Positions 1 through 64,000 of a stretch of DNA of 64,000 bases are shown piece after piece. The DNA comes from Ruania suaedae. Lineage in GTDB: Bacteria > Actinomycetota > Actinomycetes > Actinomycetales > Beutenbergiaceae. Numbering within the stretch: the first letter of the stretch is position 1; each line of letters opens with the position of its first letter. The DNA is taken from the NCBI RefSeq assembly GCF_021049265.1, contig NZ_CP088018.1, positions 2,108,001 through 2,172,000 on the forward strand, in the 5' to 3' direction. Made by a program: the position numbers and the translations under genes. A model generated the notes under the pieces. The model ran no database searches and was not told where the DNA came from. It saw only the letters and a program-made list of their open reading frames with translations.

Positions 1-1
1 G

Positions 2-415
2 CAGCGCTCGGTGGCGCGGATGCCGGTGCCGAACCCGGACGGGTCGGTGACGCTCTCGGCGATCTGGACGCTCACCGAGCCGGGTGAGTACGGCTGGTTC
101 GTGCAGACGGCCGACCCGTACGGTGCCGTGAGCGCCTCGGAGGTCATGACCTTCGTGGTGACCGGCGAGGGAGCGGGCGGGCCCGACGGGTCCGATGGTT
201 CGGACGGCGCCGATGATTCGGACGGTGCCGATGATTCGGACGGTGCCGATGGTTCGGACGGCGGCTCGGCCGGCGGCTCGGACGGTGCCGAGGGTGGGCC
301 AGGCGGAGACCTGGCCACCACGGGCGCCTCGGTGGGGGCCCTGCTGGTCGCCGCCGGACTCCTCGCCCTGATCGGCGCGATCCTGGTGCGGCGCCGGAAC
401 CGCTCGATGGGCTGA
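2..415 (+). CDS. C-terminal part of a sortase-anchored surface protein
   Basis: The frame is open from the window edge, so the gene starts upstream; a GTG at 11 is only the first internal start codon. The visible part begins with a beta-rich stretch (residues GEYGWFVQTADPYGAV, Ig-like in look). An Asp/Ser/Gly-rich linker follows, built from short SDGAD repeats. The end is an LATTG sortase-like motif, a hydrophobic helix and an RRRNR positive tail. This is the standard layout of a protein anchored to the peptidoglycan by sortase, here with LATTG in place of LPXTG. The function of the missing N-terminal part cannot be told from the window. Confidence 0.75.
   Translation, partial: QRSVARMPVPNPDGSVTLSAIWTLTEPGEYGWFVQTADPYGAVSASEVMTFVVTGEGAGGPDGSDGSDGADDSDGADDSDGADGSDGGSAGGSDGAEGGPGGDLATTGASVGALLVAAGLLALIGAILVRRRNRSMG
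194..265 (+). repeat. 18-bp tandem repeat, four units, in the Asp/Ser linker
   Basis: Four in-frame 18-bp units (194-211, 212-229, 230-247, 248-265) of the form gatgRttcggacggYgcc encode the acidic wall-spanning linker. The two middle units are identical, which suggests recent slippage and a variable-length stalk. Confidence 0.85.
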
Positions 416-440
416 CCCCCACCACCACGCCGACAGGCTG

Positions 441-477
441 CGGGCGGTCCACCTCGGCAAAAGGGGTGGACCGCCCG
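441..477 (+). terminator. Strong hairpin after the surface-protein gene
   Basis: Arms 441-453 and 465-477 pair perfectly over 13 bp (CGGGCGGTCCACC with its complement) around an 11-nt loop. No U-tract follows, which is common in high-GC actinobacterial terminators. It sits between the surface-protein stop codon and the methyltransferase start. Confidence 0.7.
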
Positions 478-503
478 TCGTCGTGGTGGCCACGATGGCA
501 GTC

Positions 504-1280
504 ATGGACGACCACACCGCTGCCCTGCCAGACCCCGGCCTCCTCTGGGACGCGGCCACCGCCGCTCGCTACGACACCCCAGGCGAGGGCATGTTCGCCC
601 CGGAGGTGCTCACCCCGACGGTGGACCGGCTGGCCGAGCTGGCCGGGGACGGACCGGCGCTGGAGCTGGCGATCGGCACCGGCCGGGTGGCGATCCCGCT
701 CGCCGAGCGCGGGGTGCCGGTCAGCGGGATCGAGCAGTCGGCGGCCATGGCCGGGCGGCTGCGGGAGAAGGACGGCGAGCGGATCCCCGTGGTGATCGGC
801 GATATGGCGAGGGACCGGGTGCCCGGTGAGTTCTCGCTGGTCTACCTGGTGTTCAACACCATCTCCAACCTGCTCACCCAGGCCGAGCAGGTGGCGTGCT
901 TCCGCAACGCCGCGGCGCACCTGCGCCCCGGCGGCCGGTTCCTCATCGAGCTGTGGGTCCCCGAGCTGCGCAGTCTGCCGCCCGGAAAGCAGGCCACCGT
1001 CGGGGTGGTCGAGCCGGGGTACGTGCTGTTCGACACCTACGACCTGCTCCGCCAGCACGTGGTCTCCCACCACCTGCGTTTCTCCGGCGACGCGAGCCGG
1101 CAGGAGGCGGAGCTGGTGCGCTCCCCGCACCGCTACATCTGGCCGGCCGAGCTCGACCTGATGGCGAAGCTGGCGGGCTTCGAGCTCGAGTCGCGGGATG
1201 CGGACTTCGCCGGCACCCCGTTCACCGCGGAGTCCGGCTCGCACGTGAGCGTCTACCGGGCTGTGGCTGAACACGACTGA
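504..1280 (+). CDS. Class I SAM-dependent methyltransferase
   Basis: The 258-residue protein has the Rossmann methyltransferase layout. Motif I is ELAIGTGRVAIPLAERG near residue 55, an acidic end of strand 2 lies in SGIEQS, a motif II-like VIGDMAR near 95 is followed by FSLVYLVFNTISNL, and a post-motif LRPGGRFLIE sits near 140. It resembles the Methyltransf_25 group; the substrate is unknown. The frame also opens at GTG 483, but ATG 504 is preferred because the segment 483-503 directly abuts the upstream terminator hairpin. It is a stand-alone gene converging on exonuclease III. Confidence 0.8.
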   Translation: MDDHTAALPDPGLLWDAATAARYDTPGEGMFAPEVLTPTVDRLAELAGDGPALELAIGTGRVAIPLAERGVPVSGIEQSAAMAGRLREKDGERIPVVIGDMARDRVPGEFSLVYLVFNTISNLLTQAEQVACFRNAAAHLRPGGRFLIELWVPELRSLPPGKQATVGVVEPGYVLFDTYDLLRQHVVSHHLRFSGDASRQEAELVRSPHRYIWPAELDLMAKLAGFELESRDADFAGTPFTAESGSHVSVYRAVAEHD

Positions 1281-1293
1281 CGGTGGAGACGAT

Positions 1294-1317
1294 CGCCGTG
1301 CCAGATGTGGCACGGCG
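1294..1317. terminator. Bidirectional hairpin terminator
   Basis: Arms 1294-1303 and 1308-1317 (CGCCGTGCCA and its exact complement) flank a gatg tetraloop. The hairpin lies between the convergent methyltransferase and exonuclease III genes, so it can end transcription from both sides. Confidence 0.75.
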
Positions 1318-1330
1318 TGCGCCAGGAGCG

Positions 1331-2251
1331 TCAGTTCGGTTCGCCGGCGTAGTCGACCACGACCGGTGCGTGGTCGCTGAGCCTGACTCCGCGATGGTCC
1401 CGGTCCACCTCGGCGCTCACTGCCCGGCGGGCGAGGCCGGGGGTGGCCAGGTGGTAGTCGATCCGCCACCCGGTGTCGCGCTCGTAGGCCCCGCCCAGCC
1501 AGCTCCACCACGAGTAGGGTCCCTCGGCCTGCGGGTGCAGACGGCGGACCACGTCCACCAGGGTGCGCGGGCTCAGCTGCCGGTCCAGCCAGGCGCACTC
1601 CTCCGGCAGGAAGCCCTCGGCCTGCTGCGAGCGGCGCCAGGTCGCCACGTCCAGGCGGGTGTGGGCGATGTTCAGATCACCGGTGAGCAGGAACTCGCGG
1701 CCGCGGGCCCGGGCGGCGCGGCGCGACCGCGAGAGCTGGCGGGCGAAGACCTCGAGGAAGTGCATCTTGCGGGCGTACTTCGCTCCATCGTCGGGCGCCT
1801 CCCGCATCCGGCCGGGCTGCTGCAGCCGGGCCGGCAGTCCGCCCTTGGGCAGGTAGAGCGTGGCCACGGTGACGGGGGCGTCGGCGAGATCGGCCTCGAG
1901 GTAGCGGCCCTCGCGCGCGTACCGGCTGAGGCCGCGCGCCAGCGTGCCCGCGGGATCGGGCTCCCACCACGAGGGCGCCCGGCCCGGCCCGGAGACCAGC
2001 ACCGGTGCGCCCCAGGTGCGCACCGCGGCCGGGCGCCGGCGGGTGAGGATCGCGACGCCGTTGCGCCCGGCGATGGTGCCCGGTTCGTAGGTCGCGTGGT
2101 ACCCGCCGAAGGCACCCTCGGGCAGATCCCTGGCGCTGCACCGCACCTCCTGCATCGTCAGGACGTCACAGTCCCGGGAGGTCATCCAGTCACCGAAGCC
2201 GCGCCGGTGGGTGGCGCGGATGCCGTTGACGTTGACCGAAGCGATGCGCAC
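1331..2251 (-). CDS. xthA: Exodeoxyribonuclease III
   Basis: The 306-residue protein belongs to the endonuclease/exonuclease/phosphatase fold. Visible motifs are the N-terminal metal-site segment RIASVNVNGIRA, LTMQEVRC (metal-binding Glu near residue 35), YLPKGG, LTGDLNIAH (catalytic Asp/Asn, about residue 195) and the C-terminal SDHAPVVVDY Asp-His pair. It would act as an AP endonuclease and 3'-5' exonuclease in base-excision repair. Length matches the family (260-310). The GTG start at 2251 has a GGAG a few bases upstream. It is a single gene. Confidence 0.93.
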   Translation of the reverse strand: MRIASVNVNGIRATHRRGFGDWMTSRDCDVLTMQEVRCSARDLPEGAFGGYHATYEPGTIAGRNGVAILTRRRPAAVRTWGAPVLVSGPGRAPSWWEPDPAGTLARGLSRYAREGRYLEADLADAPVTVATLYLPKGGLPARLQQPGRMREAPDDGAKYARKMHFLEVFARQLSRSRRAARARGREFLLTGDLNIAHTRLDVATWRRSQQAEGFLPEECAWLDRQLSPRTLVDVVRRLHPQAEGPYSWWSWLGGAYERDTGWRIDYHLATPGLARRAVSAEVDRDHRGVRLSDHAPVVVDYAGEPN

Positions 2252-2321
2252 AGCTCCACCCTAGACGCGCTGCACCGCGCCTCGGGTTGCCGAGACGGCC
2301 CGCCCGTCGCACGGTGGAGGC

Positions 2322-2735
2322 ATGAGGAATCACGACGAGGACGAGACCGGTACCCACGCCCGCACCCCGGAGCAGGAAGCCGAGGCCGAGGTCTACCTGG
2401 ATCAGCCGGAGTCCACCGATGACGTGCCGTGGAGCCCGCCGGACCGTCAGCCGGTGCATCCGGAGTACGCCGAGAGCGGCAACCTGGACGAGACGATCGA
2501 GGAACGAATCGCGCAGGAGGAGCCCGAGGCCGACAGCGCCTACGGTGCCCCGCAGACGCCCGCCCAGGAGCGAGCGGAGGAGCCGGCCTCGGTCGGAGGC
2601 GACGACCCGGACGCGATCCCGGCCGAGCAGGACGTGCTCGGTGGACCGGCGGAGATGGGCGCCACGCACCCGAAGGACTACGGCGCCGAACCGGCCGAGG
2701 AAGCCGCCTTGCAGATACGCGACGGCGAGGAGTGA
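2322..2735 (+). CDS. DUF5709 family acidic protein
   Basis: The 137-residue, strongly acidic protein contains the actinobacterial DUF5709 signature: a YLDQPESTDDVPWSPPDRQP block near residue 27, followed by ESGNLDETIEERIAQEEPE. No signal peptide or membrane helix is seen, so it is probably cytosolic and partly disordered. Its function is unknown; homologues are widespread single genes in Actinobacteria. A GGAGG lies just before the ATG. Confidence 0.75.
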   Translation: MRNHDEDETGTHARTPEQEAEAEVYLDQPESTDDVPWSPPDRQPVHPEYAESGNLDETIEERIAQEEPEADSAYGAPQTPAQERAEEPASVGGDDPDAIPAEQDVLGGPAEMGATHPKDYGAEPAEEAALQIRDGEE

Positions 2736-2767
2736 GCGCGGTCTGCTGACCGGCGCGACCACTGGGC

Positions 2768-4204
2768 TCAGTTCAGCGCGGCGCCCCAGGAGCGCGGCAC
2801 GGGCGAACCGGCGGGGTACTCCTCCATCGGCACCTCGTCCCCGGCCCAGGCCGCCAGCACCTCATCGCAGATGCGCCAGCACTCCTCGGCGGCATCGCCC
2901 CGGACGGTGAGCATCGGGTTCGCGTCGAGGATCCCGGCGAGCACCTCGCCGTAGGCCTCGAGCTCGGCCTCGCGCAGCGTGGTGGAGAACACGCTCTGCT
3001 CCAGCGCGAACGGGTCCGAGGTTCCGTTGGTGGTGATGCGCAGCTCCATCACATCGGGGCTGAGGCCGATCACGAGCCGGTCCTTGGTATCGGCGCCGCT
3101 GAGGCCCTCCGGCAGGTGGCGCACGTCCGCGAAGGTGATGACCACGTGCTTGTGGGTCTCACCGAGCGCCTTGCCCGAACGCAACGTGATCGGCACGCCG
3201 GCCCACCGCGGGTTGGCCACCTCCACCGTGACCTGGGCGAGCGTCTCGGTCTCACGCCCCGGGTCGACGCCGTCCTCGTCCACGTAGGCCGGCACCGCTC
3301 GATCGCCCACCTGTCCCGCGGTGTAGCGGGCGCGCTTGCTGGCGGCCACCGGGCTCTGCTGCCATAGCCGGGTGGCGCGCAGCACCGCCGCGGTGGCGTC
3401 GCGCAGGTCGCGGTCGGTGATCCGGGCCGGCGGCTCCATCGTCACCAGCGCCATCACCTGCAGCAGGTGTGACTGGATCATGTCCCGCAGCGCACCGGCG
3501 TGGTCGTAGTAGCCGGCGCGGCTCTCCAGCGCGAGGGACTCGTCGTAGGCGATCTCGATCGACTCGATGTGCTCCGCGCTCCACACCGCCTGGAACAGCC
3601 GGTTGGAGAACCGCAGCGCGATGAGGTCCAGCACGGTCGACTTGCCCAGGAAGTGGTCCACCCGGTGCACCTGCTGCTCCGGGACCAGGGTGGCTACGAG
3701 CTCGTTCAGCGCTCTCGCGCTCTCCTCGTCCCGGCCGAAGGGCTTCTCCATGGCCAGCTGCAGACCCTCGGGCACGTCCACCTCCTGCAGCGTGCGGCAC
3801 ACCTTCTCGGTCACCGCCGGCGGGAGGGCGAAGTAGAGGACGAGGTGACCGACGCCGTCACCGGGCTGCGGCTGCGTGCGCCGGGCACCCCCGGTACGGA
3901 AGCCGAGGGAGCAGCGTGCGGCGCCCTCGAGCACCTGGCGGACCTCCTCGGCGGAGGTGGCGTCGGCGCAGACGTACGCTGCGTCGTCGGCGATCCTGCG
4001 TGCCACCGCCTCCGGTGCCCCTCCGGCGGTGAGACTGCTGACCAGCAGGTCGCCGAACTGATCGTCGCTCATCTCGGCCCGGTCCGAGCCCACGATGCGC
4101 AGCTCCCGCTCCGGCTCGCGCTCCAGCAACGAGCCGATGCCCGGCAGCAGCAGCCGCTTCGTCAGGTCGCCGGAGGCGCCGAGGATCACCAGGGTGCAGG
4201 TCAT
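2768..4204 (-). CDS. zwf: Glucose-6-phosphate 1-dehydrogenase
   Basis: The 478-residue enzyme oxidises glucose-6-phosphate to 6-phosphogluconolactone with NAD(P)+, feeding the pentose phosphate pathway. The N-terminal LVILGASGDLTKRLLLPG is the dinucleotide-binding motif. MEKPFGRD and RVDHFLGKSTV (active-site region, about residue 180) are the family hallmarks. Its ATG overlaps the stop of the upstream GH15 gene by four bases (4201-4204), so the two are translationally coupled. Length is normal for the family. Confidence 0.95.
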   Translation of the reverse strand: MTCTLVILGASGDLTKRLLLPGIGSLLEREPERELRIVGSDRAEMSDDQFGDLLVSSLTAGGAPEAVARRIADDAAYVCADATSAEEVRQVLEGAARCSLGFRTGGARRTQPQPGDGVGHLVLYFALPPAVTEKVCRTLQEVDVPEGLQLAMEKPFGRDEESARALNELVATLVPEQQVHRVDHFLGKSTVLDLIALRFSNRLFQAVWSAEHIESIEIAYDESLALESRAGYYDHAGALRDMIQSHLLQVMALVTMEPPARITDRDLRDATAAVLRATRLWQQSPVAASKRARYTAGQVGDRAVPAYVDEDGVDPGRETETLAQVTVEVANPRWAGVPITLRSGKALGETHKHVVITFADVRHLPEGLSGADTKDRLVIGLSPDVMELRITTNGTSDPFALEQSVFSTTLREAELEAYGEVLAGILDANPMLTVRGDAAEECWRICDEVLAAWAGDEVPMEEYPAGSPVPRSWGAALN

Positions 4205-5991
4205 CGAGAGCTCCGATCAGTGGGGTCGACGCTCTCGAGGGCGTCTGCGGCGCGCACGAGCGCGAGGTGGGAGAAGGCCTGCGGGAAGTTGCCCATCTGC
4301 CGCCGGCCGGCCGGGTCGTACTCCTCGGCGAGCAGGCCGAGATCCGTGGTGCACCCCACGAGCCGCTCCATCAGCGCGGTCGCGTCCTCGACCCGGCCGC
4401 TGAGGGCGTACTGCTCGACCAGCCAGAACGAGCACGCCAGGAACGGGTACTCATCGCCGGTGAGGCCGTCGGTGCCGTTGGTGCGGTAGCGCAGCAGCAG
4501 CCCGTCGTGCATCAGCTCGCTCTCCATCTGGGACACGGTGGCGAGCATGCGTGGATCGTCGTAGGGCACGAACCCGGTCTGCGGGATCTGCAGCAGCGAG
4601 GCGTCCACCTCGTCGGTGTCGTAGTGCTGGACGAAGCCCCCGGTGCTGCGGCTGATGCCGTGGGTGAGGATCTCCTGCCGCAGCTCCTCGCGCAGCCTGG
4701 TCCATTCCTCCACCGGCCCGGGCAGTCCGAAGTCGGTGACGGCCCGCACGCCGCGGTCCAGGGCGGCCCACACCATCACCCGTGAGTGGGTGAAGTAGTG
4801 CGGCTCCCCGCGCATCTCCCACAGCCCCTGATCCTTGCGGCCGATGTGGCGGGCCGCGAAGTCGATCATCGCCCGCTGCAACGACCAGGAGAAGTCGTCC
4901 TCGTCCACGCCGGCGCGCCGGAGCTTGTCCAGGGCGATGACGACCTCCCCGACGACGTCGGCCTGGAACTGGTCCACGGCGCCGTTGCCCACCCGCACCG
5001 GCCGGGAGTCGAGGTGGCCGGGCAGGTGGTCCAGGATGCGTTCGGGCAGGCGGCGCTCCCCCGCGATCCCGTACATGATCTGCAGGTCGTCCGGGTCACC
5101 GGCCACGGCGCGCAGCAGCCAGTCCCGCCAGTGGTGGGCGATATTGGTGCGTCCGTGCGCGAGCAGCGCCTCCAGCGTCAGGGCGGAGTCGCGCAGCCAG
5201 CAGAACCGGTAGTCCCAGTTGCGCACCCCGCCGGGGTCCTCCGGCAACGAGGTGGTCGGGGCGGCCACGATGCCGCCGGTCTCGGCGTGGGTCAGTGCCC
5301 GCAGGACCAGCAGCGACCGCTCGACGGCGTCCGCCCACGGGCCGGAGGTGCTCGCCTGGCCGATCCACTCCCGCCAGTAGGTGCGGGTCTGCTCCAGCGC
5401 GGTCTGCAGGTCCAGCGCCGGGGGAAGGGGCCGGTAGGAACGCGACCAGGTCAGATCCCACGCCGCCTGCTCACCCTCGGCGAGGGTGAGGGAGACGTTG
5501 TGGTGGTGGTCGGTGGCCGTCAGGAGGGGGCCGCGCAGCACATAGGCGTCGGGCCCGGCGACGGCGAGCGTGATCGCCTCGCCGTTCTCGTCCCTGTCGC
5601 GTCGGACCCACGGCATGGTGTCCGCGTACTCGGGTCGCAGCCGCAGGTCGTGCTCGATCGTGACCTTACCGCGCGTGCAGCGCACCATCCGGACGATATC
5701 GGCGCGGTCACCGTCGATCGGCATGAACTCGTGGATCTCGCACGCGCCGGTCGTGGTTTCCCAGGTGCTGCGCAGGACGAACGTTCCCTGCTCATAGGAG
5801 CGCTCGGTCAGCGTCCCACCGGCGGGGGCCATCTGCCACCGGCCATGGTCCTCGGTGCCGAGGATGGCGGCGAAGACGGAGTCGGAGTCGAATCGCGGCA
5901 GGCAGAGCCAGTCGATGCTGCCGGCGGAGGAGGTCAGGGCCGCACTGTGCAGGTTGGCCAGGAGGGCGTAGTCACCGATGGAAGCCGTCAT
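4201..5991 (-). CDS. GH15 family glycosidase, trehalase/glucoamylase type
   Basis: The 596-residue protein starts with the trehalase-like N-terminal domain (IGDYALLANLHSAALTSS and GSIDWLCLPRFDSDSVFAAILG, residues 5-45). The GH15 (alpha/alpha)6 catalytic domain follows, with NWDYRFCWLRDSALTLEALL near 265, QGLWEMRGEPHYFTHSRVM near 395 (a candidate catalytic Glu) and LLAEEYDP near 555 (candidate second Glu). Mycobacterial proteins of this layout are trehalases; others are glucoamylases or dextranases. No signal peptide is seen, so the substrate is internal, probably trehalose or a glucan. The frame opens at 6024, but ATG 5991 begins the conserved block. It is coupled to zwf, linking released glucose to the pentose phosphate pathway. 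Confidence 0.87.
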   Translation of the reverse strand: MTASIGDYALLANLHSAALTSSAGSIDWLCLPRFDSDSVFAAILGTEDHGRWQMAPAGGTLTERSYEQGTFVLRSTWETTTGACEIHEFMPIDGDRADIVRMVRCTRGKVTIEHDLRLRPEYADTMPWVRRDRDENGEAITLAVAGPDAYVLRGPLLTATDHHHNVSLTLAEGEQAAWDLTWSRSYRPLPPALDLQTALEQTRTYWREWIGQASTSGPWADAVERSLLVLRALTHAETGGIVAAPTTSLPEDPGGVRNWDYRFCWLRDSALTLEALLAHGRTNIAHHWRDWLLRAVAGDPDDLQIMYGIAGERRLPERILDHLPGHLDSRPVRVGNGAVDQFQADVVGEVVIALDKLRRAGVDEDDFSWSLQRAMIDFAARHIGRKDQGLWEMRGEPHYFTHSRVMVWAALDRGVRAVTDFGLPGPVEEWTRLREELRQEILTHGISRSTGGFVQHYDTDEVDASLLQIPQTGFVPYDDPRMLATVSQMESELMHDGLLLRYRTNGTDGLTGDEYPFLACSFWLVEQYALSGRVEDATALMERLVGCTTDLGLLAEEYDPAGRRQMGNFPQAFSHLALVRAADALESVDPTDRSSR

Positions 5992-6055
5992 GCGGCCAGC
6001 CAACCACGCGCGAGCACCGGTCACAATCGAGCCACCGGGGGTGGGAGGCGGCTGG

Positions 6056-6472
6056 TCAGTCCCGCCCGGTGAGGCGGAAGATCGGGAAGACCCTGCCCTC
6101 GGCCTTGGCCTCGTAGCCGGCGAAGCCGGGCGAGAGCGCCTTGAAGCGCTCCCACATCGCTGCTCGCGCCGGCTCCTCCAGCTCGCTCACGGTGGCCGTG
6201 AGGGTACGGATCGGATCGCCCGGGACCTCGATCGGCACGCTCTGCGCGCGGCGCAGGCCGAACACCCAGGCCGGGTGGCGCGGGGAGCCGGCGGCGGAGG
6301 CGACCACGTGCCAGCCGCTCTCCTGCTCGATCGCAGCCAGCGGGGTCACACGCTCGGTGCCGTCCTTCTTGGGCACGTGCACGAGCACGAGCGAACTGCC
6401 GAAGTCGACAGGCTCGGTGACCACACCGTGGTTGGCGCGGAACGCCTCGATGATCTGCTGGTTGAAGTCCAT
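6056..6472 (-). CDS. Ddn-type nitroreductase/deazaflavin-dependent oxidoreductase
   Basis: The 138-residue protein fits the F420H2-dependent Ddn/nitroreductase family of Actinobacteria (split beta-barrel, usually 120-150 residues). A hydrophobic FGSSLVLVHVPKKDG stretch near 22, GWHVVASAAGSPRHPAW near 50 and a C-terminal FPIFRLTGRD match the family plan. Such enzymes reduce quinones or nitro-compounds with reduced F420. ATG 6472 is chosen because a GGGAG lies upstream and the conserved region starts there; the frame is open to 6667 on low-complexity sequence. It could instead bind FMN or haem, since the fold is shared. Confidence 0.65.
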   Translation of the reverse strand: MDFNQQIIEAFRANHGVVTEPVDFGSSLVLVHVPKKDGTERVTPLAAIEQESGWHVVASAAGSPRHPAWVFGLRRAQSVPIEVPGDPIRTLTATVSELEEPARAAMWERFKALSPGFAGYEAKAEGRVFPIFRLTGRD

Positions 6473-6554
6473 GCTGGGAGAACTCCCGGGCGCCGGCCTG
6501 CTATTCCGTCTCAGGCGCGGCGCTCGGCCGCGCGGACCCGCTACGGTCGGCACC

Positions 6555-7310
6555 GTGCCCCCTCGCCCCACCCACCTCGACGACCCGGTCGTGGTCGACT
6601 TCCCGCTGCGCGGCTCCGGATGGACCGCGGTGACCACCCCCGCCGCGCGGGTCCCCAGCCACGGCACGGACCTGCTCGGGCAGCGCTATGCCTACGACTT
6701 CGTGCAGGTGGACCAGCGGCCCGGCTTCCACGCCCATCCGGCCCCGACGTGGCGGATGCTGGTGGCCGGGGCGCCCACCCGGGAGTTCTACGGCTGGGGC
6801 GAGCCCATCCACTCCCCCTGCGAGGCGGAGGTGATCCGGGTCGTCGACGGTGTGCGAGAGCGCGCCTGGGTGCACCCGGCCCGGGAGGCCGCCCGGAGCA
6901 CGCACACGGCGCTGACGTTCCGGCCCGAGAGCCCGCTGCAGATGGCGGCGGTGCTCGGCAACCACCTGATCCTGCGCGCCGCCGACCACCGCGGCCGGCC
7001 GGTGTTCGTCGGTCTCGGACACCTGCAGCGTCACAGCGCGCAGGTGCGCTCCGGGCAGCGGGTGCGGGCCGGGGAGTTCCTCGGCCGGGTCGGGCACAGC
7101 GGCAACTCCACGATGCCGCACCTGCACCTGCAGCTGATGGACTCCGCCGACCTGCGGGTGGCCCAGGGGCTGCCGTGCGCGTTCGCCTCCTACGACGTGG
7201 TCGACCGGCCCGCGCCGGGCCGCACCGTCATCACACCGGTCACCGAGGGCGTCCCGCGGCGCTTCGAGCGGCTGATCGGGCGAGGGCCGGCCGGGGTGGG
7301 CAGGGCCTGA
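6555..7310 (+). CDS. M23 family metallopeptidase (LytM-like)
   Basis: The 251-residue protein carries an M23 endopeptidase core. A His/Asp segment (VPSHGTDLLGQRYAYDF) near residue 33 is followed by GEPIHSPCEAEV near 85, then VGHSGNSTMPHLHLQLMD near 180 with the HxH zinc ligands. Family members cut peptidoglycan cross-bridges. No signal peptide or membrane helix is visible. This is unusual for a wall hydrolase and suggests a non-classical export route or a different substrate. The GTG at 6555 directly precedes the conserved region. Confidence 0.75.
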   Translation: MPPRPTHLDDPVVVDFPLRGSGWTAVTTPAARVPSHGTDLLGQRYAYDFVQVDQRPGFHAHPAPTWRMLVAGAPTREFYGWGEPIHSPCEAEVIRVVDGVRERAWVHPAREAARSTHTALTFRPESPLQMAAVLGNHLILRAADHRGRPVFVGLGHLQRHSAQVRSGQRVRAGEFLGRVGHSGNSTMPHLHLQLMDSADLRVAQGLPCAFASYDVVDRPAPGRTVITPVTEGVPRRFERLIGRGPAGVGRA

Positions 7311-7311
7311 C

Positions 7312-8109
7312 CTAGGAGTGGTGGCGACCCTTCGGCACCATCAGCGGCGTGCCGGAGACCGGATCGCGGATGACCTCGCTGTCGAGCCCGAAGACGTCCC
7401 GCACGAGGGCCGGGGTGAGCACCTCCGAGGGGTGACCGGCGGCGCGCAGCACCCCCTCACCGAGGGCGATCAGGTGGTCGGCGTAGCGGGCCGCGAGGTT
7501 CAGGTCGTGCAACACCATCACGATGGTGGTCCCGCGGGAGGTGTTCAGGTCGGTGAGCAGGTCGAGCACCTCGATCTGGTGGCTCACGTCCAGGAACGTG
7601 GTCGGCTCGTCCAGCAGCAGCACATCGGTGCGCTGGGCGAGCGCCATCGCGATCCACACGCGCTGGCGCTGACCACCGGAGAGCTCGTCGACAGGACGGT
7701 CGGCGAGATCGACCGTCGCCGTGGCCTCCAGCGCCTCGGCCACGGCCTCGTCGTCAGCGGATGACCAGCGGGCCAGGATGCGCTGGTGCGGGTGGCGGCC
7801 CCGCCCGACCAGGTCGGACACGGTGATCCCCTCGGGAGCGATCGGCGCCTGCGGCAGCAGTCCCAGCTCGCGGGCGAGCTGCTTGGCCGGCATCCGGTGC
7901 ACCGCCCGCCCGTCCAGCAGCACGTGCCCCCCGCGCGGCGCCAGTAGCCGGGACATCGCCCGCAGCAGCGTGGACTTGCCGCACGCGTTGGCGCCCACGA
8001 TTGCGGTGATGCGGCCCGGGGGAACGGTCAGGTCGAGCGCCTCGATCACGGTGCGCTCGTGATAGCCGACGCTGAGCTGCTCCACGAGCAGCTGACGGTC
8101 CCGCGTCAC
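7312..8109 (-). CDS. fecE: Ferric-siderophore ABC transporter ATP-binding protein
   Basis: The 265-residue ATPase has Walker A GANACGKST (residues 39-47), a Q-loop at GLLPQAP, the signature LSGGQRQR near 143, Walker B VLLLDEPTTFLD near 163 and the H-loop VLHD near 199. It is of the FecE/FepC/BtuD type that powers iron-siderophore uptake. Its GTG at 8109 overlaps the stop of the upstream permease by four bases. It is the last gene of the importer operon. Confidence 0.93.
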   Translation of the reverse strand: MTRDRQLLVEQLSVGYHERTVIEALDLTVPPGRITAIVGANACGKSTLLRAMSRLLAPRGGHVLLDGRAVHRMPAKQLARELGLLPQAPIAPEGITVSDLVGRGRHPHQRILARWSSADDEAVAEALEATATVDLADRPVDELSGGQRQRVWIAMALAQRTDVLLLDEPTTFLDVSHQIEVLDLLTDLNTSRGTTIVMVLHDLNLAARYADHLIALGEGVLRAAGHPSEVLTPALVRDVFGLDSEVIRDPVSGTPLMVPKGRHHS

Positions 8110-9194
8110 AGGGCGCCTCCGGTGCGGTTGGTGCGGATGATGAGGTAGACGAGGTAGGGCGCGCCGAGCACCCCGGTCACCACGCCCACCGGGAAGCGCG
8201 TGCCCACGGCGAACTGGGCGACGAGGTCGGCCACCAGCACCATCGTGGCGCCCACGAGTGCCGCCGGGACCAGCAACGATCCGCGGGGGCCGACGATGCG
8301 GGCGGCGATCGGGCCGGAGAGGAAGGCGACGAACGCGATCGGGCCGGCGGCCGCCGTCGCGAAGGCGATCAGGGCGACGGCAGCGATGATCGCCACCACG
8401 CGGGTGCGCTCGACGGTGATCCCCAGCGCGGCGGCGGCGTCGTCGCCGAGCTGGAGGCCGCCGAGGTTGCGCGCCTGGGCCAGCAGCAGCGGGCCGGCCA
8501 CGAGCAGGGCGGCCAGCACCGGGACCACGTCGTCCCAGCTGGCGCTGTTGAGGCTGCCGGTAAGCCAGCGCATGGCCTCCTGCAGCTCGTACTGCGGCGC
8601 ACGCTCGAGCACCCAGGAGATCACGGAGTCGAACATCGCCCCCACGCCGATGCCGATCAGCACCAGGCGCATCCCCGCCACGCCGCGGCGGTAGGAGAGC
8701 AGATAGACGGCGAGGGCCACCGTGAGGCCGGCGACGATCGCCACCGCGGAGACGACCGGTCCGGTCAGCCCGAGCACCACGAGGGAGAACACGGCGGCGG
8801 CGCTGGCGCCGGAGGAGATGCCGATGATGTCGGGGCTGGCGAGCGGGTTGCGCAGCATCGTCTGGAAGGTGACCCCGCCCAGACCGAAGCACAGGCCGGT
8901 CAGCAGGGCCAGGCTTGCGCGGGGAAGGCGGAGGGTGCCGACCGTGAACGTGGCCCCGTCCACCTGCTCGCCGAGGATGACCCGCACCACCTCGCCGGGG
9001 GTGTAGAAGGACTGACCGACCATCAGGCTGACGGCGTAGAGCACCACGATCAGGGCCACCAGCACCCCGATGACCACCCGGCGGCGGCGCGTGCGATCGA
9101 GCCGGCTGCGGCGGGCGAGGGAGACGGTGGCCGGGCCGGCGGCGATCCGTACCGAGGCGGCGTGTGCGGCGCGGGCGGGGTGCAGGTCGGTCAT
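8106..9194 (-). CDS. fecD: FecCD-type siderophore ABC permease, second subunit
   Basis: The 362-residue membrane protein has about ten predicted helices and the FecCD-family landmarks. These are GLCFGLGGVTFQTMLRNPLA near residue 105, DIIGISSGA, the cytoplasmic ATPase-contact loop LGGLQLGDDAAAALGI near 235, and AGPIAFVAFLSGPIAARIVG near 280. It forms the heterodimeric channel with the product of 9191-10174. Four-base overlaps at both ends (9191-9194 and 8106-8109) show tight coupling. Confidence 0.93.
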   Translation of the reverse strand: MTDLHPARAAHAASVRIAAGPATVSLARRSRLDRTRRRRVVIGVLVALIVVLYAVSLMVGQSFYTPGEVVRVILGEQVDGATFTVGTLRLPRASLALLTGLCFGLGGVTFQTMLRNPLASPDIIGISSGASAAAVFSLVVLGLTGPVVSAVAIVAGLTVALAVYLLSYRRGVAGMRLVLIGIGVGAMFDSVISWVLERAPQYELQEAMRWLTGSLNSASWDDVVPVLAALLVAGPLLLAQARNLGGLQLGDDAAAALGITVERTRVVAIIAAVALIAFATAAAGPIAFVAFLSGPIAARIVGPRGSLLVPAALVGATMVLVADLVAQFAVGTRFPVGVVTGVLGAPYLVYLIIRTNRTGGAL

Positions 9195-10174
9195 AGCGCC
9201 CGCACCCGCTGCCGGCGCACGATGGCGATGAAGACCGGCGCGCCGACGACGGCGGTGATGATGCCGACATCGACCTCCTCCGGGCGCGCCACGACCCGCC
9301 CGAGGACGTCGGCGACGGTGAGCAGGATGCCCCCACCCAGCGCCGAGAGCGGCAGCAGCCAGCGGTGGTCCGGCCCGGCGAGCAGGCGGCACACGTGCGG
9401 CACCACCAGGCCGACGAAGGCGATCGGACCGGTCACGGCGGTCACCGCCCCGGCCAGCACCACGGCGCCGAGCGCGGCCAAGCCCCGGGTCAGTGCCACC
9501 CGCTCCCCCAGTCCGGCGGCCAGGTCGTCGCCGAGGGCGAGGGTGTTGAGGCCCTTGGCCATCAGCAGGCACAGCGCGAAGCCGACGACGAGGAAGGGCA
9601 GCACGGTGGTCAAGGAGGTCGCGGTGGCCCCGCCGACGCCGCCGATCTGCCACGAGGTCGCCCCCTCGGCGATGTCCTGACGGGGCAGCACCACGGCCGT
9701 GACCAGTGAGGCCAGTGCCGCGGCCGTGGCGGCTCCGGCGAGGGCGAGCTTGAGTGGGGTGGCACCGTCGCGCCCGAGCGAGCCGACGAGGTAGACGAAC
9801 GTGGCGGTGACTCCCGCGCCGACGATGGCGAAGGCGATGTAGGCAGTGGCCGTGGCGATCCCGAACCAGGCCAGGCCGATCACGACGGCGAGCGAGGCGC
9901 CGGTGGTGACGCCGAGGATGCCGGGGTCGGCCAGGGGGTTGCGCGTCACCCCTTGCATCACGGCGCCGGAGACGGCGAGCCCGGCCCCGGCCACCACGGC
10001 CAGCCACGTGCGTGGGATCCGCCGGGCCACAGCGCCGGCGTCGAAGCCCTCGGTCGATCCTCCGAGAGCGGCGAGGATGTCGTCCAGGCCCACCTCACGC
10101 GAGCCGTAGGCCACGGAGACCACCATCGCCGCGGCCAGGACCGCCGTCAGGACGAGCAGTGCCAGCACGCGCAC
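9191..10174 (-). CDS. fecC: FecCD-type siderophore ABC permease, first subunit
   Basis: The 327-residue permease shows GAVMQGVTRNPLADPGILGV near residue 70, LALGDDLAAGLGE near 195 and GPIAFVGLVVPHVCRLLAGP near 250, all FecCD landmarks. The start is uncertain. GTG 10174 lies inside an 18-bp perfect hairpin (10171-10210) and has no Shine-Dalgarno sequence. The frame stays open upstream to a stop near 10270 without ATG, GTG or TTG, so either the leaderless-looking GTG 10174 or 10168 is used, or a rare start codon is. Confidence 0.88.
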   Translation of the reverse strand: MRVLALLVLTAVLAAAMVVSVAYGSREVGLDDILAALGGSTEGFDAGAVARRIPRTWLAVVAGAGLAVSGAVMQGVTRNPLADPGILGVTTGASLAVVIGLAWFGIATATAYIAFAIVGAGVTATFVYLVGSLGRDGATPLKLALAGAATAAALASLVTAVVLPRQDIAEGATSWQIGGVGGATATSLTTVLPFLVVGFALCLLMAKGLNTLALGDDLAAGLGERVALTRGLAALGAVVLAGAVTAVTGPIAFVGLVVPHVCRLLAGPDHRWLLPLSALGGGILLTVADVLGRVVARPEEVDVGIITAVVGAPVFIAIVRRQRVRAL

Positions 10175-10210
10175 CCGCCGCGAGCGTCGGAGGACGCTCG
10201 CGGCGGGTGC
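10171..10210. other. 18-bp perfect intercistronic hairpin before fecC
   Basis: Arms 10171-10188 and 10193-10210 are perfectly complementary over 18 bp with a ggag tetraloop. The hairpin lies after the binding-protein gene and overlaps the annotated fecC start. It may stabilise the upstream binding-protein mRNA or dampen readthrough into the permeases. Confidence 0.8.
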
Positions 10211-10282
10211 GGCGGTGATCGCGCTGGTGATGGGATCCTCGCGGGTGGTCAGGTGCCGGTGGTCAGGCGGTCTCGATCAGGG

Positions 10283-11362
10283 TCACTCGCCGGCGTTGTC
10301 GGCGGCGTCGGCCAGCAACGCGACATACTGCTCGACCAGGTCGGTCTGCAGCACCTGCAGCGGCGTCGGGTTGGCCGCCGTGCCGAGCGGGGAGTCCCCG
10401 GGCAGGTCGACCACGGAGTCGTTGGCCACGGCCGGCAGCTGGGAGAGCAGCGGATCGGCCTCGAGGGCGTCGACGAGCTCCTGGCCGCCGTAGGTGACGA
10501 AGACGTCGACGTCGGAGAAGATGTCGGCCTGCTCGGTGCTGACGCTGCCGTTCCATACGGTCGGGTCGGTGGATACCTCGACCAGGCTCTCCGGGATCGT
10601 CATGCCCAGGTCCTCGAAGAACTTGGTGCGGGTGTCGTAGGCGTTGTAGAAGCTGACCTCGCTGAGGTCGGTGGGGTCGACGTGGGTGACCATCATCGCG
10701 GTGGCGCCCTCGAGCGAGGGGTGATCGGCCACGGCGGCGGCGATCTTGTCCTCGATCTCGGTGACGATCTCCTCGCCTTCCTCCTCCATCCCGAGGCCGG
10801 TGGCGTTGACGCGGACGATCTCGCGCCACGGGGTGCCCCACGCGCTCTCCGGGTAGGCCACCACCGGGGCGATCTCGGAGAGGGTGTCGTAGTCCTCCTG
10901 CGACAGGCCCGAGTAGGCGGCGAGGATGACGTCGGGCTCGGTGTTGGCCACGCCTTCGAAGTCGATCCCGTCGGTCTCGTCGAACAGCGGCGGGATCTCG
11001 GCGCCGAGCTCACTGAGCGTGGACTCCACCCACGGGTGCACGCCGTTGCCGTCGTCGTCGCCCCACGCGGTGATCGGCATGCCGACCGGCACGATGCCCA
11101 GGGCGAGGGCCACCTCGTGGTTGGCCCAGCCGATGGCCGCGACGCGCTCGGGCTCCTCCTCGATGGTGGTGGTGCCGAGGGCGTGCTCGATGGTGACGGG
11201 CTGCCAGGCGCCCTCAGCGCTGTCGGCGCCGTCACTGCCATCGGCAGACCCGGTGGCGGCCGGGTCCTGCTCGGAGGAGTCGGCGGCGCCGGAGCATCCG
11301 GCCAGGCCCAGGGCGGCGAACGCGGCCACGGCGATGGCGGCACGGCGAGAGGTGCGGAACAT
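10283..11362 (-). CDS. Iron-siderophore ABC transporter substrate-binding lipoprotein
   Basis: The 359-residue protein opens with a lipoprotein signal (RRAAIAVAAFAALGLAGC, lipobox Cys about residue 23). The Peripla_BP_2 fold follows: HALGTTTIEEEPERVAAIGW near 60 and DVFVTYGGQELVDAL near 275. It captures ferric siderophores at the outer face of the membrane and delivers them to FecCD. ATG 11362 has an AAGGAC six bases upstream and begins the signal peptide; the longer frame to 11428 is not plausible. It is the first gene of the importer operon, under a DtxR-like box at 11462. Confidence 0.93.
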   Translation of the reverse strand: MFRTSRRAAIAVAAFAALGLAGCSGAADSSEQDPAATGSADGSDGADSAEGAWQPVTIEHALGTTTIEEEPERVAAIGWANHEVALALGIVPVGMPITAWGDDDGNGVHPWVESTLSELGAEIPPLFDETDGIDFEGVANTEPDVILAAYSGLSQEDYDTLSEIAPVVAYPESAWGTPWREIVRVNATGLGMEEEGEEIVTEIEDKIAAAVADHPSLEGATAMMVTHVDPTDLSEVSFYNAYDTRTKFFEDLGMTIPESLVEVSTDPTVWNGSVSTEQADIFSDVDVFVTYGGQELVDALEADPLLSQLPAVANDSVVDLPGDSPLGTAANPTPLQVLQTDLVEQYVALLADAADNAGE

Positions 11363-11461
11363 GAGGTCCTTCCGGCGGCCGCGGGAGGGTCCTGGCGGCC
11401 GTGCAGGTGTCGGGAGTCGAGGCGTCACCTCCGTCCCCGACGGCGATCCCGGGGAGACTGG

Positions 11462-11480
11462 TGAGGTTTGCCTTGCCGAA
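11462..11480. promoter_or_regulatory. DtxR/IdeR-like iron box
   Basis: The 19-mer TGAGGTTTGCCTTGCCGAA matches the DtxR/IdeR consensus TTAGGTTAGCCTAACCTAA at 14 of 19 positions by eye, including the GGTT-GCC core and the CC..AA half. It lies 100 bp upstream of the siderophore-binding lipoprotein and 114 bp upstream of the divergent dehydrogenase. Iron-dependent repression of the importer is the likely role. Confidence 0.6.
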
Positions 11481-11593
11481 CTTAAACCCGCGCACGACCA
11501 ATATGCAACTTACGAGGCGCGTATTTCTTCCCGACTGCCCTGCCCCTCCCCGACCGTTAGGCTCGGGCCAAGGCCCACGTCGCAGGAGGCAGC

Positions 11594-12694
11594 ATGCAGC
11601 AGGTCAAGGCAGTGATCGCCCGGAGCAAGGGAGTTCCGGTCGAACTGGTCACCATCAACGTCCCCGACCCCGGCCCGGGCGAGGCCGTGGTGGCCATCCA
11701 GGCGTGTGGCGTGTGCCACACCGACCTGCACTATCGCGAGGGTGGGATCAATGACGAGTTCCCGTTCCTGCTCGGGCACGAGGCAGCCGGGGTGGTCGAG
11801 GCCGTCGGTGAGGATGTCACCTCCGTGGCTCCCGGGGACTTCGTGGTGCTGAACTGGCGCGCCGTGTGCGGGCAGTGCCGGGCCTGCACGCGCGGGCAGG
11901 CGCAGTACTGCTTCGCCACCCACAACGCGACGCAGAAGATGACCCTCGAGGACGGCACCGAGCTCAGCCCGGCGCTGGGGATCGGCGCGTTCGCCGAGAA
12001 GACCCTGGTGGCCGCCGGCCAGTGCACCAAGGTCGACCCCGAGGCCCGCGCCGCGGCGGTGGGCCTGCTGGGCTGCGGCGTGATGGCCGGGATCGGCGCC
12101 GCCATCAACACCGGTGCGGTCACCCGCGGGAAGTCGGTCGCCGTCATCGGCTGTGGTGGCGTGGGCGCGGCGGCTGTCGCCGGCTCCGCCCTGGCCGGCG
12201 CGAGCCCGATCATCGCCGTCGACATCGACGACAAGAAGCTCGAGAAGGCGCGAAGCCTCGGCGCCACCCACACCGTGAACTCCTCGGCGCAGGATCCGGT
12301 GGAGGCCATCAAGGCCATCTGCGGTGAGCGCTTCGAGGGCGCCGAGGGCGCGGACGTGGTGATCGAGGCGGTGGGCCGGCCCGAGACCTGGAAGCAGGCC
12401 TTCTACGCCCGCGACCTGGCCGGCACGGTCGTGCTGGTGGGCGTGCCCACCCCGGAGATGCAGGTGCCTGACATCCCGCTGCTGGACGTCTTCGGCCGCG
12501 GCGGTTCGCTGAAGTCGAGCTGGTACGGCGACTGCCTGCCCAGCCGCGACTTCCCGATGCTGGTCGATCTCTATCAGCAGGGCCGGCTCGATCTGGATGC
12601 CTTCGTCACCGAGGAGATCGGCATCGACGGTGTCGAGGCTGCGTTCGAGACGATGCACCACGGTGACGTGCTGCGTTCGGTGGTGGTGCTCTGA
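11594..12694 (+). CDS. mscR: S-(hydroxymethyl)mycothiol dehydrogenase
   Basis: The 366-residue zinc-dependent medium-chain dehydrogenase oxidises the formaldehyde-mycothiol adduct to S-formylmycothiol with NAD+. Catalytic zinc ligands are in CGVCHTDLH (about 37-45) and GHEAAG, the structural zinc site is [15 protein letters not shown] (about 92-106), and the Rossmann motif is [16 protein letters not shown] near 180. It follows the AdhE2/MscR subgroup closely. An AGGAGG lies eight bases before the ATG. The next gene, an MBL hydrolase, starts at its stop codon, which is the conserved mycobacterial arrangement. Confidence 0.9.
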
Positions 12695-13305
12695 TGGCGG
12701 CGCGCGTGGACCACGCCGTGACCAGCGGCACGTTCAGCCTCGACGGCGGCACCTTCGACGTGGACAACAACGTCTGGGTGGTCGGTGACGACACCGAGTG
12801 CGTGGTGATCGACGCCCCGCACTCGGTCGAGGACATCCTGGCCGTGGTCGGCGATCGCACGGTGACGGCCATCGTGTGCACCCACGCCCACGACGATCAC
12901 GTCCGGGTGGCACCCGAGCTCGCCGAGCGCACCGGCGCCCCGATCTGGCTGCACGCCGACGACGAGCCGCTGTGGGAGCTCACCCACGCCTCGCACCGGT
13001 GGGACGACAACCTCGTCGACGGCCAAGAGATCACCGTGGCCGGGATCACGCTGCGGGTGCTGCACACCCCCGGTCACGCCCCGGGTGGCGTGTGCCTGCA
13101 CGCCCCCGAGCTGGGCTGCGTGTTCACCGGGGACACCCTCTTCAACGGCGGCCCCGGAGCGACGGGCCGGTCCTATTCGGACCTGCCCACGCTCGAGGCC
13201 TCCATCCGGGCGAAGCTGTTCGCGCTCCCGGAGGAGACCGTCGTGCACACCGGTCACGGGGACGACACCACCATCGGCGCGGAGGCGGAGCAGCTCGGCA
13301 GGTGA
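12694..13305 (+). CDS. MBL-fold metallohydrolase, partner of the formaldehyde dehydrogenase
   Basis: The 203-residue metallo-beta-lactamase fold protein has the metal-binding THAHDDH motif (about 66-72), then HTPGHAPGG near 127, GDTLFNGGPGATGRS near 148 and HTGHGDDT near 184. Its ATG shares the A of the dehydrogenase TGA. The usual proposal is that this hydrolase cleaves S-formylmycothiol to formate and mycothiol, completing formaldehyde detoxification; that is family knowledge, not shown here. Confidence 0.85.
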   Translation: MAARVDHAVTSGTFSLDGGTFDVDNNVWVVGDDTECVVIDAPHSVEDILAVVGDRTVTAIVCTHAHDDHVRVAPELAERTGAPIWLHADDEPLWELTHASHRWDDNLVDGQEITVAGITLRVLHTPGHAPGGVCLHAPELGCVFTGDTLFNGGPGATGRSYSDLPTLEASIRAKLFALPEETVVHTGHGDDTTIGAEAEQLGR

Positions 13306-13733
13306 GCTCCTCCCCCGGCCGACGGCGCAGCCTCCCCTGGCGCGTGATCGGCAGCTGGGCCCTGGGCCTGGCCGCCCTGGCGGCCTGCCTGCTGCTCGGT
13401 GAGCTGTTGGTCGCCGTCACCGGACTGCGCCTGCCCGGGACGGTGCTGGGCCTGGTGCTGGCGGTGGCCGGGCTCGCCCTCGCCCACCGGCGCCGCCACC
13501 CGGCGGTGCGGGTGCTGCGCGAGTCGGCCCTGACGGTGGCCCGGCCGGCGAACCGGCACCTGCAGCTGTTCTTCCTGCCGGCGGCGGTCGGGATCACCAG
13601 CAGCGTGGCGCGCGTGGCCGAGCAGCTGGTGCCGTTGATGCTGGCGCTGGTGGCGACGTTCCTCCTGGTGCTCGTGGTGATCGGGCACCTCGCGCAGCGG
13701 TTGCTGCGCCGGCCGGGCCAGGGCGCCCGGTGA
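13302..13733 (+). CDS. CidA/LrgA family membrane protein
   Basis: The 143-residue protein has four predicted helices and the CidA/LrgA plan: LLLGELLVAVTGLRLPGTVLGLVL near residue 28 and LQLFFLPAAVGI near 87. Family members are holin-like or act as small-metabolite (pyruvate) facilitators together with LrgB. The GTG at 13302 overlaps the MBL stop by four bases, and its own stop overlaps the LrgB start. This puts it firmly in the formaldehyde-dehydrogenase transcript, an odd partnership. Confidence 0.85.
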   Translation: MSSSPGRRRSLPWRVIGSWALGLAALAACLLLGELLVAVTGLRLPGTVLGLVLAVAGLALAHRRRHPAVRVLRESALTVARPANRHLQLFFLPAAVGITSSVARVAEQLVPLMLALVATFLLVLVVIGHLAQRLLRRPGQGAR

Positions 13734-14419
13734 CGGGCCTCGCCTCGATGCTGGTATGGACGGCGAGCACCGTGCTCGCCTACCTGGGTGCGCTGTGGCT
13801 GTACCGGCGTTCAGGCCGTCACCCGGTGCTCTCCCCGGTGGTGACGGCCACGGTGGTGCTGACCCTGGCGCTGGAGGTGACCGGTACCGCCTACCCCGAC
13901 TACCTGGCCGCGGTGGCACCCGTGACGATCGGGCTGGCCCTGGCGACCGTGGCGCTCGCGGTGCCGCTGCATACGGCGAGCGGCGCGCTGCTACCGCTCT
14001 GGCCCCGGCTGTTGCTGACCTTCCTCTGCGCGGCGGCGCTGGCGCTCGTGCTGGCGGCCCTGCCCCTCGTCGTCGCCGGGGCGCCCGAGGTGGTCAGGGC
14101 CTCGGCGCTGCCGCTGTCGGTGACCACACCGGTGACGGTGGAGATCTCCGCGCTCGTGGGTGGCGACCCGTCGCTGGCTGCCGGCCTGGCGATCTGTTCC
14201 GGGATCCTCGGTGCGGTGCTGGCGCCGCGGCTGCTGACTCTGGTCGGCGTACGCGACCCGCGGGCCCGCGGGATCGCCATCGGGGTGACCTCGCACGGGA
14301 TCGGCACCTCCCGGGTGCTGCTGGACGAGCCGGAGACCGGGGCCTGGTCGAGTGCGGCGATGGTGGTGCACGCGCTGGTGATGACGGCGGCGGTGCCGGT
14401 GGTGGCGGGGGTGCTGTGA
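13730..14419 (+). CDS. LrgB/CidB family membrane protein
   Basis: The 229-residue integral membrane protein matches LrgB: HPVLSPVVTATVVL near residue 30, YLAAVAPVTIGLALATVALAVPL near 58, SVTTPVTVEIS near 130 and the hallmark GVTSHGIGTSR near 190. It works with the CidA/LrgA protein encoded just upstream (GTGA overlap). Known roles range from murein hydrolase control to export or uptake of small organic acids. It is the last gene of the unit. Confidence 0.88.
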   Translation: MTGLASMLVWTASTVLAYLGALWLYRRSGRHPVLSPVVTATVVLTLALEVTGTAYPDYLAAVAPVTIGLALATVALAVPLHTASGALLPLWPRLLLTFLCAAALALVLAALPLVVAGAPEVVRASALPLSVTTPVTVEISALVGGDPSLAAGLAICSGILGAVLAPRLLTLVGVRDPRARGIAIGVTSHGIGTSRVLLDEPETGAWSSAAMVVHALVMTAAVPVVAGVL

Positions 14420-14425
14420 GCCCCG

Positions 14426-14965
14426 CTACCGCCAGCGGCCCACCGCACGCACCTGCCAGCCGCTCCCGGCCCAATCGAGCTGGACCTCGATCCGGTCCGT
14501 GCTGGCGGGGATCGGCTCGACGGTGCCGTCGAGATACGTCGTGGCCGCGTCGGTCCGCACCTCCAGATACACCGAGTAGCCGGGAGCGTCACCGGCCACC
14601 GTCTCCCCCACACTGAGCGGCTCGGCCGTGATCGCACCGCCGACCACGTAGCCATCCCGCTCGTGGGCTTCCACCGCGCCGGAACCCGTGGCGTGACAGA
14701 AGTCGCATCCGTCCCCGCTCACCGATTCCCACTCGGCCACGTCACCGGTGGCCTGGATATAGGGGATCATCTCCATGAAGTGCACGGCGGCGAGCGCTGC
14801 GCCATCGATGGTCTCCTCGTCCATCGAGTCCGGGCGTACCGGCGAGGGCGGAGCAGGGGGCGGGCTTGCCTCGTCATCGTCAATCGCCCAGGCGGAGCAT
14901 CCCGCCAGGACCGCACTCGTCACGACCACGACGATGACCCTGAGCAGGCGCGCACCACGACCCAT
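14426..14965 (-). CDS. DUF6318 family lipoprotein
   Basis: The 179-residue protein has a lipoprotein signal with lipobox LAGC (Cys about residue 22) and a Pro-rich spacer. The DUF6318 core follows: RPDSMDEETIDGAALAAVHFMEMIPY near 44, then ATGDVAEWESVSGDGCDFC with a conserved CxxC. Its function is unknown. A paralogue lies at 23589-24191. It converges on lrgB with only six bases between the stop codons. Confidence 0.78.
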   Translation of the reverse strand: MGRGARLLRVIVVVVTSAVLAGCSAWAIDDDEASPPPAPPSPVRPDSMDEETIDGAALAAVHFMEMIPYIQATGDVAEWESVSGDGCDFCHATGSGAVEAHERDGYVVGGAITAEPLSVGETVAGDAPGYSVYLEVRTDAATTYLDGTVEPIPASTDRIEVQLDWAGSGWQVRAVGRWR

Positions 14966-15028
14966 GACAGGAGCCTGGCAGGATCGGCCGCTCAGTGCAG
15001 ACAGCCTGTGGACAACTGTCGGATCGCC

Positions 15029-16018
15029 TCAGGGCGCCGGCGGGCGGCAGATCAGTACCTCGGCGTCACCGGTCAGGGTCAACGTGCCTGCCGCGTGCGG
15101 GGCCAGCGCGGTCGCCCCGCGCCGCAGGGTGGTTCGTGCCCCCGAGGCGTCGGTGACCTCCACCTGCCCCTCGGTCACGATCACGACGGCGAAGCCCGCC
15201 TCCACCTGCACCTCGCCCTGGACGCGCTCGCGCCCGAGCCGGAAGAACGGGTCGGCGGCGTCCGGGAAGACCGAGGGCCCATAGCCGGCCGGTCGCACCA
15301 GCTCGGCCATCTCCTCCGGTGTGCGGGCCCGGCGCTCCATCGCCTGCAGCGCCACGTCGTAACCGAGGCCGAGGTGGCCGTCCCTGGGACCGTCGATCGG
15401 GTAGCCCTGCCACTCGAGCATGAGCGAGAAGTCCTCCGGCTCCTGCAGCTCCACCAGCAGCAGTCCGCCACCGATGGCGTGCAGCACCCCGGCCGGGACG
15501 AAGACCACATCCCCGGCCTCGACCTGGACCTCGTGCATCAGGCCGAGGATCTCCGCAGCGTCCTGGCGCTCCAGTACGCCCGCGAGTTCCTCGGCGCTCA
15601 GGTCCCGTTGCAGTCCCAGGTGCAGGCTTCCCCCGGTGAACAGGAACCATGCCTCGGTCTTGCCGTGGGGCGCTGCGAAGTGGGTCCGGGCGAACTCGCG
15701 ATCGGGATGGGCGTGCACCGGAAGGCGCTGCCCCGCGTCCAGCAGCTTGACCAGCACCATGGCGTCGGCTCCGTAGCGTGCCACGTGCGCGGCCCCGAGC
15801 CACCAGTACGGCTCGGCCCCGATGGCCTCGCGCAGCATCCGCCCGTCCGGTAACCGGGTCAGCCCGACCGGGCCCTCGCCGTGGACACAGGTCATCGAAC
15901 CCACCCAGTCCTCCGGCTCGTACTCCCCCACCGCCTGTTCGCCCCGCAGGTCCGCGAGCCGGCGACCGCCACGGTAGAAGCGCTCCGGCGGGCGATTGGC
16001 GGAAACCTCGATGATCAC
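15029..16018 (-). CDS. manA: Mannose-6-phosphate isomerase, class I
   Basis: The 329-residue type I phosphomannose isomerase interconverts mannose-6-P and fructose-6-P. Zinc-site segments are visible: LPVHAHPDREFA near residue 98 (two His), GKTEAWFL near 117 (Glu) and VPAGVLHAIGGGLLLVELQEP near 172 (His). The GTG at 16018 overlaps the kinase stop by four bases; the longer open frame upstream is not used. It is the last gene of the ABC-aldolase-kinase operon, so it probably converts the phosphorylated sugar made there. Confidence 0.9.
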   Translation of the reverse strand: MIIEVSANRPPERFYRGGRRLADLRGEQAVGEYEPEDWVGSMTCVHGEGPVGLTRLPDGRMLREAIGAEPYWWLGAAHVARYGADAMVLVKLLDAGQRLPVHAHPDREFARTHFAAPHGKTEAWFLFTGGSLHLGLQRDLSAEELAGVLERQDAAEILGLMHEVQVEAGDVVFVPAGVLHAIGGGLLLVELQEPEDFSLMLEWQGYPIDGPRDGHLGLGYDVALQAMERRARTPEEMAELVRPAGYGPSVFPDAADPFFRLGRERVQGEVQVEAGFAVVIVTEGQVEVTDASGARTTLRRGATALAPHAAGTLTLTGDAEVLICRPPAP

Positions 16019-17217
16019 GCGTGGACTCCTTCGGTCTGTCGCTGCGCGGCGTAGGCCGCGAGCAGGCCGCCGACGAAGGTGTCGCCGAGGCCGATGGTGG
16101 TGGGGGTGGTGGTGTGTAGGTCCAGGGCCGGCACGCACGTGAGACCGGCACGCTCCAGCGCGGCCGCCACGACGGCGGCACGCGCCTGCACCGGGACCGT
16201 CGCCGTGCGCTCGTGGTTGGCCCGGGTGGCGCCGTCCCCGATGAGGTAGCGGGTGCCGGCGGCCACGACACCCGCGTGCAGCGCCGGGCGCAGCTCGGCG
16301 GCGCGAGGCCCGAGAGCGCCGGCCCAGTGCTGGGTGTGCACCACGAGGGTGCGCGCGCCGATCTGCCGGCGAGCGCTGCGCAGGGCCTGCTCGACGGCGG
16401 CGGCGTCGTGCAGGTCGACCCGGCGGCCGAGGTGCCCGAACAGCTCGTCCTCGTTCATGCTGATGACGTCGGCGATGCCGGCCATCTGCGTGAGCACCTG
16501 CCTGCCCAGGGCCGGCACGTGCTGGCCGGCATCCTCGAACAGGACGAGTGCGCCGTCGGGCATGGCGGCGGCCACCGCCGCGATGCGGCGGAGCCGGTCG
16601 GTGACCAGGTCCGGGTCCTGCATGGTGTTCAGGCCCGTCACCAGCAGCACCTGCAGCGTGGGTGCCACCTCGTCGATGGCGTCGCTGAGCACCAGGTCCC
16701 GGTTGGGCGGGTCGTTGACGTAGATGAGCCGGTTGGCGCGCGGGGCGGTGACGTCGAGGCGATCGGTGCGCACGCGGGCGCCGTCGGGGAACTGCACGAT
16801 CAGGTGCGGATCGAGCGAGTCGGGGCCGGCGCTGCTCAGGCAGTGCAGGCCAGCCGGAAGCAGCTCGCGCATGACCGGGTTGGTGCTGACCAGGTGCACC
16901 ATCGCCGGCACCCCCAGGGTCTGCATCACCAGGCCGGCGCGGATCCCGGTGCCGCCGAGGGTCCAGCGGTGGTCGAAGCTCGCCGGGAAGGTCTCCAGCA
17001 CGGATCGATCGGCCACGTACCGCTCGCCGCCCTCCCCGGCCCGGGCGAAGGCCAGGATCGAGATCAGCAGGGTGCGCTCGTCGGTGATCTCGGTGGCGGT
17101 GTCGAGCTCGCCCGAGGCGATGCCGTGCTCAGCGGCCAGGCGCGTGAGCACGGCATCGTCCCAGGTGATCTCCACGTCGACGTTGCCGCCGAAGCCGAGC
17201 AGGACCTCAGGTGTCAT
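16015..17217 (-). CDS. ADP-dependent phosphofructokinase/glucokinase-type sugar kinase
   Basis: The 400-residue ribokinase-fold protein is longer than ordinary PfkB kinases (about 310). It carries an FGGNVDVEI start, WTLGGTGIRAGLVMQ near 85, LLVTGLNTM near 190, DVISMNEDEL near 250 (the NxxE magnesium motif), VVHTQHWAGALG near 293 and the catalytic GLGDTFVGG near 377. This series fits the ADP-dependent glucokinase/phosphofructokinase family better than PfkB, though I cannot run a profile search. It shares one base with the aldolase stop (17217), so it likely phosphorylates the sugar whose phosphate the aldolase splits. Confidence 0.72.
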   Translation of the reverse strand: MTPEVLLGFGGNVDVEITWDDAVLTRLAAEHGIASGELDTATEITDERTLLISILAFARAGEGGERYVADRSVLETFPASFDHRWTLGGTGIRAGLVMQTLGVPAMVHLVSTNPVMRELLPAGLHCLSSAGPDSLDPHLIVQFPDGARVRTDRLDVTAPRANRLIYVNDPPNRDLVLSDAIDEVAPTLQVLLVTGLNTMQDPDLVTDRLRRIAAVAAAMPDGALVLFEDAGQHVPALGRQVLTQMAGIADVISMNEDELFGHLGRRVDLHDAAAVEQALRSARRQIGARTLVVHTQHWAGALGPRAAELRPALHAGVVAAGTRYLIGDGATRANHERTATVPVQARAAVVAAALERAGLTCVPALDLHTTTPTTIGLGDTFVGGLLAAYAAQRQTEGVHA

Positions 17218-18107
17218 CAGACCCGTACCTGCACGCCGGTGATCGCCGCCACGCTCGAGGCCTGACCGTCGGCGCCGAACAGCCGGATCTTGTGCGCGGC
17301 GACCACCTTCATGGCCTCGATGCAGCGAGGCTGGATCGCGTTGGGTTCGCGCACCTTGGGGTCGGCCAGCACGGCGCGCATCTCGTCGTGATAGGCCACC
17401 TTGATGTCGCTGGAGATGTTGATCTTGTTGATGCCCAGCTTGGCGGCTTGGCCGATCTCGGCATCGGGGTTGCCCGAGCCACCGTGCAGCACCAGTGGGA
17501 TCTGGACCGCCGCCTTGATGTCGCGCAGCAGGTCGATCTTGAGCTCGGGGGTGAACTCCGGCGGGAACAGCCCGTGGGAGGTGCCGATCGCGACGGCGAG
17601 GCTGTCCACTCCGGTCTGGCGCACGAACTCCACGGCCTCGTCGGGGGTGGTGTAGATGATCTCGCTGGCGCCGCTCTCTCCGTAGCTGTCCGCGGCACCG
17701 ATGGTGCCCAGCTCAGCCTCCACGCTCACGCCGACGGCGTGCGCCGCCTCGACCACGCGGCGGGTGATCCGCACATTCTCCTCGAAGGAGTCCATCGAGC
17801 GATCGATCATCACCGAGGTGAAGCCGGCCTGCATGGCGGTGAGCATCTGCTCGTAGCTGGCGCCGTGGTCCCAGTGGATCGCCACCGGGATGCTGGAGCG
17901 GTGGGCACGTGCGCGGATGGCGGTGACGGCGTCGACCCCGAAGTGGGCGAGCTCGTCGGGGTGGATGGCCACGATCAGCGGGGCCTGCTCGGCCTCGCAG
18001 ATCTCCATGATCCCGTTGAACATCGCATAGTCGCTGATGTTGAACGCCGGAACGGCATAGCTCCCCTCGTGGGCGGCGGTCAGCAGGGCGTTTCCGTTGG
18101 TGAGCAC
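17217..18107 (-). CDS. Class II fructose-bisphosphate aldolase family protein
   Basis: The 296-residue TIM-barrel aldolase has the class II pattern: YAVPAFNISDY near residue 17, IPVAIHWDHGASYEQM near 73 (catalytic Asp and zinc His), VEAELGTIG near 130, AVAIGTSHGLFPP near 173 (zinc His), VLHGGSGNPDAEI near 203 (zinc His) and INKINISSDIK near 225. It resembles the FbaA/GatY/KbaY group, which cleaves fructose- or tagatose-1,6-bisphosphate. A GTG at 18107 with AAGGAG upstream is the start. It follows the ABC permeases and is coupled to the sugar kinase. Confidence 0.87.
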   Translation of the reverse strand: MLTNGNALLTAAHEGSYAVPAFNISDYAMFNGIMEICEAEQAPLIVAIHPDELAHFGVDAVTAIRARAHRSSIPVAIHWDHGASYEQMLTAMQAGFTSVMIDRSMDSFEENVRITRRVVEAAHAVGVSVEAELGTIGAADSYGESGASEIIYTTPDEAVEFVRQTGVDSLAVAIGTSHGLFPPEFTPELKIDLLRDIKAAVQIPLVLHGGSGNPDAEIGQAAKLGINKINISSDIKVAYHDEMRAVLADPKVREPNAIQPRCIEAMKVVAAHKIRLFGADGQASSVAAITGVQVRV

Positions 18108-18136
18108 ACTTTCTCCTTGTGGTGGTGGTGGTTGCG

Positions 18137-19003
18137 TCAGTTCTTGACCGCGCCCGAGGTCAGGCCGCTCATGAAATACCGCTGGAAGAACAGGAACAGG
18201 GCCAGTACGGGAATGGAGCCGAGAATGCTCATCGCCATGATCTCGTTCCACTCGTAGGAGTGCTGGCCCATCAGCAGCTGCAGGCCGATCGGAACGGTGC
18301 GCATCGATTCGCTGCTGGTGAGGGTGAGGGCGAAGAGGTATTCGTTCCAGGCGATCATGAAGGTGTAGACGCCGACAGAGACGATCCCGGGCACCGAGAC
18401 GGGGACCAGTACTCGCCACAGCGCCGTCATCGAGCTACCGCCGTCGACGCGCACGGCTTCGTCCAGCTCCCGCGGAAGTGAGTTCATGTAGCTGGTCATC
18501 ATGATGATCGCGTACGGGAGCGTGAAGAGCATGTAGGTGAAGATCAGTCCCGGATAGGTGTCGTACATCTTCAGCGCCACGATGATTCCGAAATAGGGAA
18601 TCAGCACGGTGATCGGCGGTACCGCCTGCACGCTGATGATGAGCAGCTTGAGCGGGTGCTTCATGCGGAATGCGAACCGGCTGAATGCGTAGGCGGCGTG
18701 GATCGCCACGATCAGCGTCAGGATGGTCACGCAGATGGCCACCACGTAGCTGTTGGTGAAGAATCGCAGCCGGCTCGGGTCCCCGAGAATGGCGAGATAA
18801 GCATCGAAGCTGAAGGATTCGGTGAGCAACCGGGGCGGGAGCTCGAAGATCTCCTGGTTGGACTTGAACGAGCTGGAGAGCATCCACAGCACGGGCAGTC
18901 CGGCGAACGCGGCCCCGGCGAGCAGGCCGAGCCAGACCAGGATCCGGCCCGGGATGTCCCGTGAGGGTGTGCGGGTGGGCTTGGCGGTGGTGAGCGGGGT
19001 CAT
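18137..19003 (-). CDS. Carbohydrate ABC transporter permease, MalG type
   Basis: The 288-residue CUT1 permease has six predicted helices and the EAA loop ELDEAVRVDGGSSMTALWRVL near residue 190, which contacts the ATPase. Typical MalG landmarks include FFTNSYVVAICVT near 80 and VPPITVLIPYFGI near 128. It overlaps the MalF-type gene by four bases. No ATP-binding subunit is in the operon, so a shared MsiK-like ATPase elsewhere in the genome probably energises it. Confidence 0.92.
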   Translation of the reverse strand: MTPLTTAKPTRTPSRDIPGRILVWLGLLAGAAFAGLPVLWMLSSSFKSNQEIFELPPRLLTESFSFDAYLAILGDPSRLRFFTNSYVVAICVTILTLIVAIHAAYAFSRFAFRMKHPLKLLIISVQAVPPITVLIPYFGIIVALKMYDTYPGLIFTYMLFTLPYAIIMMTSYMNSLPRELDEAVRVDGGSSMTALWRVLVPVSVPGIVSVGVYTFMIAWNEYLFALTLTSSESMRTVPIGLQLLMGQHSYEWNEIMAMSILGSIPVLALFLFFQRYFMSGLTSGAVKN

Positions 19004-19965
19004 GACTCCCTCGCCTTCTCGTGCCGCACGTAGAAGAACGCGAGCACCATGGACACGAGCAGCACGAGGACGGCGCTGGCCGAGGCGAGGCCGAACTCGT
19101 AGTCGTCGAAGGCCAGCTTGTAGGTGTAGGTGGAGAGCATCTCGGTGGAGCTCAGCGGCCCGCCGCCGGTGGTCATCCAGATCAGCGCGAACTGCTGTGC
19201 CGAGGTCCAGATCATGTCCAGCAGCAGGAGGCTCACGATGATCTGCCGCAGTTGCGGGAGCGTGACGTGCAGGAACTGCTGCACGGGGGAGGCGCCGTCG
19301 ACCCGGGCCGCCTCGTAGAGCTCACCCGGGATCCCCTGCAGGCCGGCCAGCAGGCTGACCATGAAGAACGGGTAGCCGGCCCAGATGTTGATCACGGTGA
19401 CCGTGCCGAGCGCCAGCCGCGGATCGGCCAGCCACTCCACGTTCGTGGAGAGCAGATAGTTGATCACGCCGCTGGGCGCCAGCAGCATCCGCCACAGCAC
19501 CGCGATCACCGCCACGGTGAACAGCCACGGCATCACGTAGATCGCGCGCAGCACCGCGCGGCTGGTGACCGAGACGCGCTTGCTGTTGAGCAGCATCGCG
19601 AAGGTGAGGCCGAGGATCATGTGGGCGAGCACGCTGACCACGGTGAAGACCACCGTGTTGCGCAGGGCGATGTGGAACGTCGGGTCGGTGGCGATCTGGA
19701 TCAGGTTGGCGGCGCCGACGAACTCCGGATCCGGGTTGGTGACCACGTTGTCCATGAACGCGTAACCGATCACCAGCACGATCGGCAGCACCATCAGCAC
19801 GGCGAGCAGGATCAGCGTGGGCGAGAGGAACGCGAGTGGTTCGAGTGCGCGGCCCACGTGGCCGCGTCGCCGCGCCCGTGGCGCCGAGCCTGGCGACGGC
19901 GGAGGGTCGCCCTGGCCGTCGGGCCTCGCCCGCGAGGCGGATTCAGATGCGAGGGGTGTGGTCAT
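19000..19965 (-). CDS. Carbohydrate ABC transporter permease, MalF type
   Basis: The 321-residue CUT1 permease has a polar 40-residue N-terminal tail, six predicted helices and the EAA loop ELYEAARVDGASPVQQFLHV near residue 225. It pairs with the MalG-type gene (ATGA overlap). It is separated from the binding-protein gene by a 12-bp hairpin, which fits the usual lower expression of permeases than binding proteins. Confidence 0.92.
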   Translation of the reverse strand: MTTPLASESASRARPDGQGDPPPSPGSAPRARRRGHVGRALEPLAFLSPTLILLAVLMVLPIVLVIGYAFMDNVVTNPDPEFVGAANLIQIATDPTFHIALRNTVVFTVVSVLAHMILGLTFAMLLNSKRVSVTSRAVLRAIYVMPWLFTVAVIAVLWRMLLAPSGVINYLLSTNVEWLADPRLALGTVTVINIWAGYPFFMVSLLAGLQGIPGELYEAARVDGASPVQQFLHVTLPQLRQIIVSLLLLDMIWTSAQQFALIWMTTGGGPLSSTEMLSTYTYKLAFDDYEFGLASASAVLVLLVSMVLAFFYVRHEKARES

Positions 19966-19978
19966 GATGGTCCCTTCC

Positions 19979-20006
19979 CCGGCCCGCCGCCGGAGCGGCG
20001 GGCCGG
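19979..20006. other. Intercistronic hairpin between binding-protein and permease genes
   Basis: Arms 19979-19990 and 19995-20006 (CCGGCCCGCCGC and its exact complement) flank a cgga tetraloop. It lies between the solute-binding protein and the first permease of the minus-strand sugar operon, where such stems protect the upstream mRNA and reduce readthrough. Confidence 0.75.
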
Positions 20007-20020
20007 GTACGGAGTGCCTC

Positions 20021-21304
20021 CTAGAACTCGTCGGACCAGGCGGCCTGGGTCTGCTCGAGCGTCGCCTCGACGCTCTGGTCGCCGTTGAGGCCGGCCTGCA
20101 GCTGCTCGGCGAAGCCGCGCATCAGCTGTTCGGCGGAGGGCAGCCCGGAGAACTCGTTGGTCGGCGTGGTGTTCTGGTAGATCTCGAAGGCGTCGGCCAT
20201 CAGCGGGTCGTCCTCGACGAAGTCCGGCACCGCCTCGGTGTTCCCGGGGAAGCCGTTGGCGATGGTGGCCAGGTCGCCGTTGGTCTCGGTCTCCATCAGG
20301 TACTCGATCAACGCCCAGGCCTCCTCCGGGTGCTCGCTGCTCTCCGAGACGCCGATGCCCCACGAGGCATAGGTCAGACCGGACTCGCCGGAGTAGCCCT
20401 CCTCGGTCGGGATGGCCGAGACGCTGAAGCTCAGGTCCGGGTTGGTCTCCTGCAGCAGGTTGATGTGCGCGAGGGAGGAGATCATCATGCCGACGCGGCC
20501 GTTCGTGAACTCCTCGACCTTGTCCTGCTCCTTCATCGTGAACGAGCCCGGGGCCACCGCGCCGGCGTCCCACAGTTCCTGGACGTACTCCACGCCTGCG
20601 GTCATCTCCGGGTTGGTCAGGTCGGGCTGGCCGTCGGCGAGCATCGACCCGCCGGAGGACCAGACCCACGGCATCACGTCGTTGAGGATGCCGTTGGGCT
20701 GCTCCAGCGAGAGCGGCAGCGCCCACCCGCTGGTGTCGCCGCCGAGGTCGGAGATCGCGACGGCTGCGTCGAGGAACTCCTGCCGGGTGGTGGGCGGGGC
20801 GTCCACGCCGGCCTCGGCGAGCAGCTCGTCGTTGGTGAACATCGGGTAGATGAAGTTCACCACCGGGATCATGTAGGTGGCGCCGTCGACCTGCACCTGG
20901 CTGGAGAGCTGGCTGTCGTCGTAGTCCTGCTCCCCCATCAGGGCGGTCAGGTCGGCGATGGCTCCCTGGTTGGCGAAGTCGTTCACCCAGACGGCGTCCA
21001 GGCCCATGACGTCGGGCATCGTGCCGGAGGCCGAGCCCGCGAAGAGCTGCTCCTGGGTGGAGGCGTAGGGCGCCGAGACGAGCTCGACACTGACGCCGGG
21101 GTTCTCCTCCTCGAAGCCGTCGATGATCTCGGCGAACGCGCCGTCCGGGAGCTCGGGCTCCCACCACTGGGCGAACTGGATGGTCACGTCACCGTCGGAC
21201 TCAGCGTCTCCGGCTCCGCTGCAGCCCGCGGCTGCGACGAGACTCAGTGCGGCCACCCCGGCTGTGCCGGCAAGCCGCCGTGTGCGTCGAGCGCCCATGC
21301 TCAT
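20021..21304 (-). CDS. Sugar ABC transporter substrate-binding lipoprotein
   Basis: The 427-residue CUT1 binding protein begins with a lipoprotein signal (GTAGVAALSLVAAAGC, lipobox Cys about residue 28). The SBP_bac_1 fold follows, including VTIQFAQWWEPELPDGAF near 42 and NGRVGMMISSLAHINLL near 270. ATG 21304 is chosen because AGGAG sits six bases upstream. It is the first gene of the operon that also encodes aldolase, sugar kinase and ManA, so its ligand is likely a hexose, ketose or small oligosaccharide. The DeoR regulator is divergent. Confidence 0.92.
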   Translation of the reverse strand: MSMGARRTRRLAGTAGVAALSLVAAAGCSGAGDAESDGDVTIQFAQWWEPELPDGAFAEIIDGFEEENPGVSVELVSAPYASTQEQLFAGSASGTMPDVMGLDAVWVNDFANQGAIADLTALMGEQDYDDSQLSSQVQVDGATYMIPVVNFIYPMFTNDELLAEAGVDAPPTTRQEFLDAAVAISDLGGDTSGWALPLSLEQPNGILNDVMPWVWSSGGSMLADGQPDLTNPEMTAGVEYVQELWDAGAVAPGSFTMKEQDKVEEFTNGRVGMMISSLAHINLLQETNPDLSFSVSAIPTEEGYSGESGLTYASWGIGVSESSEHPEEAWALIEYLMETETNGDLATIANGFPGNTEAVPDFVEDDPLMADAFEIYQNTTPTNEFSGLPSAEQLMRGFAEQLQAGLNGDQSVEATLEQTQAAWSDEF

Positions 21305-21374
21305 GTCGTACTCCTGTCGTCTTCGATCAGTGCACTCCGATGGAGCCTGCAACCCTGTGCGTCTCCATGCTGTT

Positions 21375-21468
21375 TTGTGCTGTGTTCTGCGAGATTAACG
21401 AGCGATCTGCGTGTCGTCAAGCCTCGACCTGGCCGCACGTTCGCCTGCTTGTGCCGCTTTCTGCACGA
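21375..21468. promoter_or_regulatory. Two direct repeats in the deoR/sugar-operon divergent region
   Basis: Two 20-bp elements starting TTGTGC and containing TTCTGC (21375-21394 and 21449-21468) match at about 15 of 20 positions. They are 74 bp apart, between the divergent DeoR regulator and the sugar operon. They are candidate DeoR operators. An alternative is chance similarity in a 193-bp gap. Confidence 0.4.
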
Positions 21469-21497
21469 TCTGGCCCGCGTGTGCTACCAATAGGTGC

Positions 21498-22313
21498 ATG
21501 TCGACCGCAGGCGCTGATACCCAGGACCGTTCCCGGCACCTCCCTGCGCACCGGCGTGGAGCGTTGGCGGACTACGTCGCCGAGCGCGGTCAGGTGGCCG
21601 TGGCCGACCTGGCCGAGCGGTTCGCGGTCTCCATCGACACGATCCGCCGCGACCTGGATCAGCTGGATGCCGACGGGTTGCTGATCCGCACCCACGGGGG
21701 TGCGGTGAGCAAGTCCGCGGCTCCGGTGGGAGATCGCAAGCTCGACATGCGGCTGCACCTGCACACCGAGCAGAAGGAACAGATCGGTGCCTTGGCTGCC
21801 CGGCTCGTGCAGGACGACTCGGTGATCATGCTCAACGGTGGCACCACCACGCTGGCGGTGATGCGGCACCTGCGGGATCGGCGCGGGCTGACGATCGCGA
21901 CCAACAATCTGCGTATTCCGGCCGAGTTGCCACCCGGGATGGAGTGCGAGCTCTACGTCTTCGGTGGGCACGTGCGCACCGTCGCGCAGACGACCACGGG
22001 TGCAGTCTCCTTCGGTGTGACGAATCGTCCGGACGAGATCACCGTGAGGGCGGACATCGCCATCGTGGGGGTCGGTGCGGTGGCGACGTCGGGCTTCTCG
22101 ACGAGCAACGTCGGTGATGCGGCGATGATGGCCGAGATGATGGACCACTCCGAGCAGGTCGCCGTGGTGGCCGACTCCTCGAAGTTCTCACGCCACCTGT
22201 TCGCGCAGATCGCCTCGCTGGACCGCGCGACCTATCTGGTCAGCGATGCCGCTCCCCCGCCCCCCATCGCCGCGAGCCTGAAGGAGGCCGGGGTCTCGCT
22301 GATCACGCCCTGA
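21498..22313 (+). CDS. DeoR/GlpR family transcriptional regulator
   Basis: The 271-residue repressor has the N-terminal DeoR winged helix (GALADYVAERGQVAVADLAE, then IDTIRRDLDQLDADGLLIRTHGGAV, residues 20-70). The sugar-phosphate-sensing DeoRC domain follows, with DSVIMLNGGTTTLAVMRHL near 110 and VVADSSKFSR near 225. It is divergent from the sugar ABC-aldolase-kinase-manA operon and probably represses it until a phosphorylated sugar intermediate appears. ATG 21498 starts just before the HTH; the frame is open to 21411. The last 37 bp are duplicated 314 bp downstream. Confidence 0.9.
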   Translation: MSTAGADTQDRSRHLPAHRRGALADYVAERGQVAVADLAERFAVSIDTIRRDLDQLDADGLLIRTHGGAVSKSAAPVGDRKLDMRLHLHTEQKEQIGALAARLVQDDSVIMLNGGTTTLAVMRHLRDRRGLTIATNNLRIPAELPPGMECELYVFGGHVRTVAQTTTGAVSFGVTNRPDEITVRADIAIVGVGAVATSGFSTSNVGDAAMMAEMMDHSEQVAVVADSSKFSRHLFAQIASLDRATYLVSDAAPPPPIAASLKEAGVSLITP

Positions 22314-22326
22314 GCAGCGTGGCCCA

Positions 22327-22466
22327 CCGACCCAGCGTCGCCTCGCCGACCCAGGCTCGCCCCTCCGACCCAGAATCGCCCCTCCGACCCAGGCTCGCCC
22401 CTCTGACCCACCTTCCAGGCGAGGACCGGACTTCCACTTTCCCTCGATGCATGGAACCTGTGTCGG
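22327..22466. repeat. 19-bp tandem repeat plus degenerate hairpin element, copy 1
   Basis: Four 19-bp units of the form ccgacccagNNtcgccYcK run from 22327 to 22402. They lead into a hairpin-like element with arms 22403-22421 and 22448-22466 (about 13 of 19 complementary). The region 22314-22758 contains no convincing gene; it holds this element and its second copy. Confidence 0.75.
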
Positions 22467-22590
22467 AAGGGGTTGGGTGCCGGGTGGGCGGGGCGGTCCG
22501 GACGGTGCGGGCATGTACCGGGCTTGGGACCGGGAGATCCGGCTGGTCACTCATGCCGTTCCCACCGTCCAGCGCTGCCAGCGCCGGGAA

Positions 22591-22733
22591 CCTGAAGGAG
22601 GCCGGGCTCTCGCTGATCACGCCCTGAACTCCCAGAGTGGCGGGGCCCCGCCGACCCAGGATCGCCCCTCTGACCCACCTTCCAGGCGAGGACCGGACTT
22701 CGGGGCTCCCGCGATGCCTGGAACGTGGGTCGG
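22591..22733. repeat. Duplicated deoR 3' end plus hairpin element, copy 2
   Basis: Bases 22591-22627 repeat the last 37 bp of the deoR gene (22277-22313) with one mismatch. They are followed by one 19-bp repeat unit (22651-22669) and a hairpin with arms 22670-22688 and 22715-22733 (16 of 19 complementary). The left arm and the next 15 bases match copy 1, including ccttccaggcgaggaccgg. It looks like a duplicated terminator-like or REP-like module. Confidence 0.8.
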
Positions 22734-22758
22734 AGGGGCGGGCGCCCGGCGGATGGGG

Positions 22759-23592
22759 CTATCCGACCGGGGCGGGCACCAGTCGGGTGCGGATCTCCTC
22801 CACGCTGAAGGGGTCGGAGACGCTGGTGGTCTGTGCGGTGCCCGCGATCGGGATCCAGGGGCCCTGAGCGGCAACCTGGAACTCCCCCACCCAGGTGGTG
22901 GTCAGCGCGACCGAGACCTCCTCGGCAGCTGCTGCGTAGATGTGGGAGACGGTGTGATCGGGATAGGGCAACCCCGGATCGGTGGTGACAAGCGGGTCCG
23001 AACCGTCGCCGAAGTCCCAGGCGAACTCCACCGGCGTGGCCCGGACCGCGACGTCGAAGCCGAGCACCTGGGTGCTCAGGACCTGCGGATCACCGGAGGT
23101 GTAGGCGATCGTGTCGATGTTGACGGCGGTCCACGAGCGGTTCTCCGGCTGGATCTGGACCCCGCCCGGGACCAACGGCAGTTCCGCGAAGTCGGATGCG
23201 GAGACGGTGATGATCACCGGTGCCGGCTCGTCCGGAGCGTCCTCAGCTTCGTCGTCCTCGGCGGGTTCCTCGTCGCCGGGGCGGTCGTCGCACGGGACCA
23301 AGCCAGCGACCGGGGCCACGTCGTCGGTCACGACGCACATGCCGTCGGGGCCATCGATTGTCACGGGGACGCCGACACTTACCGAAGGCACGGCCCACCC
23401 GTTGTAGCTAGTGCTCGACGGAACGTTCTCCTGCACTGCCTGTTCCCGAACGTGGGTCTCCTTGGCCCACTGGAGAAAGCCACCCTCTGCCGCGTCCGCA
23501 CCGAAGGAGGTGCCATCGTCGCCACCGCTCGGGTCGTCGCCACCCGGCGCCGCGAGCATCAGCACCACACCTGCGGCTGCCAGCAGGCTCAT
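22759..23592 (-). CDS. PKD-like domain secreted protein
   Basis: The 277-residue protein starts with a hydrophobic signal-like segment (MSLLAAAGVVLMLAAP). A low-complexity acidic stretch (PGDEEPAEDDEAEDAPDEP near 107) leads into a PKD-like beta-sandwich with the hallmark FAWDFGDGSDP near residue 190 and TVSHIYAAA near 215. ATG 23592 is preferred because it makes a four-base overlap with the DUF6318 stop; the frame is open to 23631. Coupling to a DUF6318 lipoprotein suggests the two act together at the cell surface. No enzymatic motif is visible. Confidence 0.72.
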   Translation of the reverse strand: MSLLAAAGVVLMLAAPGGDDPSGGDDGTSFGADAAEGGFLQWAKETHVREQAVQENVPSSTSYNGWAVPSVSVGVPVTIDGPDGMCVVTDDVAPVAGLVPCDDRPGDEEPAEDDEAEDAPDEPAPVIITVSASDFAELPLVPGGVQIQPENRSWTAVNIDTIAYTSGDPQVLSTQVLGFDVAVRATPVEFAWDFGDGSDPLVTTDPGLPYPDHTVSHIYAAAAEEVSVALTTTWVGEFQVAAQGPWIPIAGTAQTTSVSDPFSVEEIRTRLVPAPVG

Positions 23593-24191
23593 GAGGCTGC
23601 CTCGCCCACCTGGACTCCCATGACGGACCATTGTTGTCGGTTCCAGGCCATCGTGAGACTGAAGTCCGGGCGATCGTCGGCTTCGAAGCTAGCGTTAGAT
23701 CCGTCGCTCTGAAGGTGGCGCGACTCCGCAGTTCTCACTCCGAGTGTCACGCTGTAGAGGCCGTCATAGGGCCCACCACCATCGCTCGAGTAGACCTCCA
23801 CCTCGCCACCCTCGGCATACCCACCGTCCGCATGAAGCTCCGTTGCCCGGTCTCTCACATTGGTGCAGAAACCACACCCCTCGTCGCTGAGAGCGTCCCA
23901 CTCCTCCAGGTCGCCGCTGGCATACACGTACGGATACAACTCAACGAAGTACTCCGCCGCCGCGATCGCCCCCTCGACCGTCTCCTCCTCCATCTCCGCG
24001 GGCCGCTCGGGAGGGTCCACCTCATGCACCTCGGCCGTCGGCTCCTCACTGGGCTCCTGCGAGGGGGAGGCACTCGTGGTGGTGGGCTCCGCCGTCGGGC
24101 TGGGCTCATCCTCGGGGGGCGTGCACGCCCCCAGCATGAGAACGCACCCGACCAGCGCCCCGACCGACCACGCGCTCCCCCGAGAAGTCAT
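23589..24191 (-). CDS. DUF6318 family lipoprotein, second paralogue
   Basis: The 200-residue lipoprotein has lipobox LGAC (Cys about residue 23), a long Pro/Ser/Thr/Glu-rich spacer, and the DUF6318 core. The core shows RPAEMEEETVEGAIAAAEYFVELYPY near 63 and ASGDLEEWDALSDEGCGFC with the same CxxC as the 14426 paralogue. It overlaps the PKD-protein start by ATGA. Function is unknown. Confidence 0.78.
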   Translation of the reverse strand: MTSRGSAWSVGALVGCVLMLGACTPPEDEPSPTAEPTTTSASPSQEPSEEPTAEVHEVDPPERPAEMEEETVEGAIAAAEYFVELYPYVYASGDLEEWDALSDEGCGFCTNVRDRATELHADGGYAEGGEVEVYSSDGGGPYDGLYSVTLGVRTAESRHLQSDGSNASFEADDRPDFSLTMAWNRQQWSVMGVQVGEAAS

Positions 24192-24243
24192 GCGCTTGAG
24201 ACTGCCATAACCGGCCTCGCCGCGGAAGGCGCCTGTGGATATC

Positions 24244-25428
24244 TCAGTCCGCGGGGCGAATCGGCGCCGTCTCCGGTGCGCGCAGCCACGGCAGCGTCGC
24301 CGCGAGCGCCACTACGCCGGTCACGGCGAACGCCCATCCGAAGCCCGCCTGGTCGGCCACCACCCCGATGAGGATCGGCCCGAGAATCGCTCCCGAATCC
24401 TGCGACATCTGGAACGCGGCGAGCACCTTGCTGCCGCTGCGCTCATTGCCCACCACATCCGCCAGCGACGCCTGCTGGGCGGGATTGAGCAGCCCGGCCC
24501 CCACCCCGGAGAACACCGACACCGCGATCAAGGCGGGCAGCGACGTCGCCACGCCCATCACCCCGATCCCGACCGCCGTGACCACGAGGCCCATCAGCAC
24601 CACGGGCCGCCGTCCGGCCCGGTCGGCCCACCGGCCCGAGAACTGCAACGCGCCGGCCGTGCCCACCGAGGCGCTCGCCAACGCAGCGCCCGCCACCCAC
24701 GTGGTGTCATGCACGGCCACCGCGAGCTGGGGCAGCACGGCCACCCGCACCCCGAAGTTGCACCAGCCGTTCGCGAAGCCCGAGGCCAGCGCCGCCCGGA
24801 AGGTGCGGTCGGCCCACGCCTCGGAGACCCGCATCGCCGGCCGCTGGGGATCATCCGGCGCCGGCCGCATCCGGGCACCGCGCAGCCGGACCGCCACGAT
24901 CGCGGCCGCGGCGAACAGGAAGATCGCATAGACCACGAACGGCACCCGCAGGCCCAGTTCGGCGAGCAACCCACCGAGCACCGGGCCCAGCATCCCGCCC
25001 AGCAGGAACGCCGTCGCGTAGGCCGAGGAGCACCGTCCGCGGATCTCCGGCGGCGCGAGCCGCACCACCAGCGCCATCGCCGAGACGGTGAACATCGTCG
25101 AGCCGATCCCACCGACCCCACGCAGGATCAACAGCTGCACGTAGGACTGGGCGAACGCCGTCGCCAGCGAGCTCAGCGCCACGATCACGAGTCCGGCCAG
25201 GTAGATCGGCCGCTCCCCCAGGCGCGCCACCAGCGCGCCGCCGGCAGGCGCGAACACCAGCCGGAAGAAGGCGAAGGCACTCACCACCACCGAGGCGGCG
25301 GCCACCCCGACGTCGAAGGAGCGTGCGTAGGCGGGCAGCACCGGGGAGACGAGACCGAACCCGATGGCGATCACGAACGCCGCTGCCACCAGCACCTTGA
25401 TCTCGGTAGGGATGGGTGGCCGGGTCAC
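24244..25428 (-). CDS. MFS transporter (drug/metabolite exporter type)
   Basis: The 394-residue protein has about twelve predicted helices in two halves. Major facilitator landmarks are LVARLGERPIYLAGL near residue 65 (loop 2-3 motif), VRLAPPEIRGRCSS near 125 and FSGRWADRAGRRPVVL near 255, the repeat of the loop motif. The tail is short and cytosolic. The layout fits the DHA1 efflux group. The GTG at 25428 has no clear Shine-Dalgarno sequence and may be leaderless. Confidence 0.87.
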   Translation of the reverse strand: MTRPPIPTEIKVLVAAAFVIAIGFGLVSPVLPAYARSFDVGVAAASVVVSAFAFFRLVFAPAGGALVARLGERPIYLAGLVIVALSSLATAFAQSYVQLLILRGVGGIGSTMFTVSAMALVVRLAPPEIRGRCSSAYATAFLLGGMLGPVLGGLLAELGLRVPFVVYAIFLFAAAAIVAVRLRGARMRPAPDDPQRPAMRVSEAWADRTFRAALASGFANGWCNFGVRVAVLPQLAVAVHDTTWVAGAALASASVGTAGALQFSGRWADRAGRRPVVLMGLVVTAVGIGVMGVATSLPALIAVSVFSGVGAGLLNPAQQASLADVVGNERSGSKVLAAFQMSQDSGAILGPILIGVVADQAGFGWAFAVTGVVALAATLPWLRAPETAPIRPAD

Positions 25429-25557
25429 AACGATCGAGTCTAAGCAGCCCTCGAGGGCGCCGCTGACCGTCGTCGGTGGGTGCGCCGCCCGGGTGCTGAT
25501 TCGGCCGGCGTCGGTACAGTGACCTCACGGATCATCTGCACATGGGGGTGCACAGAC

Positions 25558-27270
25558 ATGAACGCGATCGTGCTGCTCATCGTCGGTCTGGCCATCTTCG
25601 CCGGTGGCTACTTCGTCTACGGGCGCTACCTGAGCAGACGCGTGCTGCAGCTCGACCAGGGGTTTCGCACCCCGGCCCACACCTGGCGCGACGGCGTGGA
25701 CTTCATGCCCACCAACAAGCTCGTGCTGTGGGGCCACCATTTCACCTCGGTGGCCGGTGCCGCACCGATCGTGGGGCCGGCGATCGCGGTGATCTGGGGG
25801 TGGCTGCCGGCGTTCTGCTGGGTCACCATCGGCACCGTCTTCTTCGCCGGCATGCACGATCTGGGCTCGCTGTGGGCCTCGGCCCGCAACGACGGGAAAT
25901 CGATGGGATCGCTCTCCGAGCGCTACATCGGACGCCGCGGGGCCAATCTCTTCCTGATCGTGATCTTCCTGCTGCTGCTGATGGTGATCGCCGCCTTCGC
26001 CGTGGTCATCAAGGACCTGCTGATCTCCACCCCCACCGCTGTGATCCCGGCGTGGGGCGCGATCCCGGTGGCGTTGCTGGTCGGGGTGGCGATCTACCGG
26101 ATGAAGTGGAACCTCGTCGCCGTCACGGTCGGCGGTGTGCTGGCCCTGTACTCCCTCATCCTGCTCGGCGACCGCTTCCCGGTGGTGCTGCCCGAGCAGA
26201 TCCTGGGCCTGACCCCCGAGACCTTCTGGATCCTCGCGCTGTTCCTCTACGCCGGCATCGCCTCCCTGCTCCCGGTGTGGGTGCTGCTACAGCCGCGCGA
26301 CTACATCAACGGGGTGCAGTTGTTCGTCGGGCTCGGCATCCTGTTCACCGCCGTGCTGCTCGGCGCGCCCCAGCTGGTGGCCCCGGCCTGGAACTCCGCG
26401 GTGCCCGAGGGCACGCCCAGCCTGGTGCCGCTGCTGTTCGTGACCATCGCGTGCGGTGCCATCTCCGGATTCCACGGCATGGTCTCCTCCGGCACCACCT
26501 CCAAGCAGCTCGACACCGAGCCCGACGCACGGTTCGTGGGCTACTTCGGCGCCGTCGGTGAGGGCATGCTCGCCCTCGGCGCGATCATCGCCACCACGGC
26601 CGGGTTCCAGAGCCTGGCCCAGTGGGAGGAGGTGTACACGGCATTCAACGAGGGCGGCGTCGCGGCCTTCGTGCAGGGCGGCGGCAACCTCGTCAATGCC
26701 GGTCTGGGCCTGCCGGTCTCCCTGAGCGCAACGGTGCTGGCCACCATGGCCGTGCTGTTCGCGGCCACCACGATGGACACCGGCGTGCGGCTGCTGCGGT
26801 TCGTGATCCAGGAGGTCGGCGAGGTGGCCGGGGTGAAGGTGAACAACGTCCTCGGCACCGTCCTCGTGGTGGTGATCGCCGTGGCCCTCGTCTTCAGCCA
26901 GGGCGCCGACGGCTCCGGTGGCCTGACGATCTGGCCGCTGTTCGGCACCACCAATCAGCTGCTCGCCGCCCTGACACTGTCCATCGTCGCCATCATGCTG
27001 ATGCGCCGGCGGAGCAACCCCTGGCCCGCGCTGGTCCCGCTGGCGATCGTGTTCGTGATGGCGTTCTACGCCGCCGCCGTGCAGGTGGGCACGTTCGTCA
27101 CCGACGGCAACTGGCTGCTGCTGGGCCTGGACCTGGTCATCATCGTGGCCACGCTGCTGGTGGGGCTCGAGGCGGCGCTCGGGATGCGCCGGGCTCGCCG
27201 CGACCCTCCCGACGACGCAGCTCACCCGGGTGAGTCCGCCTCGGCCGAGACGGACTCCCGGCGGCGATAG
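25558..27270 (+). CDS. CstA family transporter (pyruvate/peptide uptake type)
   Basis: The 570-residue protein has many predicted helices and the CstA signature: DFMPTNKLVLWGHHFTSVAGAAPIVGP near residue 46, FFAGMHDLGSLWASARNDGKSMG near 95 and SGFHGMVSSGTTSKQLDTEPDARFVGYF near 303. E. coli relatives (CstA, BtsT) import pyruvate with protons. ATG 25558 is the first codon of the first helix and has a G-rich segment upstream. Length is below E. coli CstA (about 700) and typical of the shorter actinobacterial form. Confidence 0.87.
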   Translation: MNAIVLLIVGLAIFAGGYFVYGRYLSRRVLQLDQGFRTPAHTWRDGVDFMPTNKLVLWGHHFTSVAGAAPIVGPAIAVIWGWLPAFCWVTIGTVFFAGMHDLGSLWASARNDGKSMGSLSERYIGRRGANLFLIVIFLLLLMVIAAFAVVIKDLLISTPTAVIPAWGAIPVALLVGVAIYRMKWNLVAVTVGGVLALYSLILLGDRFPVVLPEQILGLTPETFWILALFLYAGIASLLPVWVLLQPRDYINGVQLFVGLGILFTAVLLGAPQLVAPAWNSAVPEGTPSLVPLLFVTIACGAISGFHGMVSSGTTSKQLDTEPDARFVGYFGAVGEGMLALGAIIATTAGFQSLAQWEEVYTAFNEGGVAAFVQGGGNLVNAGLGLPVSLSATVLATMAVLFAATTMDTGVRLLRFVIQEVGEVAGVKVNNVLGTVLVVVIAVALVFSQGADGSGGLTIWPLFGTTNQLLAALTLSIVAIMLMRRRSNPWPALVPLAIVFVMAFYAAAVQVGTFVTDGNWLLLGLDLVIIVATLLVGLEAALGMRRARRDPPDDAAHPGESASAETDSRRR

Positions 27271-27329
27271 GCCGACAGCGCCCGCACGACAAGACCGACG
27301 TCGATCCCGATCACTAGCGTTCGCACGGG

Positions 27330-27691
27330 GTTTCCACACCTGGCTCTCCGATCACCAGCATGACATCGCGATCACGACGGTCTCGATCGCCGAACTGCTC
27401 CACGGTGCCCAGCGGCTACCTCCCGGACGCCGCCGCAGCGGCCTCTTGGCCGCGATCGAGCACCTCGTCATCTCAGCCGGGAGCCGGGTCTACGACTTCG
27501 ACGCGGCCGCAGCGAGCGCCTACGCGGCGTTGCGGACCGAGGGCGAGCGACGCGGCCGGCCAGGGACCACCGAGGACCTGATGATCGCCGGCATCTGTCA
27601 AGCACGGGGAGCCACGCTCGCCACGCGCAACGTGCGCGACCTCGCCGGATCCGGTCTCGACCTGCTCGACCCCTGGCAGCAGGAGCACTGA
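27330..27691 (+). pseudogene. 5'-truncated VapC-type PIN toxin
   Basis: The reading frame resembles the middle and end of a VapC ribonuclease: FHTWLSDHQHDIAITTVSIAELLHG, LPPGRRR, RVYDFDAAAASAYAAL and GTTEDLMIAGICQARGATLATRNVRDL. The N-terminal strand with the first catalytic Asp (DTNV) is missing; upstream sequence in the same frame is unrelated (TAPARQDRRR). No antitoxin gene precedes it. This is a remnant of a toxin-antitoxin module. Confidence 0.72.
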
Positions 27692-27703
27692 CGCCGCTCG
27701 CCA

Positions 27704-28519
27704 TCACCGCGCGAGTTCCGGGCGCGGGCCGAACCGCTCGTGGACCTCGGCGTTCAGGCGACCGTCCGCGCTCAGGTGGGCTCCGCCGTCGTCGGCCACC
27801 TGCTGAGCGCCGACGTAGACGGCGCGCAGGTTGCGCAACGTCATCGAGAGCACGTAGGAGGCCAGCGGATCGTGCAGCGGGCCCACGTCGGGGCGGCGGG
27901 GGTCGACCACGAGCAGATCGGCGCGCTTGCCCATCTCGAGGCTGCCGACCTGGTCGGCCACGCCGATGATCTCGGCGGCGCCGAGGGCCTGCATCCGCAG
28001 CACGTCGGCGGCCGCAGCGCGGTGGTGCCAGTGGCAGCGCGGGACTGGTACAGGCCCCACCCGCATGTTCTGCCAGGCGTCGCTGACGTCGGAGCAGGCA
28101 TGGTCGTCCAGACCGAGCCCGAGGCGCACGCCCCGATCCCGGAGGCCGATCACATCGGCGGCGCCGGAGGCCAGGCGGCCGTTGGCCACCGGCTGCCGCG
28201 AGACGACGCAGCCCGCCTCGGCGCAGGCGTCCACGATCTCCTCGCTCGGGTGGACGAAGTGCCCGACGATCATCCGCTCACCGCGCGCCCCGGCGCGCAC
28301 GTACCAGTCGAACTTCTCCCGCTGGGCGGCCAGCTGTTCGTCGGTCTCGAGCAGGTGCGCCTGGTTCACCAGGCCGAAGGTGCGCATCGCCTCGGCCTCG
28401 GTGACGGCGAGGGTCTCGTCCACCGCCCACTGCGCTACCCCGCAGATGGCGGCGTCGAGCAGGTAGTCCCGGTCGCCTGCGCGCACGTAGGAGACGGCGT
28501 CGCTGAGCCTACGAGGCAC
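27704..28519 (-). pseudogene. 5'-truncated amidohydrolase (cytosine/guanine deaminase superfamily)
   Basis: The 271-residue frame holds the middle and C-terminal parts of a metal-dependent amidohydrolase. It shows VGHFVHPSEEIVDACAEAGCVVSRQPVANGRLASG near residue 85, the metal-site LGLGLDDHACSDVSDAWQNMR near 133, and the C-terminal beta-domain GSLEMGKRADLLVVDPR near 190. Full-length members have about 430-460 residues. The first 170 or so, including the HxH zinc site, are absent, and the next gene starts within 100 bp. It is probably non-functional. Confidence 0.72.
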
Positions 28520-28610
28520 GGTCGGCGAAACGCAGGTGTTACCTGATGGTCATACCGCGGCATCGACGCCTCCATAGCCTCGGTCTGACCACTGACCAGG
28601 AGGACCCGCC

Positions 28611-29099
28611 ATGGCTGAGATGCCCACCGTCAAGGACACCCGCGAGCTGACCGCCTACCGGATCACCGCCGAGGACACGGTGGTGCTGTGCCCGCTCACC
28701 GGCCCGGTGGACGGCTCCCCCACCAGCGTGTTCTTCGAGGTGTGGGATCCCCTGGGGGTCCAGTCGGACAACTCCCACCCGGCCTCGGTGGAGATCTTCT
28801 TCATCGTGCAGGGCGAGGGGCTCGCACAGTCGGACGAGCACCGCGTGTCCGTCTCAGCCGGGGACGTGCTGGTGCTGCCGGCCACGTCGGTGCACCACAT
28901 CCAGAACACCTCGGCCACCGAGCGGCTGTATGCGGTGACGATCATGTGCCACGACCTCGGCTCCCAGCCGCAGGATTCCCCCATGTCCGGCTTCTACGAG
29001 TTGGTCACCGCCGGTGTGCCGGTGGAGCTGGACGCCCAGGCGCGGGAGGTCTTCCACCGCAACGCCGGCCGGATCGCCTCGTTCGCGGCCGCCCACTGA
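28611..29099 (+). CDS. Cupin domain-containing protein
   Basis: The 162-residue protein has a single conserved cupin barrel: HPASVEIFFIVQGEGLAQSDE near residue 58 (motif 1) and VSAGDVLVLPATSVHHIQNTS near 80 (motif 2). A C-terminal helix extension follows. Substrate and metal are unknown. An AGGAGG lies seven bases before the ATG. It is divergent from the truncated amidohydrolase, so it may once have served the same pathway. Confidence 0.8.
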   Translation: MAEMPTVKDTRELTAYRITAEDTVVLCPLTGPVDGSPTSVFFEVWDPLGVQSDNSHPASVEIFFIVQGEGLAQSDEHRVSVSAGDVLVLPATSVHHIQNTSATERLYAVTIMCHDLGSQPQDSPMSGFYELVTAGVPVELDAQAREVFHRNAGRIASFAAAH

Positions 29100-29214
29100 G
29101 GAGCGCTGACCGGGGCGACACGAATGCGTGGGGTGCGGGGCCATAGCGCCGCAGACTGACGCAGCCGTGTCGATGGCGACAGGGCCGCTGTCCGGCTGCC
29201 CGTAAGGTCATGCC

Positions 29215-30048
29215 ATGCGACACGCGCAACTCCTGACGGCGGTACTCGCCGGCCTGCTCGCGCTCGCCGGGTGCACCGGCACCACCGAGCAGCAGGAGAC
29301 CGGCCCGGTGCGGGTCGAGTACGGGTCGGCGCCGGAGCAATTCGGCGACCTGAGCGTGCCCGAGGGTGCGGCGCCGGACGAGCCCCGCCCCGCCGTCGTA
29401 CTCATCCATGGCGGCTTCTGGCAGGACGCCTACGAGCTGGGCCTGATGGAACCGCTGGCCGCGGACCTGGCGGGGCGCGGGTACGTGGTGTGGAACATCG
29501 AGTACCGCAAGGTCGGCGAACCGGGCGGTGGATACCCGGGCACGATGGAGGACGTCGCCGCCGCGGTCGACCACCTGGCCGTACTGGCCGAGGAGCACCC
29601 GATCGACCTGGAGCAAGTCGCCGTGGTGGGTCACTCGGCCGGTGGCCACCTGAGCCTGTGGTCCGGCACCCGCGAGGACCCGGCGGTGCAGCCGGCGCTC
29701 GTGGTCGGGCAGGCGCCGGTGGCCGATCTGGCGGCCGCGGCCGGCGCGGACCTGGGCGGGACCGCCGTCACCGATTTCATGGGCGCCGCCCCGAACCAGG
29801 ACCCGGAAGCGTATGCGGCGGCCTCCCCCGCACAGCGGCTCCCCGGCAACGCCCCGCAGCTGATCGTGCAGGGCGGTGTGGACACGATCGTTCCGCCCGC
29901 CTACGTGGCCGGGTACGTCGAGCAGGCCCAGGAGGCCGGTGCCGAGATCGAGTACGTGGTGAGCGAGAGCGCCGACCACTTCGCGGTGATCTCCCCCGAG
30001 CACGCATCGTGGGATGCGGTAGTCGAGCGGCTGCCCTCGGTGGAGTGA
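29215..30048 (+). CDS. Alpha/beta-hydrolase lipoprotein (esterase/BD-FAE type)
   Basis: The 277-residue exported hydrolase has a lipoprotein signal with lipobox LAGC (Cys about residue 20), an oxyanion-hole HGGFWQ near 63, the nucleophile elbow GHSAGGHLSLWSG near 140, and a C-terminal catalytic DHFAVISPEHASW (His near 260). The HGGFW plus GHSAGGHL pattern is that of small-ester esterases and kynurenine formamidase-like enzymes. Natural substrate is unknown. Confidence 0.83.
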   Translation: MRHAQLLTAVLAGLLALAGCTGTTEQQETGPVRVEYGSAPEQFGDLSVPEGAAPDEPRPAVVLIHGGFWQDAYELGLMEPLAADLAGRGYVVWNIEYRKVGEPGGGYPGTMEDVAAAVDHLAVLAEEHPIDLEQVAVVGHSAGGHLSLWSGTREDPAVQPALVVGQAPVADLAAAAGADLGGTAVTDFMGAAPNQDPEAYAAASPAQRLPGNAPQLIVQGGVDTIVPPAYVAGYVEQAQEAGAEIEYVVSESADHFAVISPEHASWDAVVERLPSVE

Positions 30049-30051
30049 GGC

Positions 30052-31230
30052 TCAGCGCCACCCGTCCTGACGTCCGATCGAGCCGGTGACGTCGCGCCGG
30101 TAGCGCCCGGGCGAGCGGCCCATCTGCTTCTTGAACGCGGCCCCCATGTACTCGGCGTGGCGGAAGTCCAGGCGCTCCGCAATCCGGGGGAGGGTCCAGT
30201 CGGTGGTGGTGAGCAGTTCGGCCACCCGGTTCATCCGCACGCGCAGGATCTCAGCGTGCACCGTGCGGCCCACTTGCTTGACGAACCGCAGGTCCAGCGC
30301 CCGGCGGGACAGGCCCACCTCGCGCAGCACCTGCGGCACGGTGATGTTGATGTCAGCGCGGTCGCGCACGTACCGCAGCGCGTGGGCCACGAGCTCGTCG
30401 TCGACCGAGAGCAGGTCCGAGGACTGGCGGGCCACCACCCGCACCGGCGGGATCAGCCGCAGGCCGGGCTCCACGGGTTCGCCGGCCATCATCCGGTCCA
30501 GCAGCTCCGCGGCCAGGTAGCCGGTGCGGCGGGTGTCCGGCTCGATGCTCGACAATGCCGGGGAGGACAGGGTGCCGAGCAGCTCGTCGTTGTCCACGCC
30601 GACCACGGCGACCTCGTCGGGAACGGCCAGATCGGCTACCTTGCACGCCTCCAGCACCTCGTGGCCGGCGATGTCGTAGCAGGCGAGCACGCCCACGGGT
30701 TTGGGTAGGTCCATCAGCCAGCCGGCGAGCCTGTCCCGGTCGGCGGCGCGGGTTCCGGTGGGGCGCATCGTGAACTCGTGCGCGGGCGAGCCGTGCCGGT
30801 CGGCGTGCTCGGCGAATCCGCTTCCCCGCTTGACCGACCAGCCGTACCGCGGGTCCCCGCAGAAGGCGTAGTTGGTGATGCCGCGCTCGGCGAAGTGCTC
30901 CACCGCCCAGCGTGCGATGTGGTCGTCGTCGGTCTCGGCCCCGGGCAGCTCGGGTAACAGCCGGCCCGCGCTCAGATCCACCGTGGGCAGCCCGAGCCGT
31001 CGGATGAAGGCGGCCGTCTCCGGGTTCTCGATCCGGGCCAGCACCCCGTGCCCGTGCCAGCCCTCGAGCCAGGAGAAGTCGGTGTCGAGCCGGGAGTGCT
31101 CGACCAGGTACAGCGACCAGTCCCGATGGGCGGCGACGTACTCGTGCACGCCGCGTAGCAGCCCTCGCGCGTAGGCGTTGGAGGTCTCCACGAGGAGCGC
31201 GACGTGAGTGGAACGGACGTCATCGACCAT
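30052..31230 (-). CDS. XylR-type AraC regulator with LacI-like sensor domain
   Basis: The 392-residue regulator joins an N-terminal periplasmic-binding-protein-like sensor (HVALLVETSNAYARGLLRGVHEY near residue 8, VAVVGVDNDELLGTLSSPALSSIEPD near 205) to a C-terminal AraC double helix-turn-helix (LSRRALDLRFVKQVGRTVHAEI near 318, LPRIAERLDFRHAEYMGAAFKK near 350). This is the architecture of E. coli XylR. It is divergent from the eight-gene sugar operon at 31313 and is most likely its activator, responding to the imported sugar. Confidence 0.9.
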   Translation of the reverse strand: MVDDVRSTHVALLVETSNAYARGLLRGVHEYVAAHRDWSLYLVEHSRLDTDFSWLEGWHGHGVLARIENPETAAFIRRLGLPTVDLSAGRLLPELPGAETDDDHIARWAVEHFAERGITNYAFCGDPRYGWSVKRGSGFAEHADRHGSPAHEFTMRPTGTRAADRDRLAGWLMDLPKPVGVLACYDIAGHEVLEACKVADLAVPDEVAVVGVDNDELLGTLSSPALSSIEPDTRRTGYLAAELLDRMMAGEPVEPGLRLIPPVRVVARQSSDLLSVDDELVAHALRYVRDRADINITVPQVLREVGLSRRALDLRFVKQVGRTVHAEILRVRMNRVAELLTTTDWTLPRIAERLDFRHAEYMGAAFKKQMGRSPGRYRRDVTGSIGRQDGWR

Positions 31231-31247
31231 GTAAGAATTCTACGTAT

Positions 31248-31288
31248 CCATGCGCAATCACGCATGGTCTTCCCATGCACGGCTGCAT
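31248..31288. promoter_or_regulatory. Palindromes in the XylR-type regulator/operon divergent region
   Basis: CCATGCG (31248-31254) and its complement CGCATGG (31261-31267) flank a 6-bp spacer. A second inverted repeat ATGCA-cggc-TGCAT lies at 31275-31288. The left halves also form a direct repeat CCATGC about 25 bp apart. In an 82-bp divergent region these are good operator candidates for the 30052-31230 regulator. Confidence 0.55.
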
Positions 31289-31312
31289 AGCGTGGACGTC
31301 AGGAGGTCAACG

Positions 31313-32428
31313 ATGACAAACACGATCCGTGTAGCACTTGCAGGGCTCGGCTTCGGAGCCGAATTCATCCCCATCTACCAGGCGCACCCCGACGCCGAGC
31401 TAGTCGCCGTGTGCCAGCGCTCCGAAGGGGCGCTGACCACGACGGCCGACCGGTTCGACATCCCGGGCCGGTACACGAGCTTCGATGCGATGCTCGCCAA
31501 CCCGGACATCGACGCCGTCCACATCAACACCCCGATCCCCGATCACGCGGCCCAGTCGATCGCAGCTCTGCGGGCCGGCAAGCACGTGGCGTGCACGGTG
31601 CCGATGGCCACCACGGTCGAGGAGTGCCGGGCGATCGTCCGCGCCGCGCAGGAGAGCGGGCGCAACTACATGATGATGGAGACGGTCGTCTACTCCCGCG
31701 AGTTCCTCTACGCCAAGCAGCTGGTCGAGGAGGGCACGATCGGGCGCATCCAGTTCATGCGCGGCGCGCACCACCAGGAGATGGCCGGTTGGCCCGGCTA
31801 CTGGGAGGGCCTGCCGCCCATGCACTACGCCACGCACGCCGTCAGCCCGATCCTCGCGCTCACCGGCACGCTGGTCGACAGCGTGGTCTGCCAGGGGTCG
31901 GGGCGCATCTCCCCCGAACTGACGGCGAAGTACGGCTCCCCGTTCGCCGTCGAGTCGGCCCTGCTGACCCTGCGCGACTCCCCCGTGGCCGCCGAGGTGG
32001 CCCGGTCGCTGTTCGAGACCGCACGTGAGTACGTCGAGAGCTTCACCGTCTTCGGCGAGAAGGCCACGTTCGAGTGGGAGCAGACCCAGGGTTCGGGCCA
32101 CGTGCTGCACGTCGGCGAGGACCCACGACCGGTCGAGATCCCCGACTTCGCCCACCTGCTGCCGGCCGAGATCGCCCCCTTCACCACCCACGGGGTCTAC
32201 GACGCCGAGACCAACCAGCACCTGTCCTTCACCCAGGGCGCCGGCCACGGGGGCTCCCACCCCCACCTCGCGCACGAGTTCCTGCGCAGCATCGTCGAGG
32301 AGCGACCCAGCGCCATCGACGCCCCGACCGCCGCGAACTGGACCTCGGTCGGCATCTGCGCGCACGAGTCGGCCATGGCCGACGGCGCCCGGGTGCAGCT
32401 CCCCGACTTCGCCAAGGTTCCCGCATGA
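31313..32428 (+). CDS. Gfo/Idh/MocA family oxidoreductase
   Basis: The 371-residue NAD(P)-dependent dehydrogenase has the Rossmann start IRVALAGLGFGAEFIPIYQ, then IDAVHINTPIPDHAAQ near 62 and AGKHVACTVPMATTVEE near 87. The typical EKP motif is replaced by VPM, so the usual catalytic Lys is missing. YMMMETVVYSREFLYAKQL near 118 and HYATHAVSPILALTG near 165 follow. AGGAGG precedes ATG 31313; the frame is open to 31250. It heads the XylR-linked operon and is coupled (ATGA) to the isomerase-like gene. Confidence 0.88.
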   Translation: MTNTIRVALAGLGFGAEFIPIYQAHPDAELVAVCQRSEGALTTTADRFDIPGRYTSFDAMLANPDIDAVHINTPIPDHAAQSIAALRAGKHVACTVPMATTVEECRAIVRAAQESGRNYMMMETVVYSREFLYAKQLVEEGTIGRIQFMRGAHHQEMAGWPGYWEGLPPMHYATHAVSPILALTGTLVDSVVCQGSGRISPELTAKYGSPFAVESALLTLRDSPVAAEVARSLFETAREYVESFTVFGEKATFEWEQTQGSGHVLHVGEDPRPVEIPDFAHLLPAEIAPFTTHGVYDAETNQHLSFTQGAGHGGSHPHLAHEFLRSIVEERPSAIDAPTAANWTSVGICAHESAMADGARVQLPDFAKVPA

Positions 32429-33270
32429 GCACCAGGCCAGGAAGTCACGACGACGGCCCTCGCCTCGCGATCGCCACGATCTGTTTCGACGGGTTCGGGG
32501 ACGAGAACTTCGAGCCCACCTTCGCTCATGCGCCCGAGATCGGGGTCAGCGAGATCGAGTTCAACGCCTGGTACCCGCGCACGCTCACACCGGCGGGCCT
32601 GGACTCGATGCTCGATCGCTGCGAGCAGACCGGCCTGCGCCCGGCCACGCTGCAGGTCTCCCCGATCGCCCCCGGCCCGGACAGCGCCGACCTCACCCGT
32701 GAGGTCTCGCGCTGGCTGTGGCTGATGGCGGCCGCAGATCGGCTGGGCGTGACGATGATCAAGGCCACCGGCTCGGGCCGGGACACCCGCGGCGGGCTCG
32801 CCGGCGTGATCGACCTGATGCGCGAGATCGTCCCGATCGCCGCCGAACGTGGGCTGGTGATCGCCGCGGAGAACCATTTCGGCAACGTGCTCGAGCATCC
32901 CCAGGACTATGACGAGCTGTTCGCGGCCGTGGACTCCCCCGCGCTGGGGATGTGCCTGGACACCGGGCACTTGGTCGCCTCCGGGCACGACCCGGCCGCG
33001 ATCGCCGAACGCTACGCCGGCAAGCTCATCCATCTCGACCTCAAGGACTGCGCCGCCCCGGACGGGCACAGCGCGAACTTCGTCCGCTTCGGCGACGGCG
33101 TCGTCGACTTCGACGCCACCCTCTCCACCGCCATCGACGGCGGATACACCGGGTATCTCGTGATCGAGCTGCCCCTCATCGACCGCTCGACGATGGCGGC
33201 CGATCTTCGGGCGGGAGCCGAGCTGGCCTCCCGTCACATCCCCTCCCCCCACCCCCTCAACAGAAAGTAG
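32425..33270 (+). CDS. Sugar phosphate isomerase/epimerase (AP-endonuclease 2 fold)
   Basis: The 281-residue TIM-barrel protein has the xylose-isomerase-like pattern: RLAIATICFDGFGDENF near residue 13, GVSEIEFNAWYP near 40, VIAAENHFGN near 140 (metal Glu), GMCLDTGHLVASGHD near 175 (metal Asp/His), LIHLDLKDC near 202 and YLVIELPL near 243 (metal Glu). Such enzymes epimerise or isomerise sugars and inosose. ATG 32425 overlaps the dehydrogenase stop by four bases. Confidence 0.85.
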   Translation: MSTRPGSHDDGPRLAIATICFDGFGDENFEPTFAHAPEIGVSEIEFNAWYPRTLTPAGLDSMLDRCEQTGLRPATLQVSPIAPGPDSADLTREVSRWLWLMAAADRLGVTMIKATGSGRDTRGGLAGVIDLMREIVPIAAERGLVIAAENHFGNVLEHPQDYDELFAAVDSPALGMCLDTGHLVASGHDPAAIAERYAGKLIHLDLKDCAAPDGHSANFVRFGDGVVDFDATLSTAIDGGYTGYLVIELPLIDRSTMAADLRAGAELASRHIPSPHPLNRK

Positions 33271-33279
33271 GGAACTGCC

Positions 33280-34623
33280 ATGTCGCACGTTGGCAACGAA
33301 GCCACCGGCCGGAACCGTCGCATGCGTCTACCTGTCGCAGCCGCGAGCGTCGGGGCCCTGGCCCTGCTCGCCGCCTGCAGCGGCGGAGACGACGATGCCC
33401 CCTCCAGTGACGAGGTCCCCTCCGAGGGACCGATCGCGATCACCTGGTACGGCTCGGACGCGCGCAACGCCGCCGTCCAAGAGGTGATCGACAACTGGTC
33501 CTCGGAGAACACCGACGTGGACATCACGTCACAACCGACGACATTCGACTCCTACTGGGACCGCGTCTCGGTGCAGGCGGCAGCCGACAACATCGCCTGC
33601 GTGGCCGCGATGCAGTCGCGCTACCAGGCACGGTATGAGGAGCGGGACAGCCTGCTCCCGCTGGACGGCCTCATCGAGGACGGCACCATCGACGTCTCGG
33701 GCATCCCCGAGGCGGTCCTGGAGAGCAACCGCAACGACGACGGCAACCTCTACGTGATCCCCTACGGGATCTGGTTCGAGGGTGCCACCCTGAACGTGCC
33801 CCGGATGGAGGAGTTCGGCGTCACCCCGCCCGACGCCGACGGCTCGTGGACCGACTACGTGGACTGGGCGATCGAGGCGCAGGACAGCTTCCCCGACGAC
33901 GCCTGGGCGATCGCCGACCGTGGCGACCAGATCACCCAGTTCCAGGCCTACGCGATGGGTGAGGGCGAGGACCTCTACGGCGACGGTGAGGTCGGCTTCT
34001 CCCAGGAGACCCTGACCAGCTGGTTCGAGCTGTGGACCCGGGCGGTGGACGAAGGCGCGGCACCGCCGCCGGAGGTCAACGCCGAGTACGCCGGGGTGCC
34101 GACCTCGCAGTCGCTGATGGCTGAGGGCCGCATCATGGTCGGCAGCACCGGTGACAACAACATCTCCGACATCCAGATCGCTCTGGACCAGAACGAGCTG
34201 GGCACGATCTCGATCGTGCGCTCCCCCACCGACGGCGTGCCGCAGGTGGTGGGCGCGAACGGCTGGTCCATCGCCGCCAACTGCGAGAACGTGGCCGACT
34301 CGGCGTCCTTCATCGACTACTTCATCAACACTCCGGAGAATGCCCTCATCCTCGAGACCCAGACGGGTCTGCCGCCGGTCACCTCGGTGCTGGAAGGGAT
34401 GCAGGAGAACCCGGACGTGTCGCAGGCCATCAAGGACCGCATCACGCTCTACTTCGACCTGCTTGACCAGGGCGCCACGGTCGACATCTGGCCCGACGGC
34501 ACCCAGACTCTCGTGAGCCAGATCGCCACCAACTACGAAGAGGTCGCGTTCGGGCAGACGAGCCCGGAGGACGCCGCTGCCAGCTTCATCGAACAGGCCA
34601 ACGCGGCCTTGTCCGGGTTCTGA
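33280..34623 (+). CDS. Sugar ABC transporter substrate-binding lipoprotein
   Basis: The 447-residue binding protein has a lipoprotein signal (RLPVAAASVGALALLAAC, lipobox Cys about residue 34), an acidic linker and an SBP_bac_1 fold with ITWYGSDARNAAVQEVIDNW near 52. AGGGA lies about eight bases upstream of ATG. It is the first transporter gene of the operon; the sugar is unknown, but the dehydrogenases around it suggest a polyol, inositol-like or keto-sugar ligand. A 12-bp hairpin follows it. Confidence 0.9.
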   Translation: MSHVGNEATGRNRRMRLPVAAASVGALALLAACSGGDDDAPSSDEVPSEGPIAITWYGSDARNAAVQEVIDNWSSENTDVDITSQPTTFDSYWDRVSVQAAADNIACVAAMQSRYQARYEERDSLLPLDGLIEDGTIDVSGIPEAVLESNRNDDGNLYVIPYGIWFEGATLNVPRMEEFGVTPPDADGSWTDYVDWAIEAQDSFPDDAWAIADRGDQITQFQAYAMGEGEDLYGDGEVGFSQETLTSWFELWTRAVDEGAAPPPEVNAEYAGVPTSQSLMAEGRIMVGSTGDNNISDIQIALDQNELGTISIVRSPTDGVPQVVGANGWSIAANCENVADSASFIDYFINTPENALILETQTGLPPVTSVLEGMQENPDVSQAIKDRITLYFDLLDQGATVDIWPDGTQTLVSQIATNYEEVAFGQTSPEDAAASFIEQANAALSGF

Positions 34624-34657
34624 TCCAGAACCTCACCACACTGGGTTCTCAGTGACG

Positions 34658-34685
34658 GGTGGGGCCCGCTCCGGCGGGCTCCACC
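34658..34685 (+). other. Intercistronic hairpin after the binding-protein gene
   Basis: Arms 34658-34669 and 34674-34685 pair over 12 bp (one G-U) around a tccg tetraloop. It lies between the binding-protein stop and the permease ribosome-binding site, mirroring the hairpin at 19979-20006 in the other sugar operon. Confidence 0.75.
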
Positions 34686-34702
34686 TGCGGAAAGGATCGA
34701 CG

Positions 34703-35698
34703 ATGATCGACACCGACCGTTCCTCCACGGGGGGCACGGCCTCAGGAACCGGCCGGACCGCGGGCTCCTCCGGCGGCTCGTCCAGGCGCCCGGCCCGCAA
34801 GCCGTGGACCGAGGCGCAGCGCAGCACCGCCGCCGGCTATGCCTTCCTGACGCCCTGGCTGGTGGGCTTCTTCGGCATCACGCTGATGCCGATGCTCGCC
34901 TCGCTGGTGCTCTCCTTCACCAATTTCTCCGGCTCCTTCCGCAACGTGGAATGGATCGGGCTGGAGAACTACCGCTTGATGTTCACCGTGGACCCGGCGT
35001 TCTGGCAGTCGGTCCGGGTGACGTTCGCCTACGTGCTGATCTCTGTCCCGATCATGCTCGTGTTCGCCCTGGCCATCGCGACGCTGCTCAACAAGGGCAT
35101 CGCCATGCTGGGGCTGTACCGGACCATCTTCTACATCCCCTCCCTGCTGGGCACCAGCGTGGCGGTGGCGGTGCTATGGCGCTTCGTCTGGGGCGAGACC
35201 GGCCTGCTCAACGGCGTGCTCTCCGTGGTCGGGATCGCGGGCCGGAGCTGGATCGGACACCCGGACACGGCGCTGTTCACGATCATGGTGCTCAACGTGT
35301 GGACGTTCGGCGCGCCGATGATCATCTTCCTCGCCGGGTTGCGCCAAGTGCCGGCCGATCTGTACGAGGCCGCCGCCCTGGACGGCGCCGGCCGCTGGCA
35401 ACGCTTCCTGCGCATCACCCTGCCCTCGATCTCGCCGGTGATCCTGTTCAACGGGATCCTCTCGGTGATCGGCGGCTTCCAGGCCTTCACGCAGGTGTAC
35501 GTGGTCAGCGGCGGCGACGGAGGCCCAGCCGGCTCCACTCTCTTCTACACGCTTCTGCTCTACCAGCGAGCCTTCGGTGAGCTGCGCTTCGGCTACGCCT
35601 CGGCGATGGCGTGGGTGCTGCTCCTGGTGATCGGCGCCGCCACCGCGGCCGTGTTCGCCAGCGGACGCTTCTGGGTGTTCTACGGAGACGAGAAATGA
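34703..35698 (+). CDS. Carbohydrate ABC transporter permease, MalF type
   Basis: The 331-residue CUT1 permease has a Ser/Gly/Thr-rich 40-residue N-terminal tail, six predicted helices and the EAA loop DLYEAAALDGAGRWQRFLRI near residue 220. AAAGGA lies eight bases before ATG 34703; the frame is open to 34652. Its stop overlaps the MalG-type start by four bases. Confidence 0.92.
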   Translation: MIDTDRSSTGGTASGTGRTAGSSGGSSRRPARKPWTEAQRSTAAGYAFLTPWLVGFFGITLMPMLASLVLSFTNFSGSFRNVEWIGLENYRLMFTVDPAFWQSVRVTFAYVLISVPIMLVFALAIATLLNKGIAMLGLYRTIFYIPSLLGTSVAVAVLWRFVWGETGLLNGVLSVVGIAGRSWIGHPDTALFTIMVLNVWTFGAPMIIFLAGLRQVPADLYEAAALDGAGRWQRFLRITLPSISPVILFNGILSVIGGFQAFTQVYVVSGGDGGPAGSTLFYTLLLYQRAFGELRFGYASAMAWVLLLVIGAATAAVFASGRFWVFYGDEK

Positions 35699-36567
35699 CC
35701 AGCGCCATCAGCATCCGCCGCCGGCAGGGCACCGTGCCCTACGTCGCTCGGCGCACGTTCATCCACGTAGGCCTGATCGGGGCCGCGTTCGCCATGGTCT
35801 ATCCGCTGCTGTGGATGACCTCGACGGCCTTCCGCCCCTCCGAGCAGGCGCTGATCGAGGACAGTCTGTGGGTGCCCAGTCCCACCCTGGAGAACTTCGT
35901 CGGTGGCTGGAGCGCCGTCGGCCAGCACGGCTTCGGGGTGTTCTTCGCCAACTCGCTGATCATCTCCATCCTGGTCATCATCGGGAACCTGCTCTCCTGC
36001 TCCCTGGCCGCCTACGCGTTCGCGCGGCTGCCGTTCAAGGGGAGGAAGATCTGGTTCGCCTTGATGATCGGCACCATCATGCTGCCGATCCACGTGCTGC
36101 TGATCCCCCAGTACCTCCTGTTCAACTCCCTGGGCTGGGTCGATACGTTCCTTCCCCTGGTCGTACCGAAGTTCCTGGCCACCGAGGCGTTCTTCGTCTT
36201 CCTGCTGGTGCAGTTCTTCCGGCTCATCCCCCACGAGCTCACCGAAGCAGGAAGGATCGACGGATGCGGGCACCCCCGCATCTTCGCCCAGCTGATCCTG
36301 CCGCTCTCGGTCCCGGCACTGACCACAGCGGCGGCCTTCTCCTTCATCTGGTCCTGGAACGACTTCCTCAGTCCGCTGATCTACCTGACCAGCCAGGACA
36401 ACTACACCGTGCCGATCGCGCTGTCGCTGTTCGTGGACTCCACCGGCACCTCGAACTACGGCGGCCTGTTCGCCATGTCACTGCTCTCGCTGCTTCCGGT
36501 GATCGGGTTCTTCCTGGCCTTCCAGAAGCTCCTCCTCGACGGCATCTCGACGACGGGAATCAAATGA
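35695..36567 (+). CDS. Carbohydrate ABC transporter permease, MalG type
   Basis: The 290-residue CUT1 permease has six predicted helices and the EAA loop ELTEAGRIDGCGHPRIFAQL near residue 180, with FSFIWSWNDFLSPLIYLTSQ near 215 and the typical C-terminal LLLDGISTTGIK. It overlaps its neighbours by four bases on both sides, so permease and SDR are translated in a chain. An external ATPase must energise it. Confidence 0.92.
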   Translation: MTSAISIRRRQGTVPYVARRTFIHVGLIGAAFAMVYPLLWMTSTAFRPSEQALIEDSLWVPSPTLENFVGGWSAVGQHGFGVFFANSLIISILVIIGNLLSCSLAAYAFARLPFKGRKIWFALMIGTIMLPIHVLLIPQYLLFNSLGWVDTFLPLVVPKFLATEAFFVFLLVQFFRLIPHELTEAGRIDGCGHPRIFAQLILPLSVPALTTAAAFSFIWSWNDFLSPLIYLTSQDNYTVPIALSLFVDSTGTSNYGGLFAMSLLSLLPVIGFFLAFQKLLLDGISTTGIK

Positions 36568-37358
36568 CCACTGCCACATCCCCACGCTTCACCGACCGCA
36601 CCGTGGCCATCACCGGTGCCGCCTCCGGCATCGGCCGGGCCACCGCGGCCCGGGTGGCCGCCGAGGGCGCCCGGGTGCTGCTGCTCGATCGGGACGAGGA
36701 AGGCCTGGCCTTCACGGCGCAGGCCGTGCGAGCCGCGGGTGCCGAAGCGCACACGTGGCGCCTCGATCTGGCCAACACGGACTCGGTGAGCGAGGTGGCC
36801 CGGGCGATCGCCGCCGATCATCCGCAGCTGCACGGGCTGATCGGGTGCGCCGGTCTGGTGCACATCGACGGCGTGCAGCAGAACCCGTTCCTCGAGAAGG
36901 GTATGGCCGGCTTCGACCTGCTGTTCGCCGTGAACGTGCGCGGGATGGCCCAGCTCGTGCATGAGCTCGTGCCGGCGCTGGTGGCCGCGAAGGGGGTGGT
37001 GGTGACGGTCTCCTCCGAGGCCGCCTACCGCTCGCGGGCGGGCCGGTGGGTCTACGACGCCACCAAGGCCGCCCTGGTGTCGGTGACCCGGTCCATGGCC
37101 GCGGCCCTGGCCCCCGACGGCGTCCGCGTGGTCGGCGTGGCACCGGGAGGCACCATCACCGAGATGCACCTGCAGGATCACGATGATCCCGAGTCGGTGC
37201 GAGCCACGATGCGCACCGGAGGCGGATCGAACCTGCTCGGCCGACTCGCCGAGCCCGAGGAGATCGCCGGGGCGATCGCGTTCCTGGCCAGTGACGACGC
37301 GAGCTTCGTCACCGGCACCACGCTCGCCGTCGACGGCGGAGGGGCGGGAAGCAAGTGA
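36564..37358 (+). CDS. SDR family oxidoreductase
   Basis: The 264-residue classical short-chain dehydrogenase has the cofactor motif TGAASGIG (residues 17-24), an LDLANTD segment and LIGCAGLV (in place of NNAG). The catalytic Ser lies in VTVSSEAAY, with Tyr/Lys in WVYDATKAALVS near 158, and the C-terminal LASDDASFVTGTTLAVDGG. It likely oxidises or reduces a sugar or polyol taken up by the adjacent importer. ATGA and GTGA overlaps couple it to the permease and the next dehydrogenase. Confidence 0.9.
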   Translation: MTTATSPRFTDRTVAITGAASGIGRATAARVAAEGARVLLLDRDEEGLAFTAQAVRAAGAEAHTWRLDLANTDSVSEVARAIAADHPQLHGLIGCAGLVHIDGVQQNPFLEKGMAGFDLLFAVNVRGMAQLVHELVPALVAAKGVVVTVSSEAAYRSRAGRWVYDATKAALVSVTRSMAAALAPDGVRVVGVAPGGTITEMHLQDHDDPESVRATMRTGGGSNLLGRLAEPEEIAGAIAFLASDDASFVTGTTLAVDGGGAGSK

Positions 37359-38236
37359 GCGCCAGGTATGCCCTGATCGGGCTGGGAAACGTCGGCTCGG
37401 ACCTGACCACGGCGGCCGTGGCCGCCGGGCTGGACCTGCACGTGTTCGACATCGACCCCGCCGCGCGCGAACGCGCCGCGCAGGCCGGTGCGGTGGTGCA
37501 TGAGAGCGCGGCGGAGGCGGCCACCGGCGCCGATGTGCTGGTGCTCTCCCTGCCGAACGCCGAGATCGTCCAGGCTGTGCTCGACGACGGCGCGCTGGAG
37601 GCGCTCGGCGAGGGCGCCGCGCTGGTGGACATGAGCACGAACCTTCCTGAGAACGCCCTCGCCCTGGCCCAGGTCGGCCGCGAGCGCGGCCTGGTCGTAC
37701 TCGACGCCCCGGTCAGCTACGGACCGGAGGGGCTGGTCGCCTTCGTCGGCGGCGGCGAAGCGGAGGTGAGCCGGCTGCGGGAGTGGCTGGACGCCGTCGT
37801 GGTCTCGTGGGAGCACGTGGGCGGGCACGGCCACGGGCAGTACGCCAAGCTCGTGCAGAACATTCTCAGCGGGGTGCAGATGGGCGTGATCGCCGAGGTG
37901 CTCGGGTTCGCGTCCAAGGCGGGCACGGATCTGGATGCCCTCGCCCGGGCGCTGCGGCCCACGGGTGCGCACTCGCGGATGCTGGAGCGCACGTTCCCGG
38001 CGATGCGGGAGCGGCGCTACGGCGCCAGCGGCACGATGGCGCTGCACGCCAAGGACATGGGTTACGCGGTGCGTGCCGGGGAGGCGATCGGGGCGCGGAT
38101 GCCATTCACCTCGGCACTGCTGACGGTGTTCTCCGAGACCTTGGCGGCCGGGGACCCGCGATGGACACAGTCGGCGTTGATCGAGTGGTTCGATCCGGTC
38201 AAGCACCACGACACGACGGACGAAGGAGCACGATGA
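37355..38236 (+). CDS. NAD(P)-dependent 3-hydroxyisobutyrate dehydrogenase-type oxidoreductase
   Basis: The 293-residue beta-hydroxyacid dehydrogenase has the Rossmann GLGNVGSDLTTAAVAAG at residue 9, DVLVLSLPNAEIVQAV near 65, the substrate-site LDAPVSYGPEGL near 115, and the catalytic-Lys segment GQYAKLVQNILSG near 165. Members oxidise 3-hydroxyacids such as tartronate semialdehyde or sugar acids. In this operon it may act on an acid made from the oxidised sugar. The GTG start overlaps the SDR stop. Confidence 0.87.
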   Translation: MSARYALIGLGNVGSDLTTAAVAAGLDLHVFDIDPAARERAAQAGAVVHESAAEAATGADVLVLSLPNAEIVQAVLDDGALEALGEGAALVDMSTNLPENALALAQVGRERGLVVLDAPVSYGPEGLVAFVGGGEAEVSRLREWLDAVVVSWEHVGGHGHGQYAKLVQNILSGVQMGVIAEVLGFASKAGTDLDALARALRPTGAHSRMLERTFPAMRERRYGASGTMALHAKDMGYAVRAGEAIGARMPFTSALLTVFSETLAAGDPRWTQSALIEWFDPVKHHDTTDEGAR

Positions 38237-39252
38237 GCGAGCGGATCGGTGTCGGCATCGTCGGCATGGGCAACAGCGGCTGGTTCTACCACGCCGAGGG
38301 CAGCCTGGAGCACAGCGAGGACTTCCGCCTGGTGGCGGTCAACGCCCGGACGGCGGAGCGCACCGAGGCGGCCGCGCAGCGGTTCGCAGCGCGCGGGCAC
38401 GAGACGTGGGAGGCGCTGGTCGGCGATCCCGAGGTGCAGGTCGTGGTGGTCGCGACCCCGCACGACCTGCACGCCCCGATCGCCATCGGCGCGCTGGAGG
38501 CCGGCAAGCACGTGGTGGTGGAGAAGCCCATGGCCACCACGGCGGCCGAGACGGAGGCGATGCTCGCCGCCGCCGAGCGCAGCGGGACGATGCTGACCGT
38601 GTTCCAGAACCGGCGCTGGGAGCCGACCTTCCGGCTCATCCGCGAGCTGGTCGCGGCCGGCGAGATCGGGGATCTGTGGCGCGTGGAGGAGCGCCGGATG
38701 CACGCGGGCAAGTACGTGGTCTCCGGCGAGCGCGCGCACGCCGGGTCCGAGCTCGCGCAGTGGGCGCACACCACCGGGGGTGGCGGCGGGGTCGGGTACC
38801 TGATCGCCCCGCACCTGATCGACCATCAGGTGGTGCTGCACGGCGGGGCGCCGGAGACCGTCTCGGCGATCACCCACACCTACCCCGGGGACGAGGTGGA
38901 GCACTACCTCGACCTGCGGCTGCGCTTCCCCGGTGAGCGGGACGCCCGGATCGAGATCTTCCGTGAGAACGCGGTGGACATGCCCAAGTGGGCGGTCTTC
39001 GGCACGAAGGGGACGATCATCTGCCCCGACTTCCAGACGTTGCGGCTGGACCGCGCCGACGGCACGAGCCGGCTCGAGACCGGCCTGCAGCCGCTGCAGG
39101 CGTGCGACGAGTTCTACGACGCGCTCGCCGTGGCCCTGCGTGACGGCGGGCCGCCGCCGGTGGATGCCGCCGAGGCGGGCGTGGTGGCCGCGGTGCTGGA
39201 GGCGGCGCATCAGTCGGCGGCGCAGGGTGGTGCGGTGGTCAGCATCAGCTGA
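38233..39252 (+). CDS. Gfo/Idh/MocA family oxidoreductase, second in operon
   Basis: The 339-residue dehydrogenase has the Rossmann GVGIVGMGNSGWFYHAEG at residue 6, VVVVATPHDLHAPIAI near 73 and the canonical AGKHVVVEKPMATT near 95 with the catalytic Lys. A C-terminal alpha/beta domain contains IAPHLIDHQVVLHG near 195. Unlike the first MocA gene of the operon, this one keeps EKP, so the two are unlikely to be redundant. GGAG lies upstream of ATG 38233, which overlaps the preceding stop. Confidence 0.9.
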   Translation: MSERIGVGIVGMGNSGWFYHAEGSLEHSEDFRLVAVNARTAERTEAAAQRFAARGHETWEALVGDPEVQVVVVATPHDLHAPIAIGALEAGKHVVVEKPMATTAAETEAMLAAAERSGTMLTVFQNRRWEPTFRLIRELVAAGEIGDLWRVEERRMHAGKYVVSGERAHAGSELAQWAHTTGGGGGVGYLIAPHLIDHQVVLHGGAPETVSAITHTYPGDEVEHYLDLRLRFPGERDARIEIFRENAVDMPKWAVFGTKGTIICPDFQTLRLDRADGTSRLETGLQPLQACDEFYDALAVALRDGGPPPVDAAEAGVVAAVLEAAHQSAAQGGAVVSIS

Positions 39253-39298
39253 CGGATCGAGTCCAGGAGAGCGTGTCATCTTTGGCTCGGCTCAGTGG

Positions 39299-39450
39299 CT
39301 ACTCAGCGAGCCCGAACGCGGTCTCCACCTGCTCGATGGTGAATTGGTTGCGCAGCCGGCACGCGCTGTTCTGGTTGGCGAACATGCCCGGCTTCCAGAA
39401 CGCCTCCTCGCGCGGAACGGTGTGTATCCAGCGCACGGGGAGTGGCCGAG
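39299..39450 (-). pseudogene. C-terminal remnant of an unrecognised protein
   Basis: Read on the minus strand, about 50 codons up to a TAG at 39299-39301 give a coherent protein tail: WIHTVPREEAFWKPGMFANQ, then NSACRLRNQFTIEQVETAFG. No start codon with a ribosome-binding site lies in that frame and the rest of the gene is absent. I do not recognise the family with certainty. It is probably a fragment left by a deletion between the sugar operon and the MFS gene. Confidence 0.45.
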
Positions 39451-39456
39451 TGCATG

Positions 39457-39518
39457 TGACACACCCCCGGCAGTTCGACCCACCCCCGACGGCGACTCAG
39501 ACTGCCGTAGGTGTGTCA
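39457..39518. terminator. Inverted repeat at the MFS gene 3' end
   Basis: Arms 39457-39474 (TGACACACCCCCGGCAGT) and 39501-39518 are complementary at 16 of 18 positions with a 26-nt loop. The right arm covers the last codons of the MFS gene. It may end transcription from either side, though the loop is long for a terminator. Confidence 0.5.
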
Positions 39519-40654
39519 GTCGGCCCGGGCGGAGCTGCCCGCATCGCCCGGCCGAGCACCACCACCGCCACCAGCCCGCTGAGCACCCCGCCGAGCACCA
39601 GCACGAGCGTGATCGACTGGCCGGCCAGCAGCCACGCCGCTGCCACCGGTCCGAGCACCTGCCCGGTGCGGGCGCAGCTCTGCCACCACCCGAACCACTC
39701 CCCCTCGCCGACGGCGCCGATCCGGGCCGCCAGCACCGGGTTCAGGACCCCGTAGAACAAGCCCGTACCCACCAGTGCCCCGACGGCGAGCGCCCCGGGC
39801 AGGACGCCGGCACCGACCAGGAAGAGCGCTCCCGCCGCCCAGCCGGCCATCGTGAGCAGCGCGAACCGTCCCCCGCTGCGCCACCGCCCGGTCGCGAACG
39901 TCGCGGCCGTGGCCAGGGCGGACTGGGCGGCGAGCGCCCACCCGCGCCAGGTCAGGTCGACCCCGTTCGCATCGAGCAGCAACGGCGTCAGCAGCAGCAT
40001 CCACCCGAACACGAGCACGTTCATCAGCACGGTCATCGCCAGGATGCCGAGCACCTCGCGCGGTGGGCCGCGCCGGGAGGCGGGGGACGCCGTCGGGCTC
40101 TGCTCGGGCGTGGTGGCCGGCAGGGCCCGCCAGACCAGCGCGGCGGCCGGCAGGGCGAGGCCGTAGAAGGCGAAGGGCGCGGCGGTGCTGAACCCGCCGA
40201 GTGTGGACCCGATCAGCGGCAACACCACCATCATGGCGCTGACCACGGCCGCGTTGTAGCCGATGGCGCGCACCCGCCGGCCAGGCGAGACCGAGCGGAC
40301 GATGAGGAAGGACAGCGCCACCAGGCCGCCACCGCCGATCCCCTGCAACGCCCGCAGCAGCACCGCCATCGGGAACGTGGTCACCGCGGCCAGCGCCAGG
40401 CCGGCCGCACCGAACAGCAGCAGGCACAGCGTCAGGGCCGCGCGACGCCCGCGCGCTCGCGCCAGTCGGGTGGCCAGCACCCCGGTGACGATGCCCGGCA
40501 GCATCACCGCGGTCTGCACGTAGGCCATCCGGTCGACGCCGACGCCGTACCGGACGGCGAGCTCGGGCAGCACCGGCGCCAGCAGGGACACGCTGGAGAC
40601 GCCGAGCGCGGTGGCGCCGAAGGCCACGGCCATCGTGGTGGCGTCGCGCGTCAC
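39497..40654 (-). CDS. MFS transporter
   Basis: The 385-residue major facilitator protein has about twelve predicted helices. The loop motif LATRLARARGRRAALTL lies near residue 60, LRALQGIGGGGLVALSFL near 94 (a motif C-like region of antiporters), and a central loop rich in Pro/Ser near 195 (TTPEQSPTASPASRRGP). It resembles DHA1/DHA2-type drug exporters. The substrate is unknown. It is divergent from the methyltransferase at 40759. Confidence 0.87.
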   Translation of the reverse strand: MTRDATTMAVAFGATALGVSSVSLLAPVLPELAVRYGVGVDRMAYVQTAVMLPGIVTGVLATRLARARGRRAALTLCLLLFGAAGLALAAVTTFPMAVLLRALQGIGGGGLVALSFLIVRSVSPGRRVRAIGYNAAVVSAMMVVLPLIGSTLGGFSTAAPFAFYGLALPAAALVWRALPATTPEQSPTASPASRRGPPREVLGILAMTVLMNVLVFGWMLLLTPLLLDANGVDLTWRGWALAAQSALATAATFATGRWRSGGRFALLTMAGWAAGALFLVGAGVLPGALAVGALVGTGLFYGVLNPVLAARIGAVGEGEWFGWWQSCARTGQVLGPVAAAWLLAGQSITLVLVLGGVLSGLVAVVVLGRAMRAAPPGPTDTPTAV

Positions 40655-40758
40655 GATCCTCCCCTGCTGCCGGTGTCGTCCTCGATGATCTCAGGTGGCC
40701 GCGCGGTCGCTGCCTCGCCCTGGTCGTCGCCGTCGCCGCCATCGACGAGACTGGTGCC

Positions 40759-41367
40759 ATGGTGGAGAAGAGCTTGTGGACCCGGCAGGTCGAGCGCGAT
40801 CCGAACCACTCGCACTGGTACGTGCAGCGCTTCAAGGACATGGCTGCGAAGGGCGCGGACCTGCATGGCGAGGCGCGGATGATCGACGCGGTGCTCCCCC
40901 GCAGCGGCCGGGTGCTCGACGCCGGCTGCGGCCCGGGCCGGCTCGGCGGTGAGCTCGCCCGGCGCGGCCACACCACGGTCGGCGTGGACGTGGACCCGGT
41001 GCTCATCGAGGCCGCCCGCGCCGAGTTCCCCGAGTGCACCTGGATACTGCAGGACCTGGCCGAGCTCGATCTCCCGGCGGCCGGGGTCACGGAAGCCTTC
41101 GACGTCGCCGTGGCGGCCGGGAACGTCATGGCGTTCCTCGCACCGAGCACCCGCCGGACGGTGCTGACCAATCTCGCCGGTGTGCTGGCCGAGCAGGGCC
41201 GGCTCGTGATCGGCTTCGGCGCGGGCCGCGGCTACGCCGTCGAGGAGTTTCTCGACGACGCCCGCTCGGCCGGGCTGGCCGAATCCGTGCGCCTGGGCAC
41301 ATGGGACCTGCGGCCGTGGACGCCCGAGGCGGGCTTCCTGGTGGCAATCCTCGAGCGCTCGGCCTGA
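40759..41367 (+). CDS. Class I SAM-dependent methyltransferase
   Basis: The 202-residue methyltransferase has motif I VLDAGCGPGRLGGELARRG near residue 52, the acidic TVGVDVDPVLIEAAR near 73, AFDVAVAAGNVMAFL near 113 and LAEQGRLVIGFGAGRGY near 142. The N-terminal 45 residues (SHWYVQRFKDMAAKGADLHGEARMID) are typical of actinobacterial Methyltransf_25 proteins. The substrate is unknown. A strong hairpin terminator follows at once. Confidence 0.85.
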   Translation: MVEKSLWTRQVERDPNHSHWYVQRFKDMAAKGADLHGEARMIDAVLPRSGRVLDAGCGPGRLGGELARRGHTTVGVDVDPVLIEAARAEFPECTWILQDLAELDLPAAGVTEAFDVAVAAGNVMAFLAPSTRRTVLTNLAGVLAEQGRLVIGFGAGRGYAVEEFLDDARSAGLAESVRLGTWDLRPWTPEAGFLVAILERSA

Positions 41368-41370
41368 CGG

Positions 41371-41396
41371 CCGCGGGGCCCGCTCGGGCCCCGCGG
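41371..41396. terminator. Bidirectional hairpin terminator
   Basis: Arms 41371-41382 and 41385-41396 (CCGCGGGGCCCG and its exact complement) are separated by only two bases; in RNA the innermost pairs open to form the loop. It lies between the convergent methyltransferase and surface-protein genes. Confidence 0.8.
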
Positions 41397-41407
41397 ACCG
41401 ATCCGCG

Positions 41408-43096
41408 TCAGCTCACTCGAGCGCGGCGGACCAGCAGCAGCACGGCACCGGCCGCGAGCAGACCGAGCGTGAGCAGCGCCGGAATCATCGGCTCGCCACC
41501 GGTCTCGGGGAGCTCGTCCTGGGCCGGAATCTCGCTGGGCGTCTCAGCAGGTGTCTCAGCAGGCGTCTCGCTGGGCTCCGGCGTCTCCGTCGGCGAGTCG
41601 GTCTCGGTCGGCGTGGGGGTCGGCGTGGGAGCAACGTCCACCGTGACGACCGCCTGAGCCTCCGAGGCGGAGTAGGTCGCATCGCCCGCGTAGCTCGCGC
41701 TCAGGTCGTAGTCACCCGCCGCCGGCTCCCAGGTGAGGGTGGCCACGCCGTCGACGATCTCCGCGCTTCCGATCGTCGTCTCGCCCTCGACGAACGTCAC
41801 CGTTCCGGAGACCGGTCCGATGCCCTCTCCCGCGGTGGTCTCGGCGTCGTTGACAGTGGCCGTCAGCACCACCTCCTCGCCCTCGACCGGCGACTCGGGG
41901 TCGGTGGTGAGCGTCGTGGCAGAGGCGCGCGGGCCCGCCACCAGCGTGAGGGCCTCAGCGGTGGTGTCGTAGTGCCCGCCGTCGTCGGTGTAGACCAGAT
42001 CGACGACGTACTCCCCCGTCTGCGGCGGAACGAACTCGACCTCCGCGGATGCCGTGAAGGGACCCGACCCCTCTGTGGTGACGTCCACGGTCTCGATCGT
42101 CGTCTGCTCACCGCCGGAGGTGACGAGGAAGGCGAGCGTGCCCGAGCCGCCCGCTGCATCGAACTGACCGATCTGGCCCGTGAGCGTCACCGAGTCACCG
42201 GCAAGCGGGGCCTCCGTGGAGGCCGAGACGGTGGCCGCCGTGTGGAGGTTCACGTAGCTGACCTCGATGAAACCCGCTGCTTGCTCGTTGGCGGATTCGG
42301 TGACCGCGACGTCTGCCGCCGCGAAGCCGGAGCCGCCGCCGCCGCCGCGGTAACCCGAGCCGGCAGCCGCACCACCGTAGTAGCCGCCGCCACCGCCGCC
42401 GGCGCCGGTGCCACCGTAGTTGGCGGCAGTCTGGCCCGAGCCGGGCGTGAAGGTCGCGCCGTCGAATGACGCCTGGGGCCCGCCCCGGTATCCGGCAGCC
42501 GACACGGTCGCGCCGGCGGCGTGGTGGTCCGGATCTGCGGGCGCTGCGTCGGGGCCACTGCCGGTGAATCCGCCATCGCCGCCGTAGCCGTCTCCGCCGA
42601 ACTCAAAGTCCGCGTCCTGGTCGCGGGAGCCGCCGCCACCACCACCGGCGATCAGCAGCGGTTCCCACGAGCCTGCGTCCTCGGCGAACACGAAGCTGCC
42701 GCCACCGCCGCCGGCGCCGTAGCCGTTGCCGAAGCTGCTGGCACCACCGCCGTACCCGCCTGCGCCGCCGTCGCTGCTGTTGTGCCCCCGGTCGCCGACG
42801 ACGAACGCGAGCTCATCTCCGGGCTCCACGCTGAGGACGGTCTCGATCCGGCCGCCGGCGCCGCCGTCGGAGAAGTAGTTGCCGCCCGCTCCTGCGGCCA
42901 CGGTCAGGGAGAGCTCCTCCACGCCGTCGGGAACGGTCCAGAGCACAGGCTCGCCGGTGACGTTCAGGAGTTCAGTACAGGTGGGCGCCTCGCCGCATTC
43001 CTCCGGCGGCGCGGCGGTGGCGGAGACCGGCCCGAGGGCGGCAGTCACCACCAGGGCACCCAGTGCGACAAGGGCAGGCTTTCGTGCGCGCTTCAT
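41408..43096 (-). CDS. Glycine-rich LPXTG surface protein with Ig-like repeats
   Basis: The 562-residue protein has a signal peptide (KPALVALGALVVTAALGPVSATAA). A glycine-rich domain follows (about 65-270, with runs such as GAGGYGGGASSFGNGYGAGG), then two bacterial Ig-like (Big_3_5-type) domains near 285-390 and 395-488 (TTLTTDPESPVEGEEVVLTA), and a Pro/Thr/Glu spacer with PAETPAETP repeats. The end is LPETGG, a membrane helix and RRARVS. It would be anchored to the wall by sortase. The role, such as adhesion or surface coating, cannot be read from sequence. Confidence 0.85.
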   Translation of the reverse strand: MKRARKPALVALGALVVTAALGPVSATAAPPEECGEAPTCTELLNVTGEPVLWTVPDGVEELSLTVAAGAGGNYFSDGGAGGRIETVLSVEPGDELAFVVGDRGHNSSDGGAGGYGGGASSFGNGYGAGGGGGSFVFAEDAGSWEPLLIAGGGGGGSRDQDADFEFGGDGYGGDGGFTGSGPDAAPADPDHHAAGATVSAAGYRGGPQASFDGATFTPGSGQTAANYGGTGAGGGGGGYYGGAAAGSGYRGGGGGSGFAAADVAVTESANEQAAGFIEVSYVNLHTAATVSASTEAPLAGDSVTLTGQIGQFDAAGGSGTLAFLVTSGGEQTTIETVDVTTEGSGPFTASAEVEFVPPQTGEYVVDLVYTDDGGHYDTTAEALTLVAGPRASATTLTTDPESPVEGEEVVLTATVNDAETTAGEGIGPVSGTVTFVEGETTIGSAEIVDGVATLTWEPAAGDYDLSASYAGDATYSASEAQAVVTVDVAPTPTPTPTETDSPTETPEPSETPAETPAETPSEIPAQDELPETGGEPMIPALLTLGLLAAGAVLLLVRRARVS

Positions 43097-43188
43097 CGAG
43101 GTCGATCTCCCAGATCTGGCGTGGCGGTGCCGGCCAACCGCCAGCAGGGCTGTACGACTGTATCAATGCTCCCAAGTGATGGAAAGGG

Positions 43189-44124
43189 TCAGACCTCCAC
43201 CTGCCGGCGATACTCCCGCGGTGTCATCCCGCACGCCCGCGTCACGTGCGCGTAGTAGCTCGACAGCGAGCCGAAACCGGCCGCCTCGGCGATCTCGGTG
43301 GAGGACATCGCCGACGTCAGCAGCAGCCGCTGCGCCTCGGCCACCCGGCACATGGTCAGGTACTCCCCGATCGTGACGCCCACCGCCCGGCGGAAGACCG
43401 TCATGGCGTGCGACGGCGTGAGGTGGACCGAGCGGGCGACGTCGCCCACGCTCACCTCGCCCCGGAAGCCGTCGACGACGTATTGCGCCATTCGTAGGGC
43501 GTGCCCCGCCTCCCCGGCACGGCCGCCCGCCCGGGGCCGGGCGCCGTCGGGGCCCTCGGGACGGTGGGTGCCGCCGTCGGAGAAGCCGGCGACGACGGGG
43601 TTCGCGCGCAGGATCCGGCGCACCGCCGCCTGGATCTCGAGCAGGGCGATCCCTGCGGTGGCCTCCTCCCCGATCTCTTCCAGCCAGGTGGAGACCATGG
43701 CGGCGAGCCGGTCCCGCAGCGCCGGCTCGTCGGTGACGAGCGGCATCGCCTGCATCAGCCGCTGCATGTCCGCCTCGGCGAGCCCCCAGCTGAGCACCGT
43801 GGAGAACGGCACATGCACCCAGCAGGTCTCCCCCGCCATGTCGGACTCCGCGCGATCCTCGACCAGGCCGTGCGGCTGCGTGGCCCAGAACATCGCGATC
43901 TGCCCCTCGCGCAGCACCAGCGGTCGGCCGGCGTAGAGGTAGCGCAACTCCCCCCGCAGGACGATGTTGATCTCGAGATCGTCGTGGCGGTGCAGCGTCA
44001 GCATCGCGGGCGGCTCCCCGCGGCGGCACCACAACGCCGGCTGCTCGGTGATCACCCGGCGGGGAGCACCCGTGCTTGTCCGGCCCGTGCTTGTCCGGCC
44101 CGGGCTTGTCCGATCGGCGCGCAT
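43189..44124 (-). CDS. AraC family regulator with cupin sensor domain
   Basis: The 311-residue regulator has an N-terminal cupin (LTLHRHDDLEINIVLRGELRYLYAGRPLVL near residue 42, AMFWATQPHGL near 78) and a C-terminal AraC double HTH (VSVGDVARSVHLTPSHAMTVFRRAVG near 225, STEIAEAAGFGSLSSYYAHVTRACGMTPREYRR near 275). It is divergent from the alpha-galactosidase operon and probably activates it with the sugar as ligand. The first 20 codons are a 15-bp tandem repeat, so the true start may be later. Confidence 0.88.
   Translation of the reverse strand: MRADRTSPGRTSTGRTSTGAPRRVITEQPALWCRRGEPPAMLTLHRHDDLEINIVLRGELRYLYAGRPLVLREGQIAMFWATQPHGLVEDRAESDMAGETCWVHVPFSTVLSWGLAEADMQRLMQAMPLVTDEPALRDRLAAMVSTWLEEIGEEATAGIALLEIQAAVRRILRANPVVAGFSDGGTHRPEGPDGARPRAGGRAGEAGHALRMAQYVVDGFRGEVSVGDVARSVHLTPSHAMTVFRRAVGVTIGEYLTMCRVAEAQRLLLTSAMSSTEIAEAAGFGSLSSYYAHVTRACGMTPREYRRQVEV
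44071..44115 (-). repeat. 15-bp tandem repeat at the AraC gene 5' end
   Basis: Three 15-bp units (44071-44085, 44086-44100, 44101-44115), the first two identical (cgtgcttgtccggcc), encode an RTSTG-type pentapeptide repeat at the regulator's N terminus. Confidence 0.85.
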
Positions 44125-44128
44125 CTGC

Positions 44129-44142
44129 CGATCCTAGGATCG
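44129..44142. promoter_or_regulatory. 14-bp perfect palindrome in the AraC/GH4 divergent region
   Basis: CGATCCTAGGATCG is self-complementary over its whole length and lies five bases upstream of the AraC start and 67 bp upstream of the GH4 start. A partial copy, GGATCC, follows at 44146. It is a candidate operator or, in the regulator's leader, a site for autoregulation. Confidence 0.5.
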
Positions 44143-44209
44143 AAGGATCCTGGAAGAATGACGAACCAGGCCGCGAGATTCCGAGAACCGGCCTGCGTAC
44201 GTTGACGAT

Positions 44210-45607
44210 ATGAGTACAACGACGTTCGTCACGAACCCGAAGATCGCCATCATCGGAGCCGGGGGCTTCGTCTTCCCGTTCCGCCTGATCGGCGACATCC
44301 TCAGCTTTCCCGCCCTGCGCGAGTCGACCCTGTGCCTGATGGACATCGACCCGGCACGGCTGGACCCGGTGGCCGATGCCAGCGAGGAACTCGTGGCCCA
44401 CCACGGCTTCACCACCACCGTCCAGCGCACCACCGACCGCCGCGAGGCCCTGGCCGGCGCCGAAGTCGTCATCATCACCTTCCAGGTGGGCGGCGTCGCC
44501 TCCTACAAGCACGACGTGGAGATCCCCCGCACGTACGGCATCGACCAGACCGTCGGGGACACCCTCGGCCCGGGCGGGGTGTTCCGCTTCCTGCGCTCGG
44601 TGGATGCCTACGACGAGATCGCCGACGACGCCCGCGAGCTCTGCCCGGACGCGACCTTCATCAACTACGCCAACCCGATGGCCATGGCCACGGCGTACCT
44701 GAACGCGAAGGGGCTGAACGCCGTCGGGCTCTGCCACAGCGTGCAGGGCACCACCCGCATGCTCGCGCGCACCCTCGGGGTGCCGTACGAGGAGGTCAGC
44801 TACCGCTGCGCGGGGATCAACCACCAGTCCTGGATCCTGGAGTTCCGCCACGGTCAGGAGGACCTGTACCCGCGGCTGCACGAGGTGATGGGCGAGCGTC
44901 ACCAGCGCGGGCGCGGCGCCGCGCAAATCGCCGGGGACGACGGCGATCACAGCGAGGCGGCCGAGGAGATGAGCTCCTACGAGGGCGGCAACGAGCAGGT
45001 GCGCACCGCGATCATGTCCCACTTCGGCAAGTTCCAGACCGAGTCCTCCCACCACGCCTCGGAGTACCTGCCCTACTTCCGCAAGGACGCCGCGACCGTC
45101 GAGGAGTACATCCCGCAGCGCTGGGACTACTACGAGATCTGCGCCGCGCACGATGAGCAGGGCGACATCGCCGGGCAGCTGGAGAAGATGAAGGAGCAGC
45201 TGAAGGCCTCGGTGGAGTACGGGGCGATGATCGTCAACTCCCTGGTCACCGGCACCCCGAGCGTCGTCTACGGCAACACCCCCAACCGCGGGGTGCTGAT
45301 CGAGAACCTGCCCGCCGATGCGTGCGTGGAGGTGCCCTGCCTGGTGGACTCCCGTGGCGTGCAGCCGACGGCGGTCGGTGCGTTGCCGCCGCAGCTCGCC
45401 GCGCTCAACCGCACCAACATCAACGTCCAGACGCTGGCCGTGGAGGCCGCGCTCCACGGCGATCGCGAGCACATGTTCCACGCCGTGGCGCTCGACCCGT
45501 TGACCGGGGCGAAGCTGACGCTGGAGGAGATCCGGGCGATGACCGATGAGCTGGTCGCCGCGCACGGGGACATGCTGCCGGAGCGGTTGCGAGGGGTGGC
45601 CGGCTGA
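44210..45607 (+). CDS. melA: Alpha-galactosidase/alpha-glucosidase, GH4 family
   Basis: The 465-residue NAD+- and metal-dependent glycosidase has the Rossmann segment KIAIIGAGGFVFPFRLIGDI near residue 11, EIPRTYGIDQTVGDTLGPGG near 105, INYANPMAMATAYLN near 152, the metal-binding GLCHSVQGTTRM near 178 (Cys/His) and GINHQSWILEF near 203 (His). GH4 enzymes hydrolyse alpha-galactosides or alpha-glucosides in the cytosol through a redox-elimination mechanism. This pattern fits MelA-type alpha-galactosidases best. It leads an ABC sugar import operon. Confidence 0.9.
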   Translation: MSTTTFVTNPKIAIIGAGGFVFPFRLIGDILSFPALRESTLCLMDIDPARLDPVADASEELVAHHGFTTTVQRTTDRREALAGAEVVIITFQVGGVASYKHDVEIPRTYGIDQTVGDTLGPGGVFRFLRSVDAYDEIADDARELCPDATFINYANPMAMATAYLNAKGLNAVGLCHSVQGTTRMLARTLGVPYEEVSYRCAGINHQSWILEFRHGQEDLYPRLHEVMGERHQRGRGAAQIAGDDGDHSEAAEEMSSYEGGNEQVRTAIMSHFGKFQTESSHHASEYLPYFRKDAATVEEYIPQRWDYYEICAAHDEQGDIAGQLEKMKEQLKASVEYGAMIVNSLVTGTPSVVYGNTPNRGVLIENLPADACVEVPCLVDSRGVQPTAVGALPPQLAALNRTNINVQTLAVEAALHGDREHMFHAVALDPLTGAKLTLEEIRAMTDELVAAHGDMLPERLRGVAG

Positions 45608-45658
45608 GGCGAGAGGCCGAGCCCGAGAGAACGACGCGACTCGACGGAGAGGACCAGC

Positions 45659-46942
45659 GTGAGCACTCCACCCATCCCGCGCCGCACGATCCTGGCTGCG
45701 GCCGGGATCTCCATGGCCGGGGCCCTGGCCGCGTGCAGCGGCGCGGAGACCGGTACCAAGCACCTACGGCTGTCTTCGTGGAACATCCCGCCCGACCTGG
45801 TCAGCTACCAGGAGATCGCCGACGAGTTCGTGGCCGCCCACCCGGGCACGTCGGTGGCCGTGGAGGTCACCACGGGCGCCTTCCACCAGTGGTTCATCAC
45901 CCGGCTCGCGGCGGACATGGCCCCCGACGTCATCCGCCTGACCCCGCAGCAGATCGGCCGGTACGCCGCCAACGGCAGCCTGGTGGATCTCTCGGGGCAG
46001 GTGCCCGGGGACTACGAGCAGGACTGGTCGGAGGCCTTCTGGGCGATCGGGCAGCGCAACGACGGGTTGTTCGGGGTGTTCCAGCACACCGACAACTTCC
46101 TCACCTACTACCACCGCCCGATGATGGAGGAGATCGGTGTCACCCCGCCGGAGCGGCTGGAGGACGCCTGGCACTGGGACGAGTTCCTCGAGATCGCCCG
46201 GGAGGTCAAGCAGGTCACCGGCCGCTACGGCTTCGGCTACGGCTGGAGCGGCGCCGAGACCGCGTACCGCTGGATGCCGTTGATCTACCAGAACGGTGGC
46301 GCGTTCCTCGGTGAGGACGGGCAGACGCCGTCGATGGACACCGAGGAGGCGATCGGGGCCCTTGCCTTCGGCCGCCAGTGGTACGAGGAGGGCCTGGTCA
46401 GCCCCAGCAACATGGCCAAGTCCGGCGGCGGGCACGTCGCCCACGACCTGTTCACCACCGGCCAGATCGGCATGGTGCTGACCAACCCCGAGGGGATCGG
46501 CGACTTCGAGGAGGCGATGCCCGGCGAGTGGGGCGTGGCCCCGATGATCCGCAACGTCGGGGAGGCCTCGGACCTGGGCGGCAACGCCCTCGCCGTCACG
46601 AAGTCCTCCAAGCACCCCGAGCTGGCCGCCGAGCTCGTCGCGCACATCACCAGCCGGGCGAACATGCAGAAGTTCTGCCAGGACGGCAACTGGATCCCCA
46701 CCCGCAGCTCCCTGGACGCGGCCGACATCGGCTACGCCGACCACGAGGACGTCATGCAGTTGTTCATCGATCAGGGCGCGACGATCCCGCTGTCGATGGT
46801 GCGCGCCCAGTCCGGGCAGTACTTCAGCTCCCTGAACGCGGTGTTCGCGGACTACCTGGACCTGTGCCTGCTCGGTCAGCTGAGCCCGCAGGAGACCTCG
46901 AACCAGATGATGGAGGCGATGCGCAGTGTCACGGCCCGCTGA
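45659..46942 (+). CDS. Sugar ABC transporter substrate-binding lipoprotein
   Basis: The 427-residue binding protein has a signal with twin Arg (RRTILAAAGISMAGALAAC), lipobox Cys about residue 25, so Tat export is possible. The SBP_bac_1 fold shows LRLSSWNIPPDLVSYQEIAD near 36 and FTTGQIGMVLTNPEGIGDF near 263. The ligand is probably an alpha-galactoside, given the GH4 gene upstream. Its 3' end overlaps the permease start by 17 bases. A GAGAGGA lies upstream of the GTG. Confidence 0.9.
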   Translation: MSTPPIPRRTILAAAGISMAGALAACSGAETGTKHLRLSSWNIPPDLVSYQEIADEFVAAHPGTSVAVEVTTGAFHQWFITRLAADMAPDVIRLTPQQIGRYAANGSLVDLSGQVPGDYEQDWSEAFWAIGQRNDGLFGVFQHTDNFLTYYHRPMMEEIGVTPPERLEDAWHWDEFLEIAREVKQVTGRYGFGYGWSGAETAYRWMPLIYQNGGAFLGEDGQTPSMDTEEAIGALAFGRQWYEEGLVSPSNMAKSGGGHVAHDLFTTGQIGMVLTNPEGIGDFEEAMPGEWGVAPMIRNVGEASDLGGNALAVTKSSKHPELAAELVAHITSRANMQKFCQDGNWIPTRSSLDAADIGYADHEDVMQLFIDQGATIPLSMVRAQSGQYFSSLNAVFADYLDLCLLGQLSPQETSNQMMEAMRSVTAR

Positions 46943-47834
46943 GACCGCCCGGCGCGCGAAGACCGGTGGCCGGACGGGCAAGTTCACGCCGTACGTGTTC
47001 GTGGGCCCCGCCGCGATCCTCTTCGCCGCCTTCTCGCTGATCCCGATGATCATCGCGATCACCCTGAGCTTCCAGGAGACCCAGTCCCTGGGCGACGGGC
47101 AGTTCGTGGGCACCGCCAACTTCGAACGGATGGCGGGCGATCCGCTGTTCCACACCGCGATCGTGAACACGCTGCTGTTCACCCTCGGCACCGTGCCCAC
47201 GTCGATGATCGTGGGCTTGGCGCTCGCGGTCGCGCTGAACCGGCCGCTGCCGGGGCGCGGGCTGCTGCGGGCACTGTTCTTCGTACCGATGGTCGCCGCC
47301 GGCGTGGTGGTCGGGGTGGTGATGTCGTGGATCTTCAACGTCGACTACGGCGTGGTCAACAACCTGCTCCGGACACTCGGTCTGGACGGCGTGCCGTGGC
47401 TGACCTCGCCGAACCTGGCGATGGTCACGCTGATCCTGGTGGTGGTCTGGACCCGGGTGGGGTTCTGCATGGTGATCTACCTCGGAGCCCTGCAGTCCAT
47501 CCCGGCCGAGCTGAAGGAGGCCGCAGCGATCGACGGCGCCAACCGGTGGGCGCGCTTTCGCAGCATCACCCTGCCGATGCTGACGCCGACGACGTCGATC
47601 CTGATGATCCTCAACGTGGTCTTCTCCCTGCAGGCCTTCGACATCATCTACGTGATGACCGGCGGCGGGCCCGGGTTCTCCACCACCGTGCTCATCCAGT
47701 ACGTCTTCCGCTCGGCCTTCCAGGACGCCAGCCTCGGGTACGCCGCAGCGCTGGGCTTGGTGCTCGTGGCGATCCTGCTGGTGTTCACGTTCTTCCGGCA
47801 ACGCATCACCAAGAGGGCGGAGGCCTACCTGTGA
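46926..47834 (+). CDS. Carbohydrate ABC transporter permease, MalF type
   Basis: The 302-residue CUT1 permease has six predicted helices, the EAA loop ELKEAAAIDGANRWARFRSI near residue 195, and IIYVMTGGGPGFSTTVLIQY near 240. The GTG at 46926 lies 17 bases inside the binding-protein gene, so translation is coupled. Its stop overlaps the next GTG by four bases. Confidence 0.92.
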   Translation: MSRPAETARRAKTGGRTGKFTPYVFVGPAAILFAAFSLIPMIIAITLSFQETQSLGDGQFVGTANFERMAGDPLFHTAIVNTLLFTLGTVPTSMIVGLALAVALNRPLPGRGLLRALFFVPMVAAGVVVGVVMSWIFNVDYGVVNNLLRTLGLDGVPWLTSPNLAMVTLILVVVWTRVGFCMVIYLGALQSIPAELKEAAAIDGANRWARFRSITLPMLTPTTSILMILNVVFSLQAFDIIYVMTGGGPGFSTTVLIQYVFRSAFQDASLGYAAALGLVLVAILLVFTFFRQRITKRAEAYL

Positions 47835-48709
47835 CCGCGATGACCCGAACCCCCAGCCACACCACCGACAGGGACCGGCGGCGGCAACGCACCAGTCCGA
47901 GGACGTGGCTGCTGGTGGCCGTGCTCGCGGCCGTCGCCATCCTGATGGTCTTCCCGCTGTACTGGATGGTGGTCTCCGCCTTCACTCCCGGCGGGCAGTC
48001 GCAGAGCTCGGACTTCTACCTGTGGCCGAGCGAGCCGACGCTGACCAACTACGCGGAGGTCTTCGAGACCCAGCCGGTATGGCGCTGGATCGGCAACTCG
48101 CTGTTCATCACCATCGTCACCACGGTGATCTCGGTGGTGGTCTCCCTGGGCGCCGGGTACGCGCTGGCGAAGTTCCGGTTCTGGGGCAAGGGGCTGCTCT
48201 ACACCGCGTTCCTGCTCACCATCATGATCCCGATCCAGGTGACCCTGGTGCCCTCGTTCCTGGTGGTCGCCCGGCTGGGGCTGGTGGACTCACCGTGGGC
48301 GGTGATCCTGCCGACGGCGTTCGATGTGGTCGGGATCTTCATCGCCCGCCAGTTCATGCTGTCGGTGCCCGACGCCCTCGTGGAGGCCTCCCGCCTGGAC
48401 GGCGCCGGGGAGATGCGCACGTTCCGCTCGGTGGTGCTGCCCACGTGCGGGCCGCTGATCGGGGTGCTGGTGATCCTGTCCTTCATGGCCAAGTGGAACG
48501 ACTTCCTGTGGCCGCTCGTGGTGCTGCAGGGCAACGAGAGCTTCACCGTGCCGGTGGGGCTGTCGACCCTGACGAACAACCCGGCCTTCGGCTCCCCATG
48601 GGGCGCGGTGATGGCGGTGGCCTCGTTGACGGTGCTGCCGGTGCTGGCCGTGTTCCTGGTGTTCCAGCGTCAGTTCGTGCAGGGGATCGCGAGTACGGGG
48701 ATCAAGTGA
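47831..48709 (+). CDS. Carbohydrate ABC transporter permease, MalG type
   Basis: The 292-residue CUT1 permease has six predicted helices, the EAA loop ALVEASRLDGAGEMRTFRSV near residue 178 and the typical C-terminal FVQGIASTGIK. It is the last gene of the GH4 operon. As in the other two sugar operons, no ATPase is encoded nearby. Confidence 0.92.
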   Translation: MTAMTRTPSHTTDRDRRRQRTSPRTWLLVAVLAAVAILMVFPLYWMVVSAFTPGGQSQSSDFYLWPSEPTLTNYAEVFETQPVWRWIGNSLFITIVTTVISVVVSLGAGYALAKFRFWGKGLLYTAFLLTIMIPIQVTLVPSFLVVARLGLVDSPWAVILPTAFDVVGIFIARQFMLSVPDALVEASRLDGAGEMRTFRSVVLPTCGPLIGVLVILSFMAKWNDFLWPLVVLQGNESFTVPVGLSTLTNNPAFGSPWGAVMAVASLTVLPVLAVFLVFQRQFVQGIASTGIK

Positions 48710-48718
48710 GGTGGCGCC

Positions 48719-49609
48719 TCAGACGCCCTGCAGGAAGGTCTCATACCGGCGAGCGAGATGATCGCGGTGCGGGCGATCCCGAGGGCGCCGCGGTAAGGAC
48801 AGAGTCTGCCCGTGCATCTCTTGCAGGCCGTGCCGCAGCATCGGGCCGTCCTTCTCCTCCAGCAGTCGCCACGCGATGTGCACCCGGTAGTCGGGGCTCA
48901 CCCCGAGCATGTGCTGGTCGTAGGCCGCGTGGTGGATCTTGCACATGGCGAGGCCGTTGTCCACGGTCGGGGCGCCATCGGGGTGGCCGTCCGGAAGGAT
49001 GTGTGCGGCGTCCAGCAGCGATCCATGGTGCAGCCGACAGACGGTGCAGCGCGTCTCGTATGCCAGCAGTACCCGGGTGCGGAACGCCGGCTGGTGCAGG
49101 CGCTGCCGAGCGAGTCGCAGGGCGTACCGACGCTGCTCGGCCGAGAGCGCGTCGAGGCGCGAGAAGAAGCGAAACGACTCGTCCAGCGCGATCACGAAAG
49201 CGCGTTCGTCCGGCCGGTCGTCCACCACGTACACAGGAGCGACCGGCGTGTAGACGTTCGGCACCTCCTTGCGGAAGAGCAGCAGCGGCATCCCGGTCTC
49301 GTAGGCGACCCGGAGCTTCCGGTTGTCACCCGACCACGGGTCGCCAGATCGGTAGGCATAGTGCAGGAGCCCGTCCTCGGACTCGACGTCGTCGTACGGG
49401 CCGGAGGTCGAGCTCACGATCGACAACGTGGCGGACAGTGCTTGCGGGTTGCGAATGCCCCGCGAGTAGTCGATCACCGGGAGCTTCTCGCCGCCGTGGC
49501 GGTACGAGAGGAGCTCCTCGCGGAAGACGAATCCGCCGTTGGCCTCGGCACGCTCGGCCACCCAGCCGATGATGTGCTCCCGGAGCGCCCGCTCCATCGA
49601 TGACTCCAC
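48719..49609 (-). CDS. HNH endonuclease with N-terminal recognition-like domain
   Basis: The 296-residue protein ends in an HNH_2-type nuclease: CTVCRLHHGSLLDAAHILPD near residue 195, then VDNGLAMCKIHHAAYDQHMLGVSPDY near 222, with the His of AAHIL and the Cys/His metal ligands. The first 170 residues (PVIDYSRGIRNPQALSATLS near 43, GLLHYAYRSGDPWSGDNRKL near 80, GMPLLLFRKEV near 105) form a separate domain found in many actinobacterial HNH proteins; it looks SRA-like. A modification-dependent (type IV) restriction role is my inference. No methylase is nearby. Confidence 0.82.
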   Translation of the reverse strand: MESSMERALREHIIGWVAERAEANGGFVFREELLSYRHGGEKLPVIDYSRGIRNPQALSATLSIVSSTSGPYDDVESEDGLLHYAYRSGDPWSGDNRKLRVAYETGMPLLLFRKEVPNVYTPVAPVYVVDDRPDERAFVIALDESFRFFSRLDALSAEQRRYALRLARQRLHQPAFRTRVLLAYETRCTVCRLHHGSLLDAAHILPDGHPDGAPTVDNGLAMCKIHHAAYDQHMLGVSPDYRVHIAWRLLEEKDGPMLRHGLQEMHGQTLSLPRRPRDRPHRDHLARRYETFLQGV

Positions 49610-49692
49610 ATGCTGAGCTCAGCAGAGCGCCGGCCGGGGCGCAAGTGTCTGGTGGGCGAACGTCCCGACCGTGCCAGAGGTCTCCTCACCGT

Positions 49693-50109
49693 CTATCGCC
49701 CGAGGAGGCGCCATCCGAGGCTGTCGGCCGCCTTACGGTCGAACGTCACGGTCTCCGTGGCACCGAACTGTTCCATCGAACCTTGGATGAGCGCATCGGG
49801 GAAGTCGGCGCCCTGCTCGGCGAGATCCAGCGCTCTGACGACGGTCTCCCCGTCCTCGAACTCGAGGCAGTCGGTCTCGACCAGTTGTCGAATCACGGCA
49901 AGGGATCGCGCACGGTGCAGGCGCACGGATCGGGTGAGCACCCAGTACACCTCAGCCAAGGTCACGTGCGTGATGAAGCCTGGCTCCTGCGCGGTCAACG
50001 AGCCGAAGACCTCATCGGCGAGGCGGAACTGGTGGTCGTCGTCTCGCAGCAGGTAGCGCAGAAGCACATTCGTGTCGATCCCGACGAGGCGCGTCTCGCC
50101 CGCTGCCAT
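49693..50109 (-). CDS. vapC: PIN-domain toxin, VapC type
   Basis: The 138-residue PIN protein keeps the acidic active site: GIDTNVLLRYLLRDD (Asp about residue 11), TLAEVYWVL (Glu about 53), DFPDALIQG (Asp about 103) and TFDRKAADSLG (Asp about 123). It would cleave RNA, often tRNA, when not bound by the antitoxin. Its ATG shares one base with the stop of the AbrB-type antitoxin. Unlike the VapC fragment at 27330, it is intact. Confidence 0.88.
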   Translation of the reverse strand: MAAGETRLVGIDTNVLLRYLLRDDDHQFRLADEVFGSLTAQEPGFITHVTLAEVYWVLTRSVRLHRARSLAVIRQLVETDCLEFEDGETVVRALDLAEQGADFPDALIQGSMEQFGATETVTFDRKAADSLGWRLLGR

Positions 50110-50375
50110 CAGTGCGTGGACGATCCGCGCATGGCGTGTTCGGTAGCACCGGCGGCGACCGCTTCGTCCATGTCCTCTACCGTCACCGTGGCGCGGTCGG
50201 GATCATGGAGGACGCCGGCGAGATCCTCGATCTTGCCCGTCCGGGCAACCATCTCGTAGTGACCACTAGGGAGCCGGACGAACATCACCTTCGCACCGGG
50301 GGTGAGGTGCAGGTCGTCTCGCACGTCCTTGGGGATCGTGATCTGGCCCTTGCTGGTCATGGTGGCGGTGGACAT
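50109..50375 (-). CDS. vapB: AbrB/SpoVT-type antitoxin
   Basis: The 88-residue protein has an N-terminal swapped-hairpin AbrB DNA-binding domain (ATMTSKGQITIPKDVRDDLHL, GAKVMFVRLPSGHYEMV). The acidic C-terminal tail (VTVEDMDEAVAAGATEHAM) would wrap the toxin. AGGAGG lies six bases before ATG. It precedes and is coupled to vapC and is expected to repress its own promoter. Confidence 0.87.
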   Translation of the reverse strand: MSTATMTSKGQITIPKDVRDDLHLTPGAKVMFVRLPSGHYEMVARTGKIEDLAGVLHDPDRATVTVEDMDEAVAAGATEHAMRGSSTH

Positions 50376-50460
50376 GGGAGCCTCCTGTCATTTCTCAGCA
50401 AATCTTACCTTCTGCCCGATGTAAGGCCAGAGCGCGAAAGTGTCTCAGCGCCTCGGTGGG

Positions 50461-50541
50461 CGACTGCGAAAGCGTCGTCACCCATCTCGACTACAGATTC
50501 GTAGTCGCCCATCACGACTACGAAATAATCATCAACAGGAG
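50461..50541. repeat. 27-bp direct repeats upstream of vapB
   Basis: Three segments starting CGACT[GA]C occur exactly 27 bp apart (50461, 50488, 50515). The first two match at 19 of 27 positions; the third matches over its start. Overlapping hairpins form between TCGTAGTCG and CGACTACGA (50500-50523). The gap 50376-50857 has no convincing gene; this is its main structure. Confidence 0.6.
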
Positions 50542-50857
50542 ATCGGGATGGCGATTCTGGGCACTGTCTCCAGGCCGGAGCCCCTGGGCAGGATCCTGCA
50601 ACAAGCCCGGCTCCTTGTGTGAACCCCAGGTCGAGCTCTACGGCGAACCGATCGGTAGTTTGAGGGGTGACGCCCCCACTTCCGCCTTCGTGGCCTGCCA
50701 GGGGGAACCCGAACACGCCCACCGAACCGAACGTCATTCACACGCGCGAGTCTCTATAAGCGACTATTGGCGCCCCAGGTTGACCGACAGATGGTCCAGG
50801 GCTCTGCACGGCAGCTGCCGCTTGGCACCGCGGCAATCGCGCACATCTTGTGTCGAA

Positions 50858-51547
50858 CTAGCTCTCGCTCGGTAGGGGACGGTCTCGCAGCAGCTCGGGC
50901 AGGTTCGAGCCAGCTTCCAGCAACGTCCAGAGTCGTGGATCGATGAACGTGGCGACATCTCGCAGGTCAGCCAACCGTCGATCGAGATCGAGTGCCCAGA
51001 TTCGATGGTGGTGCCCCACGCGGTTGCGCAGGTCGCGCAGCCTGGTCACGCGAGCGCTGACAAGAGACTGGTTCCGTCCCGGCATACCCGGGAACGCATT
51101 CGCCAGATCGGGCCACAAGAACATCTGCCGACGTGATACGAGTTGGTGCCAGAAGCCGAACGACGTCTCCGAGATGATCTGTCCGGCGTCGACCGACTTT
51201 CCGTTCCGACGCACGCGCTCGATCGCAACCGCGACGTCCGCGTAAGGGAAGGCGTGCCGATGAGCGCCCTTGCCGGCGTCGCGGCCGAGTTCTCGCTCAT
51301 GGTCGAAGATCCAGTGCCCCTCTCGTCCATGCTTGAGATGTCGCAGCATGAGGGTCTTGTCGATCGCGTTCCGAAGTGCTACCTCGAGATGGCCGAGCGC
51401 CCACCACCACTCCGCGGAAACTCTTACGCTCCAGTCGTACAGTTCGATGGCACTGCCGCGGTCCCCTGCGGCCGCATCGAGGTAGTGCAGAAGGCGGGTC
51501 CGTGAGACGTGCTGCTCGTACAACGCCCACATGTCGGCGTTGACCAT
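50858..51547 (-). CDS. Abi-like HEPN-domain protein
   Basis: The 229-residue protein matches the Abi_2/AbiD-type plan. An N-terminal YDWSVRVSAEWWWALGHLEVALRNAID segment near residue 37 is followed by ISETSFGFWHQLVS near 124, and the HEPN ribonuclease motif RNRVGH (Rx4H) near 178 in RDLRNRVGHHHRIW. Such proteins act in abortive infection or as toxins. Its GC content looks lower than that of neighbouring metabolic genes, consistent with transfer. No antitoxin gene is adjacent. Confidence 0.78.
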   Translation of the reverse strand: MVNADMWALYEQHVSRTRLLHYLDAAAGDRGSAIELYDWSVRVSAEWWWALGHLEVALRNAIDKTLMLRHLKHGREGHWIFDHERELGRDAGKGAHRHAFPYADVAVAIERVRRNGKSVDAGQIISETSFGFWHQLVSRRQMFLWPDLANAFPGMPGRNQSLVSARVTRLRDLRNRVGHHHRIWALDLDRRLADLRDVATFIDPRLWTLLEAGSNLPELLRDRPLPSES

Positions 51548-51735
51548 CCCGCCGAACCTCCCGTAGTGTTTCCGGTGAACACCCCGGAACCGTCCCTGTA
51601 GTCCTCGTCAGAGGACCGATCACACGGCCGGGGTTTTGCTTTGCCACGGTAGGCCACAGCACCGACACGACGGTCGCCTATCCACAGACGAAGCGGTCCT
51701 TCGACAATCTGGTCCTCTCCCGTCGGTGCAGCCGA

Positions 51736-51933
51736 TCAACGCCGCCCTGCACCACCGGGACGAAGCCGTCGACCGGCGATACCAAAGCCAATCATCAGTA
51801 CCGCCAGCCCCGTGCACATCGCCACTCGTCCCGGATCGCCGGACTCGACCAGGCCGGGGGTCAGCAGTATGAGCACGGCGCCGGTCAGCGCGGTGACAGC
51901 GATGCAGGCTACAGCGGGCCACGGGCTAGTCAT
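51736..51933 (-). CDS. Small two-helix membrane protein
   Basis: The 65-residue protein is almost entirely two hydrophobic helices (ACIAVTALTGAVLILLTPGLV and VAMCTGLAVLMIGFGIAG) joined by a short ESGDPGR loop, with an Arg-rich tail. A clear AAGGAG lies seven bases before ATG, which supports it as a real gene. No family is recognised. It sits between the Abi-like gene and the nucleotidyltransferase pair. The bases 51548-51735 hold only the Abi leader. Confidence 0.6.
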   Translation of the reverse strand: MTSPWPAVACIAVTALTGAVLILLTPGLVESGDPGRVAMCTGLAVLMIGFGIAGRRLRPGGAGRR

Positions 51934-52040
51934 CGCACGTCTCCTTCTCGTCGTCGTCCTGACACGCTACCGGCCGAAGAGCCGCCTCGACCCGCTGCAC
52001 GGCTACGTGCTCCCTCACCCGTGCGTTCGTGCAGATTCAC

Positions 52041-52079
52041 TTTACAGATTACGTCCGTTCTGGGACATTATCTGTTATG
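52041..52079 (+). promoter_or_regulatory. Leaderless-type promoter with overlapping inverted repeat
   Basis: TTTACA (52041-52046) and CATTAT (52066-52071) form -35 and -10-like boxes with a 19-bp spacer, placing the transcript start at or next to the ATG at 52077. ACAGAT (52044-52049) and ATCTGT (52070-52075) form an inverted repeat that spans both boxes, so a bound repressor would block the polymerase. This fits autoregulation by the HTH protein. Confidence 0.6.
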
Positions 52080-52742
52080 ACGCACGAGTTCCTCACGATA
52101 GAGGAGACCGCGAGCGCCTTGAGGGTGTCGACCCGCCATGCCCGCCGGCTGGCCGATTCCGGGGCGGTCACCCGAATCTCCCGTGGCCTGGTCGACCGCG
52201 CGTCGGTCGACCGCTTCCTCCTGTCCAAGCGCCAAGGCCGCACGCGCGCTTGGGCTGAGCGCACCGCCTGGGGTGCCGTCGCCATCCTGTCCGGCCGCGA
52301 CGCCGAGTGGCTGGGCGCCACGCAAGCGTCTCGACTGCGCTCCACTCTGCGCGAGATCTACGATGCCGACGAGTTGCTGACCCGGATGCGCGATCGTGCC
52401 CAGGTGCACACATTCGCAGCTCACCGCGCCGCGCTCCCTCGCCTGCGTCGTCAAATCGCCTCGGCCAACCTCCGGCTGCTCGGGATCACCGATGCGGTCG
52501 ACGACAGCGTGGACGGCTACCTCGCCGAATCTGACCTCGACCACGTGGTCCACACTCTGGGCCTGCGAGCCGACGTCGTCGGTCCTGTCGTGCTGCGCAC
52601 CACCCGGTTCGATGTCGGCCGCGTGCACGACCTCGTCGCTACCAGCACGGTCGCCGCATTGGACGCCGCAACGAGCACAGATCCCCGGCTGCGGGGCGCC
52701 GGCCACCGGTCGCTCGCCGCGCTACTGGAGGCGTACCGATGA
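52077..52742 (+). CDS. HTH protein, probable antitoxin of the nucleotidyltransferase pair
   Basis: The 221-residue protein begins with an excisionase/MerR-like helix-turn-helix (LTIEETASALRVSTRHARRLADSGAV, then VDRASVDRFLLSKR). A helical region rich in Arg and Leu follows near 85-140, then a C-terminal sensor-like part (HVVHTLGLRADVVGPVVLRTTRFDVGRVHDLV). ATG 52077 fits a leaderless promoter; the frame opens at 52029. ATGA overlap with the nucleotidyltransferase gene indicates one functional unit. It is not a standard AbiEi antitoxin. Confidence 0.75.
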   Translation: MTHEFLTIEETASALRVSTRHARRLADSGAVTRISRGLVDRASVDRFLLSKRQGRTRAWAERTAWGAVAILSGRDAEWLGATQASRLRSTLREIYDADELLTRMRDRAQVHTFAAHRAALPRLRRQIASANLRLLGITDAVDDSVDGYLAESDLDHVVHTLGLRADVVGPVVLRTTRFDVGRVHDLVATSTVAALDAATSTDPRLRGAGHRSLAALLEAYR

Positions 52743-53557
52743 ACGACGATCGCCCCACCATCGAGGTCGCTGGTGCACCCGGCGGATGGCCGGCCCCCTG
52801 GCCGAGTCTCGCTGAGCTAGCCGACGTCCTTCCAGACGAGAGCTGGACGCTGGTCGGCGGGCTGATGACTCAGCTCCACACGGTCCACCACGGGCTGGGC
52901 ATCGTCCGCCCGACCAACGACGTCGACATTGTGCTGCACATCGAGACCCGACGCGGCGTACCGAATGCTGTCGCTACCGCACTCGAGGCAACCGGCTACC
53001 GATTCCAGCCCAGCATCGACGAACACAACAAGACTGCGCACCGGTTCGTGCGCGGCTCATCCACCGTCGACCTAGTGGCCAGCGCGGCCGAGGACCAGGT
53101 CGACGTGCTGATCGCCGATCACCCCGCGCCACGCGTGATCGAGAAGTTGCGGGGCCACGACATGATCCGGATGGAGGGCGGCACACAAGCCTTACGCCGC
53201 ACGGTCGACGCCCGCCTGGAGATCGTGCCCGCTGCCAACGCGACGACGATCTCAGTGCCACGCCCCTTTGGTGCCGTGATCCTCAAGGCCGCCGCATACT
53301 TCACCAACTCGCGCGACCGAGCGCGTCACCTCTTCGACGCCACCGCGCTACTCGCGTGCATCGACGACCCTTTCGCGGAGCGGACCACGCTCACCGGCTC
53401 CGATAGCCGACGCATCGCCACCCTCGCACGCAACCTTCCGATGGAACACCCGGCGTGGCGGGCCCTGCCGGAGGACCACCGCACCCAGGCCCAACTGACT
53501 CTCGACCTGCTCGCCAGTCCTGACTCGGACTCGGCGACCGGAGGCACCTCGCTGTAG
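52739..53557 (+). CDS. Nucleotidyltransferase, AbiEii/MenT-like toxin candidate
   Basis: The 272-residue protein has the pol-beta-type nucleotidyltransferase start WTLVGGLMTQLHTVHHGLG near residue 40 and RPTNDVDIVLHIETR near 60, with the two metal Asp of DVD; SSTVDLVAS near 105 may give the third. The C-terminal half has VPRPFGAVILKAAAYFTNSRDRARHLFDATALL near 185, as in AbiEii-type enzymes. Related toxins add nucleotides to tRNA or other targets. It is coupled to the upstream HTH gene. Confidence 0.78.
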   Translation: MNDDRPTIEVAGAPGGWPAPWPSLAELADVLPDESWTLVGGLMTQLHTVHHGLGIVRPTNDVDIVLHIETRRGVPNAVATALEATGYRFQPSIDEHNKTAHRFVRGSSTVDLVASAAEDQVDVLIADHPAPRVIEKLRGHDMIRMEGGTQALRRTVDARLEIVPAANATTISVPRPFGAVILKAAAYFTNSRDRARHLFDATALLACIDDPFAERTTLTGSDSRRIATLARNLPMEHPAWRALPEDHRTQAQLTLDLLASPDSDSATGGTSL

Positions 53558-53586
53558 CGAAGGCCCCTACCTTCCGGCGTCCTCAC

Positions 53587-54060
53587 CCCCGCGTCGACTC
53601 CCGCACAATCAACCGGTGCGAGAGCAGCTACTCCTGCACCGCCGAACCCGGATCCCCGATCCGCCCGATCAGAGCCTTCACCGCCGTCTCGGCAATCTCC
53701 GCATGATCGGCCGCCACGGTCGTGAGCGGCGGGAACGAGAACGACGCCTCGGTGATGTCATCGAAGCCCACCAGCGCCATGTCCCCTGGTACGTCCACGT
53801 CATCCTCGTGCAACCGCCGCAGCGCACCCACGGCGAGCATGTCGTTGAAGCAGATCACCGCATCGGGACGCTCGGCCGACTCCACCAGGTTCGCCATCGC
53901 CTCGTAACCGTCCTCGGCGTCATAGTGCTCCACGTACTGGTGATGCCCGGCGACCACAACCTCGGCGTCCGCCAGAGCCGCCCGCACTGCCCATCGGCGA
54001 TCGACTTCTTGGTCGCCTCATACGCCACCGCGCGACCTTCGATGTGGACCTCATCGAGGT
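53587..54060 (-). pseudogene. Inactivated LacI-family regulator (left copy)
   Basis: The sequence is a near copy of the LacI gene at the right window end, at a constant offset of 9806 bp. Shared protein segments include VVAGHHQYVEHYDAEDGYEA, VESAERPDAVICF and ALVGFDDITEAS. A 70-bp deletion at 53987/53988 shifts the frame. A TAG replaces the TAC of EYLVSHRLIVRES near the C terminus. Homology fades upstream of about 54060, so the DNA-binding domain is missing. Bases 54061-54324 contain only weak coding-like remnants. Confidence 0.85.
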
Positions 54061-54324
54061 GGTACGCGGTGTGCTCGAGACCGTCGGGACTGTTGCGAAT
54101 GGCACGCCTGGTGTTGACTCGGCTGGAGAGGTCCAGGGGTCGGTGGCAGCGGCGACGACCACGCCATGCCTCAGGACGACCCAGCGGTGGTCTCCGCCGG
54201 TCACCGTGCGCAGCTCCCGGAGAGCGTTGTCGCTGGACCGGTGGTCCTGCCCGTTCTCGGCCGGTGTCGAACCACCCAGTGTCGAACTCTGTCGGATCTC
54301 CCCTGACTCTGCCTCCCGATCGAG

Positions 54325-54669
54325 TCAGGTCCCCGGCACCCCGTGCAGGGCTACGGTCAGCAGTACCACAGCATCCCCAAGGGCCTCCAGGTCATGCCGC
54401 GCGGGCGGGATCACGAGGTAGTCACCCGCGCCGCCTTCCCAAGTGTCCTCACCTGCGTGCAGCCTGACCGAGCCTCGGAGCACCTGCAGCGTGGCCTCGC
54501 CCGGGCTCTCGTGCTCACCGAGGCGGCGACCCCCGACGAGGGCTATCAGGGTCTGGCGCAGCGCGTGGCCTTGCCCGCCGTACACGGTGTGCGCGCTGCG
54601 GCCGGCGCTGTGCTCGTGCGCGGTCGCCAGGTGGTCCTCAATGAGGGTAGCCAGGGAGGTGCTGTACAT
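54325..54669 (-). CDS. Cupin domain-containing small protein
   Basis: The 114-residue cupin has LRQTLIALVGGRRLGEHESPGEATLQVLRGSV near residue 36 (motif 1) and WEGGAGDYLVIPPARHDLEAL near 77 (motif 2). GGAGG lies six bases before ATG 54669, which sits inside the end of the CBS gene. It ends the nar transcript. Small cupins of this kind often accompany nitrate or nitric-oxide stress genes; a role in redox or nitrite sensing is inference only. Confidence 0.78.
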   Translation of the reverse strand: MYSTSLATLIEDHLATAHEHSAGRSAHTVYGGQGHALRQTLIALVGGRRLGEHESPGEATLQVLRGSVRLHAGEDTWEGGAGDYLVIPPARHDLEALGDAVVLLTVALHGVPGT

Positions 54670-54940
54670 GTGGATCCTCCATAATCGTGTTCGCCGTGGT
54701 TGCACGTGCTCGTGCGGCGACGTCGGCGTCGGCGTCGGAGCAGAAGCCCGATCGGGAGCGCTTGAGACAAACCAGGCCAAGAAGGGTGTGGTCGGCATCG
54801 ATCACGGCCAGTCGGCGCATCTTGTTGCGGATGAGGAACGCCTGAACGAGAGCGGCTGGGGCATCCGGGGGCACGGTTCGGCCAGGTAGAACCGCTCGGC
54901 GGAGCGCGGGCTCGTGGCCGATGGCGCTCAGACAACTCAT
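54638..54940 (-). CDS. Small CBS-domain protein
   Basis: The 100-residue protein reads as a CBS half-domain: PDAPAALVQAFLIRNKMRRLAVIDADHTLLGLVCLK (residues 24-59), followed by RSRSGFCSDADADVAAR. Its ATG overlaps the narI stop (54937-54940). Its 3' end overlaps the cupin start by 32 bases in another frame. A single CBS motif would need to dimerise to bind a nucleotide. The 15 or so C-terminal residues look unselected, so the ancestral gene may have been longer. Confidence 0.62.
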   Translation of the reverse strand: MSCLSAIGHEPALRRAVLPGRTVPPDAPAALVQAFLIRNKMRRLAVIDADHTLLGLVCLKRSRSGFCSDADADVAARARATTANTIMEDPHVQHLPGYPH

Positions 54941-55668
54941 CGCGAGGTCCGGTCCCAGCCGCGCCGGGAGGAGCGACTACCAAGCGTGGCGTCGTCTCGG
55001 GTGCGGTAGACGATATAGGGGCGGGTGAGGTAGCCGACCGGGGCGCTGAACACGTGCACTAGCCGGGTGAAGGGCCACAGCGCGAACAGTCCGAAGGCCG
55101 TCAGGGCGTGCAGTTGGAAGCCGATGGGCGCTTCGGCCATGAGTGCGGCGTCGGGCTGAAAGGCGAGGAACGAGCGGTACCAGACGGAGACTCCCTCGCG
55201 GTAGTTGTACTCCCCGCCGATGGTGAAGATGGATCCGGCGATTGTGTTCCACATGCCCAGCACGATCACGACGGCTAGGAAGAGGTACATCACCTTGTCC
55301 ATCATCGTCGTCGCGGAAAAGACCGGTCCTACCGTGCGTCGGCGGTAGATCAGGATGACCATTCCGACCACGGTCAGGGCGCCGGCGATGAGGCCGCCGA
55401 TGACAGCGACGTAGTGGTAGATGTGGTCGTCAATGCCGACTGCGGCAGTCCACGACCGTGGCACCAGCAGGCCGATGACGTGGCCGCCGACCACTCCGAG
55501 CATCCCGAAGTGGAACATCGGGCTGCCGAGGCGCAGCAGCCGGTCCTCGTAGAGCTGCGAGGACCGCGTGGTCCAGCCGAACTTGTCGTAGCGGTAGCGC
55601 CAGAAGTGGCCGACCACGAAAGTCGCGAGGCACAGGTAGGGCACGATCACCCACAGGAAGACATCCAT
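54937..55668 (-). CDS. narI: Respiratory nitrate reductase gamma subunit
   Basis: The 243-residue membrane cytochrome b has five predicted helices and the NarI haem-ligand His pairs: SPMFHFGMLGVVGGHVIGLL near residue 50 and FQLHALTAFGLFALWPFTRLVHVFSAP near 185. It passes electrons from menaquinol to NarH. ATG 55668 shares one base with the narJ stop; the longer frame upstream is an overlap artefact. The C-terminal SRSSRRGWDRTSR tail is basic and cytosolic. Confidence 0.94.
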   Translation of the reverse strand: MDVFLWVIVPYLCLATFVVGHFWRYRYDKFGWTTRSSQLYEDRLLRLGSPMFHFGMLGVVGGHVIGLLVPRSWTAAVGIDDHIYHYVAVIGGLIAGALTVVGMVILIYRRRTVGPVFSATTMMDKVMYLFLAVVIVLGMWNTIAGSIFTIGGEYNYREGVSVWYRSFLAFQPDAALMAEAPIGFQLHALTAFGLFALWPFTRLVHVFSAPVGYLTRPYIVYRTRDDATLGSRSSRRGWDRTSR

Positions 55669-56381
55669 CAGCGTGCTCCTCGGGTGGCCGGTGCACGGAA
55701 CGCCGGCATCGGCAGCGGGACCGGTCCGTCGGGTCGGGCCGGGCCCGGGTCGAAAGCGGGGGTCTCGTACGGCGTGAGACCGACTTCCTCCTCGGGCGGA
55801 CCTTCGGCCGCGAGCCGGCGGACGGCGTCCCACTCCTCACCCTGCAGCGGCGGCAGCGTGGCGGTGACCGCCTCGACGGCACCGGCCCAGCGAGAGCCGG
55901 ACTCGCCGAGCGCGATCCGCAGCAACTCGAGACCGGCCCGGTGGTCGAGCAGCAGCTGACGGCCCTGCTCGCGGTCGATCGTGGCGGCGTACTCCAACAC
56001 GACACACAGGTGGTCGGGCAGCTCGGTGGCGGTTAGCTCGAAGCCGGAGGCGAGGTAGGTCTGCTTGAATCGCAGCAGAGCCATCCCCCGTTTGCGCGTG
56101 TCACCGTGGGCGAAGTAGGTGAGGAACAGGTTGTGCCGGCGCCGGGTATCGAAGGATCCGACGTAATCGCTCTCCAGCTCGGTCAGCGGCACCCCTTCGA
56201 GGCAGGTGACGCAGGCCCGCAGCGGCTCACCCACTCGGCCGGGAAGCTCGTGCGAAGCCCCTCGGACCAGGTCGAGCCGGCCGAGGAGCTCCTCGTCGGG
56301 GTAGCCGAGCAGCAGCGACGCCGACTGCCAGGCGACGCTCAACTCCTGGGCGCTCAGCCGGGTCCTGTTGCGGGTTCTCAT
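55668..56381 (-). CDS. narJ: Nitrate reductase assembly chaperone
   Basis: The 237-residue protein is the NarJ/TorD-type chaperone that loads the molybdenum cofactor into NarG. Typical segments are WQSASLLLGYPDEELLGRLDLV near residue 18, LESDYVGSFDTRRRHNLFLTYFAHGDTRKRG near 68 and LLRFKQTYLASGFELTATELPDHLCVVLEYAA near 102. The C-terminal 40 residues are Pro-rich and variable. It overlaps narH by four bases and narI by one. Confidence 0.93.
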   Translation of the reverse strand: MRTRNRTRLSAQELSVAWQSASLLLGYPDEELLGRLDLVRGASHELPGRVGEPLRACVTCLEGVPLTELESDYVGSFDTRRRHNLFLTYFAHGDTRKRGMALLRFKQTYLASGFELTATELPDHLCVVLEYAATIDREQGRQLLLDHRAGLELLRIALGESGSRWAGAVEAVTATLPPLQGEEWDAVRRLAAEGPPEEEVGLTPYETPAFDPGPARPDGPVPLPMPAFRAPATRGAR

Positions 56382-58123
56382 CGGTGGTCAGCCCCTCCGG
56401 TGAGACCAGCGGTGCCGCCGGGACCCGTCGCCCCGTCTTCGCTCGTGTCCGGCGGCGAGGTGTCCGGGTCAGGCTCCGGTCCGTCGGGTCTGGGCGGGAA
56501 CAGGCCGCTAGGTGCGCCCTTGCCGTCCCAGTTGAGCAGGTTCACCCGGTTGGCCTTGTCGGCCGGTGAGACGATCGTGTCGGAGGTCTGCCGGTCCTGG
56601 AGCATCTGGAAGTTCTCGACCGCGATGGGCGTCAGACCGCCAGACCCCTCGCCGAAAATCTCCGGGTTGCCGCCGCCGTACGCACTGACCGAGCACTCGG
56701 TGCCCAGTTCTTCCAGAGAGTGCGCCTGCTCCGCGTGCGCGGTCGGGATGACGTAGCGCTCGTCGTACTTGGCGATCGCGAGGAGACGGTACATGTCGTA
56801 CATCTCCTCCTCGCTCATCCCGACTGCCGCCGGGATCGAGGCGTCCGGCTCGCGGCCCATGTTGATGTCGCGCATGTAGGAACGCATGGCCGCAAGTTTC
56901 TGCAGCACCGCGTCGACCGGGGCGACGTCGCCGGCCGTGAACAGCTCGGCGAGGTACTCGATCGGGATCCGGAGCGCGTCGATGGCTGCGAACAAGTTGC
57001 CCTTGTCCTCGGCGTCGAAGCCCGTGTCCTTGACCACGTCGACGACCGGCGAGAGTGGTGGGATGTACCAAACCATCGGCATCGTCCGGTACTCCGGATG
57101 CAGCGGCAGCGCGACCTTGAACCGGTTGATCAGAGCGTAGATCGGCGAGCGCTGGGCGGCCTGTACCCAGTCCCGCGGGATCCCCGCTTTCTCCGCCTCC
57201 TGCTGCACCTCGGGGTCATTCGGGTCCAGGAAGACCTCGCGCTGCGCCTCGTAGAGACCGGTCTCGTCGGTCGTGGTCGCCGCCTCGAGTACCTTGTCGG
57301 CGTCGTAGAGCATCAGGCCGATGTAGCGGAGCCGGCCGACGCAGGTCTCGGCGCATACGGTCGGTAGACCGACCTCGATCCGCGGGAAGCAGAACGTGCA
57401 CTTCTCGGCCTTGCCGGTCTTGTGGTTGAAGTAGACCTTCTTGTACGGGCACCCCGAGATGCACATCCGCCAACCACGGCAGCGGTCCTGGTCGACCAGG
57501 ACGATGCCGTCCTCCTCGCGCTTGTAGATCGCCCCGCTTGGGCACGACGCCGCGCACGAGGGGTTGAGGCAGTGCTCGCAGATCCGCGGCAGGTAGAACA
57601 TGAACGTCTGCTCGAACTCGAACTTCACCTTGTCGGCGATCTTCTTGAGCATCGGATCGTGCTCGAGCGTCGCCGCGGAGCCCCCGAGGTTGTCGTCCCA
57701 GTTGGACGACCAGGTGATCTTCATGTCCTTGCCCGACAGCAGCGACTTGGGCCGGGCGACCGGCGTGTGCTCCTGCGCCGGCGCGTCGGTCAAGGTCGAG
57801 TAGTCGTAGGTCCACGGCTCGTAGTAGTCCTCGATCGATGGCATCTTCGGGTTGAAGAAGATCGTCGCCAGCTTCTTGAACCGTCCACCGTCCTTGAGCT
57901 TGAGCCGACCGCGCCTGCTGAGCTCCCACCCGCCCTTCCACCGCTCCTGGTCCTCGTAAGTGCGGGGATAGCCCTGCCCCGGCCGGGTCTCCACGTTGTT
58001 GAACCAGACGTACTCAGTGCCGGTCCTGTTGGTCCACGCCTGCTTGCACGTGACCGAGCAGGTGTGGCACCCGATGCACTTGTCGAGGTTCATCACCATC
58101 GCCATCTGCGCCATGACCTTCAT
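56378..58123 (-). CDS. narH: Respiratory nitrate reductase beta subunit
   Basis: The 581-residue iron-sulfur protein has four Cys clusters: CIGCHTCSVTC near residue 17, CEHCLNPSCAASCP near 183, CRGWRMCISGCP near 216 (Trp in place of a Cys, as in the known 3Fe-4S site) and CTFC with CAETCVGR near 243-263. It carries electrons from NarI to NarG. The C-terminal 45 residues (PPRPDGPEPDPDTSPPDT) are an acidic, Pro-rich extension. It shares one base with the narG stop. Confidence 0.96.
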   Translation of the reverse strand: MKVMAQMAMVMNLDKCIGCHTCSVTCKQAWTNRTGTEYVWFNNVETRPGQGYPRTYEDQERWKGGWELSRRGRLKLKDGGRFKKLATIFFNPKMPSIEDYYEPWTYDYSTLTDAPAQEHTPVARPKSLLSGKDMKITWSSNWDDNLGGSAATLEHDPMLKKIADKVKFEFEQTFMFYLPRICEHCLNPSCAASCPSGAIYKREEDGIVLVDQDRCRGWRMCISGCPYKKVYFNHKTGKAEKCTFCFPRIEVGLPTVCAETCVGRLRYIGLMLYDADKVLEAATTTDETGLYEAQREVFLDPNDPEVQQEAEKAGIPRDWVQAAQRSPIYALINRFKVALPLHPEYRTMPMVWYIPPLSPVVDVVKDTGFDAEDKGNLFAAIDALRIPIEYLAELFTAGDVAPVDAVLQKLAAMRSYMRDINMGREPDASIPAAVGMSEEEMYDMYRLLAIAKYDERYVIPTAHAEQAHSLEELGTECSVSAYGGGNPEIFGEGSGGLTPIAVENFQMLQDRQTSDTIVSPADKANRVNLLNWDGKGAPSGLFPPRPDGPEPDPDTSPPDTSEDGATGPGGTAGLTGGADHR

Positions 58124-61100
58124 CAGTACGTCACCTCCTGGCTGCGCTTGCGGATGACGGTGACCTCGTCACGCTGGTTACCGGTGGGACCGAGATAGTT
58201 GAACGCAAACGACAACTGGGCATAACCGCCGATCACGTGGCTCGGCTTGACCAGGATCCGGGTCAGTGAATTGTGAATGCCGCCCCGTTTTCCGGACGTC
58301 TCCGCGATCGGTACGTCGATCAGCCGATCCTGCGCGTGGTGCATGTAGACGGTCCCTTCGGGCATGCGGTGGGAGACGATCGCGCGGGCGACGACGACGC
58401 CGTTGCGGTTGACCGCCTCGATCCAGTCGTTGTCCACGACGCCGACCTTGGCGGCGTCCTGGTCGCTCATCCAGATCGTCTGGCCGCCGCGGGAGAGCGA
58501 CAGCATGAACAGGTTGTCCTGGTATTCGGAGTGGATCGACCACTTGTTGTGAGGTGTCAGGTAGCGCACGGTCACCCCCAGCTCACCGACGTCGCCGATC
58601 TCCGGTTCGCTGAACAGCGCCCCCATGTTCAGCGGCGGCCGGTAGACCGGAAGCCCTTCGCCTAGCTCGGTCATCCAGTCGTGGTCGAGGTAGAAGTGCT
58701 GACGGCCGGTCAAGGTGTGCCATGGCTTGAGTCGCTCGACGTTGATCGTGAACGGTGAGTAGCGGCGACCGCCGGTCTCCGACCCGGACCACTCCGGGGA
58801 GGTGATCACCGGCACCGGCGCGGCGACCGTGTCGGCGAAGGTGATCTGCTTTCCCTCGTGCTCGGCGGCGAGGTCGTGCAGCAGGTGGCCGGTGCGCTTC
58901 TCCAGAGTCTTGAAACCTTGGGTGGCGAGATAGCCGTTGGTGGTCCCGGACAGCGCCAGGATTGCCTCGCAGGCGTGGACGTCGCGCACCAGCGACGGGC
59001 GCCCGTCCGCGGCGCCGCCGCGGACCGTGCCGTTTTTGTGGCCCAGGTAGTCAACCGCCTTCGTGACGTCGTAGGTGACGCCCTTGGTGGTCGTGCCGAG
59101 CCGCTCCAACAGCGGCCCGAGGGCCTGCATCTTGGCGCCGACGGCGGTGTAGTCGCGCTCGACCTCGACGATCTTGGGCATCGTCACGCCCGGGACCGGT
59201 TCGCACTCGCCGTGCTTCCAGTCGCGGACCACCCCGTGCGGGTTGGCCATCGCGTCCGGAGTGTCGTGGAGCAACGGGACCGCCACGACGTCCTTGCGGG
59301 TGTCGAGCCGCCCGGCCGAGAGTTCGCTGAACTTCGTCGCGATCGCCTGCCAGGCATCCCAGTCGGTGCGGGTCTGCCACGGCGGCGCGATCGCGGGGTT
59401 GAACGAGTGGATGAACGGATGCATGTCGGTGGTGTTGAGGTCGTGCTTCTCGTACCACGTGGCCGCGGGCAGCACGACGTCGCTGAAGATGGTGGTGCTG
59501 GTCTGGCGGAAGTCGAGCGTGAGCAGCAGGTCGAGCTTCCCCTCGGGGGCAGTTTCGTGCCAGGCGACCTCCTGCGGCCGTTGGCCCTCGGACGCCTCGC
59601 CGGCGCGCAGCGAGTTGTCGGTGCCGAGCAGGTGCTTGAGCAGGTACTCGTTGCCCTTGCCCGACGAGCCGAGCAGATTGGCCCGCCAGATCGAGAGGAT
59701 CCGCGGGAAGTTCTCGGGCGAGTCCGGGTCCTCGGCGGCGAAGCTCAGGTCGCCGGACTTGAGTTGGTCGACCACGTGCTCCGCGACCGGGCGACCGGCC
59801 GCGGCCGCCTCGTCCGCGACGTCGAGCGGGTTGCGATTGAACGTCGGATAGGACGGCATCCAGCCCATCCGTGCGCTCTTGGCGATCACGTCGGCGGTGC
59901 TCATGCCGGCCAGCAGCCCGTTGCCCGTCTTGGCGCGGACCGTGTCGGCGCCGAAGGTGTCGTAGCGGAACTGGTCGCTGTGGAGGTACCAGTAGGCCGT
60001 GTGGATCATCTGGCGCGGCGGTCGGTTCCAGTCGAGGCCGAAGGCCAGCTGTGCCCACCCGGTGACGGGGCGGCACTTCTCCTGGCCGACGTAGTGCGCC
60101 CAGCCGCCACCGTTGACGCCCTGGCAGCCCGTCAGCGTGGTCAGCCCGAGGAACCCGCGGTAGATCGTGTCGGAGTGGAACCAGTGATTGGTGCCCGCGC
60201 CCATCAAGATCATCGAGCGGCCCTGGGAGTCCTCGGCGTTCTGTGCGAACTCGCGGGCGATCCGGGCGGCGGCGGGGGCAGGGACGTTGGTGATCGACTC
60301 CTGCCAGGCCGGGGTGTACGGCGCCGAGGCGTCGTCGTACCCGGTGGCGTAGCCCCGGAGCCCGGCACGGCCGACGCCGTACTGGGCGAGCATCAGGTCG
60401 TACACGGTGGCGACCAGCCGATCACCGATCCGTCGCACGGGGACGTCGCGGGGCAGCGAGCCCGGCGTCCCGTCGACGTCGTCGAAGCGGGGCAGTTCCA
60501 GCGAGACAGTCTCGCCGCCAGGCTCGAGCACACTCAGCCGCGGTTCGACATCGCCGAGGTCGAGATTCCACTTGCCCACGCCGGACTCGCCGAAGCGGTC
60601 GCCGAGCGAGCCGTTGGGGACCACCGGCTGATCGGACCGTGCGTCGAGGAGCACGGTCTTGAAGTGTGCGTTCTCCTCAGCGGCGTGATCGGGGAGGTCG
60701 GCGGCGGTCAGGAACTTGCCGGCGCGGTAGGTGCCGGGCGCGTCGGCGACCTCCTCGAGCGAGACAAGGTAGGGCAGGTCGGTGTACTTCTTCGTGTAGT
60801 CGGTGAAGTACGGCGTCTGCCGGTCGACGAAGAACTCCTTGAGAATCACGTGCCCCATCGTCATGGCCAGCGCGCCGTCGGTGCCGGGAGCGATCGCCAG
60901 CCATTCGTCGGCGAACTTCACGTTGTCGGCGTAGTCGGGTGCCACCACGACGACCTTCTGGCCACGGTAGCGGGCCTCGGCCATCCAGTGGGCGTCGGGC
61001 GTGCGCGTGACTGGGACGTTGGAGCCCCACATGATCAGGTAGCCGGCGTCCCACCAGTCGCCCGACTCGGGTACGTCGGTCTGGTCGCCGAAGACCTGCG

Positions 61101-61848
61101 GTGAGGCGACGGGCAGGTCGGCGTACCAGTCGTAGAAGCTCAGCATCGAGCCACCGACGAGTGAGGTGAACCGGGCACCGGAGGCGTGCGAGACCATCGA
61201 CATGGCCGGGATCGGCGAGAAGCCGGCCACCCGGTCCGGGCCCCACTTCGAGATGGTGTGGACGTAGGCCGCGGCCACCATCTCGGTGGCCTCGTCCCAG
61301 GTGGCGCGGACCAGCCCGCCCTTGCCCCGCGCGGACTTGTAGGCCTTCGCCCGCTGCGGGTTGTCGACGATGTGCGCCCAGGCCTTGACCGGGTCGCCGC
61401 CGTGCTGCGACTTGGCCTCGCGGTACATCTGCAGCAGCACGCCGCGCACGTAGGGATAGCGCACGCGGGTCGGCGAGTAGGTGTACCAGGAGAACGCCGC
61501 GCCGCGCGGGCACCCACGGGGCTCGTACTCCGGAGAGTCGGGCCCGACCGAGGGGTAGTCGGTCTGCTGGGTCTCCCAGGTGATGATCCCGTCCTTGACG
61601 TAGACCTTCCACGAGCACGAGCCGGTGCAGTTCACGCCGTGGGTCGAACGCACCACCTTGTCGTGGCTCCAGCGGTCGCGATAGAACGCGTCGGCGTCCC
61701 GGCCACCGGTCTTGACCAGGGTGCGCAGGTCGTCGGAGACCGTCCCTCTGGTGAAGTAGCGTCGGCTGCGGAGCAGCGCATCACTGAGACCTCCGTCCAA
61801 ACCGATCTCGCGGGTATTCCGTGGTTCGGGGTGGGTCTCAGTGCTCAC
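58123..61848 (-). CDS. narG: Respiratory nitrate reductase alpha subunit
   Basis: The 1241-residue molybdopterin enzyme reduces nitrate to nitrite on the cytoplasmic face. The N terminus has a vestigial Tat-like RSRRYFTRG. HGVNCTGSCSWKVYVKDG near residue 69 binds the FS0 cluster (His and Cys). ATWDEATEMV near 183 and SFYDWYADLPVASPQVFGDQTD near 235 (Asp molybdenum ligand) follow, then MGAGTNHWFH near 550. The C-terminal domain has ANRNGV-type motifs near 1170. Length and motifs are those of a functional NarG. Moco biosynthesis genes are not in the window. Confidence 0.97.
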   Translation of the reverse strand: MSTETHPEPRNTREIGLDGGLSDALLRSRRYFTRGTVSDDLRTLVKTGGRDADAFYRDRWSHDKVVRSTHGVNCTGSCSWKVYVKDGIITWETQQTDYPSVGPDSPEYEPRGCPRGAAFSWYTYSPTRVRYPYVRGVLLQMYREAKSQHGGDPVKAWAHIVDNPQRAKAYKSARGKGGLVRATWDEATEMVAAAYVHTISKWGPDRVAGFSPIPAMSMVSHASGARFTSLVGGSMLSFYDWYADLPVASPQVFGDQTDVPESGDWWDAGYLIMWGSNVPVTRTPDAHWMAEARYRGQKVVVVAPDYADNVKFADEWLAIAPGTDGALAMTMGHVILKEFFVDRQTPYFTDYTKKYTDLPYLVSLEEVADAPGTYRAGKFLTAADLPDHAAEENAHFKTVLLDARSDQPVVPNGSLGDRFGESGVGKWNLDLGDVEPRLSVLEPGGETVSLELPRFDDVDGTPGSLPRDVPVRRIGDRLVATVYDLMLAQYGVGRAGLRGYATGYDDASAPYTPAWQESITNVPAPAAARIAREFAQNAEDSQGRSMILMGAGTNHWFHSDTIYRGFLGLTTLTGCQGVNGGGWAHYVGQEKCRPVTGWAQLAFGLDWNRPPRQMIHTAYWYLHSDQFRYDTFGADTVRAKTGNGLLAGMSTADVIAKSARMGWMPSYPTFNRNPLDVADEAAAAGRPVAEHVVDQLKSGDLSFAAEDPDSPENFPRILSIWRANLLGSSGKGNEYLLKHLLGTDNSLRAGEASEGQRPQEVAWHETAPEGKLDLLLTLDFRQTSTTIFSDVVLPAATWYEKHDLNTTDMHPFIHSFNPAIAPPWQTRTDWDAWQAIATKFSELSAGRLDTRKDVVAVPLLHDTPDAMANPHGVVRDWKHGECEPVPGVTMPKIVEVERDYTAVGAKMQALGPLLERLGTTTKGVTYDVTKAVDYLGHKNGTVRGGAADGRPSLVRDVHACEAILALSGTTNGYLATQGFKTLEKRTGHLLHDLAAEHEGKQITFADTVAAPVPVITSPEWSGSETGGRRYSPFTINVERLKPWHTLTGRQHFYLDHDWMTELGEGLPVYRPPLNMGALFSEPEIGDVGELGVTVRYLTPHNKWSIHSEYQDNLFMLSLSRGGQTIWMSDQDAAKVGVVDNDWIEAVNRNGVVVARAIVSHRMPEGTVYMHHAQDRLIDVPIAETSGKRGGIHNSLTRILVKPSHVIGGYAQLSFAFNYLGPTGNQRDEVTVIRKRSQEVTY

Positions 61849-63182
61849 GTCGCGTCCTTGCCTGTGGGACCTGATGATTCTGTGCCGTGGTTCGGTGCGA
61901 CGTCAGGAGGTGCTGGCGCCGCTGGGACTGCGTGCCCGTTGGAGGCCCGGTGGGTGCGTGCTGTGCGCCGGACGAGCGTCAGGGTCAGGACCAAAGTCAG
62001 TGCCGCGGTGATGGAGAGCAGCCACAGGCCAATCGCGTAGGAGTCGGTTTGGCCGTAGACGTAGCCCATCAGCAGTGGCGGTACGAAGCCGCCCAGACCG
62101 CCTGCGGCGCCGACCAGTCCAGTCACGCCGCCGACCCGCGATGGGTCAGTCACTTGAGCAATGAGTGCGAACGTCGCCCCACTTCCGCTGCCCAGCGCCA
62201 CGGCCATCGCAAGGAAGGCCACCGTGCCGACACCATCGAGCGGCGGCGTGCCCGCCGAGAGCGCGGCACAAGCGACCACCACGCCGTAGCCGGTCGCCAG
62301 GACCGGGATGGAGCCGAACCGGTCCGAGAGCCAGCCGCCGACGGGACGCATGATGACGGCGACCACGACGAAGCCGGCCATCCGGTTCGCGGCGTCTGCC
62401 GGTGTCAGCCCATGGGCGGTCATGAGGTAGGCGGGCAGATACACCGAGAACGCGACGTACCCGCCGAAGGCGACGGCGTACAACACGCAGGCCTGCCAGG
62501 TGATGGGAAGCGTGGCGTTGGTCGCGAGCCGGCTGCCCAGCGAGGTGGTCGGGGTGGTCCGGCCAGGTGCGTCGCGTAGGAGCAGCCATGCGGCGATCGC
62601 GTAAAGGGCCAAGACGCCCGCGGTGATCAAGAACGGCGCCTCGGAGCCCACGTTGGTGAAGAGCTTGACCGTCGTCAAAGCGCTGATCGCGGTGCCGCCC
62701 ATGCCTGCGCCGAAGATCCCGATGGCCAGGCCCCGGCGTTCAGGGGGAAACCAGGAGTTCACGAAGGGCACTCCGACGGCGAACGCGGTACCGGCGATTC
62801 CCAGGAAGAAGCCGCCCACCAGCAGCAGCACGTAGGAGTCGAGCGCGACGAAGGCGATGAACAGGATGGGAACGATCGTCACGCCCGAGATGATCGGGAA
62901 CATCACCCGGCCGCCGAATCGGTCGGTCAATGCCCCGACCACGATTCGACCCAACGAGCCCACGATCACGGGCACCGCGACCAGCAGCGCCACGTCGGAC
63001 TCGCTGAGCGAGCCGAGGGTGCCGGTGTCCCGGAACAATGGTCCGAGCGGGCTGATCAGCGCCCAGGCCCAGAAGTTGACCCCAAACCCCAGGGTCGCCA
63101 TGGCCAGCATCAGCCACGGAGAACCGCCCAACTCGCGCGTGGGTCGATCGGCGCTGATCGACTCCGGTGGCGGTGCGGTCAT
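61845..63182 (-). CDS. narK: Nitrate/nitrite MFS transporter
   Basis: The 445-residue protein has twelve predicted helices and the NarK pattern: LGFGVNFWAWALISPLGPLF near residue 29, GSLGRIVVGALTDRFGGRVM near 74, VNSWFPPERRGLAIGIFGAGMGGTA near 140 and GFVVVAVIMRPVGGWLSDRFG near 285. It imports nitrate and/or exports nitrite. AAGGGA lies five bases before ATG 63182, so the open frame to 63335 is discounted. ATGA overlap with narG makes it the first gene of the nar operon. The leader 63183-63385 shows no clear known operator. Confidence 0.93.
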   Translation of the reverse strand: MTAPPPESISADRPTRELGGSPWLMLAMATLGFGVNFWAWALISPLGPLFRDTGTLGSLSESDVALLVAVPVIVGSLGRIVVGALTDRFGGRVMFPIISGVTIVPILFIAFVALDSYVLLLVGGFFLGIAGTAFAVGVPFVNSWFPPERRGLAIGIFGAGMGGTAISALTTVKLFTNVGSEAPFLITAGVLALYAIAAWLLLRDAPGRTTPTTSLGSRLATNATLPITWQACVLYAVAFGGYVAFSVYLPAYLMTAHGLTPADAANRMAGFVVVAVIMRPVGGWLSDRFGSIPVLATGYGVVVACAALSAGTPPLDGVGTVAFLAMAVALGSGSGATFALIAQVTDPSRVGGVTGLVGAAGGLGGFVPPLLMGYVYGQTDSYAIGLWLLSITAALTLVLTLTLVRRTARTHRASNGHAVPAAPAPPDVAPNHGTESSGPTGKDAT

Positions 63183-63385
63183 CGTCGTCCCTTCTGAGAT
63201 CATCGCGCTCTCCATCCTCACTGATGTTGCCCCTGTTGCCAACCCGCGCATGCTCATGGATCTGCGCGCACCAAGCTGAGGCGCCATGCAGGCGGGTGAC
63301 ATGACGAACCCGGCGGCCGCAGCGCAATCGAGCACTCACCTTGCAATCTGAGCGACTCGACGGCCTGCGGCGCCACCGGGCGCGC

Positions 63386-64000
63386 TCACCTCCCCCGCGT
63401 CGACTCCCGCACAATCAACCGGTGCGAGACCAGGTATTCCTGCACCGGTGAACCCGGATCCGCGATCCGCCCGATCAGCGCATTCACCGCCGTCTCGGCG
63501 ATCTCACTGTTGTCCGCCGCCACGGTGGTCAGCGGCGGGAACGAGTAGGACGCCTCGGTGATGTCGTCGAAGCCCACCAGCGCCATCTGGTCCGGCACAT
63601 CCACGTCGTGCTCGTGCAGGCGCCGCAGCGCACCCATCGCGAGCGCATCGGAAAAGCAGATCACCGCGTCCGGGCGCTCGGCCGACTCCACCAGGTTCGC
63701 CATCGCCTCGTACCCGTCCTCGGCGTCGTAGTGCTCCACGTACTGGTGATGCCCGGCGACCACACCGTCTGCCTCCGCCAACGCCGCCCGCACCCCCTCC
63801 TCGCGCAGGTGCGCCGTGCGGGCATAGCTCGCCCGCCGCAACCCGATGGCAGCAATACGCCGGTGCCCATCGGCGATCAACTTCTGGGTCGCCTCATACG
63901 CCGCCGCGCGATCGTCGATGTACACGTGGTCGAGGTGGTCGCCCGCGATCCGCTCCCCCACCAGCACCAGCGGGAACTCCGACTCCCGGTTCTCGATGTC
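63386..64000 (-). CDS. LacI-family transcriptional regulator (right copy, partial)
   Basis: The visible 205 codons are the effector-binding domain of a LacI/GalR repressor; the N-terminal part lies beyond the window. Segments are LVLVGERIAGDHLDHVYIDD, RRIAAIGLRRAS, VICFSDALAMGALRRLHEHD, ALVGFDDITEASYSFPPLTT and the C-terminal LVSHRLIVRESTRGR. It would regulate sugar genes. It is intact here, whereas the copy at 53587 carries a deletion and a stop. It is transcribed toward the nar leader. Confidence 0.87.
   Translation of the reverse strand, partial: DIENRESEFPLVLVGERIAGDHLDHVYIDDRAAAYEATQKLIADGHRRIAAIGLRRASYARTAHLREEGVRAALAEADGVVAGHHQYVEHYDAEDGYEAMANLVESAERPDAVICFSDALAMGALRRLHEHDVDVPDQMALVGFDDITEASYSFPPLTTVAADNSEIAETAVNALIGRIADPGSPVQEYLVSHRLIVRESTRGR

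Follow-up and report, generated by a model that had tools for sequence, protein, structure and literature searches.

Duplicated hairpins behind a deoR-family gene of Ruania suaedae and a dispersed palindrome family that may have an AbiEi-like protein partner

Results

The deoR boundary holds two copies of a repeat-and-hairpin module

We analysed a window of 64,000 nucleotides from Ruania suaedae (contig NZ_CP088018.1, positions 2,108,001 to 2,172,000), in which a deoR-family regulator gene and a convergent gene enclose a series of short repeats and two hairpins (Table 1). The regulator protein was matched at 85-100% identity in five of the eight genomes of the genus, the source genome (G000) included. 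An initial annotation had described the last 37 bp of deoR as recurring downstream with one mismatch, each copy leading into 19-bp units and a hairpin. The recurrence lies at 22591-22627 and extends to 46 of 50 bp at a spacing of 314 bp, and we confirmed the units and hairpin behind each copy: the hairpin together with the final 19-bp unit makes up a 94-bp module that is present twice, 267 bp apart and 87% identical.

Table 1. Coordinates of the features at the deoR boundary and of the third palindrome in the window
Feature	Position in window	Strand	Basis
deoR-family regulator gene	21411..22313	+	ORF list and protein matches; start codon tentative
50-bp duplicated stretch, reference copy (deoR 3' end)	22264..22313	+	sequence comparison
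Four direct 19-bp units, in exact register with element 1	22329..22404	+	sequence comparison
Element 1, decayed 60-bp palindrome core	22405..22464	+	R3 59.8 bits, E 1.4e-14; fold
Duplicated deoR 3' end, identity 46/50	22578..22627	+	sequence comparison
Lone 19-bp unit ahead of element 2	22653..22671	+	sequence comparison
Element 2, 60-bp palindrome core	22672..22731	+	R3 59.4 bits, E 1.8e-14; fold
Convergent gene, its 3' end bounding the deoR intergenic region	22759..23631	-	ORF list
Element 3, third member in the window	39458..39517	-	R3 E 5.6e-7

As had been described, copy 1 carries four units; copy 2 has one full unit. The second hairpin (entire extent ~22663-22740) is much the more stable, with a folding energy of -59.7 kcal/mol (z -5.97; none of 200 shuffles equally stable) against -31.5 kcal/mol for the first (z -2.04, 8 of 200). 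Within the 60-bp cores, Watson-Crick pairs form at 18 of 27 positions in element 2 and at 16 of 27 in element 1. The motif CCTCYGACCCA exceeds chance in the window, with five occurrences against a mean of 0.17 and a maximum of 2 in 100 shuffles. Element 3, which was absent from the initial annotation, runs 21 bp into the end of a minus-strand gene (39497-40654) that we take to encode an MFS-like protein.

Judged by eye, the deoR boundary is far shorter in the congeners G003, G006, G004 and G001 and is without the duplicated module; the convergent neighbour is common to G003, G006 and G004, and another gene stands there in G001. The G003 boundary holds a different hairpin. Two further proposals for the locus were dropped, namely that the 314-bp duplication includes the convergent gene's 3' end (the sequence behind element 1 shows no significant match, 67 of 500 shuffles being as good) and that the hairpin is an Rfam microRNA (the matches score below the gathering cut-offs).

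The hairpins belong to a dispersed family of palindromes

Arm and loop sequence recurs in G000 beside a tRNA-Leu gene and beside a PIN-type gene (the PIN name given by eye). A covariance model built from four G000 copies (R1) and the refined models R2 and R3 found more; the best 13-150 candidates were scored per genome, and model counts are therefore lower bounds. An exhaustive search for a 60-base pattern fixed at 22 positions, with as many as three mismatches allowed, gave 18 matches in G000, corresponding to 17 distinct elements. Together, pattern and model searches place at least 22 palindromes in this 3.56-Mb genome, three of them in the window. Further copies in the genome and its relatives rule out a one-off local duplication, and a dispersed palindrome family sited at gene boundaries supports the term 'REP-like' used in the initial annotation. 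Its suggestion that the element duplicates with flanking DNA holds for the local tandem duplication at deoR and fails for the dispersed copies, which are without deoR DNA. A second flank-carrying duplication is perhaps present at locus L095 of G006 (167 bp at 70%). At that locus (1113-1279 and 2249-2395) elements lie ~1.1 kb apart, and the shared flank is itself an inverted repeat.

Elsewhere in the genus, the pattern matched 13 times in G006, 11 times each in G007 and G001 and four times in G003, some of these matches being register-shifted doubles; there were none in G002, G004 and G005 and none in 16 genomes of the family outside Ruania. The reversed pattern, run as a control, had no match in any of 24 genomes. 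Across 394 genomes of the class, R3 matched five besides G000 at E 1e-5, only G192 strongly, and outside Ruania copies are few (1-9 matches per matching genome, both strands counted). By eye, we rejected as elements a weak R1 match in G004 (L203) and the candidates L092, L109, L110 and L125-L127. The palindromes yielded neither a clean empty site nor a target duplication.

On G000 contig C1, which begins at a DnaA-like gene (by eye), no element was found in the stretch 910839-2130404, 34% of the chromosome. In a post hoc comparison, the largest element-free arc covered 34% in G000 (p = 0.008, simulation), 53% in G001 (p = 0.023) and 19% in G002 (p = 0.55), and we do not claim an origin-proximal distribution.

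Half-units of 19 bp build a 60-bp core with covarying arms

The core is exactly 60 bp long in 47 of 50 elements and is laid out as 19-bp half-units ordered direct, direct, inverted, inverted: one 19-bp unit (consensus GACCCACCTTCCAGGCGCC) and the beginning of another precede a loop, after which the arrangement returns in inverted form. At a lag of 19, bases 1-8 agree with the sequence further along at 65%, compared with 17-37% at the other lags from 9 to 22. Of 47 elements, 8 have an extra unit at exactly 19 bp on the left and 8 on the right, against a median of 0 for other offsets; L116 carries two further identical units. This register and lag identify the 19-bp repeat of the initial annotation as the hairpin arm. 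We left L098, L121 and L111, with core lengths of 59 or 61, out of alignments A3 and A4, and excluded L112 from both (G004, other dialect). The G005 elements L229, L240 and L246 are 68-70-bp variants that retain the 19-bp lag, so core length is not fixed across the whole genus.

The palindrome arms covary strongly. In an alignment of 63 elements, which contains orthologous copies and whose rows are thus not independent, full-length pairing accounted for 80.0% of cells (67.7% shuffled, at most 45% slid), changes on both sides affected 269 cells (120 +/- 9.7 shuffled, 56-106 in slid controls) and the covariation score was 0.355 (0.157 in shuffles). Each of these three values was reached by 0 of 500 shuffles.

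Dialects differ in sequence, and orthologous sites retain elements

The 17 elements fetched from G002 have the identical 60-bp geometry and the sequence GAGGTAACTTCC; one of these, L111, is a poorer fit to 60 bp and was kept out of the alignment. In G004, GAATCCCCTTCC palindromes of ~70 bp lie around the partner gene described below. Positions 3, 22, 39 and 58 vary jointly between dialects. Another local series of repeats and hairpins, distinct from these, is present in G004 at C2 ~2176900-2177100 (L018), its units being of type GACCCACTATCCCGACGACGACCGG.

Seven groups of orthologous sites retain an element in two to four species. At two sites shared by G007 and G002, every two-sided change replaced one Watson-Crick pair by another (5/5 at the first, with five one-sided changes, and 6/6 at the second, with three). 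Among 13 decayed orthologous pairs, Watson-Crick double changes made up only 13 of 51 two-sided changes, so concerted change of the arms rests on the two near-perfect G007/G002 pairs. At L027 (G000 C1, 203147-203206), an element lies right after a PIN/VapC-like gene pair and ahead of an alpha-L-fucosidase-like gene (by eye), a site where elements are kept in several Ruania.

Palindromes sit between genes and are not canonical terminators

None of the 66 distinct elements (L111 counted once) lies inside a called gene, with a 25-bp overlap tolerated and genes called by simple codon usage; overlaps of L080, L081, L084, L097 and L117 with stop-to-stop ORFs vanished once start choice was applied. 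By their neighbours, 25 are convergent, 27 tandem, 13 divergent and one undetermined. Convergent siting is enriched relative to the gaps of the window (25 of 66 versus 11 of 62, Fisher p = 0.018), many elements lie 8-30 bp past a stop codon, and one precedes a tRNA gene.

The initial annotation had also offered a terminator as an identity for the hairpin. In the canonical sense this was not borne out: the deoR locus has no terminator-like site, and a T-run follows the hairpin in only 1 of 126 tails. The RAYT/Y1 transposase family PF01797 had no match in the eight genus genomes and was positive in 5 of 14 control genomes. These two results set the palindrome apart from standard REPINs and from canonical intrinsic terminators. 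A GTAG or CGTC tag is likewise absent from the consensus, whose alignment ends read GAC/GAG...GTC/CTC. Given their placement at 3' ends, the palindromes may act as T-less terminators or as boundaries, and the deoR hairpin may be a boundary between two convergent genes. Counts of G-U versus A-C mismatches on the transcribed strand stood at 29:13 in a first set of elements and 6:8 in a second, and the pooled ratio (35:21, p = 0.08) gave no clear sign of RNA-level selection.

One protein family is encoded between paired palindromes

Pairs of elements recur ~1.1-1.2 kb apart, and in genome after genome the interval encodes one protein family of ~310-340 aa. Gene and palindromes are associated: in all seven fetched genomes with an intact copy, the gene is flanked by palindromes on both sides. 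These genomes are G001, G002, G004 and G007 from Ruania, and G169, G192 and G217 from two other families of the same order. Gaps between gene and palindrome measure 1-204 bp and the whole unit spans 1203-1413 bp (n = 7); in each case, the two flanking palindromes resemble each other and the dialect of that genome. The second palindrome in G004 and in G217 came from a palindrome scan and not from the model. The gene was present in 8 among 77 element loci (204 kb). At E 1e-3 it was missing from 673 kb of comparison sequence, made up of 62 control loci, the window itself and a 400-kb portion of G003. None was seen among the fetched loci of G003, G005, G006 and G063.

The source genome retains no more than a C-terminal fragment of the gene next to an element (3302426-3302839), having lost the N-terminal half as well as the second flanking palindrome. 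At the syntenic place, G003 lacks the gene at E 1e-3, and the 400 kb taken from it gave no convincing element (best E 0.03). Two element pairs picked up likewise enclose something else instead (gene names by eye): a glyoxalase-like gene at L114 (G001), and genes of other kinds at L095 together with a stretch of G000.

In three Ruania genomes with the intact gene, palindromes have kept more of their pairing, on average 21.6 of 27 positions (G007 23.2, G002 22.1, G001 19.3), than in three where the gene was not seen, with 18.0 of 27 (G000 18.3, G006 17.6, G003 17.3). This test compares 35 with 28 elements (p = 5e-6 over elements) from three genomes a side with kinship ignored, and scores G003 and G006 as 'gene not seen', not as 'absent'.

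The candidate partner protein combines AbiEi-like and nuclease-like parts

Its N-terminal part matched Pfam AbiEi_4 in five of seven members (E up to 0.5, best 1.6e-6), and the L104 protein matched AbiEi in PADLOC (E 1.9e-8). Weak family matches, to DUF559 in two of seven members (best 2.2e-6; L228 above the cut-off), suggest a DUF559/Vsr-like C-terminal part, a putative nuclease. Residues D246, D259, G260, K263 and Y264 are invariant across all seven aligned members, and we take the D246/D259/K263 pattern to resemble a PD-(D/E)XK site. NCBIfam gave no match for any of four members, a profile search for a solved structural relative found none, structure prediction of the protein alone yielded no usable fold (pLDDT 35), and the protein had no match on plasmids or phages.

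Discussion

The deoR locus holds a tandem-duplicated member of a Ruania-wide set of intergenic palindromes, for which, on balance, we think a REPIN-RAYT-like partnership with a different type of protein somewhat probable. We infer that this partner acts on the palindromes. Its AbiEi-like domain would bind the 19-bp half-units, by analogy with studied AbiEi proteins, which bind inverted repeats; the Vsr-like domain would then nick or cut at the bound half-units, and repair and copying would spread the palindromes and equalise their arms, as has been proposed for RAYTs acting on REPINs. The better preservation of palindromes where the gene is intact supports such a mechanism. Since the G000 gene has lost its N-terminal half, the palindromes of that genome, those at deoR included, would be relics, which would decay and rearrange through slippage and tandem duplication. 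A broader proposal, plausible but tentative, is a second, independently evolved bacterial symbiosis of repeat and enzyme, in which an AbiEi-like/PD-(D/E)XK-like protein would recognise half-units and act at nested palindromes, whose spread and arm homogenisation it would drive; dialects would co-evolve with it, and decay would set in upon gene loss, as behind deoR. Within that proposal, conservation of the 19-bp geometry would span three or more families of the order.

Several features could instead reflect host-domesticated boundary or termination hairpins, next to a protein that is unrelated or merely autoregulated. Such a role would suit the convergent enrichment, the many copies shortly after stop codons, retention in seven orthologous groups and the different hairpin occupying the deoR boundary of G003. 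We nevertheless consider it unlikely, as 13 of 66 elements lie between divergent genes and one ahead of a tRNA gene, T-runs are nearly absent, mismatches give no clear sign of RNA-level selection and the double flanking of the gene in seven of seven genomes is left unexplained. An autoregulator of the AbiEi type would likewise have sites by its own gene, which counts against the partnership reading. According to the available portions of two reports, AbiEi proteins bind inverted repeats of 23 bp close to the gene that encodes them (PMC3985639, PMC7319586), and one of these reports has Rv2827c binding four repeats in its own promoter (PMC7319586). Four half-sites are also present in each Ruania element, and positions 3, 22, 39 and 58 vary together as in the sites of one protein, which would fit multi-site operators bound by an AbiEi-like global regulator whose nuclease-like part is vestigial or regulatory. 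This too appears rather improbable: protein half-sites need no full-length pairing, yet the non-conserved spacers pair as well, many copies sit between 3' ends, and the palindrome recurs downstream of the gene in all seven cases.

We regard as very unlikely a purely mutational origin, with arms made perfect by template switching during replication, 19-bp units multiplied by slippage and no protein involved. The arms do agree while their sequences differ, tandem expansion is seen at deoR (four units) and at L116 (two extra identical units), and template switching homogenises inverted-repeat arms according to the part of a yeast study available to us (PMC8604942). Mutation of this kind would leave unexplained the dispersal of a common sequence, the near-fixed 60-bp core, the joint change of inner and outer units and the recurring gene.

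To our knowledge, the RAYT, an HUH transposase, is the sole protein partner known for dispersed palindromes. Some REP families have no known partner, as stated in the accessible text of one study (PMC3733652). A partnership of the REPIN-RAYT-like kind favoured here would make the AbiEi-like/DUF559-like gene a candidate enzyme for orphan palindrome families, offer a possible role for DUF559/AbiEi fusions and provide, in the dialect series, a natural test set for the co-evolution of protein and site. It also predicts that palindrome decay follows gene loss. In the portions seen of the open-licence literature matches listed for Ruania and related actinobacteria, DUF559 or AbiEi with palindromes, the family is unreported.

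Among known systems, intrinsic terminators share the GC-rich hairpin directly past stop codons, whereas 125 of 126 Ruania tails are without a T-run and the palindromes are also sited between divergent genes. CGTC-tagged REPs, as far as the excerpted source describes them (PMC3733652), are palindromes that likewise lie between genes close to 3' ends and for which no dedicated transposase is known; the Ruania palindromes are longer and untagged, and a partner gene is seen with them. AbiE type IV toxin-antitoxin systems resemble the unit described here in having an AbiEi-like protein and inverted repeats beside its gene, with operator sites of 23-3-23 bp in the passages available (PMC3985639). 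In contrast, the Ruania palindromes lie on both sides of the gene and are dispersed genome-wide, the protein carries a C-terminal nuclease-like part, and the short gaps of 1-204 bp mean that no DUF1814 toxin gene fits inside the palindrome-gene-palindrome unit. Compared with REPIN-RAYT systems, the unit (19 bp), the core (60 bp), the ~20 copies seen and the AbiEi-like/DUF559-like partner set the Ruania family apart. Both nonetheless consist of inverted doublets that are scattered outside genes and can form hairpins, at least 22 of them in G000; both have a dedicated gene beside palindromes of matching type, here one that is not a RAYT; and both form tandem clusters that include flanking sequence, as reported for REPINs in the sections available of PMC3116915.
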